Assembly: GCF_001039005.1 (NCBI RefSeq)
Contig: NZ_LDWR01000011.1
Coordinates: forward strand, 186,001 to 250,000
DNA from: Burkholderia cepacia
Lineage (GTDB): Bacteria > Pseudomonadota > Gammaproteobacteria > Burkholderiales > Burkholderiaceae
DNA length: 64,000 nt
Reading direction: 5' to 3'
Positions within the stretch are counted from its first letter, which is position 1, and every line of letters begins with the position of its first letter. Shown in pieces: positions 1 through 64,000 of the stretch. A program made the position numbers and the translations under genes. Below the pieces are notes generated by a model. That model worked only from the letters and a program-made list of their open reading frames with translations. It was not told the DNA's origin and did no database searches.

Positions 1-202
1 CGACATGCAGGCGGTTCTGCAGCGGCAAGCGCGCCTTGCGCAGGCCGCCGAGCACCTGCGCCAGCGCCTCGGCGGGCCGGCCCTCGTGTGCGACGGCGGC
101 GTGCGGCGGGCCCGCGCGCCGCGCACGCCAGCCGTGGCACGTCCACACGCGAAGCGTGTCGGCGTCGAGCACCGCGACGACGTCATTCCACGGCGATCGC
201 AC
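1..202 (-). CDS. Start of a gene downstream of the GspE-like ATPase (partial, unrecognised)
   Basis: Only the first 67 codons are present; the gene continues past base 1. I chose the GTG at 200-202 because AGGAGG lies six bases upstream (complement of 209-214) and the reading frame stays open with a protein-like composition. The start overlaps the last 20 bases of the GspE-like gene, so the two are translationally linked. The visible N-terminus contains the stretch DVVAVLDADTLRVW. Position in a pseudopilus cluster would suit a PilM/GspL-like assembly protein, but I see no diagnostic motif and do not claim it. Confidence 0.6.
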   Translation of the reverse strand, partial: MRSPWNDVVAVLDADTLRVWTCHGWRARRAGPPHAAVAHEGRPAEALAQVLGGLRKARLPLQNRLHV

Positions 203-1817
203 GCTGCACCTCCTGGAACGTCGTCAGCCGTGCGCGAATCGCCGCGAGCCCCGCGTCGCGCATCGACTGATAGTCGGCGTGATCCGCGAGCGCTTGCGCA
301 CGCTTCTCGATCGAGCGCTCGAGCAACGCGGCCTTCATCGCCGCGTCGAGCGTCAGCACTTCCGCGAGCCCGATCCGGCCGTGATAGCCGGTGCCGCGGC
401 ACGTGTCGCAGCCCGGGCCGGGCGTGACCGCGCGCTTCAGTTCGTCGAGCGCCGCGTCGCGCAGGTCGGCGCCGTCCGTTGCCGCGCCGCCGCAACGCGC
501 GCAGATTCGCCGCACCAGCCGCTGCGACACGACGCCGTTCAACGCTTCGAGAAACGTCGACGGTTCGACCCCCATGTAGATGAAGCGGTCGATCACGCTG
601 AACCCGTCGTTCGCGTGCACGGTCGACAGCACGCGGTGGCCGGTGAGCGCCGATTGCACGGCGATCGACGCGGTTTCCTCGTCGCGAATCTCGCCGACCA
701 TCACCGTGTCCGGGTCGTGTCGCAGGATCGAGCGCAGCCCGCGCGCGAACGTGAGCCCCTTGCGCTCGTTGACCGGAATCTGCAGCACGCCCTTCAGCTC
801 GTATTCGACCGGGTCCTCGATCGTGATGATCTTGTCGTCGCCGGTGTTGACCTCCGACAGCACCGCGTACAGCGTCGTCGACTTGCCGCTGCCGGTCGGC
901 CCGGTCACGAGCATCAGCCCGTACGGCCGATGCGCGAGCGCACGCACCCGCCGCGCCGTCTGCGCGTCGAAGCCGAGCACGTCGAGGCTCACGCTGTCGC
1001 CGCGCTGCGACTTGTCGAGCACGCGCATCACCGCGTTCTCGCCGTAGGTGCCGGGAATGATCGACACGCGGAAATCGATCTCGCGGCCCTGCATCACGAC
1101 CTTGAAACGGCCGTCCTGCGGCACGCGCTTTTCCGCGATGTCGAGCGTGGCCAGCACCTTGAGACGCGACAGCGTCTGCGCGGCCGCCTCGAGCCCCGGA
1201 ATGTGACGGATCGACTGCAGCACACCGTCGATCCGGTAGCGGATCGACAGGCCGTCCGGCACCGCTTCGAGATGGATATCGCTGGCGCGGCTCTGCAGCG
1301 CGTCGTAAAGCGTCGTGTTGACGAGCCGGATGATCGGGCTTTCGTCCTTCGCGATGCTCGCCAGCGAGATCGACTCGATCGCCTGCGCGAGCGAGTCACC
1401 CTGCGTATCGATCGTCACGTCGTCCATCGGCCGCTCGCTCGACTCGATGTCGCCGAGCAACCGCTCGACTTCGCCCGGCACGCTCATGGCCAGTTCGACC
1501 GGCCGCGCGCCGAAGCGCGCGAGCAGCTCGTCGCGCACGTGGCGCGCGAACGGATCGGCAACGACCATGCACGGCGCGCCGTCGAGCTCGACCGGCAGCA
1601 CGCGCCAGGTCAGCGCGTCGTGCAGCGGCAGCAGGTCGAAACGCGTCGGCGCCGCGCGCAGCGCGTCCGCGTCGAGCGCGCCGACGCCGAGGCAGGCCGC
1701 CACTTCCGCGAGCCGCGTCGCATCCGCGCCGAGCAGGCCGTCGACGTACTGCGCGAAACCGACGCCCGATGCTTCCCATTCCGACTGCCAGCGTTGAACG
1801 ATGTGTTCCGTTTTCAT
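183..1817 (-). CDS. GspE/PilB-like secretion or pilus assembly ATPase
   Basis: Cytoplasmic hexameric ATPase that powers pseudopilus or type IV pilus assembly. The 544-residue protein has an N-terminal region of about 150 residues, then the T2SSE ATPase core: Walker A GPTGSGKST at about 306-314, Asp box with IITIEDPVEYEL, Walker B-type VMVGEIRDEETA, and a His box STVHAND. A C-terminal zinc-binding CxxC pair (CARC, later CDTC) is kept, as in GspE and PilB. Start has AGGAG eight bases upstream. It is followed by an overlapping gene and preceded by gspF-, transglycosylase- and gspG-like genes. The full T2SS gene set (secretin, GspC, GspH-N) is not in this stretch, so whether it serves a T2SS or a type IV pilus is inference. 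Confidence 0.9.
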   Translation of the reverse strand: MKTEHIVQRWQSEWEASGVGFAQYVDGLLGADATRLAEVAACLGVGALDADALRAAPTRFDLLPLHDALTWRVLPVELDGAPCMVVADPFARHVRDELLARFGARPVELAMSVPGEVERLLGDIESSERPMDDVTIDTQGDSLAQAIESISLASIAKDESPIIRLVNTTLYDALQSRASDIHLEAVPDGLSIRYRIDGVLQSIRHIPGLEAAAQTLSRLKVLATLDIAEKRVPQDGRFKVVMQGREIDFRVSIIPGTYGENAVMRVLDKSQRGDSVSLDVLGFDAQTARRVRALAHRPYGLMLVTGPTGSGKSTTLYAVLSEVNTGDDKIITIEDPVEYELKGVLQIPVNERKGLTFARGLRSILRHDPDTVMVGEIRDEETASIAVQSALTGHRVLSTVHANDGFSVIDRFIYMGVEPSTFLEALNGVVSQRLVRRICARCGGAATDGADLRDAALDELKRAVTPGPGCDTCRGTGYHGRIGLAEVLTLDAAMKAALLERSIEKRAQALADHADYQSMRDAGLAAIRARLTTFQEVQRAIAVE

Positions 1818-1871
1818 TGAGTTTTCTCCTGTTGGACAGCGGGATCGCGAACGCCTTGCCGGCCTGATTCG

Positions 1872-3056
1872 CTATCCGACGCTGCCGGCCAATTCGAAGA
1901 TCGGCATGTAGAGCAGCAGGACCACCGCGCCGACCGTCGCGCCCACCGCGAGCATCAGCACCGGTTCGAACACCTTGCTGAGCATCTCGATCGCGCGGTC
2001 GAGCGCACCGTCGTGAAACTGCGCGATGTGCTCGCACATCCCGCCGAGGTCGCCGCTCTGTTCGCCGACCCGCAACAGCCGCTCGGCGACCGACGTGGTC
2101 AGTTCGTGCGCGGCCAGCACGGCCGCGACCGGCCGCCCTGCGCGCATGTCGGTCAGCGCCGCCGCGAGGCGCGCGCGAAAATGCTCGGGCAGCACCTTGC
2201 CGGACAGATCGAGCGCGACGATCGCCGGCGTACCACCCGCGATCAGTAGTCCGACAGTCCGGTAGAACCGCGTGAGCGCGAATAGCGCGCAGATATCGCG
2301 CACTTTCGGCGCGCGCCACGTCAGGCGCTGCGCGGCACGCTTGACGGCTGCCGAGCGGATCGCCAGCACCGCGCCGGCGAACGACGCCACGACCGCGAAC
2401 CCGACCGCCATCCCGTTCTCCCGCAGCAGGGTCGCCCACCAGAGCATTGCCTGGGCCGTCGCCGGCAGTGTCGCGAGCGACTCGAACACCACCGCGAAGC
2501 GTGGAATGACGAAAAACGCCATGAACAGCAGGATCGCAACGCCGACGCCGATCACGACGGCCGGATAGATCAGCGCGCCGGTGACGCGCTTGCGAACCTG
2601 TTCGATCCGCACTTCGTACTGCTGATAGCGCTTCAGGACGACCGGCAACTGGCCGCTGCCCTCCGACGATTCGATCGTCGCGACGAGCAGCGGCGGAAAA
2701 ATGGCCGGCTGCTGCGCGAGCGCCTTCGACAACGGCTGCCCCTCGACCATCACCGCGAGAATCCGGTCGATCACGTGTTTCGCGTCCTTGCCCGAATCCG
2801 CCTTGTCACGCAACGCTTCGAGCGCCTCCATCAACACGAGGCCCGCGTCGAGCAACGTCGACAGTTCCTGCAGGAACAGCGTCAGCGCGAACTTCGCTGC
2901 GCGCCGGCGGCGTCCGATGCGGGTATCGCGCCGTACCTCGAGCACGACCCCACCCTGCTCCGCGATGCGCGCGCGCGCTTCCGGCTCGCTCGCGGCCTCG
3001 ACCGTCTGCTGCGTGACCTTGCCGCCGGCGAGCACGCTTACCCGAAATGCGTCCAT
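1872..3056 (-). CDS. GspF/PilC-like inner-membrane platform protein
   Basis: Polytopic inner-membrane protein that couples the assembly ATPase to the growing pseudopilus. At 394 residues it has the normal family length: a short N-terminal region, then two T2SSF repeats, each ending in hydrophobic segments (around AVVIGVGVAILLFMAFFV and near the C-terminus MLAVGATVGAVVLLLYMPIF). A longer frame exists upstream, but I chose the ATG at 3054-3056 because translation MDAFRVSVLAGGK matches the usual GspF start and it begins two bases after the stop of the transglycosylase gene. Lies between the GspE-like and transglycosylase genes in one minus-strand operon. Confidence 0.9.
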   Translation of the reverse strand: MDAFRVSVLAGGKVTQQTVEAASEPEARARIAEQGGVVLEVRRDTRIGRRRRAAKFALTLFLQELSTLLDAGLVLMEALEALRDKADSGKDAKHVIDRILAVMVEGQPLSKALAQQPAIFPPLLVATIESSEGSGQLPVVLKRYQQYEVRIEQVRKRVTGALIYPAVVIGVGVAILLFMAFFVIPRFAVVFESLATLPATAQAMLWWATLLRENGMAVGFAVVASFAGAVLAIRSAAVKRAAQRLTWRAPKVRDICALFALTRFYRTVGLLIAGGTPAIVALDLSGKVLPEHFRARLAAALTDMRAGRPVAAVLAAHELTTSVAERLLRVGEQSGDLGGMCEHIAQFHDGALDRAIEMLSKVFEPVLMLAVGATVGAVVLLLYMPIFELAGSVG

Positions 3057-3058
3057 CG

Positions 3059-3571
3059 CTACCTCCGCCATTCGTCGAGCATCGCGAGGCTCGCGTCGCG
3101 ATCGCTCGTCAGCTCGTGGTACTCGCGCCACACCTTGGTCGCATACGCCTTGCGGGCGGGTTCGCGCTTCGGCGAGGATCCGGCGTTGTATGCGCCGACC
3201 GCGTTCCACGTGTAGCCGTGCCGCTCGATGAATCCGGCGAGAATCGATGCGCCGGTGTCGATCGACGTACACGGCTCGTCGATCAACCGCTTGCGCGTCA
3301 CGCCGACCTTCACGAGACGCGGCAGGTGCGAGCTGTTGATCTGCATCAGCCCGATGTCGTAGGTGCCGTTCCGGTTCCAGTTCATCGCGCGCGGATTCAG
3401 CGCGGATTCCACCGTCGCGATCGCGGCGAGCAACAGCGGATCGATGCCGTGCCGTTCCCCCGCTTTCGTGAAGCAGTCCTTGGCCGCGGCGCCGGATACG
3501 CAGGTGGCGAACAACGCCACCGCCGCGATCCAGCGACGCACGCCCTTACATGCCGTAGACGAGGTCAGCAT
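3059..3571 (-). CDS. Lytic transglycosylase (IagB/VirB1-like) of the secretion cluster
   Basis: Periplasmic peptidoglycan-cleaving enzyme that probably opens the wall for the apparatus. The 170-residue product has a signal peptide (hydrophobic WIAAVALFATCVSGAAA ending about residue 30). The SLT domain follows: ATVESALNP with catalytic Glu at about 55, GLMQINSSH, and GAYNAG, the three hallmark motifs. The start ATG lies inside the end of the gspG-like gene (26-base overlap in another frame), so the two are translationally coupled. The stop is two bases from the gspF-like start. Presence of such an enzyme inside a gspEFG group is known for some type III/IV and pilus systems; the partner assignment is inferred from position. 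Confidence 0.85.
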   Translation of the reverse strand: MLTSSTACKGVRRWIAAVALFATCVSGAAAKDCFTKAGERHGIDPLLLAAIATVESALNPRAMNWNRNGTYDIGLMQINSSHLPRLVKVGVTRKRLIDEPCTSIDTGASILAGFIERHGYTWNAVGAYNAGSSPKREPARKAYATKVWREYHELTSDRDASLAMLDEWRR

Positions 3572-3986
3572 CGATGCCACTCCCGCCGACACGACCGTCC
3601 CGCCCGAGCGACACGATCTCGGCCTCGCCATCGCGGCTCGGCACGTTCCATTGGTACGCACGGCCCCAGCCGTCCTTCGGCACGGCCTTCGCGAGATACG
3701 GGCCGTTCCAGCCGTCGGCGCCTTGCGGCTGCGCGACCAGTGCGTCGAGCCCTTCGTCGGCCGTCGGATAACGGCCCGTGTCGAGCCGGTATTGCGTGGC
3801 TGCATCGCCCAGCGTCTTCATCTGCGCTTCCGTCGACTTGACCTTGGCCTTGTCGACCTGCGAGAACAGCTTCGGACCGACATAGCCAGCCAGCAGCGCG
3901 ATGATCAGCAGCACGACCAGCAGTTCCAGCAGCGTGAAGCCCTGCTGGCCGCGTCGCGTCGTCCAGCTCCGATTGTTCGGTTTCAT
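3546..3986 (-). CDS. GspG-like major pseudopilin
   Basis: Prepilin-type protein of 146 residues. The N-terminus has a short basic leader, then the class III cleavage site after Gly16 followed by FTLLELLVVLLIIALLAG, with Glu at mature position 5. The C-terminal part has the GspG pattern: YRLDTGRYPT, EGLDALV, GPYLAKAVPKDGWGRAYQW. Start chosen at the ATG at 3984-3986 with GAGGG eight bases upstream; the longer open frame upstream is not needed. It is the first gene of the minus-strand cluster. The 271 bases upstream (3987-4257) hold its promoter region and the terminator of gbpA. Confidence 0.92.
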   Translation of the reverse strand: MKPNNRSWTTRRGQQGFTLLELLVVLLIIALLAGYVGPKLFSQVDKAKVKSTEAQMKTLGDAATQYRLDTGRYPTADEGLDALVAQPQGADGWNGPYLAKAVPKDGWGRAYQWNVPSRDGEAEIVSLGRDGRVGGSGIDADLVYGM

Positions 3987-4204
3987 GTCGTTTGCCCTCT
4001 GTAGAGATCCCGGCGCGACGTCGCGGCCGGGGGCCGTCGTGTTGCAGACGGCGGGTGAGCCAGGCGCTTTCGGGAATGCGAGTTCGATTGATGGAAAGCG
4101 CCGATCGATGAAGTCATTTTCCCGGGGGCAGGAACATGTCTCCATCTTCATCAAGGAAATCTCAAAGACCGTTTCAATCTGCCCGTTCGCATCCGTGGCA
4201 AATG

Positions 4205-4238
4205 AAAGAGCCGCGCGCATCGCTGCACGCGGCTCGCT
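4205..4238 (-). terminator. Terminator-like hairpin after gbpA
   Basis: Perfect eight-base arms GAGCCGCG (4208-4215) and CGCGGCTC (4228-4235) with a 12-base loop. Read on the minus strand the hairpin comes about 20 bases after the gbpA stop and is followed by TTTCATTT. It would separate gbpA from the pseudopilin cluster. Confidence 0.6.
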
Positions 4239-4257
4239 TCATCTCCTCGTCAGATCG

Positions 4258-5718
4258 TTACTTGCTGCAGGCGCCCAGGTCCTTCCACACCTTGCCGGTG
4301 TGGTCGGCGCCGGTCGATGCCGGATTGCCCGGAACCTCGTCCTGGGTCCACCAGCGCGCTTCGTACGTGCGGCCGTTGTGCTGCACCTTCGCGCCGCCCG
4401 TGTAGGCCGTGCCCTGCTTCCATTCGGCCTGGCACTGCGCGCCTTCGCCGCCGCCCGACTCGCCGGTCAGCTTGAACGTGGTGGTTTCCTGCTTCAGCGT
4501 GCCGCCTTCGATCTGCGACGTCGCCACGGCCGTGTGATTGCCCGCCTTCGCGTTCGCGATGTCGACGTTCACGTCGCCTTGCATGCGCATCGTCGCGGAC
4601 TTCGAACCGACCAGCGAGTTCGACGCGTCGTACACCTTGACGGTGACGTTCGTGTCCTTCGCGTGGTTGAACTTCAGGAAGAACTTCGCGGTCGCCTTGC
4701 CGTTCTGGATCTTGAACTCGCCGTTGTTCGAAATGCTGAAGCCTTCGTCGATGCCGCCTTCCGGCTGGTGATCGATGGTCGTCTCGGTGCGCACGATGCC
4801 GCTGGTGTTCTTCGAGAACACGTCGTTCTTGCCGAGTGCCGGCTCGACACGGCCGTCGCGCTCGACGCCGGCGATCAGGTTCGCTGCCTGCGTGCGGTTG
4901 ATTTCCTTCGCGAGCAGCATCGGCCACATGTTGCGTTCGCCCTGCTGCGCGGAGCCGATCGTCACGGTGGTCTTCATCGACGGCACTTCGCCGCCCGACT
5001 TGAACACGCGATTCGAAACCTTGTCGCCGACCTTCAGGTCCATCGTCGGCGCGATGCTGCCGACGTTCGACCAGTTCGGCTTGCCCGGATCGGTGCCGCC
5101 GTCGTCACCGGTAATGTTGAGGTCGGCCACGTTGTAGAACATGCCGGCCGTGTCGCCGACGTGCCAGGTCGTCAGCATCACGTGATGGCCCTTCTTGTCC
5201 GACGGAATCGTGCAGTTGTGCGGGCCGATCTCGTCGGCTTTCTTCATCCCGCCGTCGACCGCGCAGAACGGCGTCAGGTCGAACTGCTCGCGCGTGAGCT
5301 TCGCGTTCGGGTTCCAGCCCTGCTTCGTCAGGTAGTACTTGAATTCCTTCGTCACGTGCGGCGCGGTGAAGGTCCACTTGAACTGCTGCGCGCCCGGCTT
5401 GATGTCGTTGATCTTCCAGCGATCGACGGCCTGCTCGTTGAGCTCGCTGAACTGCGTCACGCCGCCGCTTGCGATCTCGCCATCCGGCGCGCCGGCTGCC
5501 GGGAAGCCCTGCTTGCCTTCGACGCTTTGCGGTTCATAGGTCACCGAACCGCAGTTGAAGTTTTCGATCTTGCCCGACTTCGAGCTGCACAGCAGGTTGC
5601 GCGACGGCGGCTCCGACAGGTAGCCGTGCGCAAATGCGGCTTGCGCGAAAAACATCGATGCGCAGGCAACGAGCGGCGACAGGGTGAAAAGCGTCTTTTT
5701 CGCTGTTCGAGTTCTCAT
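4258..5718 (-). CDS. gbpA: GbpA-type lytic polysaccharide monooxygenase (AA10), chitin-binding
   Basis: Secreted copper enzyme that cleaves chitin oxidatively and binds N-acetylglucosamine. The 486-residue precursor has a signal peptide ending in AQAAFA at residue 30, so the mature protein begins with His31, the copper-brace histidine that AA10 enzymes require at position 1. HGYLSEPPSR is the family N-terminus. Domain order: AA10 (about 31-215), a GbpA domain-2-like region, a linker, and a C-terminal CBM5/12-type chitin-binding module with aromatic WKQGTAYTGGAKVQHNGRTY and ARWWTQ. Divergent from the chitinase across 297 bases, pointing to joint control by chitin. Start ATG chosen at the signal peptide; the longer upstream frame lacks one. 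AA10 proteins of this type are usual T2SS cargo. Confidence 0.93.
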   Translation of the reverse strand: MRTRTAKKTLFTLSPLVACASMFFAQAAFAHGYLSEPPSRNLLCSSKSGKIENFNCGSVTYEPQSVEGKQGFPAAGAPDGEIASGGVTQFSELNEQAVDRWKINDIKPGAQQFKWTFTAPHVTKEFKYYLTKQGWNPNAKLTREQFDLTPFCAVDGGMKKADEIGPHNCTIPSDKKGHHVMLTTWHVGDTAGMFYNVADLNITGDDGGTDPGKPNWSNVGSIAPTMDLKVGDKVSNRVFKSGGEVPSMKTTVTIGSAQQGERNMWPMLLAKEINRTQAANLIAGVERDGRVEPALGKNDVFSKNTSGIVRTETTIDHQPEGGIDEGFSISNNGEFKIQNGKATAKFFLKFNHAKDTNVTVKVYDASNSLVGSKSATMRMQGDVNVDIANAKAGNHTAVATSQIEGGTLKQETTTFKLTGESGGGEGAQCQAEWKQGTAYTGGAKVQHNGRTYEARWWTQDEVPGNPASTGADHTGKVWKDLGACSK

Positions 5719-6015
5719 CTGATTCCGTTGGTTGAAAGTTGAGTGGGAGTTGCTTCGATCGACGAATCGCGAACGATCGCCGGACAGTGCGTGACGCGTG
5801 CTTGACTGACGAAACGCGGAGTGCAGTATCGACAGGCACGGTGCATCGGCGAATCTTCCTGAACGATCTCTCAACGATGCGTCGCGCGCCGCGCCGGCCA
5901 CCCGCTTTCCGGTGCGTGGATCGCATTGAGATTGCATTCAGATTCGTTGCCGCCGTCCGGCCCATGAAAAAGAATGGCCTCGCTTTCCCGGCACTCTTCT
6001 TCAACACAAGGATGG
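5719..6015. promoter_or_regulatory. Divergent promoter region of gbpA and the chitinase
   Basis: 297 bases between two oppositely directed chitin-utilisation genes, so both promoters must lie here. A TTGACT at about 5801 and a pair of CGATCG hexamers (about 5757 and 5774) are visible, but no convincing promoter pair or operator stands out by eye. Confidence 0.4.
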
Positions 6016-8868
6016 ATGGCTATCAAATTGAAATCGAATAAACCGACTCCCGGCATCTTGGTTCGACGCCGCTCGCTGCATCGCGCGCACTTCGCCTATG
6101 CAGCGCTCGCGGCGGCCAGCGCACTGAGCTTCGCGAACGCCGCGTTCGCCGCGCCCGGCACGCCGAGCCTGAAGCAGTACGAAATTACGTCGCAACCGCA
6201 CGGCTTCGTCGAGATCGACATGCAGAAGGCCGGTGTCGCGCCGTACAAGGACATCGTCAAGCTGAACAAGAAGGTCGACGTGCCGCTGCCGTTCGACATC
6301 TGGAGCAACGGCACCGCCGTGAAGGCAGTCGCGGTGGTGGACGGCGTCGTCGACCCCGCTTCCGAGGTCCGGATGACGCCCGGCGGCACGCAAAGCGGCC
6401 AGGTGGTCGCGAACGTGAAGACACCCGGTGTGAAGAAGATGCAGGTACGCGTCATCGACGCCAACGGCGCGGCGACCGACAGCGCGCCGCTCGACGTGAT
6501 GGTGTTCGATACGATTCCCGAACTCGCGGACAACCTGCCGAACAACGCGAGCAAGAACCACAAGCCGTATGCGAACACGTCCGGCTCGGTGGTCGGCACC
6601 TACTTCGCCACCTGGTCGATCTACGACCGCAAGTTCAACGTCGACAACGTGCCGGTCGAGAACCTCACGCACATGCTGTACGGCTTCATTCCGATCTGCG
6701 GCGGCGCGGACGTGAACGCATCGCTCGCGAAGGACCTGCCGGGTTCGTTCAACACGCTGCTGCAGAGTTGCAAGGGCCTGCCCGACTACAGCGTCGCGAT
6801 CCACGACACCTATGGCGAGATGGCCAAGGCATTGCCGGGCCAGACGGCGAACTCGAAGCTCAAGGGCGTGCTCGGCCAGATGATGGCTGCGAAAAAGCGC
6901 AATCCCGACCTGAAGATCCTGCCGTCGATCGGCGGCTGGACGCTGTCCGATCCGTTCTTCCAGATGCACGATCCGGCCAAGCGCAAGGTGTTCGTCGATT
7001 CGACCGAGCAGCTGCTGCGCACGTGGAAGTTCTTCGACGGTGTCGACATCGACTGGGAGTTCCCCGGCGGCAAGGGCGTGAACCCGTCCCTCGGCGATCC
7101 GGTGAAGGACGGCCCGCTGTACGTGACGCTGATGAAGGAGCTGCGGCAGATGCTCGACAAGCTGTCGCGGGAAACCGGCCGGACCTACGAGCTGACGTCG
7201 GCAATCGGCGCCGGCAAGGACAAGATCGACGTGGTGAACTACAAGGAAGCCACGAAATACATGGACTACATCTTCGACATGACGTACGACTACTACGGTG
7301 CGTTCAGTCTGACGGAGCTGGGTCATCAGACCGCGCTGCACGCGCCGGACTGGAAGCCGGACACCGCATATACGACGGACAACTCGATCCGGGCGCTGCT
7401 CGCGCAGGGCGTCGATCCGAAGAAGCTCGTCGTCGGCGCGGCGGCCTATGCGCGCGGCTGGAACGGCGTGCACGGTTATGCCGACGGCAATCCGTTCACC
7501 GGCACCGCGACGGGGCCGCACAAGGGCCAGTGGGAACCGGGCATCCTCGACTACAAGAAGCTCAAGGCCGAGATGATCGGGCCGAACAACGCCGGTATCA
7601 ACGGCTACGAATATCACTACGACCAGACGGCCGAAGCGCCCTACGTATTCAACAAGAGCACCGGCGAACTCCTCACCTTCGACGACGAACGTTCGGTTCT
7701 CGCGAAGGGCGACTATGTGCGCGCGCATCAGCTGGGCGGCCTGTTCTCGTGGGAAATCGATGCGGACGACGGCGACATCCTGAACGCGATGCACAAGGGC
7801 CTCGGCCACGGCGACGAAGGCGGCGGCGGTGCCGAAAACCATCCGCCGGTCGCGAACGCCGGCGCCGACATGACGGTCACCGGGCCGCGAACGGTCACGC
7901 TCGACGCGTCGAAGTCGCGCGATCCGGACGGCGACAAACTGAGCTTCAAGTGGGAACAGGTCGGCGGCGATCCGCTGAAGCTCGCCGATGCGACGAGCGC
8001 GAAGGCACGCGTCGATGTTCCGTCCGTCAAGCAGGACACGAAGTACACGTTCCGCGTGACGGTCACCGATCCGGCGGGCCTGAAGGATACGGCGCAAGTC
8101 GTCGTGACCGCGCAGGCCGATGCCACGGTCGAACCGCCGCCCGAGGAGAATCGACCGCCGGTCGCGCAGCTCGGCGGCCCGGCAACGGCGGAAGCCGGTC
8201 AGGCCGTGACGCTGTCGGCCGAGAAGTCGACGGACCCGGACGGCGACACGCTGACCTACAAGTGGGGCGTGCCGAGCGGCATCGATGCGAAGCCGGCCGG
8301 TGCGACGCTGAGCTTCACCGCGCCCGAACTCGCCAAGGACCAGTCGTTCGTTTTCTCGGTCACGGTGAGCGATGGCAAGCTGTCGAGTACCGCCCGGCAC
8401 ACCGTCCTCGTGAAGGCGAAGGATACGGGCGGCGGCGAAGGCGGCGGTGGCGGCCAGTACCCGGCGTACAAGGCCGGAACGCAATACAACGCCGGCGACG
8501 TCGTGTCGAACCTCGGCAAGCTGTACCAGTGCAAGCCGTTCCCGTACAGCGGCTGGTGCTCCGGCGCGCCGAGCGCGTACGAACCGGGCAAGGGTTTCGC
8601 GTGGAACGATGCGTGGACGCTCTACGGTGATGACGAAGGCGGCAACGGCGGCGGTGGCGGCGGTGAAGGCGGTGGCGAAGGCGGCGGCGATCACCCGCAG
8701 TACAAGGAAGGGACGAAGTACAACGACGGCGACATCGTCTCCAACCACGGCAAGCTGTACCGCTGCAAGCCATTCCCGTACACCAACTGGTGCTCGATGG
8801 CGGCGTGGGCATACGAACCGGGCAAGGGCTCCGCGTGGGATCAGGCCTGGGAGGAATACAAGCAGTAA
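6016..8868 (+). CDS. Secreted GH18 chitinase with Ig-like domains and two chitin-binding modules
   Basis: Extracellular endochitinase. The precursor of about 950 residues has a long signal region (basic start, then AYAALAAASALSFANAAFA). The glycoside hydrolase 18 domain carries SIGGWTLS and the catalytic DGVDIDWEF at 341-349, with Glu348 as the acid. Later come YDYYGAF and a C-terminal barrel strand GGLFSWEIDADDGD. Two PKD/Ig-like domains follow (starting NHPPVANAGAD and ENRPPVAQLGG). Two related modules of about 55 residues end the protein, each with YNxGDxVSNxGKLYxCKPFPY and AYEPGKG, separated by poly-Gly linkers. The start at 6016 has AAGGA only three bases upstream; an in-frame ATG at 5974 is the alternative. 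The PKD and chitin-binding calls are by pattern, not profile search. Confidence 0.92.
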   Translation: MAIKLKSNKPTPGILVRRRSLHRAHFAYAALAAASALSFANAAFAAPGTPSLKQYEITSQPHGFVEIDMQKAGVAPYKDIVKLNKKVDVPLPFDIWSNGTAVKAVAVVDGVVDPASEVRMTPGGTQSGQVVANVKTPGVKKMQVRVIDANGAATDSAPLDVMVFDTIPELADNLPNNASKNHKPYANTSGSVVGTYFATWSIYDRKFNVDNVPVENLTHMLYGFIPICGGADVNASLAKDLPGSFNTLLQSCKGLPDYSVAIHDTYGEMAKALPGQTANSKLKGVLGQMMAAKKRNPDLKILPSIGGWTLSDPFFQMHDPAKRKVFVDSTEQLLRTWKFFDGVDIDWEFPGGKGVNPSLGDPVKDGPLYVTLMKELRQMLDKLSRETGRTYELTSAIGAGKDKIDVVNYKEATKYMDYIFDMTYDYYGAFSLTELGHQTALHAPDWKPDTAYTTDNSIRALLAQGVDPKKLVVGAAAYARGWNGVHGYADGNPFTGTATGPHKGQWEPGILDYKKLKAEMIGPNNAGINGYEYHYDQTAEAPYVFNKSTGELLTFDDERSVLAKGDYVRAHQLGGLFSWEIDADDGDILNAMHKGLGHGDEGGGGAENHPPVANAGADMTVTGPRTVTLDASKSRDPDGDKLSFKWEQVGGDPLKLADATSAKARVDVPSVKQDTKYTFRVTVTDPAGLKDTAQVVVTAQADATVEPPPEENRPPVAQLGGPATAEAGQAVTLSAEKSTDPDGDTLTYKWGVPSGIDAKPAGATLSFTAPELAKDQSFVFSVTVSDGKLSSTARHTVLVKAKDTGGGEGGGGGQYPAYKAGTQYNAGDVVSNLGKLYQCKPFPYSGWCSGAPSAYEPGKGFAWNDAWTLYGDDEGGNGGGGGGEGGGEGGGDHPQYKEGTKYNDGDIVSNHGKLYRCKPFPYTNWCSMAAWAYEPGKGSAWDQAWEEYKQ

Positions 8869-8965
8869 GCAACGGCATAGGCCTGGTCCGGCCGACGGCG
8901 CCATCGCGGCGCCGCGACCGACGTGAAACCCGCGTCTCGCGGCGCCCAACGGCTGATGCCGGTCT

Positions 8966-8996
8966 CGCCCTCGCCTCGTGCGAGGGCGTTTTCGTT
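8966..8996 (+). terminator. Rho-independent terminator after the chitinase
   Basis: Eight-base arms CGCCCTCG (8966-8973) and CGAGGGCG (8981-8988), seven-base loop, followed by TTTTCGTTT. It lies about 100 bases past the chitinase stop. The rest of 8869-9281 shows no gene that I can support. Confidence 0.7.
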
Positions 8997-9281
8997 TCCG
9001 GTACTGGACGCCACGATCGCAGGTACGTCGGTCGCGCGTTTCGCGCGAGTGCAGGCTGGGCCGGGCCAGCGGCCGCCAACGTGCCGACCTGCGATCGAAG
9101 CACGATTGCTGCGCGTCATCGGGCTCCACGCACTGCCGCCGACCGCGGACCGCCATCAGCGCGATCGCAATCGTTCGCGGCAACAGCACCTACACGATGC
9201 AACCGCTTGCTCCGTGCGCGTTTCGACGCACGATCCGGCTTCGGCGTCCATCGTGACGTGGCATGCGTGACACACGAATGC

Positions 9282-9319
9282 AAAAAGGCCGGCCCGGTGC
9301 GACACCGGATCCGGCCTTT
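9282..9319 (-). terminator. Terminator of the CHASE2 histidine kinase
   Basis: Outer arms AAAGGCCGG and CCGGCCTTT enclose an inner CCGGTG/CACCGG stem. On the minus strand it is followed by a run of T (complement of CAAAAA at 9281-9286), about 70 bases beyond the kinase stop. The mirrored T-run on the plus strand is short, so the minus strand is the main direction. Confidence 0.75.
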
Positions 9320-9391
9320 CATCCACCTCGTTTCAACATCGGTCGACGATCGCGCATCGCGACGCCGCTACGCCGTTCAGGCGGCTGCCTG

Positions 9392-11695
9392 TCACGCGTC
9401 GTCGAGCATTTCCTCCACGGTTCTCGGCAGACGCACGGTGAAACGGCTGCCCTGCCCCGGTGTCGACTCGACGTCGACCGATCCGCCGTGGCGCTCGATC
9501 ACCGCCTTGACGAACGGCAACCCGAGACCGACTCCGCGACTCGCGTCGCGATACGTGCCGTCGACCTGGAAAAACGGTTCGAACAGCCGGCGCAGCGCGC
9601 CGGCCGGGATGCCGATCCCGTGATCCTGCACCGCCACCGAAACCTGCCGGTCGTCGGCGTCGATCCATACGTCGACGACCGTATCCTCGGCCGAGTACTT
9701 GATCGCGTTGTCGAGCAGATTGGTCAACGCGCGCAACAGCATGTCGCGGTTGCCGAGCACGAACACGTCGGCGCCGTCGTAATGCGGCCCCTCGACGCGG
9801 ATGCGCTTCGCGTTCGCACTGTGCCAGAGCTGATCGACCGCTTCCGTCGCCAGATCGTTCGCCGACACCGGTACGTATGCGTCCGTATCGAGATGCTCAG
9901 CGCGCGACAACTGCGTAAAGTCCTGTGCGACGCGCAAACTGTAGTCGACGAGCCTGTGCAGGTCGGCGAGAAAATCCTCGTCGGTCGCGCCGTCGGCCTG
10001 GTTTCGCTCTTCGAGCAGCGACAGCACCGTCGAGAGCGGGTTGCGCAGGTCGTGCGCCATGTGCCTCAGCGTCAACCGGTCACTTTCGACCGCGGCCTTG
10101 ATGTTGTGGATATCGACGAGGCAGATCATGCTCGCCGTCGAACTGTGCGGGTCGCCATCGCCGAACGGCGTCACCATCATCATCTGCGTGCGCCCGTTCA
10201 GTGCCAGCTCGGCCGAGTGAATCTTGCCGGTCGCCTTCGCGGCGAGCACTTCGTTATGGGCGATCGCCAGCACGCGCTGCGCGGCCGCGTCGCCGTCCGC
10301 GTCGAACGTCTCCAGCATCGCGCGGCCGCGCGCATTGCACATCAGCAACCGGCCGTGCCGTTCGACGAAGACCGGATACGGCAGCGTCTCGATCATGTCG
10401 ACATAGGTCGTCTGCCACTCGCGAATGCGCTGCATCGCGATCTCGACCTCGTCCTTGGTCGGCGTCGCGACATCGGCGCCTGCCGCATGCGGCGAGCCGA
10501 CGAACGCGTGCTTGCCGGCCAGCCCGCGCAGCATCCCGTATTCGTTCAGCAGGAACGCACGCAGGCTGCCGGCGCGCCGCCAGCCGCTCACCGCGAAGAT
10601 CAATACGCACACGGCGAACAACGGGCCGAGCGGCGTCCAGCACGACCAATGCAAAAGCAGCGCCAGTTCGGCGGCAACGAACGTGGCCAGCCACCCGATC
10701 GCGAATGCATACATGCGCCAGCCCGGCACCAGCATGCAGATCAGCAGCATGCCCGTCGCGACCGCGACGCTGACGGCGACCCGGATCCCCATCGGCTCGC
10801 GCCACAGGATGTGGCCGTCGACCAGTGCCTGCGTCACCAGCGCATCGACCTCGACGCGTCGCAACCGCCCGTCTTCCGACGTCGACAGGTCGTACGCACC
10901 AGACAGATCCGACATCGCGTCGCCGATGAAGACGATCCGGCCGCGCCACGCCGACTCGGGGATGCGCCCTTTCAGCACATCGACATACGAATAACGATCG
11001 AGATCGAAACGGGCCGGCAGGAACAGTGCGAGCGAGCGCGCTTCGACACGCCCGAGCTTCGATACGTGATCCTGCACGAGCTCGCGCACATCGCCGGCAG
11101 GCAGCGACGCACCGGCCAGGCGAATCGCCTGCAGTGCGATATGCGGCAGCTCGTCGGCCGCACCGTCCATCCGGACGTACGGCACGATGCCCTGCACCAG
11201 ATGGTCGCTGCCGAGCACGACGTTGCGCTGGCCGACGGCCGCCGCCGCGCGGCGCAGCTGCGCCGCGGGCAACAACACGGTGTCGGCATGCGTGCTGTCG
11301 CGTGCAAGGTGGGCGGGCAGGACGACGCGCCCTTGCCGCGCAATCGCGGCCGCGAGCGCATCGTCGCCGCGCGCGGGACCGAACATCGTCATGTCGAGCA
11401 CGACGCTCGATGCACTGCCGAGACGATCGAGCACCTGCGCATGTGACGCCCGCGCATAACTCTCGCCGCCGCCCAGTTCGTCAATCGTCTTCCTGTCGAT
11501 CGCGATGACGACGACATCGTCGCGTTCGCCGTGATCGACGCCGGCCGCGACCAAATTCCAGTACAGGCGGTCGAGCGGCGACAGCAGCGTTTCGGCAGCC
11601 GGCGTACAGCTGAGCGCCGCCAGCAGCGCAACGCCGGCCGTGAGCGGCCATGCGGATGTCGCGATTTTCCAGACTCGAATGAGCCAGTCAGGCAT
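9392..11695 (-). CDS. CHASE2-domain sensor histidine kinase (orphan)
   Basis: Inner-membrane sensor kinase of 767 residues. After an N-terminal hydrophobic segment comes a CHASE2-like extracytoplasmic domain (about 40-300; VVVIAIDRKTIDELG, DMTMFGPARGDD, GRIVFIGDAMSDLSGAYDLSTS). Three closely spaced membrane segments follow (about 305-385), then a PAS-like region. The HisKA motif MAHDLRNPLSTVLSLLEER has His at about 548, and the HATPase has NLLDNAIKYS, VQDHGIGIPAG and GVGLGLPFVK. A HisKA sequence with DLRNP instead of the more usual ELRTP is within normal variation. No response regulator gene adjoins it: chitinase on one side, tRNA on the other. The signal sensed is unknown. It is transcribed as a single gene with a terminator at 9282-9319. 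Confidence 0.9.
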   Translation of the reverse strand: MPDWLIRVWKIATSAWPLTAGVALLAALSCTPAAETLLSPLDRLYWNLVAAGVDHGERDDVVVIAIDRKTIDELGGGESYARASHAQVLDRLGSASSVVLDMTMFGPARGDDALAAAIARQGRVVLPAHLARDSTHADTVLLPAAQLRRAAAAVGQRNVVLGSDHLVQGIVPYVRMDGAADELPHIALQAIRLAGASLPAGDVRELVQDHVSKLGRVEARSLALFLPARFDLDRYSYVDVLKGRIPESAWRGRIVFIGDAMSDLSGAYDLSTSEDGRLRRVEVDALVTQALVDGHILWREPMGIRVAVSVAVATGMLLICMLVPGWRMYAFAIGWLATFVAAELALLLHWSCWTPLGPLFAVCVLIFAVSGWRRAGSLRAFLLNEYGMLRGLAGKHAFVGSPHAAGADVATPTKDEVEIAMQRIREWQTTYVDMIETLPYPVFVERHGRLLMCNARGRAMLETFDADGDAAAQRVLAIAHNEVLAAKATGKIHSAELALNGRTQMMMVTPFGDGDPHSSTASMICLVDIHNIKAAVESDRLTLRHMAHDLRNPLSTVLSLLEERNQADGATDEDFLADLHRLVDYSLRVAQDFTQLSRAEHLDTDAYVPVSANDLATEAVDQLWHSANAKRIRVEGPHYDGADVFVLGNRDMLLRALTNLLDNAIKYSAEDTVVDVWIDADDRQVSVAVQDHGIGIPAGALRRLFEPFFQVDGTYRDASRGVGLGLPFVKAVIERHGGSVDVESTPGQGSRFTVRLPRTVEEMLDDA

Positions 11696-12096
11696 GAAGT
11701 GGCATTCCTCGTTATTGTTTTATTCGCCCGAGTTCACCGCGTTCGCGTGCTTCCTGAATGCTTGCGGCGGTCGGCCGCTTGCTTCGTCGCACGCGTGATC
11801 CCGCCACGCTGCAGTCGTTCAGTCAGGCTCGGGCCCGTTGCAACCACATTGCGCCGCATGCGGCCGCAGGTTGCCAAGCCGGCATGTTGCCCGAACGGCC
11901 TTGATTTTTATTTGGTAACGGATTCATTTCCCCCTTGTCCCATAAGAATTTGAGGTTTTCCGTACTTGTCCTATGCGCCCTTCCCGGCAACGGGGCGCGA
12001 CACCGGGATTTCGCGGCAAACGGGCGAGTGCTATCGCGGGGCGCGCGACCGGAGAACGAGGGACAAAGTTTTTTCATCGCTTTCGATGAAATTATG
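11696..12096. other. Intergenic region between the kinase and tRNA-Leu 1
   Basis: About 400 bases upstream of the kinase (minus strand) and of the first tRNA cassette. It must hold the kinase promoter. Visible: a near direct repeat CTTGTCCYAT at about 11934 and 11967. No convincing gene; the open frames here are short and lack ribosome-binding sites. Confidence 0.4.
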
Positions 12097-12124
12097 TTGA
12101 CAGTCCCTTTGAACACGCTAAAAT
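12097..12124 (+). promoter_or_regulatory. Sigma-70 promoter of tRNA-Leu 1
   Basis: TTGACA at 12097-12102 and TAAAAT at 12119-12124 with a 16-base spacer. It lies 31 bases before the mature tRNA start and matches the promoter in front of the second copy at 13292-13319. Confidence 0.85.
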
Positions 12125-12155
12125 AGCGGTCTTCGCATCGCAGTAAGCGAAACGT

Positions 12156-12242
12156 GCCCAGGTGGCGGAATTGGTAGACGCACTAGGTTCAGGTCCTAGC
12201 GGTGGCAACATCGTGGAGGTTCGAGTCCTCTCCTGGGCACCA
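12156..12242 (+). tRNA. tRNA-Leu (anticodon CAG), copy 1
   Basis: Class II tRNA of 87 bases. Acceptor arms GCCCAGG (12156-12162) and CCTGGGC (12232-12238) pair perfectly, with discriminator A and an encoded CCA at 12240-12242. The anticodon arm CTAGG-TTCAGGT-CCTAG gives anticodon CAG, reading CUG, the dominant leucine codon in this GC-rich genome. The long variable arm and the GGTTCGAGTCC T-arm are typical of tRNA-Leu. Identical to copy 2 at 13353-13439. Confidence 0.97.
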
Positions 12243-12250
12243 CTTATTTA

Positions 12251-12284
12251 AAAAGGTCGGCTTCTAGCCGGCCTTTTTCTTTTT
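12251..12284 (+). terminator. Terminator after tRNA-Leu 1
   Basis: AAAGGTCGGC pairs with GCCGGCCTTT around a short loop (TTCTA) and is followed by TTTTCTTTTT. It lies nine bases after the CCA end. Confidence 0.85.
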
Positions 12285-12290
12285 CAGGCT

Positions 12291-12318
12291 CAGGAAGCAA
12301 AGCGCCTGCGCGCTTTGC
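12291..12318. repeat. 28-bp hairpin repeat, copy 1
   Basis: This 28-base sequence begins CAGGAAGC and contains the perfect nine-base arms GCAAAGCGC and GCGCTTTGC around CTGC. The identical 28 bases recur at 13489-13516, in each case directly after a tRNA-Leu terminator. It could be a REP-like element or part of the duplicated cassette. Confidence 0.75.
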
Positions 12319-12372
12319 TCGCGGTCCCGCTCATCCACCAGCCGGACGACCATCGACGCCCGGCCATCGGCC

Positions 12373-12936
12373 TCAGGCGCTGTTCCAGCGCTTCGCGGCA
12401 ATCGCGACACGCTCGCCCAGCACTTCGGCCGTCTTTCGGTCGCTCTCGAGAATCGAGTCACCACCCTCGTCCGCATTTGCCTGCGCCATCGCACCGAGGA
12501 ACGACCCGAGTCGATTCAGATCGTTGACCGAACCCTTGCTGTTGTTGTTGCCGGGCATCAGACCGAGGCTGACCCACAGCATCTGATGCTGGGCAGCAAA
12601 GACAGCCAGTTGCTGCAGTGTCGCTAGCTTGTCGCCGCTTTGCGAAGCCGACACCGTAAAGCCGGCCGCCAGCTTGTCGCGCCACTTGCCCCAATGCTTC
12701 GACGACGCGTCCATGAAGCCCTTGAACTGCGCGGACGCACTGCCCATGTAGGTCGGCGAACCAAAGACGATCGCCTTCGCATCGCGCTCCAGGTACTCCC
12801 AGTGTTCATCGATCGCGTCGACGGGGATCAGCTTGACCGACACGCCATCGACCTTCTCGACACCACGAGCGACTGCGTCCGCAATGACGGCCGCATGGCC
12901 GTAGCCGCTATGAAAAACCACTGCGATTTCTGACAT
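12373..12936 (-). CDS. Flavodoxin-fold FMN-dependent reductase (WrbA/NQO-like)
   Basis: Cytoplasmic flavoprotein of 187 residues, likely an NAD(P)H:quinone-type reductase. The flavodoxin fold is visible: beta-strand IAVVFHSGYGHAAVIADAV with the phosphate-binding loop, then KAIVFGSPTYMGSASAQFKGFMD and a third flavin-contact stretch GFTVSASQSGDK. Length is near the WrbA family (about 200). Start ATG at 12934-12936 has AAGGAG six bases upstream; the longer frame running into the second tRNA is a shadow. The gene sits alone between two tRNA-Leu copies and points back toward the first one. Exact substrate cannot be read from sequence. Confidence 0.88.
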   Translation of the reverse strand: MSEIAVVFHSGYGHAAVIADAVARGVEKVDGVSVKLIPVDAIDEHWEYLERDAKAIVFGSPTYMGSASAQFKGFMDASSKHWGKWRDKLAAGFTVSASQSGDKLATLQQLAVFAAQHQMLWVSLGLMPGNNNSKGSVNDLNRLGSFLGAMAQANADEGGDSILESDRKTAEVLGERVAIAAKRWNSA

Positions 12937-12950
12937 GAGGATCTCCTTGA

Positions 12951-12966
12951 TGCGGACCATTCCGCA
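12951..12966. promoter_or_regulatory. Short palindrome in the leader of the flavodoxin-like gene
   Basis: TGCGGA-CCAT-TCCGCA, a perfect six-base inverted repeat 14 bases before the start codon. Just upstream are two GTAAC repeats (about 12973 and 12985) and a possible -10 (TACTAT on the minus strand). It could be a redox-regulator operator; that is inference only. The rest of 12967-13291 holds nothing else I can support. Confidence 0.35.
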
Positions 12967-13291
12967 TAAACGTAACTGCGATAGTAACAGAAATAATCGC
13001 GATGCAAGCGACTTCGCTTGCGTGTGCGTCGCGCTTCGTTGCGATCGGCGACAACACGATGCCCATGGTGCCGTCGAGCGAGCGGACAGTTGCGGTGTCC
13101 ACTGCCTGCGTTCGGAAGTCAGCGCGGCACGACAGACGTCCGGCGACGGACTTGAACATGCGCTCAGGAAATTCGCTCGTTCAGCTTCGGCGACAATCCC
13201 CCGCACCGGGATCGACCCGGCAGCCATACCCGGACACGGCACATCCGGCACGCTTCTTGTTCGCCCCGCTTCAAAGGCCGCACAAAATTTG

Positions 13292-13319
13292 TTGACAAGC
13301 CATTCAGCCACGCTATAAT
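13292..13319 (+). promoter_or_regulatory. Sigma-70 promoter of tRNA-Leu 2
   Basis: Perfect TTGACA (13292-13297) and perfect TATAAT (13314-13319), 16-base spacer, 33 bases before the tRNA. One of the strongest-looking promoters in the window. Confidence 0.9.
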
Positions 13320-13352
13320 TGCGGTCTTTCGCGATGCAGCAAAGCGAAACGT

Positions 13353-13439
13353 GCCCAGGTGGCGGAATTGGTAGACGCACTAGGTTCAGGTCCTAGCGGT
13401 GGCAACATCGTGGAGGTTCGAGTCCTCTCCTGGGCACCA
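13353..13439 (+). tRNA. tRNA-Leu (anticodon CAG), copy 2
   Basis: 87 bases, identical in sequence to the copy at 12156-12242, with perfect acceptor arms, anticodon CAG and encoded CCA (13437-13439). Its own consensus promoter and terminator make it an independent transcription unit. The duplication covers promoter, tRNA, terminator and a downstream hairpin repeat. Confidence 0.97.
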
Positions 13440-13448
13440 TCTGTTTTT

Positions 13449-13477
13449 AAAAAGGTCGGCTTTTGCCGGCCTTTTTT
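13449..13477 (+). terminator. Terminator after tRNA-Leu 2
   Basis: AAAGGTCGGC-TTTT-GCCGGCCTTTTTT, ten bases after the CCA end. It is the first of three related terminator hairpins in the next 260 bases. Confidence 0.85.
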
Positions 13478-13488
13478 CATTTCCGGCC

Positions 13489-13516
13489 CAGGAAGCAAAG
13501 CGCCTGCGCGCTTTGC
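13489..13516. repeat. 28-bp hairpin repeat, copy 2
   Basis: Exact copy of 12291-12318, again just past a tRNA-Leu terminator, with perfect nine-base inverted arms. Confidence 0.75.
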
Positions 13517-13530
13517 GTGGGGACTCGAAA

Positions 13531-13552
13531 GGCTGCGCTTGCAAGCGCAGCC
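13531..13552. repeat. Perfect 22-bp palindrome
   Basis: GGCTGCGCTTG followed immediately by its reverse complement CAAGCGCAGCC, with no loop. It lies between the hairpin repeat and a broken tRNA end. Function unknown. Confidence 0.7.
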
Positions 13553-13571
13553 GGGGTCGCGCATGGGTGAC

Positions 13572-13635
13572 CGAGTCCTCTCCTGGGCACCATCTGTTTT
13601 TAAAAAGGTCGGCTTCTAGCCGGCCTTTTTCTTTT
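13572..13635 (+). pseudogene. tRNA-Leu 3' fragment with its terminator (remnant 1)
   Basis: The first 20 or so bases (13572-13592) repeat the last 21 bases of tRNA-Leu: part of the T-arm, the 3' acceptor strand CCTGGGC, discriminator A and CCA. They are followed by the same spacer and terminator hairpin as the intact genes (stem with loop TTCTA, T-run at 13624-13636). The 5' three quarters of the tRNA are missing, so this is a duplication remnant that cannot form a tRNA. Confidence 0.8.
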
Positions 13636-13650
13636 TCAGACCCGGGAAGC

Positions 13651-13704
13651 CCTCCTGGGTACTACTTGATTTCTGAAAAAGGTCGGCTGTTGCCGGCCTT
13701 TTTT
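13651..13704 (+). pseudogene. Degenerate tRNA 3' end with terminator (remnant 2)
   Basis: CCTCCTGGGTACTA (13651-13664) resembles a mutated tRNA-Leu 3' end, and is followed by another AAAAGGTCGGC...GCCGGCCTTTTTT hairpin ending at 13704. It reads as an older, decayed copy of the tRNA-tail-plus-terminator unit. Confidence 0.6.
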
Positions 13705-13839
13705 CATTTCCGGTTCCGCGGCAATCGCACGCCCACCAAACGAATTCCGAATTTTTCGCTCCTCGGTATCGCCGATCCATCCCCGTTTCCCAGGGCCCAC
13801 GCCCTCCCTCATCCACGACAAAACCGGGATTTCCCTAGG

Positions 13840-13889
13840 CTGACATACCGGCGCTCACGCGGTTAAATAAATCAACGTGATTTATTTAA
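13840..13889 (+). promoter_or_regulatory. Promoter and palindromic operator of the ROK sugar operon
   Basis: A perfect 11-base inverted repeat, TTAAATAAATC (13863-13873) and GATTTATTTAA (13879-13889), with a five-base spacer. It overlaps the -10 of a likely promoter (CTGACA 13840-13845, 17-base spacer, TTAAAT 13863-13868). AT-rich palindromes of this form are what ROK repressors of the NagC/Mlc/XylR type bind, and the next gene is a ROK regulator. Repression by blocking the -10 is the natural reading, with self-regulation. Confidence 0.75.
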
Positions 13890-13925
13890 TGCGTCGCCGA
13901 GCGGCGCAACATGGAAGGAGACGCC

Positions 13926-15173
13926 ATGAGAAGCCCGCACTTCGGCCAGGGAAGCAATTCGGCCAACGTGCGCCGTTACAACGAGCGCCTGTTGCTGAAG
14001 ACGCTGCGCCGCGCGGGCAGCGCGTCGAAGGCCGACCTCGCCCGCCTCGCGAGCATGACGGGCACGGCGGTCGGCAGCATCATCGCATCGCTCGCCGACG
14101 CGAAGCTGATCGAATCCGCGGGTCGCACCGAAGGCCAGCGCGGCCAGCCGGCCTCGCTGATCCGCCTCGACCCGCGCGGCGCGTTCGGCATCGGCGTCCA
14201 TCTCGACCGCATGCGCATCGAGACGGCGCTCGTCAACTTCGCGGGCGACGTGCTCGGCCGCCGCTCGCACGACACGCTGCTGCCTCCGCCCGCCGACGTG
14301 CTCGAAATCGTGCGTCACGACATCGACGCGATGCAGGCCCTGCTCCCCGACCACGAACGCGCCCGCCTGACCGGCATCGGCGTTGCGCAGCCTTACAACC
14401 TCGGCGCGTGGATGCGCGAACTCGGGCTCGCGCCCGACACGTTCCGCGCGTGGGAAGACGTCGATTTCGCCAGCGACCTCGGCCGCATGCAGTCGCTGCC
14501 GGTGTTCGGCGAAAACGACGGCAATGCGGCCGCGATCGCCGAGTTGTTCTACGGATACGGCCGGCAGTGCGACGACTTCGTCTACCTGTTCATCGGGCCG
14601 GCGATCGGCGGCGGCATCGCGATCGACGGCGACTGTCTGCGCGGCGTGACCGGCAATGCGGGCGACATCGCCGTGATTCCGGTGCCGCCGAGTCGGCTGG
14701 TTTCCGCGCCGCCGCCGCGCGGCCCGTGGGACATCCTGCTCGCGCGCGCGTCGCTGCATGCGCTCGTGCGCCATCTGCGCCATCACGGCGAGACGGTCGA
14801 GAACCGCGCCGATCTCGAAGCGTGCATCGCCCGCGGGCTGCCGGCCGTCGACGAGTGGATCGACGACTGCGTCGACGCGCTGGCGCCGGCGTTGCGCGCG
14901 GTACTGTGCGTGGTCGATGCGCCGGTGGTCGTGCTCGACGCCGATACCGACGCAGGCCTCCTCGACGCGGTAACGACCCGCCTGCGCGCGGCGCTCGTGG
15001 CCACCGCGCCCGAAGCGCGCGGCACGCCGGTGCTCGTGCGCGGTACGTTCGGCGCCGACGCCGGCGCGATCGGCGCGGCGACGTTGCCGATGTTCTTCAA
15101 TTTCTCCCCGCGGGCCGGCATCCTCAAGGGCGCCCGCACCGACTCGCAGGAGGTGAACCATGTCGCGATCTGA
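13926..15173 (+). CDS. ROK-family transcriptional regulator of the sugar operon
   Basis: DNA-binding repressor of 415 residues. The N-terminus has a winged helix-turn-helix (about 15-75: [47 protein letters not shown]), then the ROK/actin-like sugar-binding domain with [30 protein letters not shown] and [28 protein letters not shown]. The typical zinc-binding CxCGxxGC motif of ROK kinases and NagC is not visible, which suits a pure regulator lineage. Start ATG has AAGGAG five bases upstream. The end overlaps the ABC ATPase gene by 14 bases. The palindrome at 13863-13889 is the probable operator; the inducer is probably the transported sugar. Confidence 0.9.
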
Positions 15174-16713
15174 GTCGCCCCGCCCGCTGCTCGAAATGCG
15201 CCGGATCAGCAAGACGTTCCCGGCCGTGCGCGCGCTCGACAACGTCAGCCTGACCGTCTATCCGGGCGAGATCCATTCGCTGATGGGCGAGAACGGCGCG
15301 GGCAAATCGACGCTGATGAAGATCCTGTCGGGTGCGTACCGCGCCGACGCCGGCGGCGAAATCCTGATCGACGGCGCACGCATCGACATCGACAGCCCGC
15401 TCGCCGCGCGCGATGCGGGCGTCGCGGTGATCTACCAGGAGCTGTGTCTGTCGCCGAACCTGAGCGTCGCGGAAAACATCTACATCGGCCGCGAACTGCG
15501 CCGCGGCAACCGGCGCTGGGGCACGATCGACCGCGCGGCGATGGCGCGCGGCTGCCAGGACGTGCTCGCGCGCCTCGGCGCATCGTTCGGGCCCGACACG
15601 CTCGTCGACACGCTGTCGATCGCCGAGCAGCAGCTCGTCGAGATCGCGCGCGCCGTGCACACCCGCGCACGCATCCTCGTGATGGACGAGCCGACGACGC
15701 CGTTGTCGTCGCGTGAAACCGAACACCTGTTCCGCCTGATCCGCCAGTTGCGCGCGGAAGGTCTCGCGATCATCTACATCAGCCACCGGATGGCGGAGAT
15801 CTACGAACTGTCCGACCGCGTGTCGGTGCTGCGCGACGGCGAGTACGTCGGCACGCTCGAACGCGAATCGCTGTCGGCCGAGCGCCTCGTCGCGATGATG
15901 GTCGGCCGCGACATCTCCGGCTTCTACAAGAAGGAACACGCACCGTACGATCCCGGCCACCTGCTGCTGTCGGTACGCGACATCGCCGACGGCGCGCGCG
16001 TGCGCGGCTGCAGCCTCGACCTGCATGCCGGCGAGGTGCTCGGCATCGCGGGGCTCGTCGGTGCCGGCCGCACCGAACTCGCGCGGCTGATCTTCGGCGC
16101 GGAACCGCGCGTGCGCGGCGACGTAAAGCTGGACGGCCGCACGTTCGGCGCGCACTCGCCGCGCGACGCGATCGATGCGGGCCTCGTCTACCTGACCGAG
16201 GACCGCAAGCGCCAGGGCCTGTTCCTCGACATGACCGTGCGCGACAACATCAACATCTCGGTCTGCAACCGCGATGCGCGGCTCGGCGCGCTCGACCTCG
16301 CACGCGGCGCCGAACGCGCGCGCGACGCGATAACGTCGCTGTCGATCCGCGTGCCCAACGCGAACGTCAACGTCGGCGCGCTGTCGGGCGGCAACCAGCA
16401 GAAAGTGCTGCTGTCGCGCCTGCTCGAGACGAAGCCGCGCGTGCTGATCCTCGACGAACCGACGCGCGGCGTCGACATCGGCGCGAAATCCGAGATCTAC
16501 CGGATCATCAACGAGCTGGCCCGGGCCGGCGTGGGTGTGATCGTGATCTCGAGCGAGTTGCCGGAGATCATCGGCGTCGCGGACCGCGTGCTCGTGATGC
16601 GCGAAGGCGAGATCGCGGGCGAACTCGGCGGCCACACACATACGCCGATCACGCAGGAAGCGATCATCGCGCTCGCGACCGGCTCGCAGGCTGAACTCGC
16701 CGACGCACACTGA
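15160..16713 (+). CDS. Sugar ABC transporter ATPase (RbsA/FrcA-type, two ABC domains)
   Basis: Cytoplasmic energy-coupling subunit of a CUT2-type monosaccharide importer, 517 residues. Two fused ABC domains: the first with Walker [10 protein letters not shown] (about 43-51), signature [15 protein letters not shown] and Walker [13 protein letters not shown]; the second with degenerate Walker [11 protein letters not shown], signature [15 protein letters not shown] and [20 protein letters not shown]. An inactive second Walker A is normal for this family. Starts inside the ROK gene and is followed by permease and binding-protein genes. The substrate is probably fructose or another monosaccharide, inferred from the PfkB kinase in the operon. 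Confidence 0.93.
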
Positions 16714-16754
16714 GCCGCGCTCTTTCATTTTTCTCTTACATTCAGGTTACCGAA

Positions 16755-17792
16755 ATGATCAACCCGACCAAGCAGCGGAACCTCGCTTCCGCGACGGCCC
16801 ATCCGGTGGGCGATCGTACTCCCCCGTCGCGCGTCGCCGATCATCGCGCACGCATGCAGTCGCTGATCCGCACCGCCGGCATGCTGCCGGTGCTGCTGGT
16901 GCTGTGCATCGGCTTCGGCTTCCTGACCGACGGCTTCTTCACGCTGCAGAACCTGTCGATCGTCACGCAGCAGGCATCGATCAACATCGTGCTCGCCGCC
17001 GGCATGACCTTCGTGATCCTGACGGGCGGCATCGACCTGTCGGTCGGCTCGGTGCTCGCCGCCGCGGCCGTCGCCGCACTGCTCGCGTCGACGATCCCCG
17101 GCTGGGGCTGGCTCGGCGTGCCGTTCGCGCTCGCCGTCGGCCTCGTGTTCGGCGCGATCAACGGCGGCCTGATCTCGTTCCTGCGCCTGCCGCCGTTCAT
17201 CGTCACACTCGGTGCGATGACGGCCGTGCGCGGCGTCGCGCGGCTGATCGGCAACGACACGACCGTGTTCAATCCGCAATTGCCGTTCGCGTTCATCGGC
17301 AACGGCTCGATCCTCGGTGTGCCCTGGCTCGTCGTGATCGCGTGCGCGGTGATCGCGATCTCGTGGTTCATCCTGCGCCGCACGGTGCTCGGGATGCGGA
17401 TCTATTCGGTCGGCGGCAATCCGGAAGCCGCCCGCCTGTCGGGCATCAATGTGCGGGCGATCCAGCTGTTCGTATATGCGGCGTCCGGCCTGCTCGCGGG
17501 CCTCGGCGCGGTGATGTCGGCCGCGCGGCTCTATGCGGCCAACGGCCTGCAGCTCGGCCAGTCGTACGAACTCGACGCGATCGCCGCGGTGATCCTCGGC
17601 GGCACGAGTTTCGTCGGCGGCGTCGGCTCGATCGTCGGCACGCTGATCGGCGCGCTGATCATCGCGGTACTGACAAACGGCCTCGTGCTGCTCGGCGTGT
17701 CCGACATCTGGCAGTACATCATCAAGGGGCTCGTGATCATCGGCGCCGTCGCGCTCGACCGCTATCGCCAGCGCGATTCGGCGCGCACCTGA
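16755..17792 (+). CDS. Sugar ABC transporter permease (RbsC/FrcC-type)
   Basis: Inner-membrane channel subunit, 345 residues with about ten hydrophobic segments after an N-terminal cytoplasmic stretch of about 38 residues. The BPD_transp_2 family hallmarks are present: NIVLAAGMTFVILTGGIDLSVGS near the N-terminus and AAVILGGTSFVGGVGSIVGTLIGALII near the C-terminus. Lies 41 bases after the ATPase gene and 83 bases before the binding protein. Confidence 0.93.
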   Translation: MINPTKQRNLASATAHPVGDRTPPSRVADHRARMQSLIRTAGMLPVLLVLCIGFGFLTDGFFTLQNLSIVTQQASINIVLAAGMTFVILTGGIDLSVGSVLAAAAVAALLASTIPGWGWLGVPFALAVGLVFGAINGGLISFLRLPPFIVTLGAMTAVRGVARLIGNDTTVFNPQLPFAFIGNGSILGVPWLVVIACAVIAISWFILRRTVLGMRIYSVGGNPEAARLSGINVRAIQLFVYAASGLLAGLGAVMSAARLYAANGLQLGQSYELDAIAAVILGGTSFVGGVGSIVGTLIGALIIAVLTNGLVLLGVSDIWQYIIKGLVIIGAVALDRYRQRDSART

Positions 17793-17875
17793 GCCCTTCC
17801 CGTCCATTCAACCTTGCGGCGCAGGCAGGTCCTCCTGCGCCCGTTCGCCAACCGACCTCACGGAGACACAACGAC

Positions 17876-18820
17876 ATGTTCAAGCACAAAGCCGCCCTGA
17901 CCGCCGTCGCCTGCGCGCTCGCCTTCAGCGCTTCCGCCGCACACGCGGCCGACAAGCCGCTCAAATCGATCGGCGTCACGGTCGGATCGCTCGGCAACCC
18001 GTACTTCGTCACGATCGTCAAGGGCGCCGAAGCGCGCGCGAAGCAGATCAACCCGAACGCGAAGGTCACAGCCGTGTCGGCCGACTACGACCTGAACAAG
18101 CAGTTCACGCAGATCGACAACTTCATCTCCGCACACGTCGACATGATCCTGCTCAACGCGACCGACCCGAAGGCGATCGAACCGGCAGTGAAGAAGGCGC
18201 AGGCGGCCGGCATCACGGTCGTCGCGGTCGACGTCGCGGCGGCCGGCGCGAACGCGACCGTGCAGACCAACAACGTGAAGGCCGGCGAGCTGGCCTGCGA
18301 CTACATCGCGAAGAAACTCAACGGCAAGGGCAACGTGATCATCGAAAACGGCCCGCAGGTGTCGGCCGTGATCGACCGCGTCAACGGCTGCAAGACCGTG
18401 CTCGCGAAAAGCGCGGGCATCAAGGTGCTGTCGAGCGACCAGGACGGCAAGGGCTCGCGCGAAGGCGGGATGAACGCGATGCAGGGCTACCTGACGCGCT
18501 TTCCGAAGCTCGATGCGGTGTTCACGATCAACGACCCGCAAGCGATCGGCAGCGATCTCGCCGCGAAACAACTCAACCGCCCGGGCATCGTGATCACGTC
18601 GGTCGACGGCGCGCCCGATATCGAAGTGGCGCTCAAGTCCAATACGCTCGTGCAGGCATCGTCGAGCCAGGACCCGTGGTCGATGGCACAGCAGGCCGTC
18701 AACGTCGGCTACGGCATCATGAACGGCCAGAAGCCGGCCAATCCGATGATCCTGATCGAGCCGACGCTCATCACGCGCGACACCGTGAAGACCTACAAGG
18801 GCTGGAGCACCCCGCGCTGA
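17876..18820 (+). CDS. Periplasmic sugar-binding protein (RbsB-type)
   Basis: Captures the sugar in the periplasm for the ABC importer. The 314-residue precursor has a signal peptide (MFKHKAALTAVACALAFSASAAHA, cleavage about residue 24). The periplasmic-binding-protein type I fold then shows VTVGSLGNPYFVTIVKGAEARAKQ, DNFISAHVDMILLNATDP, and FTINDPQAIGSDLAAKQLN with VDGAPD. Start ATG preceded by GGAG. Placed after ATPase and permease, which differs from the usual binding-protein-first order but is common in proteobacterial CUT2 operons. Confidence 0.93.
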   Translation: MFKHKAALTAVACALAFSASAAHAADKPLKSIGVTVGSLGNPYFVTIVKGAEARAKQINPNAKVTAVSADYDLNKQFTQIDNFISAHVDMILLNATDPKAIEPAVKKAQAAGITVVAVDVAAAGANATVQTNNVKAGELACDYIAKKLNGKGNVIIENGPQVSAVIDRVNGCKTVLAKSAGIKVLSSDQDGKGSREGGMNAMQGYLTRFPKLDAVFTINDPQAIGSDLAAKQLNRPGIVITSVDGAPDIEVALKSNTLVQASSSQDPWSMAQQAVNVGYGIMNGQKPANPMILIEPTLITRDTVKTYKGWSTPR

Positions 18821-18947
18821 TCGCGCCGCCCATCCGCGAAACCGGGCAGTGCCGGGCCGTGTCGCCGCGCGCGACGGCCGGCGCCGCCTGCCCGCTCACT
18901 TCAACCGCCGCGCGGCCGCGCGCAATGGTGCGGCACAAGGTTTTCAC

Positions 18948-19880
18948 ATGACGACGTTTCCCCGCCTGATCGTATTCGGCGAAGCGCTGACCGATTTCAT
19001 CCGCGACGACGCGCAGCACTGGCACAGCATCGCCGGCGGCTCGTGCTGGAACGTCGCGCGCGTCGGCGCGCGGCTCGGCGTGCCGACGGCCTTCGCCGGC
19101 ACGGTCAGCCGCGACATCTTCGGCGACGAGCTGATGCGCAAGAGCGCCGACGCCGGGCTCGACATGCGCTTCATCCGGCAGGTCGACCGCGCGCCGCTGC
19201 TCGCGATGGTCGTGTCGAAGCAGCCGCCCCATTATTTCTTCATCGGCGAGAACAGCGCGGATCTCGCGTTCGATCCGGCAGACCTGCCCGCCGGCGCGCT
19301 CGACGCGGCCGAGATCGTGCACGTCGGCTCGCTCGGCGTCGTGCGCGAGCCGCTCGCGTCGCGCCTGATCGAAATTGCGCAGGCCGCGCGCGCGGCCGGC
19401 AAGCGAATCTCGTTCGACCCGAACTTCCGTGCGCCGATGGCCGCGCCGTCATATCGCGACACACTGCGCCGGCTGGCCGCGCTCGCCGACTGGATCAAGG
19501 TATCCGACGAGGATCTGCGCGGACTGTTTCCCGAACTCGACGAAGCGGCCGCGCTTGCACAACTGCGAGAGTGGGCGCCCGACGCGACGATGCTTGTCAC
19601 GCGCGGCGCAGCCGGCATGCAGCTCCTGCATCGCGACACCGAGCTGTTCCAGCCTGCGTTCCCGACCGAGGTCGCCGACACGGTCGGCTGCGGCGATGCG
19701 AGCATCGGCGGCTGGCTCGCGAGCCAGCTTGCACGGCCCGGTGCAGCGGCGGCCGAGCATCTGCGCTACGCCGCCGCATGCGCGGCGGTTGCCTGTGCGC
19801 ATGCAGGTGCGTATGCACCGACGGCTGCCGAAGTGGCCGACATGACCAACCGCCCTGCCGCCGCGGCGCTGTCGCGATAG
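18948..19880 (+). CDS. PfkB-family carbohydrate kinase (fructokinase-like)
   Basis: Cytoplasmic sugar kinase, 310 residues, that phosphorylates the imported sugar. PfkB pattern: FGEALTDFI at the start, GGSCWNVARVGARLGVPTAFAGTVSRDIFGDEL (sugar-binding, signature 1), DPNFRAPM, KVSDEDL, LVTRGAAGM, and the catalytic anion-hole motif VADTVGCGDASIGGWLA where the Asp of GCGD is the base. In most PfkB kinases this reads GAGD; Cys in place of Ala is seen here. Begins 127 bases after the binding-protein gene with no clear Shine-Dalgarno except AAGG. Last gene of the operon, convergent with the SulP gene. Confidence 0.9.
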   Translation: MTTFPRLIVFGEALTDFIRDDAQHWHSIAGGSCWNVARVGARLGVPTAFAGTVSRDIFGDELMRKSADAGLDMRFIRQVDRAPLLAMVVSKQPPHYFFIGENSADLAFDPADLPAGALDAAEIVHVGSLGVVREPLASRLIEIAQAARAAGKRISFDPNFRAPMAAPSYRDTLRRLAALADWIKVSDEDLRGLFPELDEAAALAQLREWAPDATMLVTRGAAGMQLLHRDTELFQPAFPTEVADTVGCGDASIGGWLASQLARPGAAAAEHLRYAAACAAVACAHAGAYAPTAAEVADMTNRPAAAALSR

Positions 19881-19899
19881 GCGGCGCCTACGCGCCGCC
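19880..19899. other. GC-rich hairpin between convergent genes
   Basis: Perfect eight-base arms GGCGGCGC and GCGCCGCC around CTAC, exactly between the kinase stop and the SulP stop. There is no T-run on either side, so it may only help to stop or stabilise both transcripts. Confidence 0.4.
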
Positions 19900-19902
19900 G
19901 TG

Positions 19903-21633
19903 TCACGCGGCGGTCGTTCCGTCGCCGCCGCCCGGCTGCTTGCCGGCCTGCAGCAGTTGCAGGCTTTCGTCGACGCTCAGCTCGGACATCGCATCGTCGT
20001 GCAGCGTATCGTCCGCCGCACGACGCAACGCATGCAGCGCGTGCATCTTGAGCCGCACGAGCGCGAGCCGCAGCCCGCGCGCCGTGCATTCGGCCGCGAA
20101 CGTGCGCAACGATTCGATCGTCGTGCCGTCGACATCCGGCGTTTCCTCGAGGCTCAGCAACACGGTATGCGTGTCCGGCGCGGCCTTCATCAGCGCACGC
20201 ACGCGATTCAGCATCCGGTCCGCGTTTGCGAAGAACAGCTGCGCCTCGGGCCGCACGATCAGCACGCCCGGCACCGGCTTCGCGTCGGCATGGCTCGCGA
20301 CGTCGACGAAATCGTGGCTGTCGCGCAGCCGGCCGAGCACGCTGACGTTCGGTTCCGACAGCTTGCGCAGCGTCAGCAGCAGGCTCACGCCGATGGCCGC
20401 GAGCAGCCCGTGCAGCACACCGAGCACAAGCACCGCGAGCAGCGCCGCGATCACGACGAGCCGGTCGCGATGCCACGCCCAGTACGGCCGGAATACGGAC
20501 GGATGCAGCGAGTGGCTGACCGCGAAGATCACGATTGCCGCGAGCACGGGCTCCGGCGTGCGCGCGAGCTGCGGCAGCAGCAGCCAGACGATCAGCGCGA
20601 CCACGCCCGCCGCCCACAAGCCGGCAAAGCGCGACTGCGCGCCGGCCGCTTCGTTCGCCGAGGTCGCCGAATAACCGGCGCCGACCGGCATCCCGTGCAG
20701 CAGGCCCGACACGAGATTCGCGCACCCGAGCGCAACGAGGTCGCGGTTCGGCGACACGCTGTCGCCGTGCTTCAGCGCGAAGTTGCGGATCGATCCGTAC
20801 GACTCCGCGTACAGGATCAGCATCAGCGCAAACGCGAGTTCGACTGTCTGCATCCACGCATTGCGGTCGAGGTTCGGCAGACCGAATTCAAGGTGTCGGA
20901 AGTCGATATGGCCGACGATCGCGATCCCGTACCGCTGCCAGTCGACCGCATAACCGACCGCGATCGACAGCACGATCACGACGAGCGTCGCGGGCACGCG
21001 CGAGCGGCGCCCGAGCGCGAACAGCAACGCCAGCGCGATTGCACCGAGCACGACACTCGCGAGGTTCGCATGCGGCGCGCCGGTGATCAGGTCGAGCGCA
21101 ACACGCGGCGCATCGCTGTGCTGCACGGAAATCGCGAGGATCTTCGGCAACTGCTTGATGACGATCGTCAGTGCGAGGCCGAACGTGAAGCCGCGCAGCA
21201 CGGGCCGCGCGACGAAATCGGACATGCCGCCGAGCCGCGCGGCACCGGCCAGGATGAACAGCACACCCGTCATCGCGACGAGCGCCGCCGCGAGCGCGAG
21301 TTGCGCGGCAAGCGCCATCCCCGATTCCGCGAGCACGGTTGCCGCGAGCACAGCGGCCGACGATGACGTCGACGACACGATCGCAAAACGGCTGCTGCCC
21401 GTGAGCGCATAGACGACGAGCCCCGACAGCAGCGCGATGAGACCGGCCTGCGGCGGCAGGTTGGCCAGCCCCGCATACGCGACCGCCTCGGGTATCAGCA
21501 GGCCGGCGATCGACAGGCCGGCCAGCGCATCGAGCCCGATGCGCCGCGTACGCGGTGGCGGAGGCGCATCGAGCGCGGTGAAATGGTCGGCATGCTGCGG
21601 GCCGGCGTCCGGGCGGATCGGGGTGGTCGTCAT
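19903..21633 (-). CDS. SulP/SLC26-family anion transporter with STAS domain
   Basis: Inner-membrane anion carrier, 576 residues: an N-terminal cytoplasmic stretch, 10-12 hydrophobic segments (from LDALAGLSIAGLLIPEAVAYAGLANLPPQAG, the SulP signature region, to about residue 415), then a C-terminal STAS domain (about 430-550: VLIVRPEAQLFFANADRML, LSLEETPDVDGTTIESL). The substrate may be sulfate, bicarbonate or another anion; sequence alone does not decide. The 24-base gap to the upstream ParB-like gene makes them an operon. Confidence 0.88.
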   Translation of the reverse strand: MTTTPIRPDAGPQHADHFTALDAPPPPRTRRIGLDALAGLSIAGLLIPEAVAYAGLANLPPQAGLIALLSGLVVYALTGSSRFAIVSSTSSSAAVLAATVLAESGMALAAQLALAAALVAMTGVLFILAGAARLGGMSDFVARPVLRGFTFGLALTIVIKQLPKILAISVQHSDAPRVALDLITGAPHANLASVVLGAIALALLFALGRRSRVPATLVVIVLSIAVGYAVDWQRYGIAIVGHIDFRHLEFGLPNLDRNAWMQTVELAFALMLILYAESYGSIRNFALKHGDSVSPNRDLVALGCANLVSGLLHGMPVGAGYSATSANEAAGAQSRFAGLWAAGVVALIVWLLLPQLARTPEPVLAAIVIFAVSHSLHPSVFRPYWAWHRDRLVVIAALLAVLVLGVLHGLLAAIGVSLLLTLRKLSEPNVSVLGRLRDSHDFVDVASHADAKPVPGVLIVRPEAQLFFANADRMLNRVRALMKAAPDTHTVLLSLEETPDVDGTTIESLRTFAAECTARGLRLALVRLKMHALHALRRAADDTLHDDAMSELSVDESLQLLQAGKQPGGGDGTTAA

Positions 21634-21657
21634 GAGGCGGTCGGTGCCGTGCGCCGG

Positions 21658-22284
21658 TCAGGGTTTGACGGCGATGACGCCCGACCAGCCGGGCAGATAA
21701 CGCGCGTCCTGGTCGTGCGCGCGGTGCAGTGCGACGTCGAGCGCCTTCGCGAAGTTCTTGCGGATCTGGTCGAGCGACACATGCTGGCGCAGGTAATCGG
21801 CCCACAGGAATTCGCTGAACGGCGTCGCGTCCTTCGCATAACCGCCCGCCGTGCGCAGCTCGCCGGCGAGGCTGCGGTAAGGGTCGTCCTCGAGTCCGGT
21901 CAGCGCCTTCGGCAAATGCGCATAGTCGCGGCGCGACCCGTCCGCGCCGAACGGATGCACCCACTGGTTGTGTTCCATGATCCGCCAGAAGATCGTGTTG
22001 TCGAGCCACGACAGATCCTTCAGCAACATCGCGTTCACGCGCGACTCGCCTTCCTCGATCAGCGCGAGGCCGAGATGGTGGTGATCGGTGATGTAGTGCA
22101 GCCCGTCCGGGCCGAGGACGGCCGGAAACCAGTGCGATTCGATCGCGGCCTTGCGCGCACGCTTGTCGAGCGCCTTCCAGTGCTTGCGCTTCGCCTTGAC
22201 TTCGCGATAGCCAACCGTCATCTGCGTCGGACGCAGCGCGTCGAGCCTGACGGGAATGAGATGAACGTCGGTGCCGAGTGCCAT
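21658..22284 (-). CDS. ParB-like nuclease-fold protein (ParBc_2 type)
   Basis: Protein of 208 residues with the ParB/sulfiredoxin-like fold: IPVRLDALRPTQMTVGYREVKAK near the start and GPDGLHYITDHHHLGLALIEEG, the conserved acidic-histidine motif of this family. No helix-turn-helix is seen, so it is not a partition protein. Cotranscribed with a SulP transporter. Function not known to me; the pairing is the only clue. Confidence 0.75.
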   Translation of the reverse strand: MALGTDVHLIPVRLDALRPTQMTVGYREVKAKRKHWKALDKRARKAAIESHWFPAVLGPDGLHYITDHHHLGLALIEEGESRVNAMLLKDLSWLDNTIFWRIMEHNQWVHPFGADGSRRDYAHLPKALTGLEDDPYRSLAGELRTAGGYAKDATPFSEFLWADYLRQHVSLDQIRKNFAKALDVALHRAHDQDARYLPGWSGVIAVKP

Positions 22285-22414
22285 GGTCGTACCCCATGTT
22301 GCGAAATTCCGGCAACGATACTCCTGATCGCGCGAGCCGTTAATACGTCATGACCTCGATACGCGTCCGATTGACGATCTCTGACAACCGGTCGCGCCTG
22401 CGCACAACGCTGCG

Positions 22415-22957
22415 CTACGCGCGCAGATCGTTGCGCTCGAGACGATGACGGATGTAAGGAATGCCATCGTGCACGACGCTCACGCGACGCATCCCGAGCT
22501 TGCGCGCGACGTTCAGCGAGCCGGTGTTGGCCTCCGCGATATCGGCGATCACGCGCGGCAGCCGCACGGTGTCGAACGCGTGACGCACGACGGCCGCCGC
22601 GGCTTCGCTCGCGAAACCGCGCCCCCATGTCGTGCGCACCAGCCGCCAGCCGATCTCGACGTCGCGCGCACCGTCCGCATAGTCGGGAATCAGCAGGACC
22701 CAGCCGATGAACGCATCGGGCGCGGCCTTCTCGAAGATCGACCAGTAGCCGAGGCCCGGCGGATAGTCGCGCGTGATCCGGTGCGTGACGAAACGGCGAT
22801 GCTCGACGGGATCGTGCCACGGGCCCGCGATGTGCCGCGTCACCTCGGGATCGCGATCCATCGCGATGCACGCATCGAGATCGGCCAGCACGCGCGGACG
22901 CAGCCACAGCCTGGCGGTTTCGAGCACGGGCAGCGCGGCGGCGGAACCTTCGGTCAT
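22415..22957 (-). CDS. GNAT acetyltransferase (RimJ/RimL-like)
   Basis: Cytoplasmic acetyl-CoA-dependent N-acetyltransferase, 180 residues. Begins with the RimJ-type pattern LETARLWLRPRVLADLD, has EIGWRLVRTTWGRGFASEAAAAVVRHAFD (acetyl-CoA-binding motif A) and ANTGSLNVARKLGMRRV (motif B). Start chosen at the ATG at 22955-22957 with AGGAG five bases upstream. The acceptor could be a protein N-terminus, an antibiotic or a small amine; not decidable. Stands alone, 130 bases from the ParB-like gene. Confidence 0.87.
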   Translation of the reverse strand: MTEGSAAALPVLETARLWLRPRVLADLDACIAMDRDPEVTRHIAGPWHDPVEHRRFVTHRITRDYPPGLGYWSIFEKAAPDAFIGWVLLIPDYADGARDVEIGWRLVRTTWGRGFASEAAAAVVRHAFDTVRLPRVIADIAEANTGSLNVARKLGMRRVSVVHDGIPYIRHRLERNDLRA

Positions 22958-23238
22958 CGGGACTCCTGATTCGGTGACGATGCGCGTCGAGCGCATTACG
23001 AAATTGATACAAAAAGCCTTCCGGAATGATACAGATGCCTGTCGCTTGTCTCGCGCGGCGCCGTTTCCGTTTTCGAAACAGTTCATTTCGTAGGGATTAT
23101 TCCCGATTCGACATTATCGCGCCCCACATCGCGCGGCGCGGCGGCCTACACTCGATCAATGCCCCCGCACAGCGCGCAAGCCGGACCGGCATCCGCATGC
23201 ACATCGTGAGCGCGCAAGCCAACGAGGAGACCTCGGAC

Positions 23239-24459
23239 ATGAGCTGGACCCGCGAACAACGCAACGTCACGATCGCCGCCTACCTGGGCTGGACGCTCGA
23301 CGCGTTCGATTTTTTCCTGATGGTTTTCGTGCTGAAGGACATCGCCGCGGAATTCTCGTCGACGATCCCCGCCGTCGCGTTCGCGCTCACGCTGACGCTC
23401 GCGATGCGCCCGATCGGCGCGCTGATCTTCGGCCGGCTCGCCGATCGCTTCGGCCGACGCCCGACGTTGATGGTCAACATCGCGTGCTATTCGCTGCTCG
23501 AACTCGCGTCGGGTTTCGCGCCGAGCCTGACCGCGCTGCTCGTGCTGCGCGCGCTGTTCGGCATCGCGATGGGCGGCGAATGGGGCGTCGGCTCCGCGCT
23601 GACGATGGAAACCGTGCCGACCCATGCGCGCGGCCTCGTGTCGGGTCTGCTGCAGGCCGGCTATCCGAGCGGATACCTGCTCGCGTCCGTCGTGTTCGGC
23701 CTCTTCTACCAGTACATCGGCTGGCGCGGCATGTTCATGGTCGGCGTGCTGCCCGCGCTGCTCGTGCTGTACGTGCGCTCGCACGTGCCCGAATCGCCGG
23801 CGTGGAAGCAGATGGAGAAGCGCCCGCGCCCGAGCCTCGGGGCCACGCTGAAGCAGAACTGGAAGCTCACGATCTACGCGATCGTGCTGATGACCGCGTT
23901 CAACTTCTTCTCGCACGGCACGCAGGATCTTTATCCGACGTTCCTGCGCGAACAGCATCACTTCGATCCGCATACCGTGTCGTGGATCACGATCGTGCTG
24001 AACATCGGCGCGATCGTCGGCGGCCTGTCGTTCGGCGCGATCTCGGAGCGGATCGGCCGGCGTCGCGCGGTCTTCATCGCCGCGCTGATCGCGCTGCCCG
24101 TGCTGCCGCTGTGGGCGTTCTCGAGCGGCCCGATTGCCCTCGCCGCCGGTGCGTTCCTGATGCAGATCTCGGTACAGGGTGCGTGGGGCGTGATTCCGGT
24201 TCACCTGAACGAGATCTCGCCCGACGAGATCCGGGCAACCTTCCCCGGCGTCGTCTACCAGCTCGGCAATCTGCTCGCGTCGGGCAACGCGACGATGCAG
24301 GCATCGCTCGCCGTTTCGCACGGCAACAATTACAGCCTGGCGCTCGCGCTCGTGGCCGGCATCGTCGCCGTCGTGATCGCCGTGCTGATCCTGTTCAGCC
24401 GCGAGCGGCGCGGCATCGACATGACGCAATCGGTCAATACGCGTAGCGCGGTCAGCTAG
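23239..24459 (+). CDS. MFS transporter (sialate/lactate/aromatic-acid carrier type)
   Basis: Proton-coupled inner-membrane carrier, 406 residues, 12 hydrophobic segments. Start of TM1 reads GWTLDAFDFFLMVFVLKD, with the Asp-Phe-Asp pattern of the sialate:H+ symporter/JenA-related group. The loop 2-3 signature is GRLADRFGRRPTLM, and a second copy GAISERIGRRRAVF lies between TM8 and TM9. A mid-protein E-W-G pattern (IAMGGEWGVGSALTMETVP) is typical of the group. Start ATG at 23239-23241 with GAGGAG nine bases upstream; a longer frame exists. Substrate probably an organic acid. Confidence 0.87.
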   Translation: MSWTREQRNVTIAAYLGWTLDAFDFFLMVFVLKDIAAEFSSTIPAVAFALTLTLAMRPIGALIFGRLADRFGRRPTLMVNIACYSLLELASGFAPSLTALLVLRALFGIAMGGEWGVGSALTMETVPTHARGLVSGLLQAGYPSGYLLASVVFGLFYQYIGWRGMFMVGVLPALLVLYVRSHVPESPAWKQMEKRPRPSLGATLKQNWKLTIYAIVLMTAFNFFSHGTQDLYPTFLREQHHFDPHTVSWITIVLNIGAIVGGLSFGAISERIGRRRAVFIAALIALPVLPLWAFSSGPIALAAGAFLMQISVQGAWGVIPVHLNEISPDEIRATFPGVVYQLGNLLASGNATMQASLAVSHGNNYSLALALVAGIVAVVIAVLILFSRERRGIDMTQSVNTRSAVS

Positions 24460-24614
24460 ATCCGCGCATTGCCGCATCGCACCATCGCGCGTGCCCCGCC
24501 CCGCCGGGGCCGCGCGCGATACTTTCCGCATTCGCACATCGAACTAGAGGAATTTGTCCAGATTCCCCGCTTGCCCGCTCGGCCCGTGATTTTTTATCTT
24601 AATAAAAACGACTG

Positions 24615-24633
24615 TTTGAATCAGATAATCAAA
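24615..24633. promoter_or_regulatory. Candidate operator upstream of the PsrA-like gene
   Basis: Imperfect inverted repeat TTTGAAT-CAGAT-AATCAAA, 42 bases before the TetR-family start, in the only AT-rich stretch there. PsrA-type regulators are known to recognise GAAAC/GTTTC-type palindromes; this one is similar in form but not identical. Self-regulation is inference. Confidence 0.4.
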
Positions 24634-24674
24634 TCACCTGTTCGCGGCCGGGCAACCGGCATGGGAGGCGGAAC

Positions 24675-25493
24675 ATGGCAGTAAGTCAGGAGGGGCGACC
24701 GTCCGCTGGACGACCGTCCGGGGCGCGGTCATCCGGCGCTCGGCAGACTGGCGGGACGAAGGCGCGCATCCTCGATGCGGCCGAGGACCTGTTCATCGAG
24801 CATGGCTTCGAGGCCATGTCGATGCGGCAGATCACGTCGCGCGCGGCGGTCAACCTCGCCGCGGTCAACTATCACTTCGGCAGCAAGGAAGCGCTGATCC
24901 ACGCGATGCTGTCGCGCCGGCTCGACCAGCTCAACCAGGAGCGCCTCGGCATCCTCGACCGCTTCGATGCGCAGCTCGGCACGCACATCACCTGCGAGCA
25001 CGTGCTCGGCGCGATGTTCATTCCCGCGCTGAAGGCATCGCGCAATCCCGACCGCGGCGGGCCCGGGTTCCTCCGGCTGATCGGCCGCGCGTACACCGAT
25101 CCGTCGCCGTTCGTGCGCAACTTCCTGACCGCGCACTACGCGAGCGTCGCGGGCCGCTTCTTCGATGCGTTCCAGCGCGCGTTGCCGCATCTGCCGCGCA
25201 CGGAGCTCGGCTGGCGGCTGCACTTCGCGATCGGCGCGCTGTCCGGCGCGCTCGCGGGGGCCGAAACGGAAAGCCTGATCGACGAGTTCTCGCAAGGCCG
25301 CACGATGAACGACGTGCAGATGATCGCGCGGCTGTCGTCGCTGATCGTCGCCGCGCTGAAGGCGCCGATGCCCGACAGCGCGCAGCTGTCGATCTTCGCG
25401 GCGGTACTCGACGACGCAGGGGCAAGCGAAGCGTTCGGGCTGCTGCCGGGTGCGGCGGCTGCCGACACGGCGACGCTGCATTCCACGAACTGA
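24675..25493 (+). CDS. TetR-family regulator, PsrA-like
   Basis: DNA-binding repressor of 272 residues. After a low-complexity N-terminus (repeats of GRPSG/SGAR) the TetR helix-turn-helix spans about 28-75: ARILDAAEDLFIEHGFEAMSMRQITSRAAVNLAAVNYHFGSKEALI, closely matching the PsrA pattern (ITSxAGVNLAAVNYHFGSK). The long C-terminal ligand domain fits the family that senses long-chain fatty acids. Next gene is a long-chain acyl-CoA ligase, which supports that role. Start has GGGAGG six bases upstream. A GFEAMSMRQI TetR with a different ligand cannot be excluded. Confidence 0.85.
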   Translation: MAVSQEGRPSAGRPSGARSSGARQTGGTKARILDAAEDLFIEHGFEAMSMRQITSRAAVNLAAVNYHFGSKEALIHAMLSRRLDQLNQERLGILDRFDAQLGTHITCEHVLGAMFIPALKASRNPDRGGPGFLRLIGRAYTDPSPFVRNFLTAHYASVAGRFFDAFQRALPHLPRTELGWRLHFAIGALSGALAGAETESLIDEFSQGRTMNDVQMIARLSSLIVAALKAPMPDSAQLSIFAAVLDDAGASEAFGLLPGAAAADTATLHSTN

Positions 25494-25592
25494 GCGCGCG
25501 AGGCCACGCGCGGCTTCCTGTTCACGATTTTTCATACGCGCGGTCACGCGGGGCGCCGAGGCGCCCGTGCTGATCGACCGCGAAGCATCACG

Positions 25593-25622
25593 CACCGGCA
25601 GGCGATAACGCGCCTGCCGGTG
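25593..25622 (+). promoter_or_regulatory. Perfect 12-bp stem hairpin in the fadD leader
   Basis: CACCGGCAGGCG (25593-25604), loop ATAACG, CGCCTGCCGGTG (25611-25622). It ends 27 bases before the fadD start. There is no T-run, so it is not a standard terminator. It may be a processing or stabilising hairpin between the regulator and fadD, or a protein-binding palindrome. Confidence 0.6.
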
Positions 25623-25648
25623 CCGAAAGCCAAGACCGGAGATACGTC

Positions 25649-27403
25649 ATGTCAGCTTCCGCAGCATCCGCAGCGGCCCAGGTTCCGCCGAACACCGACG
25701 GCATCTGGTACGCGTCGTACCCGCCCGGCGTACCGCACGAAATCGACGTCACGCAATACGCGTCGCTCGTGCAGTTCTTCGACGAATGCACGACCCGTTT
25801 CGCCGACCGCGTCGCGTACGTGAGCGCAGGCGCATCGATGACCTACCGCACGCTCGCCGGGAAAGTCGACGCATTCGCGTCCTATCTGCAAAGCATCGGC
25901 GTGAAGCCCGGCGACCGCGTTGCGATCATGCTGCCGAACACGTTCCAGTACCCGGTCGCGCTGTTCGGCACGCTGAAGGCCGGCGCGATCGTCGTCAACG
26001 TCAATCCGCTCTACACCGCACGCGAGCTCACGCACCAGCTGAAGGACAGCGGCGCGCAGACGATTGTCGTGTTCGAGAACTTCGCGCGCACGCTGCAGGA
26101 CGCGCTACCGGACACGCAGGTGAAGAACATCGTCGTCACCGCGCTCGGCGACCTGCTCGCCGATGGCTTCAATGCGAAAGGACGCCTGATCAATTTCGTG
26201 CTGAAGCACGTGAAGAAGCTGGTGCCGGCCTACCACCTGCCGCAGGCAACCCGGCTGCTCTCCGCGCTCGCGCTCGGCGCGCGCGGCAAACCGCAGGCCG
26301 TCCAGACGACGCGCGACGATCTCGCGTTCCTGCAATACACGGGCGGCACGACCGGCGTCGCGAAAGGCGCGATGCTCACGCACGGCAACCTGATCGCGAA
26401 CCTGCTGCAGGCGAAGTCATGGATCGCCGACCAGGTCTCGGGCGACGTCGAAACCGTGCTCACGCCGCTGCCGCTCTATCACATCTATTCGCTGACGGTG
26501 AACGCGTTCATCTTCATGGGGCTCGGCGGGCGCAACATCCTGATCGCGAACCCGCGCGACATGAAGATGGTGATGAAGATCATCCGCAACGAAACGTTCA
26601 CGGGGATCACCGGCATCAACACGCTGTACAACGCGTTCCTCGATAACGAGGAATTCCGCCAGCGCGACTTTTCGAAACTCAAGCTCGCGATGGCGGGCGG
26701 CATGGCAATGCAGCGCGCGGTCGCGGAGCGCTTCCAGCAGGTGACGGGCCGGCCGGTCGTCGAAGGCTACGGCCTGACCGAATGCTCGCCGATCGTCACG
26801 ATGAATCCCGTGGACCTGAACGACATGGCCGCGTTCAGCGGTTCGGTCGGCCTTCCCGCGCCGTCCACCGTCGTGCGCTTTCGCCGCGAGGACGGCACCT
26901 GGGCCGCCATCGGCGAGCCCGGCGAGCTGTGTGTGCACGGTCCGCAGGTGATGCGCGGCTACTGGCAGCGCCCCGACGAAACGGCAAAGGTGATCGACGC
27001 CGACGGCTGGCTCGGCACCGGCGACATCGGCGTGATGGACGAACGCGGTTTCATCCGCCTCATCGACCGCAAGAAGGACATGATCCTGGTGTCGGGCTTC
27101 AACGTGTATCCGAACGAGATCGAGGAAGTGCTCGTGATGCACCCGGGCATCAGCGAAGCCGCGGCGATCGGCATTCCGGACGACGTGCAGGGCGAACGGA
27201 TCAAGGTGTTCGTCGTGCGCCGCGACCCGTCGCTCACCGTCGACGACGTGCTCGCGCACTGCCGCAAGAACCTGACCGGCTACAAGATGCCGAAATTTGT
27301 CGAGTTCCGTGACGCGTTGCCGCAGACGAACGTCGGCAAGATCCTGCGCCGCGCCCTGCGCGACGAGGAACTCGCCAGAATCAAGGCCGCGAAACAAGGC
27401 TGA
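25649..27403 (+). CDS. fadD: Long-chain fatty acid-CoA ligase (FadD-like)
   Basis: Activates fatty acids to acyl-CoA at the inner membrane for beta-oxidation or membrane lipid use. 584 residues, the usual FadD length. AMP-binding motifs: P-loop YTGGTTGVAKGAMLTHGN, GYGLTECSP (A5), GWLGTGDIGVMDERGFIRLIDRKKDMILVSGFNVYPNEIEE (A7-A8) and a C-terminal NVGKILRRALRDEE with the catalytic Lys. Start has GGAG seven bases upstream. Lies 155 bases after a PsrA-like regulator, a known regulatory pairing for fatty acid metabolism. Confidence 0.92.
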   Translation: MSASAASAAAQVPPNTDGIWYASYPPGVPHEIDVTQYASLVQFFDECTTRFADRVAYVSAGASMTYRTLAGKVDAFASYLQSIGVKPGDRVAIMLPNTFQYPVALFGTLKAGAIVVNVNPLYTARELTHQLKDSGAQTIVVFENFARTLQDALPDTQVKNIVVTALGDLLADGFNAKGRLINFVLKHVKKLVPAYHLPQATRLLSALALGARGKPQAVQTTRDDLAFLQYTGGTTGVAKGAMLTHGNLIANLLQAKSWIADQVSGDVETVLTPLPLYHIYSLTVNAFIFMGLGGRNILIANPRDMKMVMKIIRNETFTGITGINTLYNAFLDNEEFRQRDFSKLKLAMAGGMAMQRAVAERFQQVTGRPVVEGYGLTECSPIVTMNPVDLNDMAAFSGSVGLPAPSTVVRFRREDGTWAAIGEPGELCVHGPQVMRGYWQRPDETAKVIDADGWLGTGDIGVMDERGFIRLIDRKKDMILVSGFNVYPNEIEEVLVMHPGISEAAAIGIPDDVQGERIKVFVVRRDPSLTVDDVLAHCRKNLTGYKMPKFVEFRDALPQTNVGKILRRALRDEELARIKAAKQG

Positions 27404-27432
27404 ACGATCCATCGCTCCGGGAGACGCTGTCG

Positions 27433-28350
27433 ATGAACGAAGAAATGAAGCACCGCGCGCGGCTTGCCGCCGCCGCGGCAGTTGCGTGCATGCTGTCGTT
27501 CGCGCAGGCCGGCCTGCATGCGCAGGAAACGGCCGACGCCGCGAGCGCGGCGCAGGGCATCGCGCTGCCGGCGGACCTGGCGAAGGTCGCACGCGAGCCG
27601 GTCGCGCAGCAGGCGCGCTGGCTGCGCACGGCCGCGCAGCGCGGCACGCTCGCGCAACTCGACGACGCGACGCTTTCGGCGCTCTTCAAGGCCCTCGATC
27701 CGCTCGCCGTGCCGCTCTATATCCGTAACGGTCCTAACGGCTATCCGTCGTACCAGTTCACGATGGTGCGCCAGGAGCGCATCAGCGGGAAATGGTCCGA
27801 CACGCCCGATCGCATGCTCGTGAAGACCACCCGCGAGCCGCTGCGGGTGTATGCAAAATGGCTGCCGGGCGGTGCGCATGCCGGACAGGAGACCCTCTAC
27901 GACACGACGCAGCGCAAGGACGAGATGTATGGCCATCTCGGCGGCCTGCTCGGCAAGATTCCGCTGTGGACGGCACTCGACGGCGCACTCGCGCGCGCCC
28001 AGTCGAATCACCAGGTGAAGGATCTCGGCACCGAGTTCATCACGAACCTGTACCTGACCGAAGGGAAGAAATACGAGGAAGCCGGCGTGCAGCGGCCGAC
28101 CCAGGTGGAAGCGAAGACGATCGGCGGCGTGCGCGTCGTCGCGCTCACCTACGAAACGCCGACCGGCCGGCCGCAGTTCTACGCGAAGAAGGAAACCCTC
28201 GGGCTCGACCTGCATGCGCCCTATTTCCGGACCGTCGAGTCCTATGACAACGACGGCAGGATCTTCGAGCGGATCGTCATCGAGAAAATCGCGCCGGCGA
28301 CGCTCGACGACACGGCATTCGACCCGAAAAACCCCGACTACGCGTTCTGA
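27433..28350 (+). CDS. Secreted DUF1571-family protein
   Basis: Exported protein of 305 residues with a signal peptide (RLAAAAAVACMLSFAQAGLHA). The mature part begins with a helical region (about 35-90) and ends in the DUF1571-type beta-rich region: YQFTMVRQERISGKWSDTPDRMLVKTTREPLRVYAKWLPGG, GQETLYD, then GGVRVVALTYETP. This fold resembles periplasmic outer-membrane lipid-binding proteins (LolA-like), but function is unknown. Start ATG with GGGAG upstream. It follows fadD by 29 bases and may be cotranscribed. Confidence 0.75.
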   Translation: MNEEMKHRARLAAAAAVACMLSFAQAGLHAQETADAASAAQGIALPADLAKVAREPVAQQARWLRTAAQRGTLAQLDDATLSALFKALDPLAVPLYIRNGPNGYPSYQFTMVRQERISGKWSDTPDRMLVKTTREPLRVYAKWLPGGAHAGQETLYDTTQRKDEMYGHLGGLLGKIPLWTALDGALARAQSNHQVKDLGTEFITNLYLTEGKKYEEAGVQRPTQVEAKTIGGVRVVALTYETPTGRPQFYAKKETLGLDLHAPYFRTVESYDNDGRIFERIVIEKIAPATLDDTAFDPKNPDYAF

Positions 28351-28377
28351 TGCGCGCCGGCGGGGTCGAACTTCGGA

Positions 28378-28662
28378 TCAATCGTCGTCATCGTCGCCAT
28401 GGTGCTTGCGCCAATGCTTGTCATAGTGCCGGTGCCACTTCCGGTAGCGATCGTCGTCCTCATCGCCGTAGTAGCCGTATCCGTAGCCCGGATAAGCGAC
28501 CACGGCCGGCTGCGGCGCTACATAGACCGGCGCCGGCTCGACATAGACCGGCGCGACCGGTACGCCGATGCCGACCGACAGATCGACATGCCCCGCCATT
28601 GCACTGCCGGAAGCCAGCAACGCAATGCCCCCGACCCACCCTGCCCATTGCCTCTTGTTCAT
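28378..28662 (-). CDS. Small secreted protein with Pro/Val/Tyr-rich and His/Asp-rich tail
   Basis: 94 residues: signal peptide ending in SGSAMA, then a repeat-like VAPVYVEPAPVYVAPQP stretch, a Gly-Tyr block (YPGYGYGYYGDEDDD) and a C-terminal RKWHRHYDKHWRKHHGDDDDD. The charged His/Asp tail could bind metals, but that is inference. Start chosen at the ATG giving a clean signal peptide. Divergent from hfq2, convergent with the DUF1571 gene. Confidence 0.7.
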   Translation of the reverse strand: MNKRQWAGWVGGIALLASGSAMAGHVDLSVGIGVPVAPVYVEPAPVYVAPQPAVVAYPGYGYGYYGDEDDDRYRKWHRHYDKHWRKHHGDDDDD

Positions 28663-28752
28663 GTTCTGGATCCCTGATATACCGGCCCGCCCGGCTCGCG
28701 ACGCTAATGTAAGCGCCGCGCACACACCGAGGTGATACGGCGCTGCGAGAGT

Positions 28753-28769
28753 CGTAACGCGACGTAACG
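28753..28769. promoter_or_regulatory. Two CGTAACG heptamers between divergent genes
   Basis: CGTAACG at 28753-28759 and again at 28763-28769, ten bases apart (one helical turn), in the 295-base gap between the small secreted protein and hfq2. The same heptamer (as CGTTACG/CGTAACG) makes up the palindromes upstream of the sigma-54 promoter at 43506-43557. No sigma-54 promoter is visible here. Confidence 0.35.
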
Positions 28770-28957
28770 AAACAGCTTTGGCCATTCGGCCTAATCGCGA
28801 AAATGCGCTGCAACGTCTATAGTGGGTTACGGTTCGACACAATCACGACTGCGCGCATCCCGATCGAACAAGGTAGAATTCCGCCAAACGGCTTGTGGAC
28901 GAACACGCCACACACACGCACAACATATTCTCTGACGCAGGCTCCTGCCGCACCTCA

Positions 28958-29533
28958 ATGGCCAATCCCGCAGAATCCCATCCGCAAAACGACTTCATCA
29001 ATTCGGCGCGCAAGGAACGTAAGCGCGTTGAAATCTATCTCGTCAACGGCATTCGTCTGACGGGGTGTATCGAGTCGTTCGACCAGTACCTGGTGATGCT
29101 GCGCACCCCTGTGGGTCTGCAAGGCATCTACAAGCGCGCGATTTCCACGATCCAGCTCGACACGGGCGGTTCGCGCCCGGGCGGCGGCGGCCCCCGCGGT
29201 CCGCGCCCCGGCGGGCGCCCCGGCGGCCGTGAAGGCGGCGGTCACAGCCCGTACGGCTCGCACGGCGGCCCGCGCGAATCGCGCGGCGACGGCGGCTACG
29301 GCTCCCGCGAGCCGCGTGAGGGTTACGGCTCGCGTGAACCGCGCGAAGGCTACGGCGCGCCGCGCGAACCCCGCGAAGGCTACAACAGTGCGCCGCGCGA
29401 ACCGCGCGAAAGCTACGGCGCGCCGCGCGACACCGGTGACGCGTCCGGCAACACGTCGCCGTCGGATTCACGTGGCGGCAACGGGCCGGTGATCGTCACG
29501 CGCCGCCGGCGAATCGTGCCGGACGGCCAGTAA
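28958..29533 (+). CDS. hfq2: Hfq2: RNA chaperone with long repetitive C-terminal tail
   Basis: RNA chaperone that pairs small RNAs with mRNAs. Residues about 8-70 are a complete Hfq Sm core: [39 protein letters not shown] (Sm1) and [11 protein letters not shown] (Sm2, with IYKRAIS in place of the usual YKHAIS). From about 71 the protein has a Gly/Arg/Pro-rich tail with repeats of REPREGYG-type units. Total 191 residues against 70-110 for most Hfq. A second, longer Hfq of about 188 residues is described in B. cenocepacia, and this matches it. The start is not well marked by a Shine-Dalgarno; the ATG at 28958 is chosen because [10 protein letters not shown] resembles other Hfq starts. Followed by a clear terminator. 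Confidence 0.93.
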
Positions 29534-29537
29534 AACA

Positions 29538-29568
29538 AAAGGGCAAGCCAACCGGCTTGCCCTTTTTC
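29538..29568 (+). terminator. Terminator of hfq2
   Basis: AAAGGGCAAGCC pairs with GGCTTGCCCTTT around AACC, followed by TTTCC. The complement also has a modest T-run (from AAAACAAAA), so it may stop the minus-strand DUF2968 transcript too. Confidence 0.85.
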
Positions 29569-29613
29569 CTTGTGCGGCCGGCGCGGCATGTCGCCGCACC
29601 GCCGCCGCCGAGT

Positions 29614-30321
29614 TCAGCGTGCCGTCGTCGGCAGGCCTGCGTCGGCCTCGCGCTGCAGCGAACGCACCTGCTGCTGCAATGCACGCAGTTGCGACTGGAG
29701 TTCGGCCTGTTGGGCCTGCAACGCCGTCGTCTCGCTGCGGACGCTCTTCTGGCGATCCGCGACCGCCGCCTGCTGCTGGCGCGCGATCGAAATATCAGCC
29801 TGCAGACGCCGCGCGCGGTCCTGCGTGACTTCGATCTGCTTGTCCATTTGCGCCTTCTGCGATTCCAGCTTCGCCGCGCGCAGTTCGTTGACGGCCAGCC
29901 GCTCCGCCTGGCGCGAGAAATCGCGATAGATCGCTTCCGCGCGCGTTTCGTCGAAGGTCTTGATCACGCGCCAGAACGCCTTCTGCTGGAACAGTGCGAC
30001 GAAGTACGCACCATCCTTCACGTTGAACAGCAGGCTCGCACCGTAGCTGCCGTTGTAGCTCGTGCGCATTTCCGTCAGCGTGTGCGCCTGGATCTGACGC
30101 TGCAGATCGTCGACCGTGCTCGGCCCCGTCGACTCGCCCGCCTGCGGCTGCACCGACGTCTGGACCTGCTGATCGATCACCGGAATCGCGGCCACCGGCG
30201 CCGACGCCTGCTGCACCGCCGGCGAAGTGCTGTCTGCCAACCCCTGCGCGTAAGCGCCCTGAATGCCTCCCACCATGGCGAGCAACACGCACGCCCGCCC
30301 CAACCCCGTCATATGGCTCAT
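29614..30321 (-). CDS. Secreted DUF2968 coiled-coil protein at the end of the Tad operon
   Basis: 235 residues with a signal peptide (ACVLLAMVGGIQGAYA). The middle has the DUF2968 core (LTEMRTSYNGSYGASLLFN, FWRVIKTFDETRAEAIYRDFSRQAERLAVNELRAAKLESQ), then a long predicted coiled coil rich in Gln/Ala (about 145-225). The family is largely restricted to Burkholderia and related genera and has no known function. It lies 54 bases downstream of the sigma-54 activator on the same strand, so it may be the last gene of the pilus operon. Confidence 0.8.
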   Translation of the reverse strand: MSHMTGLGRACVLLAMVGGIQGAYAQGLADSTSPAVQQASAPVAAIPVIDQQVQTSVQPQAGESTGPSTVDDLQRQIQAHTLTEMRTSYNGSYGASLLFNVKDGAYFVALFQQKAFWRVIKTFDETRAEAIYRDFSRQAERLAVNELRAAKLESQKAQMDKQIEVTQDRARRLQADISIARQQQAAVADRQKSVRSETTALQAQQAELQSQLRALQQQVRSLQREADAGLPTTAR

Positions 30322-30375
30322 GAAGTTTTATTCCCGCCCGTGTCGTTGTAATTCAGCGCGATTTTATCTCATTAA

Positions 30376-31776
<1,401 letters not shown>

Positions 31777-31780
31777 TTAT

Positions 31781-33592
31781 TCAGTAAACCGTTTGGGCGA
31801 CCCCGCAGCTGAGCGAGATCTGGTGGACCGTCGCTGCGCCAACCTGGACGCCAAGCAGATTCAGCAACGGTACGAGGACTGCGTCGAGGCTCGAAAGGAG
31901 CGGGCCGAGCAGGCCAGTCAAAAAAGTGAGCAACGTGGAGACGAAATTCCCCGGGACCGACAGAACGTTGACGCCGACCACGCTGAGGTTGACGTTGATA
32001 TTCGCGGCCGCGAGTTGCGTAAGTGCCGAACTGAGCGCCGAGCCGAGCGCATTCGAGTTCACCGTCCAGTAGTCCGCATCGATTCCCGGTACCCCACTGA
32101 AGGTATGCGATTGGGAAGCGCCTTGTACCTGAACCGATACATTGGACAAGGTCGCCGTCAGCTGCGCAATCCCCAGCACATTCGCGTTGATGATCTGCCC
32201 GGGCGACTTGCAGCTGTAAGTCGACGACAGGCTGATCTTGCCGGACGAATCGAGCGGCGGCTGGCCGATGCACAGATTGGCAACGCCCGGTTGCGCGGTA
32301 ATGACGACGGTGCTCGCCGCCTGCGTGGCGGCACATTGTGTCGAGTTCAACGTCGCGGTGCCGGTACCTACTTGCAGATAGATCGGCAGATTGACATCGA
32401 CATTCACGTTGAGCAAAGCCAGCAACGCGCCGAGCAGCGGCAACTGCGTCGTGCCAAGATCGACATTGAGATACACCCCCACCGCGGCAGTCGAAGCGGT
32501 CGTCCGCCACGTTCCCGTCGACGGATCGATCCCGCCCTCGCCGATGCCGATCGACGGTGGGCTGATGATCTGCACCTGCAACTGCGTCCCCGTCAGCCCG
32601 CCGAGATTCAGCGACGGCACGTTGACCGTCACCGCCGGCTTGCCCGTTGCAGCGATCTCGGCGCCGACGAGCAGCAGGTCGAGCAGGTCCACCTGCGCGT
32701 TGAGCGCCGCCTGCGTATCCGCAAGTGCGACGTTCAGCAATCCGCCCGCCCCGCCGAGACCGATCGACGTCCCCGGAACGTTGGCGCTCAGAATCGCCTG
32801 CAGCGTGGCGAGGCTCGCCTGCAGATTTGCGTTCGCGACAGACGTTTGCGTTGCCGCGTTCACCATCAGTTGAACCAATTGCGGCAACGTGAGCTTCAGC
32901 GCGAGCAGCTGATCGACCGTGCCGACGCCCGCCGCCACGACGAGGTCGCCGACCTTCACGTTCGTGCAGGCGAGCGCTTGATACGACCCGATGTTCAGAT
33001 TCAGGCTGGCGCCGAGCAGCCCGCCGATCAGTCCGTTGACGAGCCCCGGATTACCGGACGTCGGCGCGGATCCTCCGGCGCAACCGACGCCGCCGAGTGC
33101 GGCAAGGGTTGCACCGACCGAGAACGTATCGATGTTCGTCGAGCGCGCGGTCGATACCGCGGACACCGGCTGCGGTGGTCCGACGAAGAAGAACGGCACC
33201 TGACGCGTAACGATCACCTTGGCCGCGTTCAACTGCGTGGCTCCGGGGGTCGCGGCCGCGTAGTAGCTGGGCTTCGGGTTGACGGCCGTATCCCAGCGAC
33301 CGCATTCGACGCTGATCGTATCGCCATTCGCTGCATTGAGCCCGTTCGACACCGCATTGTTGTTCGCGGTCGCGGTCGGCTGCGTGCAGGCGTCATCCAT
33401 GCGCTGCACGGCCGCGAGCGCGGCCATGTCGGCAATCCGTTGCACGTCCCGACGCTGGTAAAAGAGATTACCGACGCCGATCGCGCCGAGCGTCGTGATG
33501 GCGATCAGCGTCGCGATGATCGCCATCACCGTGAACGCGCCCCGCTGTCGTGACGCGAGGCGGAATGCGCCGCCGCTGTGTCGGGTCTTCAC
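31781..33592 (-). CDS. TadG-like pilus-associated protein
   Basis: 603 residues. N-terminal RQRGAFTVMAIIATLIAITTLGAIGVGNLFYQRRDVQRIADMAALAAVQRM is the TadG/Flp-assembly N-terminal pattern, a single membrane anchor followed by DMAAL. The rest is a long extracytoplasmic region rich in Gly, Leu, Asn and Val with repeated GGLLG/LNVNV-type motifs and several Cys. GTG start with GGAG seven bases upstream. Family members often carry a von Willebrand A domain; none is visible here. Located between DUF3613 and the sigma-54 activator. Confidence 0.8.
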   Translation of the reverse strand: MKTRHSGGAFRLASRQRGAFTVMAIIATLIAITTLGAIGVGNLFYQRRDVQRIADMAALAAVQRMDDACTQPTATANNNAVSNGLNAANGDTISVECGRWDTAVNPKPSYYAAATPGATQLNAAKVIVTRQVPFFFVGPPQPVSAVSTARSTNIDTFSVGATLAALGGVGCAGGSAPTSGNPGLVNGLIGGLLGASLNLNIGSYQALACTNVKVGDLVVAAGVGTVDQLLALKLTLPQLVQLMVNAATQTSVANANLQASLATLQAILSANVPGTSIGLGGAGGLLNVALADTQAALNAQVDLLDLLLVGAEIAATGKPAVTVNVPSLNLGGLTGTQLQVQIISPPSIGIGEGGIDPSTGTWRTTASTAAVGVYLNVDLGTTQLPLLGALLALLNVNVDVNLPIYLQVGTGTATLNSTQCAATQAASTVVITAQPGVANLCIGQPPLDSSGKISLSSTYSCKSPGQIINANVLGIAQLTATLSNVSVQVQGASQSHTFSGVPGIDADYWTVNSNALGSALSSALTQLAAANINVNLSVVGVNVLSVPGNFVSTLLTFLTGLLGPLLSSLDAVLVPLLNLLGVQVGAATVHQISLSCGVAQTVY

Positions 33593-33604
33593 CGTTTCGC
33601 TCCG

Positions 33605-33934
33605 TCAGCGCGCGAGGTCGCCACCGGACGATCCGCCGCTGCCGCTGCCTCCACTGCTGCCGCCGCCCGACGCCGACATCGTGCCGAACCACTGCGGAAT
33701 CGGCGTCTTGAACGAATCGAGATAGCGCTGATAGGCGTACGTGCCGGCCGCGCCGTCGATCGGCTGAGGTGCGGCAGCCGCACGATTCGAGCGCTGCAGG
33801 TCGAGCAGCGCGTTCGTTGCATGATCGATTTCGGACGCCGGCGGGTTGCCTTGCGCATGAGCGACACCCGCGCAAAGCATGCACGCGAACGCGATGCACG
33901 CGGTTCGCCCGCGGATTGAGGAAAGGTGAAACAT
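33605..33934 (-). CDS. Secreted DUF3613-family protein
   Basis: 109 residues: signal peptide (ACIAFACMLCAGVAHA), then a helical stretch ATNALLDLQRSNRAAA, the YQRYLDSFKTPIPQWF segment and a Gly/Ser-rich C-terminal tail. It resembles a family seen repeatedly inside burkholderial Tad operons, with no assigned function. GGAGG is ten bases before the start. Sits between tadD and tadG. Confidence 0.7.
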   Translation of the reverse strand: MFHLSSIRGRTACIAFACMLCAGVAHAQGNPPASEIDHATNALLDLQRSNRAAAAPQPIDGAAGTYAYQRYLDSFKTPIPQWFGTMSASGGGSSGGSGSGGSSGGDLAR

Positions 33935-33957
33935 GATGGCCTCCGTGAATATCGTCG

Positions 33958-34785
33958 TTATCGCGCGAAACGCTGCAGCAGCGGGACGGCAAGATCGATG
34001 TTGTCGCTGCTCGCAACCGACGGCACGGACGCACTGCCCGGCGTGTGTGCGATTGCACGTTGCTTCGCGCGTATCGCGGCCGTGACCTTCGTCTCGTCGT
34101 CGCGAATCTCGCCGCGCACCGCCGGCGAAAGTTTCTGCTGATCCATCAGCCGCCGCGCGTCCTTCGCGTGACCGCTCACGAGCAGATACAGCACAAAGTT
34201 GCTGAGGATTTTCGGGTTCTTCTGCTCGAGTTCAGCCGCCTTCAGCAGCGGCACGCGAGCACCGGCCAGATCGCCTTCGCGCATCCTCGAATACGCGAGA
34301 TCGGACAGCGTCGCCGCATCAGTCGGCGCAAGCACGGTCGCCTGTTCGAGTTGCTGCCCGGCAAGCGCAAAATCACCGCGTGCGCCGGCGGTCAGGCCCA
34401 ACCCGCGATAGCCGCGCGCGGCGAGCGGCGTCGTCAGCAGCTTCGTATAGGCGGCCACACCAGCGTCGTACTGGCCGGTCGCGCGCAATGCGTCGGCGCG
34501 AAGCAGGATCGTGTCCGGTGATGCGCCATATTGCTTTTCGTACTGGTCGATGTGCGCCAGCGACGCAAAATACAATCCCTGCCCCTGCATCCGCTCGATC
34601 AGGCCCAGGTACATGCCCGGCGTATCGGGCGGCGCACTCTTGTCGGCAGCGGCCTGCATCAGCGCGCCGCGTTCGGCCTGCGCACCGATCCCGTATCCGG
34701 ATTCCTTGAACAGCGAGCACCCGCTGGCGAGCAACGTGAACGCCGTCGCGCCTGCGATCGTGCGGATCCAACCCAATCGATTCAT
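33958..34785 (-). CDS. tadD: TadD-like TPR lipoprotein
   Basis: 275-residue outer-membrane lipoprotein that acts as pilotin or scaffold for the Tad secretin. Lipobox LLASGC at about residues 18-23, then tetratricopeptide-type helices (LLRADALRATGQYDAGVAAYTKLL, ALAGQQLEQATVLAPTDAATLSDLAYSRMREGDLAGARVPLLKAAEL). Start chosen at the ATG with a short basic N-terminus; the longer upstream frame belongs to overlapping tadC. Follows tadC by 29 bases. Confidence 0.87.
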   Translation of the reverse strand: MNRLGWIRTIAGATAFTLLASGCSLFKESGYGIGAQAERGALMQAAADKSAPPDTPGMYLGLIERMQGQGLYFASLAHIDQYEKQYGASPDTILLRADALRATGQYDAGVAAYTKLLTTPLAARGYRGLGLTAGARGDFALAGQQLEQATVLAPTDAATLSDLAYSRMREGDLAGARVPLLKAAELEQKNPKILSNFVLYLLVSGHAKDARRLMDQQKLSPAVRGEIRDDETKVTAAIRAKQRAIAHTPGSASVPSVASSDNIDLAVPLLQRFAR

Positions 34786-34814
34786 CTTGTATCGCTCCTT
34801 CCCCTCGTGCCGCA

Positions 34815-35813
34815 TCAGCGTTGAATCGCGGCAAGCGCGGACAGCACGGTCATGATCCCGGGCCCCGCGGTAACGATCAATAGTGCAGGCAACAGCGTGA
34901 TGATCATCACGCCGGTCATCTTCACCGTCAGTCGACCGATCTGCTCGCGCAGCGTCGCACGACGCCCTTCGCGCAGGCGGTCGCCGAACTGCTTCAGCGG
35001 CTCCTGCACCGCGCCGCCGTGCTTGTCCACCTGAATCAGCAGTCGCACGATCGCGCGCAGATCCTCGTTGTCGAAACTGTTGGTGAGGCGTTGCAGCGAT
35101 TGTTCGCGCGTGCGTCCGGCCGCGAACTGTCGCTGCGCCACGCCCAGCTCCCACGACAGCACGGGCAGCATGGTCTGAAAATCGTGCGTGACGACCTGGA
35201 TGCTCTGGTCGAGCGACAGGCCGACGCCCTGCAGCAGCCGCAACATGTCGACGAGCAGCGGCAACTCGGCCGCAATGCTCTGCCGACGCGCGGTGGCCCG
35301 CCGACGCACGTAGATTTTCGGCAGCATGTATCCGGTCACGAGCGCGACGGAGATCCAGAGCAGCCAGCGCGTCTCGTGCTCGCGGCTGACCAGTATCAGC
35401 ACGGTAAGCGCCGGCAGCAGGATCGCGCAGACAATGCGCGCGCTGACGAACAGCGCTCTTGCGCGGACGTCGACGAAACCGCACTGTTCCAGCAACTGAC
35501 GATCCTCGTCGGCAATCAGATAACGGCTGAAGCCGGTCTCGAGCCATCGCATCCCGACATCTTCGAAACGCGTGCGCAGCCCCGCGAAACGTGCGCGCGG
35601 CGCAGCGGGTGCGGCGGCATCGCGCGCAGGTTCGGCGGAACCGGCTCGCACGGCGGCCGCTTCGATCGCCGCGGTGCGGCGATCGAGCGCATTCACCAGT
35701 GCACGTTCGGCACGCTGCACGAGCACGACGCGAACGATCGCGAGCGCGGCAAGCAGCAGCACGCCGATCGATCCGAGCACCAGCGCAAGCGCGCCTAAAC
35801 GGTTTGCATCCAT
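34815..35813 (-). CDS. tadC: TadC, inner-membrane platform protein
   Basis: 332-residue partner of TadB in Flp pilus assembly. One N-terminal membrane segment, a cytoplasmic linker with Ala/Arg-rich stretch, then the T2SSF-like domain (ELPLLVDMLRLLQGVGLSLDQSIQVV, QFGDRLREGRRATLREQIGRLTVKMTGVMIITLLPALLIVTAGPG). GAGGTGA lies four bases before the ATG, inside the tadB stop region. Four bases separate it from tadB. Confidence 0.92.
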   Translation of the reverse strand: MDANRLGALALVLGSIGVLLLAALAIVRVVLVQRAERALVNALDRRTAAIEAAAVRAGSAEPARDAAAPAAPRARFAGLRTRFEDVGMRWLETGFSRYLIADEDRQLLEQCGFVDVRARALFVSARIVCAILLPALTVLILVSREHETRWLLWISVALVTGYMLPKIYVRRRATARRQSIAAELPLLVDMLRLLQGVGLSLDQSIQVVTHDFQTMLPVLSWELGVAQRQFAAGRTREQSLQRLTNSFDNEDLRAIVRLLIQVDKHGGAVQEPLKQFGDRLREGRRATLREQIGRLTVKMTGVMIITLLPALLIVTAGPGIMTVLSALAAIQR

Positions 35814-35817
35814 CGAT

Positions 35818-36798
35818 TCACCTCAACCGCGCGAGCCGGTACAGCCAGAAGCCGCCCATCGCCTGCAGCACGAATGCCAGATAGATCAGCTGACGCCCGG
35901 CATCGTCGTTCCACATCACCGTGAAGTAGCGCGGGCTCGTGGCGATGACGAAGCTGCCGACCGCGATCGGCAACAGCGCCAGCACCCAGGCGGACAACCG
36001 GGTCTCGGCCGACATCGCGGACAGCTCGCGTTCCGCCTGCTCGAGATCGCGCATGAACGTCGACATCCGGTCGAGCATCACGTCCGCACGCCCGCCGTAG
36101 CGGACCGACAGACGCAGCACCGCGCCGACCAGTTCGAATTCGCGGATGCGATACCGGTGCGCGATCTGCAGCATCGCGCGATCGATCTCGACGCCGGAGC
36201 GCAGCATCTGCGACACGTCGTCGAGGCAGCGGCGCAGCGGCATCTCGGCCGTCTGGAGCGCCGACTGGAACGCCGCCGGCACGCTGTTTCCCAGGGTAAC
36301 CAGCCGCACGATCCCGTCGAGAAACGACGGCAACTGACGAACGATCTTCAGGCGGCGCCGGCTGATTCGCGACGTGATCCAAAGCACGACGAGCACGCCG
36401 CCCGCAACGAGCGCGGCCGCCGCCGCGAGCACCCCGCCGGCCACGCCGGCCCACAGTGCGAGCAGCGCGATGATCGCAAGCGCCAGCACGAGGCCGGCGC
36501 GAATCTCGTCGAGACCCGCGCGGTCGGACAACACCGTCCATGCGTCGAACACCGACGCGCGCCAGCGCGCGAACCCTTGTCCCGGCTCCTGCGTATTCGC
36601 CGTACCGGCCGCCGCGGCACGCGCGGTGCGCGCGTCACCCGTCGACGGCGCGGCGCGCGCACCCTGTCCCACCCGGCTGTCGAAGAACCGTTGCGCGTGG
36701 GCGCGCCCTTCCCGCACCTGGCTTCCGCGCCACAACAGCAACCCGGCGGCCGCGCAGATCAGCGCGAACATCAGCGCGAGCAAGCTGACGCTAGACAT
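35818..36798 (-). CDS. tadB: TadB, inner-membrane platform protein
   Basis: 326 residues. N-terminal hydrophobic segment, membrane segments around 100-140 (LVLALAIIALLALWAGVAGGVLAAAAALVAGGVLVVLW), then the T2SSF-like domain (RQLPSFLDGIVRLVTLGNSVPAAFQSALQ, GGRADVMLDRMSTFMRDLEQAERELSAMSAETRLSAW) and two C-terminal segments. The ATG overlaps tadA by eight bases and has GGAGG five bases upstream. Confidence 0.92.
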   Translation of the reverse strand: MSSVSLLALMFALICAAAGLLLWRGSQVREGRAHAQRFFDSRVGQGARAAPSTGDARTARAAAAGTANTQEPGQGFARWRASVFDAWTVLSDRAGLDEIRAGLVLALAIIALLALWAGVAGGVLAAAAALVAGGVLVVLWITSRISRRRLKIVRQLPSFLDGIVRLVTLGNSVPAAFQSALQTAEMPLRRCLDDVSQMLRSGVEIDRAMLQIAHRYRIREFELVGAVLRLSVRYGGRADVMLDRMSTFMRDLEQAERELSAMSAETRLSAWVLALLPIAVGSFVIATSPRYFTVMWNDDAGRQLIYLAFVLQAMGGFWLYRLARLR

Positions 36799-38134
36799 TG
36801 AAGCCTCCGCCTCGCCCGAAGTTGCCGCCGAATCCGCCGCCGCTCGACACAAGCGTGTTGCGGAAGCGCGCAAGCTTCGGCGAATGCGGATGAATGCCGA
36901 GCGACTCCCAATGATCGATCTCGTCGCCCTCCGGCGTGACGCGTGCCTCGTAGCGATACAGTTCCTGGGTCGATACGATGTTGTCCGACATGCCGGTGAC
37001 TTCGGTGATCGACAGGATGCGCCGACGGCCGTTGGACAGTCGACCGATCTGCACGATGAAATCGATCGCGTTGGCGATCTGCCGGCGCAGACTGGCCTCG
37101 GTGCCTTGAAAGCCGGCGAAGCCGGCAAGCATCTCGAGCCGGTACAGGCACTCGCGCGGCGAACTCGCGTGCACGGTGCCCATCGATCCGTCGTGGCCCG
37201 TATTCATCGCCTGCAGCATTTCGAGCACTTCGCCGCCACGCACTTCGCCGACGATGATCCGGTCCGGCCGCATCCGCAACGTGTTTCGCAGCAGGTCGCG
37301 AATCGACACGACGCCACTGCCGTCAAAGCCGCCGGGGCGGCTCTCGAGCCGCACGACGTGCGGGTGATTCAGCGACAGTTCGGCCGTATCCTCGATCGTC
37401 ACGACACGTTCCGCCATCGGAATGTGGAATGCGAGCGCATTCAGCAGCGACGTCTTGCCCGAACTGGTGCCGCCCGACACGAGGACGTTGCAGCGCGCCT
37501 CGACCGCGGCCTCGAGCAGCCGGCCGATTTCCTCGTTGTAGGTGCCGTTGCCGAGCAGGTCCTCGGGTTTCAGCGGGTCCTTGCGGAACTTCCGGATCGA
37601 CACGACCGGGCCGTCGATCGACAGCGGTTCGATCACCACATTGACACGCCCGCCGTCGGGCAGCCGCGCATCGACCATCGGATTCGATTCGTCGAGCCGC
37701 CGGCCGACCGGCGCGAGAATCCGTCGCACGATCCGCAGCAGATGGGCGTTATCGGTGAAGCGGATCGGCAGCTTCGACAGAATCCCGTGCCGCGACACAT
37801 AGATGTCGTTGTAGCCGTTGATCAGGATGTCTTCGACGTGCGGATCCGCCAGCAGGTCCTCGATCGGCCCGAAGCCGGCGAGTTCCTTCGTCAGCGCCTC
37901 GGCAATCGCACGCACCTCGCTCTCGTTGAGCGGGATCCGCCGCAGCCGCACGAAGCTGTCGATTTCGAGATCGACGAACTGGTTGATCGCCTGCCGCGAC
38001 CAACGGCCGAATTCGGCGCCCAGTTCCTCGATCCGCGTGAGCAGATGCTCGTGTGCGGCATTCTTGATGTCGTGGAACTGTTGCGATTGCGAGAACGGCG
38101 CTGCGCCGTCGGCAAATTGAATGTCCTGTGCCAT
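36791..38134 (-). CDS. tadA: TadA/CpaF secretion ATPase
   Basis: Hexameric ATPase that drives Flp pilus extrusion (447 residues). N-terminal helical region, then T2SSE-type core: Walker [16 protein letters not shown] at about 220-230, [52 protein letters not shown] with Walker B and His box. The C-terminal [20 protein letters not shown] is typical of CpaF. Three bases separate it from tadZ, and it overlaps tadB. Confidence 0.94.
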
Positions 38135-38137
38135 CGC

Positions 38138-39376
38138 TTACGACCGCTTCGTAGAGGATTGAATGATTCGCCTGAGTGCCGACAGGCCGCCCGCCGCACG
38201 CTGTGCGGCTCCCGGCGACGGCGTACCCGCGAGGCGCTCGACCAGCGACCCGAGCGCACGCACGTACGGATCGCGCTCCGCGACCTCGGCAATCAGCTTG
38301 CCCTGGTTCGCGGCATGTCCGATCGATACGCGCCGCGACGGCAGCGTCGCGACCAGCGACAGTTCCAGCCGTTCGGCGATCTGCGCGGGCATCAGCCCGA
38401 GCTCGGCGTCGAACTGGTTGACGACGAGCCCGATCCGTTCGGTCGCGGCACCCACATCGCGCAACCCGTCCAGCATCTCGACTGCCGATACGACCGATGC
38501 CACGCCCTGGTCGCAAACGAGCCACGCCTCGTCCGCAAGATTCACGACCTGCGCAATGAATTCGCGATTCGGGAAGCCGCCGAGATCGACGATCTGGTGA
38601 TCGAAGAACGCCCGCAGCCGGTTCAGCAACGCCGCGCACGACGCGGTTGCCACTTCACGCAGATCGGCGAGGTTCGGTGGCAGCGTCGTCAGCGCGGCGC
38701 CGCTCGAATGGCGCGCGAGCGCGGTCGTCACGAACGTGCGGTCGATCCGGCGCAGGTTGCGCACCGCCTCGACGAAATGGAATTCGCAGCGCGTGTTCAG
38801 GAACAGCGCGCCGTCGCCAGCCGGCAGCCCGAGATCGAGGAACGCGGCCGCGTGCGCGGGATCGGCGGCCCGCCGCTGCATCAGTATCGACAGGTTGGCG
38901 GCGAGCGTGCTCACCCCCATCCCGGCGCGCGCGCCGAGCAACGCAGTGACCTTCCCGTGGCGGTGCGCCGGCTCGCCGGCGTTGTCGAGCAACACGCGCG
39001 TGATGCGCAGCGCCTCGTCGGCCGGTGCGGAAAAATCGACGAAGTCGCGTACCCCCGCGCGCAGCGCGGCGAGTGCGCCCTCAGGCTGCGCAAGCGAGCC
39101 CAGCGCAACGACCGGCACGCCCGGATGCGACACGCGCACCGCAGCCACAACCGTGCTCGCCGCCGCGCAATCCCCCGAGAAATCGATGAATACGAGTGCC
39201 GGATTCAATACGCCGATACGCTGCGACAGCGCCGCACCGTCGAGCGGCGCCCCCTCGACCGCGCCGGCCGAGACCAGCGACCGGGACAGCCATTGCACGC
39301 GCTCCGCATGCGAGGATGCGCAGACGAAGTGGTCGGTGACGGCGGGCTCAGCCAAAGAATAGGTTCTCGCATTCAT
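38138..39376 (-). CDS. tadZ: TadZ/CpaE localisation ATPase
   Basis: 412-residue ParA/MinD-type protein that places the Tad apparatus. N-terminal receiver-like domain without an obvious phospho-site, then a MinD-like core with GARAGMGVSTLAANLSILM (deviant Walker A), DLGGFPNREFIAQVVNLADEAWLVCDQGV and VVNQFDAELGLMPAQIAERL. The frame can be read from an earlier TTG, but I chose the ATG at 39374-39376 with GGGAG eight bases upstream. The secretin gene ends 75 bases before. Confidence 0.88.
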   Translation of the reverse strand: MNARTYSLAEPAVTDHFVCASSHAERVQWLSRSLVSAGAVEGAPLDGAALSQRIGVLNPALVFIDFSGDCAAASTVVAAVRVSHPGVPVVALGSLAQPEGALAALRAGVRDFVDFSAPADEALRITRVLLDNAGEPAHRHGKVTALLGARAGMGVSTLAANLSILMQRRAADPAHAAAFLDLGLPAGDGALFLNTRCEFHFVEAVRNLRRIDRTFVTTALARHSSGAALTTLPPNLADLREVATASCAALLNRLRAFFDHQIVDLGGFPNREFIAQVVNLADEAWLVCDQGVASVVSAVEMLDGLRDVGAATERIGLVVNQFDAELGLMPAQIAERLELSLVATLPSRRVSIGHAANQGKLIAEVAERDPYVRALGSLVERLAGTPSPGAAQRAAGGLSALRRIIQSSTKRS

Positions 39377-39451
39377 CTTGGATACTCCCAATGAAGCAAC
39401 GCATCGCGTCTTGCGCGACGGCCTGCGCTGTCCCGTAACAATTCGGCGCGC

Positions 39452-40783
39452 TCATTTCGAGAACCCCGGTCCTGCGTCCGGCGATGCCATGCCGCCCAGA
39501 TACGAACGCCACACGGGACCGTCGCGCTGCTCGGACAGCTCGCCCGGCGTCGCCGGCAGCGGTGCGCCCTGCGCGATCGGCGCGACGAGATGCGGCGTAA
39601 CGATGATCACGAGTTCCTTGTCGGCTTGCTGGTAGCTCAGATTCTTGAAAAACGCGCCGATGATGGGCAGATCCCCCAGGAACGGCACCTTGTTGACGTT
39701 GGACGTGGTCTCGCGGTCGATCAAACCGCCGATCACGAAGCTTTCGCCATCGCCGAGCTCGACCGTCGTATCCGCGCGTCGCGTCGTCAGCGCCGGCACC
39801 TGGACTCCGTTGATCGTGATCGAGTGCACAAAGTCGAGCTGGCTCGACTCGGGCGCGACCTTCAGCGCGATCCGGCGCGGGTTCAGCACGGTCGGCGTGA
39901 CGGTCAGCCCGACGCCATAGGGCTTCCATTCGATCGAGATCGTGCCGAGCGATTGCGGGACCGGCACCGGAATTTCACCCCCCGCGAGGAAGTTCGCGCT
40001 CTGGCCGGACAATGCGACGAGCGTCGGCTGCGCAAGTACTCGGGCGAGATTGTTCGCCTCGAGAATCGACAAGTCGGCGAACAGCCCGCGTGACATCGAA
40101 TTGACGACGAGATTGAACGCCGACGAAATCGGCACGTTCGTGTTGTACGTGAGCGAGCCGCCCGGCGTCCCGGTAATCGATGTCAGCCCCGTCGGCGCGA
40201 ATGCGCCGAACGAAAAGCCGTTGCTCTGCTTGAAGAAGTTGAGACCCGCCTGCTTCAGCACCGTACGGCTGAATTCGACCACGCGCACGTCGACCTGCAC
40301 GACATTCTTGCCGGAGATCGTCGACGCATCGATTGTCGTCCCGTCCTTGCCGCTGACCGTCTTTGCCGCATGAACCGCCCGCTGATGCCCGTCGAGCGTC
40401 CCGGACGCACCGCCGATCACGGTCGTACCGCTGTACGTATTCACGCTCGGCGATGCGCCGTCGAGCAGCGCACGTGCCGCGCCGCTCGTGACATTCACGT
40501 TGTAGACGGTCGGCTCGTCGCGACCGCGCTCCCAGATCATCACGTTCGTCGCCCCGGCGTTCTTCGCGACGAGCAGCACGCCGCCTCGCCCGCCCTTCAC
40601 GACGAGCACGTCGGCAACCGACGGATCGCCGACCGCAACCCGCTGCAGCGCACGCCCCGTCGCGATCTGCCGTTGCGCGCCGACCGCCAGGCTGATCGTC
40701 CCGCTCGTGTCGGCCGCGTCCGACAACGGCGGCATGGCCAGCGCGCTCAATGCAATAGCTAATCCAATCAGTTTCTTTTTCAT
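39452..40783 (-). CDS. rcpA: RcpA/CpaC outer-membrane secretin
   Basis: Secretin that forms the outer-membrane pore for the Flp pilus, 443 residues. Signal peptide (LIGLAIALSALAMPPLSDA), N-terminal BON/pilus-associated domain (GDPSVADVLVVKGGRGGVLLVAKNAGATNVMIW), then the secretin core (VVEFSRTVLKQAGL, LARVLAQPTLVALSGQSANFLAGGEIPVPVPQ, TVELGDGESFVIGGLIDRET, VPFLGDLPIIGAFFKN). Compared with T2SS secretins it lacks the long N-domains, as is usual for CpaC. Confidence 0.93.
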   Translation of the reverse strand: MKKKLIGLAIALSALAMPPLSDAADTSGTISLAVGAQRQIATGRALQRVAVGDPSVADVLVVKGGRGGVLLVAKNAGATNVMIWERGRDEPTVYNVNVTSGAARALLDGASPSVNTYSGTTVIGGASGTLDGHQRAVHAAKTVSGKDGTTIDASTISGKNVVQVDVRVVEFSRTVLKQAGLNFFKQSNGFSFGAFAPTGLTSITGTPGGSLTYNTNVPISSAFNLVVNSMSRGLFADLSILEANNLARVLAQPTLVALSGQSANFLAGGEIPVPVPQSLGTISIEWKPYGVGLTVTPTVLNPRRIALKVAPESSQLDFVHSITINGVQVPALTTRRADTTVELGDGESFVIGGLIDRETTSNVNKVPFLGDLPIIGAFFKNLSYQQADKELVIIVTPHLVAPIAQGAPLPATPGELSEQRDGPVWRSYLGGMASPDAGPGFSK

Positions 40784-40836
40784 TGTTTTGGAGGCATCGA
40801 ACCGCCCCCCTTCTCTGGTTGTCGTCTTCGTGCCGC

Positions 40837-41739
40837 TCAGTAGGCGACCGTTTCGGTCCGCCCACCCCGAATCACTTCGATGCTGCCGCCGCTCGCATGC
40901 CGCGTGACCAGCCGCGGCGCCGCACGCGGGGCCGGCGCTGTCGTCGCACTCTTCGACAACTCTCCGAGCATCACGCCAGAAGCAGCAAGCGCCGACGGGC
41001 TCTTGTCGTCACCCACACGAACCGCGACGGTCTGCGCCGCGACATCGTCGTCGCGCGAGTTGCGAAGCGCGAGCACGAGCCGGCCGCTCTGCTCGGCGAG
41101 CGTCAGTGCGTCAACCTGCGCGGTCGGCACGGCAAGCACCGCGGTCCGCATGCCGACCACGGAGCCATTCGAACTGTCGCGCTCGGTCGTTGCGTCGCCA
41201 AACGACAGCACGCGGATCTTCGACATCAGCAGCCGTGCCTGGGTATTCGCGATCTCGGCCGTCGACGTCCCGCCTATCGCCATACCAGTCCCGTCGCGCT
41301 TCAGGTTCAGGAACACGTCGACATAGTTGCCGGGCCGCACACGGTTACCGACCGCGTTGGTTTCGTCGACCTTGATCGCGACGGCTCGCTCTCCCGGTGC
41401 GATCTGCTCGGCAAGGCCGGACGACAGTGCGCTTGCCACCACGGCCGCCTGCGCCGGAATGTCGGCAGCCGGGATACGGCCGACAAGCTGCAGCGGATCG
41501 GCGAACGCGCCCTGCGGCGCGGCGGTCGACTGCTGAACCTTCAGCGCATCGGCCGGAATCGGCTGGCCGGCTTGCAATGGCCGTGTTGCCACGACGACAG
41601 GCACGCTTTGCGTCACGACCGTCGACGCAACCGGCGTGACGTCCGCGGGCTTGCGTCCGAGCATCCACGCATAGACGCCGAGCAGGACCGCGATCGCGAT
41701 CAGCAAGCCCGCAATGATCTTCGTCAGATTGTTGGCCAT
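40837..41739 (-). CDS. rcpC: RcpC/CpaB pilus assembly protein
   Basis: 300 residues. N-terminal membrane anchor (IIAGLLIAIAVLLGVYAWML), then an SAF domain (VVVATRPLQAGQPIPADALKVQQ, ERAVAIKVDETNAVGNRVRPGNYVDVFLNL), and a C-terminal Flp pilus assembly domain with AVLAVPTAQVDALTLAEQSGRLVLALRN. Acts in the periplasm with the secretin. Located 95 bases after tadE and 53 before the secretin. Confidence 0.92.
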   Translation of the reverse strand: MANNLTKIIAGLLIAIAVLLGVYAWMLGRKPADVTPVASTVVTQSVPVVVATRPLQAGQPIPADALKVQQSTAAPQGAFADPLQLVGRIPAADIPAQAAVVASALSSGLAEQIAPGERAVAIKVDETNAVGNRVRPGNYVDVFLNLKRDGTGMAIGGTSTAEIANTQARLLMSKIRVLSFGDATTERDSSNGSVVGMRTAVLAVPTAQVDALTLAEQSGRLVLALRNSRDDDVAAQTVAVRVGDDKSPSALAASGVMLGELSKSATTAPAPRAAPRLVTRHASGGSIEVIRGGRTETVAY

Positions 41740-41834
41740 GATGTTGTTATGTTTCCCCGCTACTCACGATTGAATTCTCCGCGCAACGTTGACGACCGGG
41801 CGCCCTCGACCCGGCACGACACCATCGCTGTCGT

Positions 41835-42329
41835 CTAAATGATGTTGACCGGGCTGATCTGCACCATCGCCGTTCCGGTGAGCGTCGACGGCACCGGCAA
41901 CAGCGAACCGAGCAGCGGGAACGACGGGATCAGTGGGTTCTGCGAGTACGGATAGGTCAGCGTGATCTGCACGCACAACATCGTCGCGTCGTACGAACAG
42001 TTGCCTTGTTGCGTCTGCGCGCACGTCGCACCCTTCAGCCACGTGGTCAGATTCGTTGCGGCCGTGCAGGCGGCCTGGGCCCGCGCCGCGAGCGCGGCTT
42101 GCTGCGCTGCCTGCACCGACGCGGCCGCTCCGACCTGCTGATAGTTCAACGCGGCACGTGCGCCTTCCGTCGCCGCAAGCGTCAGGTTTTGCTGCGCGGC
42201 GAAGATCATTCCGTACGTGATGATCGCGTACAGGATCAGAAAGAACACCGGCAGCATCAGCGCGAATTCGACCGCCGTCGAACCACGCTCGTGACGCCGC
42301 ATTCCGGGGGCAGAACGAAACATCGTCAT
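41835..42329 (-). CDS. TadE-like pseudopilin
   Basis: 164 residues. N-terminal ERGSTAVEFALMLPVFFLILYAIITYGMIFAAQQNLTLAATEGAR is the TadE signature, a pseudopilin processed by TadV (TAVEFAL). The mature region has an Ala/Gln-rich helix and Cys pairs. The ATG overlaps the TGA of the tadV gene (ATGA), so translation is coupled. Confidence 0.9.
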   Translation of the reverse strand: MTMFRSAPGMRRHERGSTAVEFALMLPVFFLILYAIITYGMIFAAQQNLTLAATEGARAALNYQQVGAAASVQAAQQAALAARAQAACTAATNLTTWLKGATCAQTQQGNCSYDATMLCVQITLTYPYSQNPLIPSFPLLGSLLPVPSTLTGTAMVQISPVNII

Positions 42330-42820
42330 TGCATCCCCCCGGTCGCAATCCGGTACCCGCACCACAGCACCGCCGGAATCACGAGAAACGCTGCATACGG
42401 CGATGCCCGGAAACCGGCGATCTCCAGCGTCGGCGAGCGCCGCTGCCACAACGCAGATACAGGTGTACGGGTTGCGAAGATCAGCGTACCGGCATGGGCG
42501 AACGCGAGCAGGCTCGCCACGATCCAGAACCAAAACAACGCATGAGGGCCGCACCATGCGCCAAGCACCGCGAATACCTTGACATCCGCGGCACCCATTA
42601 TGCGCAGTACGAAAAATGGGAAAAGACTGACAATGCCGATCAATGCGCCAATGAGCGCCTGATTCACGGATATGCCAAATGGATTATGTCCGGAGAGTAC
42701 AAATGCAGACACGAATCCACCGATCACCAGTGAATTCGGTATACGCCTATGACGGATGTCCTCGAGCGCGACAAGCACCGCCCACGCGAGGAAAACCCCG
42801 ACGCCAGTTAGCAGGATCAT
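42326..42820 (-). CDS. tadV: TadV/CpaA prepilin peptidase
   Basis: Inner-membrane aspartic protease that cleaves the Flp and TadE prepilins, 164 residues, about five hydrophobic segments. The two catalytic Asp motifs are seen: ALEDIRHRRIPN (Asp at about 21) and the GxxD motif MGAADVK. It lacks the methylase half of PilD, as expected for TadV. Overlaps tadE. Lies 89 bases after flp. Confidence 0.93.
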   Translation of the reverse strand: MILLTGVGVFLAWAVLVALEDIRHRRIPNSLVIGGFVSAFVLSGHNPFGISVNQALIGALIGIVSLFPFFVLRIMGAADVKVFAVLGAWCGPHALFWFWIVASLLAFAHAGTLIFATRTPVSALWQRRSPTLEIAGFRASPYAAFLVIPAVLWCGYRIATGGMQ

Positions 42821-42848
42821 TTACGCCCCGAGCGGCAAAACTTACCTA

Positions 42849-42872
42849 CGCGGATTGCCGAAGCAATCCGCG
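42849..42872 (-). other. Hairpin between flp and tadV
   Basis: Perfect ten-base arms CGCGGATTGC and GCAATCCGCG around a four-base loop. On the minus strand the loop is TTCG, an extra-stable tetraloop, and there is no strong T-run after it. It could partly stop transcription or protect the flp message, so that the pilin is made in excess of the machine. Confidence 0.65.
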
Positions 42873-42909
42873 CCCCTAACAACAGGGAGATGAGCAAAAA
42901 GCTCGCTCG

Positions 42910-43080
42910 TTATGCCTTCGGCAACTGGCTCGCGATGTAGGTGAACGCCCCCGAGATGCCAGTCGTCAACGAACCGACGGCAGTGACGAGAGCAACGGCG
43001 ACCAGTCCGGCGATGAGTCCGTACTCGACTGCGGTAACCCCGTTTTCTTCCTTAAGGAAACGCTTGATGATTGCTTTCAT
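42910..43080 (-). CDS. flp: Flp major pilin
   Basis: 56-residue prepilin: leader MKAIIKRFLKEENG, predicted cleavage after Gly14, then VTAVEYGLIAGLVAVALVTAVGSLTTGISGAFTYIASQL. The EY pair at mature positions 4-5 (VTAVEY) is the Flp motif. Only one flp copy is present. It is the first gene of the Tad operon. Its leader (43081-43250) contains a TATAAA-like stretch at about 43115, but I cannot define the promoter with certainty. Confidence 0.95.
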   Translation of the reverse strand: MKAIIKRFLKEENGVTAVEYGLIAGLVAVALVTAVGSLTTGISGAFTYIASQLPKA

Positions 43081-43505
43081 TTTATTCCTCGTGCCTGTAT
43101 TTACGTTCTTTGGCCTTTTATACGTATACATCCCCGCATATCTGGCCCTTGCCCCGCGTCGTTCGCCACATCTGCCGTAGCGTCAACCGGGTGCGCTTTC
43201 TTTATAGGTCGCCCCGAAGGGCATGTCTCACGATTTGATGCAAGTTAACATTCGCGATAGTGACCCTCCTCGAACGTTGTGTACCGAACCGTACATTTGC
43301 TTACATCTGCTCCGGATTCTATATCCGATCCTATTTAACTTCCAACCTCTTTTAACGACATGGATCGAAAAAAATGACCGTGAGCACAACGTATTTGTAC
43401 GGCGTTTCGGTACGTCTTACACATAGGATTTACGATAGGTTAGATGTGCACACCTAATCCACCAGTAAAACAATTGCCCTGTCCACCAAGCCCGCAGGGG
43501 CCCCA
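43081..43505. other. AT-richer intergenic region upstream of flp
   Basis: Part of a 677-base gap between divergent flp and the repeat lipoprotein. Clearly less GC-rich than its surroundings. It holds an inverted pair of related elements (TGTACGG...TTCGGTAC-type) at about 43276-43293 and 43397-43413, and a GCCCC/GGGC mini-hairpin at 43211-43222. No gene with a credible start is seen. Confidence 0.45.
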
Positions 43506-43557
43506 CGTTACGTCGCACGCGTAACGCCAATGTTGTGACGTTACGTTACGAAACGTC
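43506..43557 (+). promoter_or_regulatory. Tandem palindromes, candidate enhancer (UAS) of the sigma-54 promoter
   Basis: Site A: CGTTACG (43506-43512), seven-base spacer, CGTAACG (43520-43526), a perfect inverted repeat centred at 43516. Site B: GACGTT (43537-43542) and AACGTC (43552-43557) with matching CGT/ACG inside, centred at 43547, also containing two CGTTACG heptamers. Centres are 31 bases apart, close to three helical turns. They lie about 190 and 160 bases before the expected start site, the usual place for activator binding. Binding by the Tad-locus activator is inference. Confidence 0.7.
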
Positions 43558-43679
43558 CGAAACCGTTCTCATTCGTCTGCTCTTAAACAGATTCAACAAT
43601 CTTTCAATTTCCATAACTTCCTTTTCCGACAAGGAATTGCCTCGTTTAAAACCTGTTGTCGAACCGTCGGGCATCGAAA

Positions 43680-43695
43680 TGGCACGACAGTTGCA
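43680..43695 (+). promoter_or_regulatory. Consensus sigma-54 promoter
   Basis: TGGCACGACAGTTGCA matches the TGGCACG-N4-TTGCA consensus exactly, with GG and GC elements correctly spaced. The predicted start site is near 43706, about 50 bases before the lipoprotein ATG. It faces the repeat-lipoprotein and TpsB genes. Confidence 0.9.
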
Positions 43696-43757
43696 GAGTA
43701 GTCCTCGCACCACTCAACACAACGAAGTTCACAAGACATTTTTAATGCGAGGATGAA

Positions 43758-45503
43758 ATGGACATCAAGGTTATCCCTCATGGCGTGTTCCGGACGACTC
43801 TGATCGCGGCCACCGTTGCAGCCATGCTTTCCCTCTCCGCGTGCGGCGGCTCCGGTTCCATCAGCCAAGGCCTCGGCGGCGGCTCGAGTTCGGGCGGCAG
43901 CGATGCGCTCTCCACGTCGGGCGGCGGCGGCTCGGGCACGAGCGGCACCTCCGGCACCAGTGGTACGTCGGGCACGAGCGGAACCTCCGGCACCAGCGGC
44001 ACCGGCACCTCGGGAACGAGCGGCACGTCCGGCACCAGCGGTACCTCGGGAACGAGCGGCACCTCCGGCACCTCGGGTGTGTCGTCGAACGCAGTGGGAA
44101 CTGTCCTCGCAAGCGGCAGCAATATCGTCACGGGTGTCGGCGGGACCGTCTCGGGTCTCGGCACCGTCATCTCCGGCCAGTCACTGCCGGGCGTCAACCC
44201 GGCCACCACGCAAGCCGCGGGCGGCATCGTGCAAAGCGTAGGCGGCGCCGTTACCGCACTCGGCAACGGCCTCGGCAACGGTCTCGGCCAACTCGGCGCG
44301 ACGAAGGATCCGATCGGCACCACGGTCGCCAGCACGGGCGGCGTGGTCAATCAGCTCGGCGGCGCAGTCACGCAGACGGGCAACCTGGTCACGAGCCTCG
44401 GCAGCGGCCCGCTGTCGCCGCTTGCACCGGTCACGGGTGCCGTCGGCGGCCTCGTGTCGACGCTCGGCGGCGCCGTATCGAACGGCGGCAACACGCTCAC
44501 CAACGCGCTGTCGACCGGCCCGATCCAGCAGGTCACGCAGACGGTCAGCTCGGCCATCACGCCGATCACGACGATGGTCGGCCAGACGACCCAGACGATC
44601 GGCACGGCGACGGGCCTCGGCGCGCCGGTCAACACGCTGCTCGGCACGATCGGCAATGGCCTGAACCAGGCCGGAGCGCTGCTCGCGTCGACGGGCGGCA
44701 ACCCAGTCACGACGGGCCTCGGCAACACCGTCTCTTCGACCGGCAACACCGTGAAAGCCGTCGGCGGCCTGCTCACGGGCGGCACCGGTGGCGTGACCAA
44801 CCCGCTCGCACCGCTCACGGGCCTCGTCTCCACGGTCACCGGCGCACTGGGTGGTGCAACGGGTGGCGGCAGCGGCCCGCTCGCCCCGGTCACCGGCCTC
44901 GTCTCCACCGTCACCGGCGCACTCGGCGGCGCAACGGGCGGCGGCAGCGGCCCGCTCGCTCCGGTCACCGGCCTCGTCTCCACCGTCACCGGCGCACTCG
45001 GCGGCGCAACGGGTGGCGGCAGCGGCCCGCTCGCTCCGGTCACCGGTCTCGTGTCCACCGTTACCGGCGCACTGGGCGGCGCAGCAGGCGGCAGCGGCGG
45101 CCCGCTCGCCCCGGTCACCGGTCTCGTCTCCACGGTCACCGGCGCACTGGGTGGTGCAGCAGGCGGTAGCGGTGGCCCGCTCGCCCCGGTCACCGGCCTC
45201 GTCTCCACGGTCACCGGCGCACTGGGCGGCGCAACGGGCGGTACGAGCGGCGGCCCGCTCGCTCCGGTCACGGGTCTCCTCGGCGCAGTCACGGGCGCAC
45301 TCGGCGGCGCGACGGGCGGCTCGGGCGGCAGCAGCCCGCTCGCTCCGGTGACGAACGTGGTGTCCACGGTCACCAGCGCGGTCGGTGCACCTGCATTGAC
45401 CGGCGGCACGGGCGCAGTCACGAACTCGGGCTCGTCGTCGAATCCGCTCGCGCCCGTCACGTCGCTGATCGGCGGCCTGCTCGGCGGCACGCACGGCAAG
45501 TAA
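43758..45503 (+). CDS. Repeat-rich lipoprotein with collagen-like and 25-residue repeats
   Basis: 581-residue surface lipoprotein. Lipobox LSAC with Cys29 and Gly at +2, so probably outer membrane. Residues 60-107 are Gly-Thr-Ser triplets with Gly at every third position, collagen-like in form. The middle has degenerate Gly/Thr/Val-rich repeats. Residues about 355-505 are six 25-residue units of the form GLVSTVTGALGGATGGGSGPLAPVT, then a decayed seventh. Composition is almost free of charged, aromatic and Cys residues, which suits a flexible stalk or adhesive matrix. Start has GAGGA four bases upstream. First gene after the sigma-54 promoter. The function is unknown; an adhesin or biofilm matrix role is inference. 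Confidence 0.8.
   Translation: MDIKVIPHGVFRTTLIAATVAAMLSLSACGGSGSISQGLGGGSSSGGSDALSTSGGGGSGTSGTSGTSGTSGTSGTSGTSGTGTSGTSGTSGTSGTSGTSGTSGTSGVSSNAVGTVLASGSNIVTGVGGTVSGLGTVISGQSLPGVNPATTQAAGGIVQSVGGAVTALGNGLGNGLGQLGATKDPIGTTVASTGGVVNQLGGAVTQTGNLVTSLGSGPLSPLAPVTGAVGGLVSTLGGAVSNGGNTLTNALSTGPIQQVTQTVSSAITPITTMVGQTTQTIGTATGLGAPVNTLLGTIGNGLNQAGALLASTGGNPVTTGLGNTVSSTGNTVKAVGGLLTGGTGGVTNPLAPLTGLVSTVTGALGGATGGGSGPLAPVTGLVSTVTGALGGATGGGSGPLAPVTGLVSTVTGALGGATGGGSGPLAPVTGLVSTVTGALGGAAGGSGGPLAPVTGLVSTVTGALGGAAGGSGGPLAPVTGLVSTVTGALGGATGGTSGGPLAPVTGLLGAVTGALGGATGGSGGSSPLAPVTNVVSTVTSAVGAPALTGGTGAVTNSGSSSNPLAPVTSLIGGLLGGTHGK
43935..44078 (+). repeat. Gly-Thr-Ser triplet repeat coding region
   Basis: Encodes 15 GTS triplets interrupted once by a GT slip (after the seventh). 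Codons alternate (GGCACCTCC, GGCACCAGC, GGCACGAGC), giving a block structure that would favour slippage or recombination. Confidence 0.85.
44821..45270 (+). repeat. Six tandem 75-bp repeats in the lipoprotein gene
   Basis: Units begin at 44821, 44896, 44971, 45046, 45121 and 45196, each exactly 75 bases (25 codons). A diverged seventh starts at 45271. Identity between neighbours is high at the DNA level. Copy number may vary between strains. Confidence 0.9.
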
Positions 45504-45543
45504 ACCAATATCCATTCATCGAAAAGACAGCGAGGAGTCCTTC

Positions 45544-46965
45544 ATGTCCCAGCAACGTTCCCTCACGACGGCCGCCCTGCGCCAGTGGCGCGTGCCCCTC
45601 ACCGCCTTCGCCGCAGCCTGCCTGCTGGCCGCCTGCGGCGGCGGCGGCGTCAGCTCGCCGCCGACCAGCAGCAACAACGGCCCGAGCAGCGCGAGCGGCA
45701 CGCCCAGCACGAGTGGCACCAGCGGCACGTCGACCGGCACGAAGGGTGTCGTCAGCACGGTCGGCCAGACGGCCACTGATCTCGGCAGCACGGTTGGCAA
45801 CATCAGCCTGCCGGGCCTCGGCGACGGCGTGACGAAGGGCGTCGGCAGCACGCTCTCCAGCACCGGCACGATCGTCGGCGCAGCTGCCGATGCCGTGAGC
45901 AACGGGCTGGGACAGATCGGCTCGACGAAGGATCCGGTCGGCACCACGGTTGCCGGTCTCGGCAATGTCGTCGGTGCCACGAGCAACACGGTGTCCGGCC
46001 TGAGCTCGACGGTCAAGGCGCTCGGCACGGGCCCGCTCGCGCCGCTCGCGCCGGTCACGACCCCGGTCGGCACCGTGCTCGACACGGTCGCCAACGGCCT
46101 GACGGCCGCCGGCACGACGATCGGTTCGACGCTGTCGTCGGGTGCCGTGCAGCAGGTTACGCAGCCGCTCAGCTCGGCGATCACGCCACTCGTGATCACG
46201 GCCGGCCAGGTCACGCAACAGGTCGGCACGACGACCGGCCTCGGTCAACCCGTCTCGGGCCTGCTCGGCCAGGTCGGCGGTGCGATCAGTTCGGCCGGCA
46301 AGCAAGTCGGCGGCACGTCGAGCCAGCTGCTCGTCGGCGACGTCGGTCAGCTCGTGACCGCGGTCGGCAACACCGTGACCAACGCGGGCGGCCTCGTCAA
46401 CCCGAACGGTCCGAACGGCGCGGCACCGATCCCCGGCCTGATCACGAGCCTCGTCGGCGGCTCGACGGCTAACGTCCAGAACGGCACGTCGTCGGGTTCC
46501 GGCTCGACGAACCCGCTCGGTGGCCTGCTGTCGGGTCTCGGCTCGACGCCGCTCGGCTCGCTCACGGGCGCACTTGGCGGTGCAGCGGGCGGCTCGGGCA
46601 GCGGCCCGCTCGCACCGGTCACCGGCCTCGTCTCCACGGTTACCGGCGCACTCAGTGGCGCAGCCGGCGGCAGCGGCGGCCCGCTTGCCCCCGTCACGAA
46701 TCTCGTGTCGACGGTCACCGGTACGCTCGGCGGCGCAACGGGCGGCGCAGGCAGTGCAAACCCTCTCGCGCCGGTCACCGGTTTGCTGAATACTGTCACG
46801 GGGGCAGTCGGCGGTGCAGCGGGATCCGGGGGCTCGAGCCCGCTCGCGCCGGTCACGTCGCTGATCGGCAGCGTCTCGGGTACGGCATCGTCGGGCGGCG
46901 GCTCGACAGGTCTACTGGCGCCGGTAACGGGGTTGCTGGGCACGCTGGGTAGCGTTGGCAAGTAA
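45544..46965 (+). CDS. Second repeat-rich lipoprotein, paralogue of the first
   Basis: 473 residues. Lipobox LLAAC with Cys31 followed by Gly. It shares the layout and many motifs of the preceding protein: GTSGTSTGTKG near the N-terminus, GLGQIGSTKDPVGTTVAGLG, LAPLAPVTTPVG, QQVTQPLSSAITPLV, and C-terminal GPLAPVTGLVSTVTGALSGAAGG-type units, here only about four and less regular. Clearly a duplication, without the long triplet stretch. GAGGAG is six bases before the ATG, 40 bases after the first lipoprotein gene, so they form an operon. Confidence 0.8.
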   Translation: MSQQRSLTTAALRQWRVPLTAFAAACLLAACGGGGVSSPPTSSNNGPSSASGTPSTSGTSGTSTGTKGVVSTVGQTATDLGSTVGNISLPGLGDGVTKGVGSTLSSTGTIVGAAADAVSNGLGQIGSTKDPVGTTVAGLGNVVGATSNTVSGLSSTVKALGTGPLAPLAPVTTPVGTVLDTVANGLTAAGTTIGSTLSSGAVQQVTQPLSSAITPLVITAGQVTQQVGTTTGLGQPVSGLLGQVGGAISSAGKQVGGTSSQLLVGDVGQLVTAVGNTVTNAGGLVNPNGPNGAAPIPGLITSLVGGSTANVQNGTSSGSGSTNPLGGLLSGLGSTPLGSLTGALGGAAGGSGSGPLAPVTGLVSTVTGALSGAAGGSGGPLAPVTNLVSTVTGTLGGATGGAGSANPLAPVTGLLNTVTGAVGGAAGSGGSSPLAPVTSLIGSVSGTASSGGGSTGLLAPVTGLLGTLGSVGK

Positions 46966-47038
46966 AGGAGGACGGTCGCACCTCCGCAGCCGGAGCGGAT
47001 GGCGCGGCCGTACCAATACATCCGGCATGGCGGCACGC

Positions 47039-47066
47039 GGCGCGCGACACCCTGGTGTCGCGCGCC
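47039..47066 (+). other. Strong hairpin between lipoprotein 2 and TpsB
   Basis: Perfect 13-base arms GGCGCGCGACACC and GGTGTCGCGCGCC separated by only CT. No T-run follows. Placed in a 145-base gap, it could lower read-through or mark an RNA cut site, so that the lipoproteins are made in larger amounts than the transporter. Confidence 0.6.
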
Positions 47067-47110
47067 CGCATTAGAAAGAAGACGAAAAGCAAGGCCTACG
47101 AGGAAGAACA

Positions 47111-48796
47111 ATGAAATCCAGACTCGACAGATGGATGATGCTGCTCGCCATCGCGGCAGCAAGCACGGCACAAGCACAAACGCGCGTCGGAGGTAACCCG
47201 CTCGACTCCCTGCCCCAGATCAACGCGCCGAAAACCGGCCCGAACGTCACCGTGCAGGTCGCGCCCCAGGCACCGCAACTGCAGGAGCTGCTGTCGCGGC
47301 GCCTGACGCCGAAGACGTTCCAGGTCGAAGGCGTGAAGTCGGTGCCGTTCGACGAAATCTCGCGTCGCTTCACGCCCCTCGTCGGCAAGGACATCACGAT
47401 CGGCGAGCTGATCGAAACCGCCAACGGCGTGACAAAGCTCTACCAGGATCGCGGCTACGCGCTGTCGTTCGCGTTCGTTCCCGCGCAGACGTTCGAGAAC
47501 GGCGTCGTGCGCATCACGGTTGTCGAAGGCTACGTGTCGGACGTCAAGGTCACCGGCAAGCCCGGTGCGATGGAATCGAAAATTCGCGCGATCGCCGCGC
47601 ATATCACGGCCGATCGCCCGCTGCGCCGCGCGACGTTCGAGCGCTATGTGAATACGTTCGGCCTGCTGCCCGGCCTTACGGTGAAGGCGAACGTGCCGCC
47701 GCCGCAAACCACCGACGGCGCCACGACACTCGAGCTCGCGGTCGACCGCAAGCCGTTCAATGTCAGCACCGGTATCGACTTCAATCACCCGGGTGTCCAG
47801 GGCCTCATCACCGCGACCGAAAACGGCCTCACGTCGTTCGGCGAGCAACTGAGCATCTCCGCGCTGGCGCCGCCGGGGCGGGACAAGCAAACCTATTTCG
47901 CGTTCAGCGGTGCGGTGCCCGTCGGCAGCAGCGGCCTGATCACGCGCCTCGACGCGAGCACCTATCGCGGCAAGCCGACCGACAACCCGGGGCTGCCGTC
48001 GTACGTCCAGCGTACGGTCAAGAACGAAAAGCTCGGTCTTTCGGCATCCTATCCGATACTGCTGAACAACCAGCGCAGCCTGCTCGGCACGGTATCGGGC
48101 TACGCGGCGCACAACGAAGACAATTACCAGAACCAGATCAACGGCGCGACGCTCGACAACCGGTCGCAGGTTCGCGTGCTGCAACTGCAACTCGACTACA
48201 CGAACGTCCAGCCGAAACAGGTGCGAAAGCTGAGCGTCAACGTCGCCAAGGCGTTCGACATCCTCGGCGCATCGAAATCGCAAATCGGCACGAACGGCGG
48301 CACCACGACGACCTATGCCGACCCGACATCTCTGACCTTCGTGCGCACCGGCGCGACCTTCACGCAAACCAACGAATGGCCGTTCCGGATCGGCACGTCG
48401 GTTTCGCTGACCGGGCAATACAGCCCCGACTCGCTGCCGACGTCCGAGCAGATCTCGTTCGGCTCGACGCGCTACGCGCTCGGCTATCAGCCCGGCGAAG
48501 CATCGGGCGACTCGGGATGGGGGATGTCGCTGGAGGTCAACCGCGGCTTCACGCCGGGCTGGACATACATGAAATCCGTCACGCCGTACATCGCGTATGA
48601 CATGGCGCGCGTGTATCTGCACGCGGGCACGCCATCACCGAGCCGCATGTCGTCGGTCGGCATCGGCGTGCGGTTCACCGACAGCCGTTTCTACAGTCTC
48701 GACCTGAACGTCGCGAAACCCGTCGGCGATGCGCCCGTGGAAAGCGCATCGCGCAGCCCGCGCATCAACGCAGCATTCTCGTATCAGCTCAACTGA
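47111..48796 (+). CDS. TpsB-family outer-membrane transporter (FhaC/ShlB-like)
   Basis: 561-residue two-partner-secretion pore. Signal peptide (MLLAIAAASTAQA), a short linker, then POTRA-type domains: LTPKTFQVEGVKSVPFDEISRRFTPLVGKDITIGELIETANGVTKLYQDRGYALSFAFVPAQTFENGVVRITVVEGYV. A 16-strand barrel region with alternating aromatic residues runs to a final ...RINAAFSYQLN. The barrel contains an FNHPGVQG start and VRFTDSRFYSLDLNVAKPV near the end. No large filamentous TpsA gene is adjacent; the upstream neighbours are two repeat lipoproteins. Terminator follows at 48806. Confidence 0.88.
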   Translation: MKSRLDRWMMLLAIAAASTAQAQTRVGGNPLDSLPQINAPKTGPNVTVQVAPQAPQLQELLSRRLTPKTFQVEGVKSVPFDEISRRFTPLVGKDITIGELIETANGVTKLYQDRGYALSFAFVPAQTFENGVVRITVVEGYVSDVKVTGKPGAMESKIRAIAAHITADRPLRRATFERYVNTFGLLPGLTVKANVPPPQTTDGATTLELAVDRKPFNVSTGIDFNHPGVQGLITATENGLTSFGEQLSISALAPPGRDKQTYFAFSGAVPVGSSGLITRLDASTYRGKPTDNPGLPSYVQRTVKNEKLGLSASYPILLNNQRSLLGTVSGYAAHNEDNYQNQINGATLDNRSQVRVLQLQLDYTNVQPKQVRKLSVNVAKAFDILGASKSQIGTNGGTTTTYADPTSLTFVRTGATFTQTNEWPFRIGTSVSLTGQYSPDSLPTSEQISFGSTRYALGYQPGEASGDSGWGMSLEVNRGFTPGWTYMKSVTPYIAYDMARVYLHAGTPSPSRMSSVGIGVRFTDSRFYSLDLNVAKPVGDAPVESASRSPRINAAFSYQLN

Positions 48797-48805
48797 TCGT
48801 TCACC

Positions 48806-48832
48806 AAACAGCCCGCGTCACGCGGGCTGTTT
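48806..48832 (+). terminator. Terminator after tpsB
   Basis: AAACAGCCCGCG pairs with CGCGGGCTGTTT around TCA, ten bases after the stop. The T-run is short (TTTCG). Confidence 0.75.
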
Positions 48833-48963
48833 CGATTAGAGTCCCCTCTATCAAACGTCGCGCGCGGTTTCACGTATTCTGGCGAAGCTCGCAACATGCC
48901 CGCCCCATGCAGACGGTCGTGCGGGCGCATCGAACACGACATGCAAAAACAAGGAGGATGACA

Positions 48964-49425
48964 ATGATTCAACTGACCCGCCCGTTGCGCGCGATGGCTG
49001 TCGCCGGCGCATTGCTCGCCTGTGCTGCCCACGCATTCGCACAAGCCGACAACCCAATCGGCATGTGGCAGACAATCGACGACAATACGGGCAAGCCGAA
49101 GGCACTCGTGCAGATCGCCGACGACGGAGAAGGTGCGTTGTCGGGCAAGGTCGTCAAGGGCCTCGGCGCGAACGATACGCCCGATCGCCGCTGCACCGCC
49201 TGCTCGGACGAGCGCAAGGATCAGCTCATCAAGGGCATGACGATCATCAAGGCGATGAAGAAGGACGGCGATCACTGGGACGGCGGCAACATTCTCGACC
49301 CGGAAAACGGCAAGGTCTACAAGTGCAAGATGACGCTGGAAGACGGCGGCCAGAAACTTGTCGTGCGCGGTTACATCGGCGTGTCGCTGCTCGGCCGGTC
49401 GCAGACCTGGGTTCGCCAGCAATAA
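48964..49425 (+). CDS. Secreted DUF2147-family protein
   Basis: 153 residues, signal peptide (AMAVAGALLACAAHAFA) and the DUF2147 core: PIGMWQTIDDNTGKPKALVQI, a CxxC pair (RRCTACSDERKDQLIKGMTI), GGNILDPENGKVYKCKMTLEDGG and VRGYIGVSLLGRSQTWVR. The ATG at 48964 is chosen since AGGAGG ends just before a nearer ATG at 48958 and has proper spacing to this one. Function unknown; family proteins are periplasmic. Followed by a terminator. Confidence 0.85.
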   Translation: MIQLTRPLRAMAVAGALLACAAHAFAQADNPIGMWQTIDDNTGKPKALVQIADDGEGALSGKVVKGLGANDTPDRRCTACSDERKDQLIKGMTIIKAMKKDGDHWDGGNILDPENGKVYKCKMTLEDGGQKLVVRGYIGVSLLGRSQTWVRQQ

Positions 49426-49456
49426 TGCGGTATGCGCTGAAACGCGCGGCTCAATG

Positions 49457-49497
49457 AAAAATCGGCCTGCGACGAAGTCGTCAGGCCGATTTTCTTT
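49457..49497 (+). terminator. Terminator after the DUF2147 gene
   Basis: AAAATCGGCCTG pairs with CAGGCCGATTTT around a 12-base loop, followed by CTTT. It may also serve the convergent transposase-like gene. Confidence 0.8.
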
Positions 49498-49527
49498 GGA
49501 TGCATGCGCAGCAGAAACCGACAGGCG

Positions 49528-49938
49528 TCACGCCGCGTGCTTCATCGTGTCCGACGCATAACCACCCGGTGTGCGATATGCGGGTGCCGCGTTGCTACGC
49601 GCCTCCGCCGCCTTCGATTGCGTGTGCTTGCGCATCCGTGCGGACAATTCGTTGCACAGATTCATGCCTGCGTCGCCATAGAGTTCACGCATGATATTCA
49701 TCAACGTGCCCGTCTCGTGCCAGGCCTTGAAGCGGCGATGGCACGTCTGATACGAAGGGTAACGGCGCGGCATGGCCGACCACGTTGCGCCGCTGTAGAT
49801 CACCCATAGCACGCCGTTCAGAACGGCACGCGTATTGGCTAACGGCCGGCCGCGCAACTCGGTGCGCGGCTGCATTTCGGGCAGAAGCGGCACGACGCAG
49901 CGCCACTCGTGGTCGGTCAAATCGCGATACGGTGTCAT
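49528..49938 (-). CDS. IS5-family transposase N-terminal remnant (DUF4096 type)
   Basis: 136 residues matching only the N-terminal part of IS5-type transposases: YRDLTDHEWRCVVPLLPE, GRPLANTRAVLNGVLWVIYSGATWSAMPRRYPSYQTCHRRFKAW. The catalytic DDE half is missing, and no inverted repeats are visible at its ends. The last 30 residues (TQSKAAEARSNAAPAYRTPGGYASD) do not look transposase-like. Start taken at MTPYRD with GGAG six bases upstream. It is either a decayed IS or a domesticated DNA-binding protein. Confidence 0.75.
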   Translation of the reverse strand: MTPYRDLTDHEWRCVVPLLPEMQPRTELRGRPLANTRAVLNGVLWVIYSGATWSAMPRRYPSYQTCHRRFKAWHETGTLMNIMRELYGDAGMNLCNELSARMRKHTQSKAAEARSNAAPAYRTPGGYASDTMKHAA

Positions 49939-50082
49939 GGACATCTCCAGCCTTGGTAACCATGACACAACGATATCGGCTCACCTCAACGATGAATATA
50001 AGACAAATCCGAAAATACCCCGAGATTCCGAGTATTTGACCGGAATTGACGTTTGAATCCCGTCAATTGTCGGAAATCGCAA

Positions 50083-51180
50083 TCAAGTCAGCGAAGTATC
50101 GACGATGCGGCGCGGCGTTTCGAGATACTCCTTCGATTGCATCTCGGTGATTCGCGAGACCGTGCGCGTAAATTCATTGGCCATCGGGCCTTCGACGTAC
50201 AACTGCTCCGCCGGCACCGCCGCGGACATCAGCAGCTTGACCTTGTGGTCGTACAGTACATCGATGAGCCAGGTGAAGCGGCGTGCCTCGGACGCCATCC
50301 GCGGCGACATCTGCGGCACCTCGGACAGCACGATCGCGTGGAAGCGGCTCGCGAGTTCGAGATAGTCGTTCTGCGATCGCGGGCCGCCGCACAGCGTCGC
50401 GAAGTCGAACCATACGACGCCGTCCGCCTTGCGCAGCGCCTTCAGCTCGCGCTTCTCGATATGCAGGATCGGGCTCTCGTCGGGTACCGCGGCGAGCTGC
50501 GCAAATGCGTGGCGCAGTTCGCGATCGGCGTCCGCGCCGAGCGGCGTGTGATACATCTTCACCTGCGCGAGCGTGCGCTGGCGATAGTCGACGCCCGCGT
50601 CGACGTTGAGCACGTCGAGCTTGTCCTTGATCAGCGCGATCGCCGGCAGCATGCGGTCGCGATGCAACCCGTCCGGATACAGGTCGTCGGGATCGTAGTT
50701 GGACGTCATCACGAACTGCACGCCGTTGTTGAACAGGCGGTCGAGCAGACGGTACAGGATCATCGCGTCGGCAATGTCCGACACATGGAATTCGTCGAAG
50801 CAGATCAGCCGGTAGCGCTTCGCGATGCGCCGAGCAAGTTCGTCGAGCGGATCGGCCTGCCCTTTCAGCTCCTCGAGCTCGCGGTGCACTTCGCGCATGA
50901 ATTCGTGGAAATGCAGACGCGTCTTGCGCTGCACGGGTGCGACCGCGTAGAAGCTATCCATCAGGAAGCTCTTGCCGCGCCCGACGCCGCCCCACATGTA
51001 GACGCCGCGCGGGAGGTCCGGATGATTGATGAGCTTCTTGAACGCGTTCGAGCGGCGCGCCTTGTACTCGACCCACTCGTCGAAACAGCGCTGCAGGCGA
51101 TCGACGGCCGCGCGCTGTGCGGGATCGGACTGATAGCCGCGCGTGGTCAGTTCGCGCGTGTAGTATTCGGTGACGTTCAT
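50083..51180 (-). CDS. zapE: ZapE/AFG1-type cell-division ATPase
   Basis: 365-residue P-loop ATPase associated with the Z-ring. Walker A GGVGRGKSFLMD at about 62-72, then FHEFMREVHREL, Walker B LICFDEFHVSDIADAM, FVMTSNYDPDDLYPDGL and FDFATLCGGPRSQNDYLEL, all of the AFG1/ZapE family. Start chosen at MNVTEYY, the usual N-terminus; an open frame upstream is a shadow. Lies downstream of lpd, but a terminator separates them. Confidence 0.92.
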   Translation of the reverse strand: MNVTEYYTRELTTRGYQSDPAQRAAVDRLQRCFDEWVEYKARRSNAFKKLINHPDLPRGVYMWGGVGRGKSFLMDSFYAVAPVQRKTRLHFHEFMREVHRELEELKGQADPLDELARRIAKRYRLICFDEFHVSDIADAMILYRLLDRLFNNGVQFVMTSNYDPDDLYPDGLHRDRMLPAIALIKDKLDVLNVDAGVDYRQRTLAQVKMYHTPLGADADRELRHAFAQLAAVPDESPILHIEKRELKALRKADGVVWFDFATLCGGPRSQNDYLELASRFHAIVLSEVPQMSPRMASEARRFTWLIDVLYDHKVKLLMSAAVPAEQLYVEGPMANEFTRTVSRITEMQSKEYLETPRRIVDTSLT

Positions 51181-51199
51181 CGGGCAAACCGGAAAGAAC

Positions 51200-51231
51200 G
51201 AAGGCGAGCGGGAAACCCCGCCCGCCTTCGT
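51200..51231 (-). terminator. Terminator between lpd and zapE
   Basis: On the minus strand a 13-14-base stem (CGAAGGCG-GCGGG with one mismatch) and GTTT loop is followed by TTCTTT. It follows lpd and lies just before the zapE start. Confidence 0.75.
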
Positions 51232-51278
51232 CATGAAACGGCTGCGCCGGCCGATGGCCGGCAGGCGCTACACCGTAC

Positions 51279-52709
51279 TCAGCTGTTCAGCGAGCGCTTG
51301 TCGACGGCGAGCGCCGCTTCGCGCATCACTTCCGACATCGACGGGTGCGGATGGCAGATGCGGGCGATGTCTTCCGACGCCGCCTTGAATTCCATCGCCA
51401 CGACGGCTTCCGCGATCAGGTCCGACGCGTTCGCGCCGATCACGTGCACGCCGAGCAGCTCGTCGGTCTTTGCGTCCGCGATCATCTTCACGAAGCCGTC
51501 CGGTGCATTCATGCCGAGCGCGCGACCGTTGATCGAGAACGGGAACTTGCCCGACTTGATCTCGCGGCCTTCCGCCTTCAGCTGCTGCTCCGTCTTGCCG
51601 ACCCATGCGATTTCCGGGTACGTGTAGATCACCCACGGAATGCAGTTGTAGTCGATGTGCGGCTTCTGGCCGTCGATCACTTCCGCGACCAGCACGCCTT
51701 CGTCTTCCGCCTTGTGCGCCAGCATCGGGCCGCGCACCACGTCGCCGATCGCGTAGACGTTCGGCACCGCCGTGCGGCAGTGGTCGTCGACGTCGATGAA
51801 GCCGCGCTCGTTCGCCTTCAGGCCGATCGCCTCGAGGCCGAGGTTGTCGGTGTTCGGCACGCGGCCGACCGACACGATCAGGCGGTCGGCGTCGAGCGTC
51901 TGCGCGTTGCCGTCCTTGTCCGTGTAGGCGATCGACACGCTGTCCGCGGTCGCCTTCACTTCGCCGATCTTCACGCCGAGGTGAATGTCGAGGCCCTGCT
52001 TCTTGAACAGCTTGGCCGCTTCCTTCGCGAGCGCTTCGTCGGCTGCGCCGAGGAATGCCGGCAGCGCTTCGAGCACCGTCACTTCGGCACCCAGGCGGCG
52101 CCACACCGAGCCGAGTTCGAGGCCGATCACGCCTGCGCCGATCACGGCGAGCTTCTTCGGCACCGAGTCGAACGTCAGCGCGCCTTCGTTATCCGACACG
52201 ATCTTGTTGTCGACCGGGACGCCCGGCAGGTGACGCGCCTTCGAGCCCGTCGCGATGATCACGTTCTTCGCGGTGACGACTTCGGTTTCGCCCTCGCCGC
52301 TCACTTCGATCTGCACGCCGGCATCGGTCTTGCCGGCGAACTTGCCATGGCCCTTCAGCCAGGTGATCTTGTTCTTCTTGAACAGGAACTCGATCCCGCT
52401 CGTCATCTTCTCGACGATGCCGTCCTTGCGGCCGAGCATCTTCGCGATGTCGATCTTCACGCCGTCGACCGCGATACCGTGGTCGGCCAGGTGGTGCGAC
52501 GCGTTCTCGAACTCTTCCGACGAGGCGAGCAGCGCCTTCGACGGGATGCAGCCGACGTTCAGGCAGGTGCCGCCGAGCTTCAGCGCGCCGGCCGGGTTCT
52601 TCCACTTTTCGATACAGGCAACGGTCTTGCCCAGCTGCGCGGCACGGATCGCGGCGATGTAGCCGCCGGGGCCGGCGCCGATCACGACGACGTCAAATTC
52701 CTTGGACAT
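51279..52709 (-). CDS. lpd: Dihydrolipoyl dehydrogenase (E3 of the 2-oxoglutarate dehydrogenase complex)
   Basis: FAD/NAD flavoprotein that reoxidises dihydrolipoamide, 476 residues. N-terminal FAD motif [17 protein letters not shown], redox disulfide [19 protein letters not shown] motif [15 protein letters not shown], second FAD motif [17 protein letters not shown], and C-terminal HPHPSMSE with the catalytic His-Glu pair. Last gene of the sucA-odhB-lpd operon. Confidence 0.96.
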
Positions 52710-52790
52710 GACAATCCTTTCTTCTTGTGCATCCGCACGGTCGCGCGTCTGCGCGCCCGTGCGGAGCGGGTCAATGCGGTGAAACTCGGC

Positions 52791-54062
52791 TTACAGGTCG
52801 AGCAGCAGGCGGGCCGGATCCTCGAGCGCATCCTTCATCGCGACGAGCGACAGCACGGCTTCGCGACCGTCGATGATCCGGTGGTCGTACGACAGCGCGA
52901 GGTAGTTGATCGGGCGGATCACGATCTGGCCGTTTTCGACGACCGGACGTTCCTTCGTCGCGTGCACGCCGAGGATTGCCGACTGCGGCGGGTTGATGAT
53001 CGGGGTCGACAGCATCGAGCCGAACACGCCGCCGTTCGAGATCGAGAACGTACCGCCCGTCATTTCCTCGATCGACAGCTTGCCGTCCTTAGCCTTCTGG
53101 CCGAATTCGGCGATCTTCTTCTCGATGTCGGCGAGGCTCAGCTGATCCGCGTTGCGCAGGATCGGCACGACGAGGCCGCGCGGCGAGCCGACGGCGATAC
53201 CGATGTCGAAGTAGCCGTGGTAGACGATGTCGTTACCGTCGATCGACGCGTTCACGAGCGGGAACTTCTTCAGCGCATGCACGGCCGCCTTCACGAAGAA
53301 CGACATGAAGCCGAGCTTCACGCCATGTTCCTTCTCGAACTTGTCCTTGTACTTGTTGCGCAGTTCCATGACCGGAGCCATGTTGACTTCGTTGAACGTC
53401 GTCAGGATCGCGTTGGTCTGCTGCGATTCGAGCAGACGCTCGGCGATACGCGCACGCAGGCGCGACATCGGCACGCGCTGTTCCGGACGGTCGTTCAGCC
53501 AGGTCGTTGCCGACGCCGGCACCTTCACGTCCGGCAGCGACGGCTTCGCAGCGGCCTTGGCCGGTGCGGCAGCCGGAGCGGCCTTCGGTGCGCTGCCCGC
53601 GGCCAGCGCGTCGCCCTTCGTGACGCGGCCGTCGCGGCCCGAACCTGCGACGTCGCCCGCCGACAGGCCCTTCTCGGCCAGCAGTTTCGATGCGGCCGGC
53701 GATGCGGTGGTCGACGATGCCGCTGCGGCGACCGGCTGTGCTGCCGGTGCGGCTGCGGCAGGCGCTGCTGCCGGCTGGACTTCGGCGGCGCCCGCCGCTG
53801 CTTCGGCGGCACCTGCCTTCGCTTCGGTGTCGATCGTCGCGATCAGCTGATCGGCAACGACCGTGTCACCGTCGTTCTGCAGCACTTGCGCGAGCACGCC
53901 CGCGGCCGGTGCCGGCACTTCGAGCACGACCTTGTCGGTCTCGAGTTCGATCAGGATTTCGTCCTGCGCGACTGCTTCGCCCGGCTTCTTCTTCCACTGC
54001 AGCATGGTGGCTTCCGAAACCGACTCCGAAAGCTGGGGGACTTTGACTTCTACGATAGCCAT
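52791..54062 (-). CDS. odhB: Dihydrolipoyllysine succinyltransferase (E2)
   Basis: 423-residue core of the 2-oxoglutarate dehydrogenase complex. One lipoyl domain (1-75, with [14 protein letters not shown] and the lipoyl Lys), an Ala/Pro-rich hinge, a peripheral-subunit-binding domain ([31 protein letters not shown]), then the catalytic domain ending [13 protein letters not shown]. The single lipoyl domain and succinyl-specific sequence favour OdhB over pyruvate E2. Start at [11 protein letters not shown]. Confidence 0.95.
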
Positions 54063-54197
54063 GTGATTTTCCTGGATGCTTAATCTGGGGTGTGACGAGG
54101 TTCGTGCGATTCCTTCGGCCGAAGCGGCGCGCAACGCGCCCGGCGGGCCAAAAGAGACGGGAAAGCGCAGCGCGCCTTCCCGTTTCGCTTCCGTCGG

Positions 54198-57062
54198 TTA
54201 TTTCGCGATCGATGCGCTCTTCAGGCGGCCGAAAGCACCTTCGATCAGGGCCTTCTGCTGCTCGTAGTGCTTCGCGTAGTAGCCAACCGCCGGCGAGGCC
54301 GAAGCCGGACGGCCGCTGTATGCCAGCTTCTGCCCGTCCTTCATGCCTTCCTTCAGATGGTGCTCGACGTAGAACCAGGGACCCTGGTTCTGCGGCTCGT
54401 CCTGCACCCAGACCACTTCAGTCGCGTTCTCGTACTTCTTCATTTCCGTTTCGAACTGCTTGTGCGCGAACGGATACAGCTGCTCGATACGGATGATCGC
54501 GACGTCGTTCGCCTTCGCTTCGCGGCGATGTGCGACGAGGTCGTAATACACGCGGCCCGAGCATGCCAGCACGCGCTTGACCTTCTTCGCATCGATGCCG
54601 CCGTCGGTTTCGCCCAGCACCGGCTGGAACGAACCCTTCGCCAGTTCCGACAGGTCCGACACGGCTTCCTTGTGACGCAGCAGCGACTTCGGCGTCGCGA
54701 CGATCAGCGGCTTGCGGAACAGGCGGATCATCTGGCGGCGCAGCAGGTGGAAAATCTGCGCCGGCGTCGTCGGCTGAACGACCTGCATGTTGTGATCCGC
54801 GCACAGTTGCAGGAAACGCTCGATACGGGTCGACGAGTGCTCCGGACCCTGGCCTTCATAGCCGTGCGGCAGCAGCATCGTGAGACCCGACACGCGGCCC
54901 CACTTCACTTCGCCCGACGAGATGAACTGGTCGATCACGACCTGCGCGCCGTTGACGAAGTCGCCGAACTGCGCTTCCCACAGCACGAGCGTGTTCGGCT
55001 CGGCGGTCGAGTAACCGTATTCGAAGCCCAGCACCGCTTCTTCCGACAGCACCGAGTCGATCACCGTGAACTTCGCCTGGCCTTCGGCGATGTTCTGCAG
55101 CGGCACGTACGTGCCGTCGTTCCAGCGCTCGCGGTTCTGGTCGTGCAGCACCGCGTGACGGTGCGTGAACGTGCCGCGACCCGAATCCTGGCCGGTCAGG
55201 CGTACCGAGTAGCCCGATGCGACGAGCGACGCGAACGCGAGGTGCTCGCCCATGCCCCAGTCGAGCGGCTGGTCGCCACGCGCCATGTTGCGGCGGTCGT
55301 TGATCACGCGTTCGACGAGCGGGTGAACCTTGAAGTTCTCCGGAACCGTCGTGATGCGTTCACCGAGGCGCTTCAGTTCGGCGAGCGGCACGGCCGTGTC
55401 GGCTGCGTCCGTCCACTTGCGGTTCAGGAACGGCACCCAGTCGACCGCGTACTTGCTCTTGTAGTTCGACAGGACCGGGTCGACCGTGTGGTGACCGTCG
55501 TCCATCGCCTTGCGGTACGCCTTCACGAAGTTGTCGGCGTCTTCCGCGGTGATCACGCCCTGCTGCACGAGCTTCTCGGCGTACAGCGCACGGGTGCCCG
55601 GGTGCTGCGCGATCTTCTTGTACATCAGCGGCTGCGTGACGGCCGGCGTGTCCTGCTCGTTGTGACCCAGCTTGCGGAAGCAGACGATGTCGATCACGAC
55701 ATCCTTGTGGAACTGCATCCGGTAATCGATCGCGATCTGCGTCGCGAGGATCACGGCTTCCGGATCGTCGCCGTTCACGTGCAGCACCGGCGCCTCGATC
55801 ATCTTGACCACGTCGGTACAGTACAGCGTCGAACGCGCATCGCGCGGGTCGGACGTCGTGAAGCCGATCTGGTTGTTGATGACGATGTGCAGCGTGCCGT
55901 GCGTGCCGTAACCGCGCGTCTGCGCAAGGTTCAGCGTTTCCATCACGACGCCCTGGCCCGCGAAGGCCGCGTCGCCGTGGATCTGCACCGGCAGCACCTG
56001 CAGGCCGTCTTCGTCGCCGCGACGGTCCATCCGCGCCTTCGCGGAACCTTCGACCACCGGGTTCACGATTTCGAGGTGCGACGGGTTGAACGCGAGCGAC
56101 AGGTGGACCGGGCCGCCTTCCGTCGACACGTCCGACGAGAAGCCCTTGTGGTACTTCACGTCGCCGGCCGGCAGGTCGTCGACGTGCTTGCCTTCGAATT
56201 CGGCGAACAGGTCGGCCGGCATCTTGCCCAGCGTGTTGACCAGCACGTTCAGGCGGCCGCGGTGGGCCATGCCGATGATGATTTCCTGCACGCCGCGCTT
56301 ACCCGCGTGCTGGACGACTTCGTCCATCGACGCGATGAAGCTTTCGCCGCCTTCGAGCGAGAAGCGCTTCTGGCCGACGTACTTGGTGTGCAGGTAGCGC
56401 TCGAGGCCTTCAGCGGCCGTCAGGCGATTCAGGATGTGCTTCTTCTCGCCTGCCGAGAAGTTCGGCGTCGCGCGGGTCGACTCCAGACGCTCCTGCCACC
56501 AGCGCTTCTGCTCCGGATCGCTGATGTACATGTACTCGGCGCCGATCGTGCCGCAGTACGTGTCGCGCAGACCCTTGACGATGTCGCGCAGCGAAGCCTG
56601 GTCGAAACCGAAATACAGGTTGCTCGCGCTGTACGTCTGGTCGAGGTCGCCTTCGGAGAAGTCGTAGAACGCGGGTTCGAGTTCGGGAATGGCGGGACGT
56701 TCGCGACGCTTCAGCGGATCCAGATTGGCCCATTGCGAACCAAGGAAGCGATATGCGCTGATGAGGGACTGGACGTGGACTTGCTTGCGCGCCGCGGCCA
56801 GATTGGTGCCGCTTTCGCGCGGGATGAAGGCATTGGCCTTCGCTCGCTCGGCGAACGATTCGACGATCGGGAAATGCGCGACGTCATTGGCATTCGAACC
56901 GTCCGTTGCAGGCACATTCTGCAGCGCGTCGAAATACTCTCGCCAGTTCTCGGGCACTGACGCCGGATTATTGAGGTATGCATCGTACAGTTCTTCAACG
57001 TACGAAGCATTGCCGCCGAACAGATAGGAGTTCAGCTGAAACTGCTTCATTACATCTGACAT
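54198..57062 (-). CDS. sucA: 2-Oxoglutarate dehydrogenase E1
   Basis: Thiamine diphosphate-dependent dehydrogenase of the citric acid cycle, 954 residues. N-terminal FGGNASYVEELYDAYLNNPASVPENWREYFDAL, mid-region MAHRGRLNVLVNTLGK, GDAAFAGQGVVMETLNLAQ (ThDP motif), FRKLGHNEQDTPAVTQPLMY, and C-terminal HGYEGQGPEHSSTRIERFLQL. First gene of the operon, 135 bases before odhB. Confidence 0.97.
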   Translation of the reverse strand: MSDVMKQFQLNSYLFGGNASYVEELYDAYLNNPASVPENWREYFDALQNVPATDGSNANDVAHFPIVESFAERAKANAFIPRESGTNLAAARKQVHVQSLISAYRFLGSQWANLDPLKRRERPAIPELEPAFYDFSEGDLDQTYSASNLYFGFDQASLRDIVKGLRDTYCGTIGAEYMYISDPEQKRWWQERLESTRATPNFSAGEKKHILNRLTAAEGLERYLHTKYVGQKRFSLEGGESFIASMDEVVQHAGKRGVQEIIIGMAHRGRLNVLVNTLGKMPADLFAEFEGKHVDDLPAGDVKYHKGFSSDVSTEGGPVHLSLAFNPSHLEIVNPVVEGSAKARMDRRGDEDGLQVLPVQIHGDAAFAGQGVVMETLNLAQTRGYGTHGTLHIVINNQIGFTTSDPRDARSTLYCTDVVKMIEAPVLHVNGDDPEAVILATQIAIDYRMQFHKDVVIDIVCFRKLGHNEQDTPAVTQPLMYKKIAQHPGTRALYAEKLVQQGVITAEDADNFVKAYRKAMDDGHHTVDPVLSNYKSKYAVDWVPFLNRKWTDAADTAVPLAELKRLGERITTVPENFKVHPLVERVINDRRNMARGDQPLDWGMGEHLAFASLVASGYSVRLTGQDSGRGTFTHRHAVLHDQNRERWNDGTYVPLQNIAEGQAKFTVIDSVLSEEAVLGFEYGYSTAEPNTLVLWEAQFGDFVNGAQVVIDQFISSGEVKWGRVSGLTMLLPHGYEGQGPEHSSTRIERFLQLCADHNMQVVQPTTPAQIFHLLRRQMIRLFRKPLIVATPKSLLRHKEAVSDLSELAKGSFQPVLGETDGGIDAKKVKRVLACSGRVYYDLVAHRREAKANDVAIIRIEQLYPFAHKQFETEMKKYENATEVVWVQDEPQNQGPWFYVEHHLKEGMKDGQKLAYSGRPASASPAVGYYAKHYEQQKALIEGAFGRLKSASIAK

Positions 57063-57324
57063 TTTACGCTCACCTTTCTTCGAGCTTCTCGAGAAATAGC
57101 GGGTTACTCAACCTTCCGCGACACGGCCTGACCGTTTAGCGGATTGCGAATCAAGTCTTGCTTGGAAGGACCTAAAACTTGCGTGCGCGCAGCATATCAC
57201 AGAACCGATACCAAAGTTCACGGCGAAATGTGCCTGAAAGCACCGCGTGGCGGGGTTTTGCCGGATTGCCACGCGCCCCGGTAACAGTGCTTTGCGGACA
57301 ACCCGATTGCGCTCCGCGCAGATG
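57063..57324. other. Upstream region of the sucA operon
   Basis: About 260 bases between typA's terminator and sucA. It should hold the promoter of the dehydrogenase operon. I see no clear operator, and no gene. Confidence 0.4.
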
Positions 57325-57356
57325 CAAAAAAGGCTGCCCGGGGGCAGCCTTTTCCG
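57325..57356 (-). terminator. Terminator of typA
   Basis: AAAAGGCTGCCC pairs with GGGCAGCCTTTT around a two-base loop, with A-run on the left and T-run on the right (so T-run on the minus strand). It lies about 25 bases after the typA stop and works in both directions in form. Confidence 0.85.
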
Positions 57357-57381
57357 TCATGCACGGGAACGGTCGAAACGC

Positions 57382-59208
<1,827 letters not shown>

Positions 59209-59470
59209 AGAAACCTGGAAATCGTTTGAACGCGCAAACGCGCCCGCTCGTTTTCACGGGCGCGCGCATTGCAGTTTGGAAAGCATGAAATTATAGCACG
59301 TGGGCGTGTCGAGAGCTGGCGAGTACGTTGCAGCGCAACAAATCGGGCCTGCCCACCCTCCCCCGAACGCGCAAATCGACTGAAGGCGCCGCCTTCGGCA
59401 AGCCGAAAAACCTTACCACGACAAGGGCTTCTTGCAACACAAAGCGCGCCCTTTGCCGTTCGATTAACAT

Positions 59471-59519
59471 TTGCCGCGGCAAGCAATTGTACCTATACTG
59501 CTGCCTAGTCAACTATTGC
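59471..59519 (+). promoter_or_regulatory. Promoter and candidate operator of the MarR gene
   Basis: TTGCCG (59471-59476), 17-base spacer, TATACT (59494-59499). CAACTATTGC at 59510-59519 sits at the expected start and recurs, inverted, as part of AATAGTTGC at 60024-60032 before the efflux genes. Shared sites would let one MarR repressor act on itself and on the pump. The remaining part of 59209-59470 shows no gene. Confidence 0.6.
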
Positions 59520-59533
59520 AGTTTCAGGTTTTT

Positions 59534-60025
59534 ATGTCGGATTCCTCTACCTCATCGCCCGTTTCGCCGCTGTCTTCGTATCAGATGAACGACAGCGTCG
59601 GTTATCTGATGTCGCGCGTGAAGTCGGTGATGACCAACCTCGTCACGCAACGTACGCAGGAAGAGCTCGGCATCACGGGCACGCAGGCGAGCATGCTGTT
59701 CATGATCGCGGTCGGCAAGTGCTCGACGGCCGCCGAACTCGCGCGCGAATACGGGATCGATGCGAGCGCGGTCACGCGCCTGCTCGACCGGGTCGAAAAA
59801 CGCGGCCTGCTGTCCCGCGTCCGCAGCATCGAGGATCGGCGCGTCGTGCGCCTCGAGCTGACCGACGAAGGCCGCGCGCTTGCCGAACGGCTGCCGCCCA
59901 TTTTCCGCAGCGTGCTCGACCAGGTGCTGGACGGGTTCACGCCGGAAGAAGTCGGGTTCCTGAAGAGCATGCTGCGCCGCATTCTCAGCAACTATTGCGA
60001 GACGGCCGGCGGCAGCATCGCGTAA
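59534..60025 (+). CDS. MarR-family transcriptional repressor of the efflux operon
   Basis: 163-residue winged-helix repressor. After a Ser-rich N-terminus: YLMSRVKSVMTNLVTQRTQEELGITGTQASMLFMIAVGKCSTAAELAREYGIDASAVTRLLDRVEKRGLLSRVRSIEDRRVVRLELTDEGRAL, the full MarR recognition helix and wing (DRRVVRLELT). ATG start preceded by AGG; an alternative start is MNDSVGY at residue 18. Followed by NodT, EmrA and EmrB-like genes, so it likely controls drug efflux. Confidence 0.9.
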   Translation: MSDSSTSSPVSPLSSYQMNDSVGYLMSRVKSVMTNLVTQRTQEELGITGTQASMLFMIAVGKCSTAAELAREYGIDASAVTRLLDRVEKRGLLSRVRSIEDRRVVRLELTDEGRALAERLPPIFRSVLDQVLDGFTPEEVGFLKSMLRRILSNYCETAGGSIA

Positions 60026-60042
60026 TAGTTGCCATAACAATT
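60024..60042. promoter_or_regulatory. Candidate MarR operator before the efflux genes
   Basis: AATAGTTGC at 60024-60032 is the inverted copy of the element near 59510-59519, and continues into an imperfect palindrome TAGTTG-CCATAA-CAATTA. The nearby GCAACTATT at 59988-59996 inside marR makes a second inverted partner. Confidence 0.5.
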
Positions 60043-60112
60043 ACTTTTGACAGATTAATGTAAGGAAATCCTTGCAGTGTCCATCATTCATTCCGAGTCA
60101 GGGGTCAGCGCG

Positions 60113-61609
60113 ATGAAAACCTCCCCGTTGTCCGTGCGCACCGGGTCGTGCCGCACCGCCGTCGCCGCCGCGGTCGCCGCACTCGCGCTGGCGGGCTGCG
60201 CGAACTACATCGGCATCAAGAGCGACAAGCAGATCGCCCCCGCGTCGCAATTCGAATCCGCCCAGAGCCTGCCGGCCCAGGGCGGCCAGTGGCCGGCGCT
60301 CGACTGGGCCAGCCAGTTCGGCGATCCGCAATTGCCGAAGCTGATCGACGAGGCCCTTCAGGGCAGTCCGTCGATCGCGCAGGCGCAGGCGCGCATCGCG
60401 AAGGCGTCGTCGTACATCGAATCGTCGCGTTCGAACCTGCTGCCGAAGGCCGAGGCCAGCTATTCGTGGACGCGCGAGCTGTATTCGTCGAACGCGCTGT
60501 TCCCGCCGCCTTACGGCGGCCAGTGGTACAGCGAGAACAACGTGCTCGCGAGCGCATCGTGGGAACTCGACCTGTGGGGCAAGAACCGCGAACGCCTGCA
60601 CACCGCCGTGTCGCAGGAAAAGGCGGCCGAAGCCGACATGCAGCAGGCACGCATCACGCTCGCATCGTCGGTCGCGCGCACCTATAACTCGCTCGCGCAG
60701 CTCTATGCGCTGCGCGACATCGCGCAACGCGAGATCTCCAACCGCGAGACGGTCGGCAAGATCACCGACGGCCGCGTGTCGGCCGGCCTGGATACCAACG
60801 TCGAACGCCAGACGGCCCGCGGCAATATCGCGACGACCCAGGCTTCGCTGTCGGATCTCGACGGCCAGATCACGACCGTGCGCTATCAACTCGCCGCGCT
60901 GCTCGGCAAGGGTCCGGATCGCGGGCTGCAGATCGCGGCGCCCGTGATGAACCCCAGCGGCGCAGTCGCGCTGCCCGGCAACCTGCCGGCTGACCTCGTC
61001 TCGCGCCGCCCCGACATCGTCGCCGCGCGCTGGCAGGTCGAGGCCGCGATGCACGACGTGAAGGAAGCGAAAGCCGAGTTCTACCCCGACGTGAACCTCG
61101 CGGCCGGCTTCGGCTTCGATGCGTTCGGCTGGGGCAAATTCCTGAACTTCGCGAGCCGCCAGGCGCAGTTCGGCCCGGCGATCCACCTGCCGATCTTCGA
61201 CGCCGGCGCGCTGCGCGCACAGCTCAAGGGTCGCTATGCGGACTTCGACCTGTCGGTGGCGAACTACAACCAGACGCTGATCAACGCGCTGAACGACGTC
61301 GCGACGCAAGTCGCGTCGATCCGCTCGGTCGATCGCCAGATGGGCGACGCGCAACGCGCACTCGACGCGTCGACGCGCGCGTACGATCTCGCCGTGATTC
61401 GCTACAAGGCCGGCCTGTCGCCGCAACTGCAGGTGCTGACCGCGGACAGCAACCGCCTCGCATCGGAGCAGACGGTGACCAACCTGAAGATGCGCCGACG
61501 CGACATGCAGCTTGCGCTGATCAAGGCGCTGGGCGGCGGGTTCGACGCGACCGGCACGCCGCTCGCCTCGCCCGACGCCGACAAGCCGACAAAACAGGCC
61601 GCCAACTGA
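60113..61609 (+). CDS. NodT-family outer-membrane efflux lipoprotein
   Basis: TolC-like channel, 498 residues. Lipobox LALAGC with Cys at about 29, then the OEP repeats: PALDWASQFGDPQLPKLIDEALQGSPSIAQAQARIAKA, SWELDLWGKNRERL, and RPDIVAARWQVEAAMHDVKEAKAEFYPDVNLAAGFG, characteristic of NodT channels. ATG at 60113 chosen with AGGGG eight bases upstream; an earlier GTG is in frame. Partner for the EmrA/EmrB-like genes downstream. Confidence 0.92.
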   Translation: MKTSPLSVRTGSCRTAVAAAVAALALAGCANYIGIKSDKQIAPASQFESAQSLPAQGGQWPALDWASQFGDPQLPKLIDEALQGSPSIAQAQARIAKASSYIESSRSNLLPKAEASYSWTRELYSSNALFPPPYGGQWYSENNVLASASWELDLWGKNRERLHTAVSQEKAAEADMQQARITLASSVARTYNSLAQLYALRDIAQREISNRETVGKITDGRVSAGLDTNVERQTARGNIATTQASLSDLDGQITTVRYQLAALLGKGPDRGLQIAAPVMNPSGAVALPGNLPADLVSRRPDIVAARWQVEAAMHDVKEAKAEFYPDVNLAAGFGFDAFGWGKFLNFASRQAQFGPAIHLPIFDAGALRAQLKGRYADFDLSVANYNQTLINALNDVATQVASIRSVDRQMGDAQRALDASTRAYDLAVIRYKAGLSPQLQVLTADSNRLASEQTVTNLKMRRRDMQLALIKALGGGFDATGTPLASPDADKPTKQAAN

Positions 61610-61661
61610 TCCGGCGCCACCACTACGCAGACACTCGAAATAACGGACGGAGAAAATCGCC

Positions 61662-62879
61662 ATGAGCGACCCTCAACAAAACGCCGCCAGCGCACAGTCG
61701 CAGAACAACGGGAAGCGCAAGCGGATGATGACGCTGCTCGTCGCGGTCATCGTGATCGCGGCCATCGCGTACGGCCTGTACTACTTCCTCGTCGCCCGCT
61801 TCCATGAAGGAACCGACGATGCCTACGTGAACGGCAACGTCGTGCAGATCACGCCGCAGGTCACCGGCACCGTGATCGCCGTGAAGGCCGACGATACGCA
61901 GACCGTCAAGGCCGGCGATCCGCTGGTCGTGCTCGACCCGGCCGATTCGCAGGTCGCGCTGCAGCAGGCGGAAGCCAACCTCGCGCAGACGGTGCGCCAG
62001 GTGCGCGGCCTGTTCGTCAACGACGACCAGTACCGCGCGCAGGTTGCGCTGCGCCAGTCCGACCTGTCGAAGGCCGACGACGACCTGCGCCGCCGCATGG
62101 CCGTTGCACAGACGGGCGCGGTGTCGCAGGAAGAAATCTCGCATGCGCGTGACGCCGTGAAGGCCGCGCAGGCGTCGCTCGACGCCGCGCAGCAGCAGCT
62201 CGCATCGAACCGCGCGCTGACCGCGAACACGACGGTCGCATCGCACCCGAACGTGCTCGCCGCGGCGTCGAAGGTTCGCGACGCCTACCTCGCGAACGCG
62301 CGTAACGTGCTGCCCGCGCCGGTCACCGGTTATGTCGCGAAGCGCTCGGTGCAGGTTGGCCAGCGCGTGTCCCCGGGCACGCCGCTGATGTCGGTGGTGC
62401 CGCTGAATGCCGTGTGGGTCGACGCGAACTTCAAGGAAGTCCAGCTCAAGCACATGCGCATCGGCCAGCCGGTCGAACTGACGGCCGACATCTACGGCTC
62501 GTCGGTCCCCTACCACGGCAAGGTCGTCGGCTTCTCGGCCGGCACCGGCTCCGCGTTCTCGCTGCTGCCGGCACAGAATGCGACCGGCAACTGGATCAAG
62601 GTCGTGCAGCGCCTGCCGGTGCGTATCGAGCTCGACCCGAAGGATCTCGACAAGCATCCGCTGCGCATCGGCCTGTCGATGCAGGTCGACGTGGACATCA
62701 AGGACGAACGCGGCGACCAGCTCGTCAACGCGCCGAACACCGTCTACGAGACCAACGTGTTCGCGAAGTACGGCGACGAAGCCGACGCCGAAATCGCGCG
62801 CATCATCGCCGAGAACGCGGGCGGCAATGCAGCGGCACCGGCCGCGGCGAAGTCGAACAGCGCCGCGAAGATGATGTAA
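61662..62879 (+). CDS. EmrA/HlyD-type membrane fusion protein
   Basis: 405-residue periplasmic adaptor joining the pump to the NodT channel. N-terminal membrane anchor (LLVAVIVIAAIAYGLYYFLV), lipoyl-like domain (GTDDAYVNGNVVQITPQVTGTVIAVKADDTQTVKAGDPLVVLDPADSQVAL), alpha-hairpin coiled coil (about 95-185) and APVTGYVAKRSVQVGQRVSPGTPLMSVV beta-barrel. VDANFKEVQLKHMRIGQPVEL is the EmrA pattern. Lies 53 bases after the channel gene. Confidence 0.93.
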   Translation: MSDPQQNAASAQSQNNGKRKRMMTLLVAVIVIAAIAYGLYYFLVARFHEGTDDAYVNGNVVQITPQVTGTVIAVKADDTQTVKAGDPLVVLDPADSQVALQQAEANLAQTVRQVRGLFVNDDQYRAQVALRQSDLSKADDDLRRRMAVAQTGAVSQEEISHARDAVKAAQASLDAAQQQLASNRALTANTTVASHPNVLAAASKVRDAYLANARNVLPAPVTGYVAKRSVQVGQRVSPGTPLMSVVPLNAVWVDANFKEVQLKHMRIGQPVELTADIYGSSVPYHGKVVGFSAGTGSAFSLLPAQNATGNWIKVVQRLPVRIELDPKDLDKHPLRIGLSMQVDVDIKDERGDQLVNAPNTVYETNVFAKYGDEADAEIARIIAENAGGNAAAPAAAKSNSAAKMM

Positions 62880-62909
62880 CCGCTCCGACTCCGGAAAAAC
62901 TACCGACAC

Positions 62910-64000
62910 ATGGCACAGGCTCCTGTCTCCCACCCGCCCTTGCAGGGTGGGAAACTCGTGATCGGGACGATCGCGGTATCGCTCGCGGTGTTCATGAACG
63001 TGCTCGACACGTCCATCGCGAACGTCGCGATCCCGACCATCTCGGGCGACCTCGGCGTGTCGTCCGACCAGGGCACGTGGGTCATCACGTCGTTCGCGGT
63101 CGCGAACGCGATCTCCGTGCCGCTGACGGGCTGGCTGACCGACCGCTTCGGACAGGTTCGCCTGTTCCTCGCGTCGATCATCCTGTTCGTCATCTCGTCG
63201 TGGATGTGCGGACTCGCACCGAGCCTGCCGTTCCTGCTCGCGTCGCGCGTCCTCCAGGGTGCGGTCGCGGGGCCGATGATTCCGCTGTCGCAATCGCTGC
63301 TGCTGTCGAGTTACCCGCGTGCCAAGGCACCGATGGCGCTCGCGCTGTGGTCGATGACGACACTGATCGCGCCGGTCGCGGGCCCGATCCTCGGCGGCTG
63401 GATCTCGGACAACTACTCGTGGCCGTGGATCTTCTACGTGAACATCCCGGTCGGCATCGCCGCCGCACTCGCCACGTGGTCGATCTATCGCACGCGCGAA
63501 TCGACGGTGCGCCGCGCACCGATCGACGGCGTCGGCCTTGCGCTGCTCGTGCTGTGGGTCGGCTCGCTGCAGGTCATGCTCGACAAGGGCAAGGATCTGG
63601 ACTGGTTCGCGTCGACGACGATCGTCGCGCTCGCGCTGATCGCGATCATCTCGTTCGCGTTCTTCGTGATCTGGGAACTGACCGCCGAGCACCCCGTCGT
63701 CGACCTGTCGCTGTTCCGCCGGCGCAACTTCACGGGCGGCACGATCGCGCTGGCGGTCGGTTACGGGCTCTACTTCGGCAACCTCGTGCTGCTGCCGCTG
63801 TGGCTGCAGACCCAGATCGGCTACACGGCAACCGACGCCGGTCTCGTGATGGCGCCGGTCGGGCTGTTCGCGATCCTGCTGTCGCCGCTGACCGGCAAGT
63901 TCCTGCCGCGCACCGATCCGCGCTACATCGCGACCGCCGCATTTCTGATATTCGCGCTGTGCTTCTGGATGCGATCGGGGTACACGACGAGCGTCGACGA
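62910..64000 (+). CDS. EmrB-type DHA2 MFS drug exporter (partial)
   Basis: The start is clear and the gene runs off the end of the window; about 363 codons are present of a normal 510-530. ATG at 62910-62912, 30 bases after emrA. TM1 reads ISVSLAVFMNVLDTSIANVAIPTISGDLG-like (LAVFMNVLDTSIANVAIPTI), a DHA2 signature, then WVITSFAVANAISVPLTGWLTDRFGQVRLF and LQGAVAGPMIPLSQSLLLSSYP. With EmrA and NodT it forms a tripartite proton-driven pump. Confidence 0.93.
   Translation, partial: MAQAPVSHPPLQGGKLVIGTIAVSLAVFMNVLDTSIANVAIPTISGDLGVSSDQGTWVITSFAVANAISVPLTGWLTDRFGQVRLFLASIILFVISSWMCGLAPSLPFLLASRVLQGAVAGPMIPLSQSLLLSSYPRAKAPMALALWSMTTLIAPVAGPILGGWISDNYSWPWIFYVNIPVGIAAALATWSIYRTRESTVRRAPIDGVGLALLVLWVGSLQVMLDKGKDLDWFASTTIVALALIAIISFAFFVIWELTAEHPVVDLSLFRRRNFTGGTIALAVGYGLYFGNLVLLPLWLQTQIGYTATDAGLVMAPVGLFAILLSPLTGKFLPRTDPRYIATAAFLIFALCFWMRSGYTTSVD

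Follow-up and report, generated by a model that had tools for sequence, protein, structure and literature searches.

A predicted GtrR-responsive, sigma-54-dependent control region between the Tad pilus operon and a collagen-like adhesin operon in Burkholderia

GtrR of Burkholderia cenocepacia, the product of BCAL1536 (PMC9684580, PMC12838280), is the partner of RpfR in BDSF/c-di-GMP signalling. BCAL1536 has been described as an enhancer-binding protein whose mutant was attenuated in a rat model (PMC5295037), and its gene lies inside the Flp cluster, BCAL1525-1537, part of which showed roughly two- to three-fold lower expression when cepR was mutated (PMC2753556). As far as the available text of the GtrR literature goes, the protein binds target-gene promoters and acts on cepI, bclACB serving as the reporter, with no mention of a sigma-54 site, a GTTACG motif or a target among collagen-like lipoprotein (CLP) and TpsB genes. 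Within the same genus, the BerB-RpoN-berA switch of B. cenocepacia sets an RpoN site, TGGCACGTAAATCGCT, and an enhancer-binding protein over a biofilm function (PMC5552954). BerB, like GtrR, interacts with RpfR (PMC9684580), but it differs from GtrR in being reported to bind c-di-GMP and in being encoded near the bep cluster (PMC5552954).

GtrR also has an AAA+ sigma-54 domain and a Fis-type helix-turn-helix (HTH) in common with the FleQ/NtrC-type enhancer-binding proteins, which act from tandem upstream sites. FleQ/NtrC-type enhancers sit 100-200 bp upstream, and FleQ-type activators carry an arginine motif (LFRS) before Walker A that binds c-di-GMP. The system considered here departs from that type in its variably arranged GTTACG half-sites, in a serine where the aspartate is expected, and in its linkage to Tad genes.

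On the side of the target genes, the Bcc collagen-like lipoproteins (Bcc-CLP) BCAL1524, BCAL1523 and BCAM0695 match, by domain, order and neighbours, the genes that we propose are driven by this system (PMC10224339). B. cenocepacia induces Flp genes along with BCAL1520, BCAL1523 and BCAL1524 upon contact with host-membrane vesicles (PMC7970998), and bcal1523, bcal1524 and bcam0695 were singled out as highly induced upon host-membrane contact in the Bcc-CLP paper, the main text of which does not contain the words “sigma” and “promoter” (PMC10224339). No report of this promoter appeared in the titles or abstract openings of open-licence PMC papers on Tad/Flp, sigma-54 and GtrR, and a GtrR DNA code with its targets was not found in the available text of the open-licence PMC literature searched. 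The kind of system is already known; what would be new relative to that literature is the activator's code and its targets.

The window, by which we mean the whole 64,000-nucleotide stretch analysed (C13:186001-250000 of the genome), contains two divergent gene sets whose starts are 677 bp apart. The gene order of BCAL1520-1537 (PMC10224339, PMC2753556) and DNA matches indicate that the genus is Burkholderia. On the minus strand, the BCAL1525-like flp pilin gene (42910-43080, coordinates set by eye) opens the Tad operon, with the Tad genes following in order here and in related loci. On the plus strand, the first gene encodes CLP1, a collagen-like lipoprotein (43758-45503; PF15984 Collagen_mid, E 1.3e-67) that is BCAL1524-like by gene order (PMC10224339), followed by the BCAL1523-like CLP2 (45544-46965; PF15984, E 1.3e-62) and a BCAL1522-like TpsB/ShlB-type outer-membrane transporter with POTRA_2 and ShlB domains (47111-48796). 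The likely end of the unit is a gene for a small protein, a BCAL1520-like putative lipoprotein (48907-49425, plus strand), for which tblastn found relatives next to this unit elsewhere, in other genera; its membership in the operon is likely on the pattern of PMC10224339. These domain matches agree with the preliminary description, in which the downstream unit consisted of lipoproteins and TpsB, and they add a point absent from it, namely that both lipoproteins are collagen-like. Separately, we observe that a TpsB-type transporter is co-encoded with two collagen-like lipoproteins, for which Pfam gives only Collagen_mid.

At the far end of the Tad operon, where a sigma-54 activator had been placed, a minus-strand gene (30376-31767) indeed encodes a protein with the AAA+ sigma-54 interaction domain (PF00158, E 9.9e-62) and a C-terminal Fis-type HTH (HTH_8, E 2e-11). 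Its GAFTGA-type loop reads GSFTGA, a version carried by 19 of 46 activators, the other 27 having GAFTGA. GtrR is 463 aa long, and its cloning primers encode an MRNTPA start and a TRESE-stop end (PMC8174753); the window protein is also 463 aa, and its ends (MRTTPA...TRESE) are one residue off those encoded by the primers. Judged by its length, both termini and its place in the Flp cluster, the Tad-operon activator is the ortholog of GtrR/BCAL1536 of B. cenocepacia. Its N-terminus is receiver-like, with a serine at the expected position of the phosphorylated aspartate in all 46 activators (position set by eye). We saw no FleQ-like LFRS motif before Walker A in the window protein, as judged by eye.

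Upstream of CLP1, the sequence TGGCACGACAGTTGCA (43680-43695, plus strand) matches the sigma-54 (RpoN) -24/-12 consensus, as had been described, with a start predicted near 43706. No second exact TGGCACN5TTGCW occurs in the window. Across the genome, exact matches to TGGCAYN5TTGCW numbered 16 compared to 11 for the reversed control, and by sequence alone such a match is weak evidence; it is conservation that carries the case. We aligned 37 upstream regions, all from the same genus, these being the 37 of 61 genomes searched that matched the upstream DNA. The -24 GG and -12 GC cores, 10 bases apart, were intact in all 37, and the full 16-mer was identical in 29. This argues that the match at 43680-43695 is a real sigma-54 promoter. 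Of the 16 strict genomic matches, none but this one had at least two exact half-sites (GTTACG or CGTAAC) within 280 bp upstream.

Those half-sites form two candidate enhancer sites. Site A (43506-43526) is the inverted pair CGTTACG-N7-CGTAACG, with half-sites at 43507-43512 and 43520-43525; the exact pattern occurs once in the window and once in the 8.84 Mb genome, and GTTACG and CGTAAC were both retained in 37/37 genus sequences around a variable spacer. Site B (43539-43550, plus strand), CGTTACGTTACG, consists of overlapping direct half-sites at 43540-43545 and 43545-43550 and was identical in 36/37. Taken together, the half-sites and the promoter's two elements were 0.99-1.00 conserved (0.996 together) compared to 0.83 for the whole intergenic region, and none of 20,000 random sets of equal-length blocks from the intergenic alignment was as conserved (mean 0.83).

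The preliminary description had instead posited two palindromes about three helical turns apart. The first is site A, and it stands. The second, centred on 43547, does not: its would-be 3′ arm (43551-43557) matched the window base in only 0.68 of alignment cells vs. 0.83 for the intergenic region. Because this arm is not conserved, the three-turn phasing of palindromes does not hold, and the half-sites are spaced 13, 20 and 5 bp from centre to centre. We also considered an alternative second site with the spacing of site A, GTTACG-N7-CGAAAC (43545-43563), and rejected it, as conservation of its right arm was only partial within the genus and, judged by eye, absent from other genera. A genome-wide search for CGTTACG-N7-CGTAACG found the exact copy at this locus and no other. 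Matches to the palindrome with up to two mismatches numbered 47 genome-wide vs. 96 for the control, and paired half-sites were found in 6 and 6 places vs. 9 and 9 for the reversed controls, which is no enrichment. Paired half-sites in this genome stand out only where a sigma-54 match follows.

Other features of the intergenic region deserve mention in their own right. A near-palindrome, TTAGATGTGCACACCTAA (TTAG-N10-CTAA, 43440-43457), was 0.95 conserved over 43439-43459 in the 37 genus sequences and may serve either divergent operon. A TGTAC-N6-GTACA palindrome (43280-43295) was retained in most of 25 genus sequences and was gone in two (L041 and L042). Upstream of flp, a conserved TTTATA-like block together with TTTGATGCAAGTTAACATTCGC (43198-43262) is possibly the Tad operon's own promoter region. 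Facing flp, no sigma-54 match scoring at least 9 was found on the minus strand of 43050-43520, the only match there scoring 7 and falling inside site A; in the 4 of 36 relatives checked, no flp-facing match scored at least 8.

We interpret this intergenic region, with a probability of roughly 80%, as controlling an adhesion operon that depends on sigma-54; from here, GtrR and RpoN would turn on a small surface-adhesion regulon. In this model, GtrR, made from the last gene of the Tad operon, would bind the GTTACG/CGTAAC half-sites, which precede the -24/-12 promoter by about 130-175 bp. By analogy with its protein family, it would assemble as an AAA+ ring and, through DNA looping, activate the RNA polymerase-sigma-54 waiting at 43680-43695, thereby turning on CLP1, CLP2, TpsB and the lipoprotein gene. 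Expression of the pilus operon would thus supply the activator for a second surface-adhesion unit. GtrR may also act in trans on at least two further promoters conserved in the genus, those of a BCAM0695-like remote CLP gene and of a gene for a 132-aa winged-helix regulator. Going by the GtrR literature, signal input would come via RpfR, BDSF and c-di-GMP, with DNA binding under c-di-GMP control (PMC12838280).

The activator is found past the genus as well: at E <= 1e-90 it was present in 41/41 genus genomes, 168/299 family genomes and 8/250 order-level genomes. These last eight are the genome studied here, two more from its family and five that belong to four other families. Our first comparison set comprised 20 loci from other genera, fetched around the activator gene. 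In all 20, Tad genes, a GtrR-family gene and a divergent CLP gene were syntenic, with TpsB present in 18. A sigma-54 match lay upstream of CLP in 20/20, counting one locus with a corrected start (L049) and two with a small ORF in between (L063 and L064), and at least two GTTACG/CGTAAC half-sites lay upstream of CLP in every case. The exact N7 palindrome was rejected as a family-wide marker, having been found in 8/258 genomes outside the genus, none of them near the activator. Outside the genus, site A usually has a spacer extended by one base (by match length in 24 non-genus composite matches), which is why the exact pattern misses other genera, and we replaced it with a composite pattern allowing the longer spacer. 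This composite site occurred once per genome in 65/299 family genomes (41/41 of the genus plus 24 others), all 65 of them activator-positive, and in 0/131 activator-negative genomes, with the reversed control found in 4/299; because the genomes are related rather than independent, the events behind these counts are fewer than the counts themselves.

We compared 40 upstream regions representing 14 genera, families or paralog groups. In all 40, CGTAAC/GTTACG occurred at least twice, which was true of no other 6-mer; the next non-overlapping 6-mer reached 10. Because some of these promoters were hand-picked, we repeated the test over whole loci on both strands, taking loci of at least 15 kb with a GtrR-family gene from outside the genus and asking for a sigma-54 match with at least two half-sites located 60-280 bp upstream. 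This pattern was present in 41/44 loci, whereas control hexamers (40 of the 180 with the same composition) averaged 4.2 and peaked at 17 out of 44. The three loci without it were L068, an orphan paralog; L081, with one exact half-site and a TGTAAC near a sigma-54 match; and L088, where the CLP gene was not found in the stretch. Half-site spacing differed between genera (N7, N8 or overlapping), which is unusual for one fixed dimer site.

The same half-sites may serve in both directions in some genera. In all 10 loci from genera g27, g29 and g48 (L065, L066, L069, L072-L074, L077-L079 and L092, with the activator gene oriented minus), a minus-strand sigma-54 match faced the Tad operon and had two or more half-sites 123-280 bp upstream of it; these genera were examined after an earlier hint. 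Because one set of half-sites would serve this divergent match as well, GtrR probably activates its own operon there too, an arrangement found neither in the window nor in the 4 relatives checked from our own genus.

Taken alone, co-occurrence at a locus fits any protein encoded there as well as it fits GtrR. It is conceivable, if unlikely, that the sigma-54 promoter is real while the half-sites are read by something else, either a repressor or another enhancer-binding protein, with GtrR acting elsewhere. The conserved TTAG-N10-CTAA palindrome in the same intergenic region would suit such a reading, as would the 14 other enhancer-binding proteins that we found in the genome and the fact that GtrR binding is a prediction. 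However, the best helix match among the nine of these 14 with a readable HTH shared 7/14 residues with GtrR (the other five fell outside the stretch examined). Among the GtrR-family activators themselves, 13 recognition-helix residues were identical in 46/46, though overall identity drops to about 52-60%, and a 14-residue version was found in 42/46. The genome has no close GtrR paralog, the next match being at E 1e-54 with 42% identity over the ATPase part; with no paralog better than this, we set aside BerB as the half-site binder. Moreover, the half-sites lie 130-220 bp upstream of sigma-54 matches, which is a typical position for an enhancer and argues against this alternative.

The motif also accompanies a GtrR paralog away from Tad. 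In one genome (G168, L067:432-15465), a second activator, 59% identical, ends a same-strand run of exopolysaccharide genes that we infer to be one operon, consisting of manC, a Bac_transf sugar transferase, Poly_export, Wzc and an AraC-type regulator. Within that 20 kb, we found no match for cpaF, cpaB, a prepilin-peptidase-like gene, CLP1, TpsB or lp. Three half-sites lie 137-152 bp upstream of a sigma-54 match before manC. Because the paralog's non-Tad exopolysaccharide genes carry half-sites, the motif appears to follow the protein rather than the Tad locus. With the paralog sites, the near-invariant helix, the 41/44 loci and the 65/65 activator-positive composite genomes taken together, we strongly infer that the lipoprotein/TpsB unit is driven by the activator of the Tad operon, bound to these sites. 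This is the part of the preliminary description that survives; its two phased palindromes do not, and it had missed the identity of the activator as GtrR and its other targets.

These other candidate targets came from the genome itself. Besides this locus, sigma-54 matches followed paired half-sites at three places: C68, C90 and C13:267048. At C68 (L046:1-3400), a gene for a 764-aa collagen-like lipoprotein lies beside a divergent carboxymuconolactone decarboxylase gene, an arrangement also described for BCAM0695/BCAM0696 (PMC10224339); CGTAAC, GTTACG and the sigma-54 match of this remote CLP gene were retained in 30/30 aligned sequences (L124-L153). Of the three genes singled out on host-membrane contact, bcal1523 and bcal1524 fall in the unit driven here and bcam0695 matches the C68 target. 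At C90 (L161:888-1550), the gene encodes a 132-aa Trans_reg_C winged-helix protein in which Pfam gives no receiver domain, and GTTACG, two CGTAAC, CTACGTAACA and the sigma-54 match were retained in 5/5 sequences (our own genome and four named Burkholderia records). C13:267048, also with half-sites and sigma-54 matches, is a fourth candidate; a conservation search of plasmid records, which probably include few first chromosomes, gave no Burkholderia record. The remaining collagen-like gene (L045) showed no element in the 2.4 kb examined, where the contig ends inside the gene and the promoter lies beyond it. Membership in a GtrR regulon is thus predicted for these genes from their half-sites and promoters.

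A published target of GtrR, bclACB, fits this picture less readily. It has been used as a GtrR reporter and probe, with target promoters described in general terms (PMC8174753, PMC12838280). We scanned it in four Burkholderia sequences (L180, L172, L176 and L177) from -600 to +900 (+670 in L172) of the EMSA forward primer, with the reverse primer found in 2/4, and there was no GTTACG/CGTAAC and no sigma-54 match scoring at least 9. Binding of bclACB itself by GtrR was reportedly part of PNAS work from 2017. Given the lack of a conserved site, the published effect may be indirect, or GtrR may read a second kind of site, or binding may occur via RpfR. One could go further and hold that GtrR mainly depends on RpfR and binds promoters lacking a sigma-54 element, as published for bclACB, and that the promoter here answers to another activator, for example BerB or NtrC. 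A review does report RpfR-GtrR on target promoters and its control of cepI (PMC12838280). Still, bclACB itself lacks a conserved site, GtrR retains the sigma-54 interaction domain, and its gene was present in 20/20 syntenic loci (albeit loci fetched around that gene), and we consider this explanation very improbable.

That a consensus-like sequence and an unrelated palindrome fell together here by chance, without function, has in its favor that near-palindromes were rarer in the genome than their control and strict sigma-54 matches just slightly commoner than theirs (16 vs. 11), but conservation in the genus and recurrence across families of the order leave this next to no credibility.

Beyond the control region itself, we tentatively put forward a broader idea, which we would rate a little short of an even bet. 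Although filed as a quorum-sensing regulator, GtrR may in essence be an RpoN activator dedicated to that role, reading a GTTACG code of its own; this code and the coupling of Tad pilus and CLP would predate the split of several Burkholderiales families, and the module would have been reused for exopolysaccharide genes. In some genera the activator would use that enhancer to drive its pilus operon too, an arm lost in Burkholderia, and the bclACB and cepI effects would be indirect.

Our analysis gives a virulence-associated regulator an explicit predicted binding code, a sigma factor and a short list of targets, and it would connect the pilus operon and BDSF/c-di-GMP signalling with the collagen-like adhesins that are induced on contact. 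It also calls into question the status of bclACB as a direct target. Finally, the rule of half-sites plus a sigma-54 promoter can be scanned for in any Burkholderiales genome.
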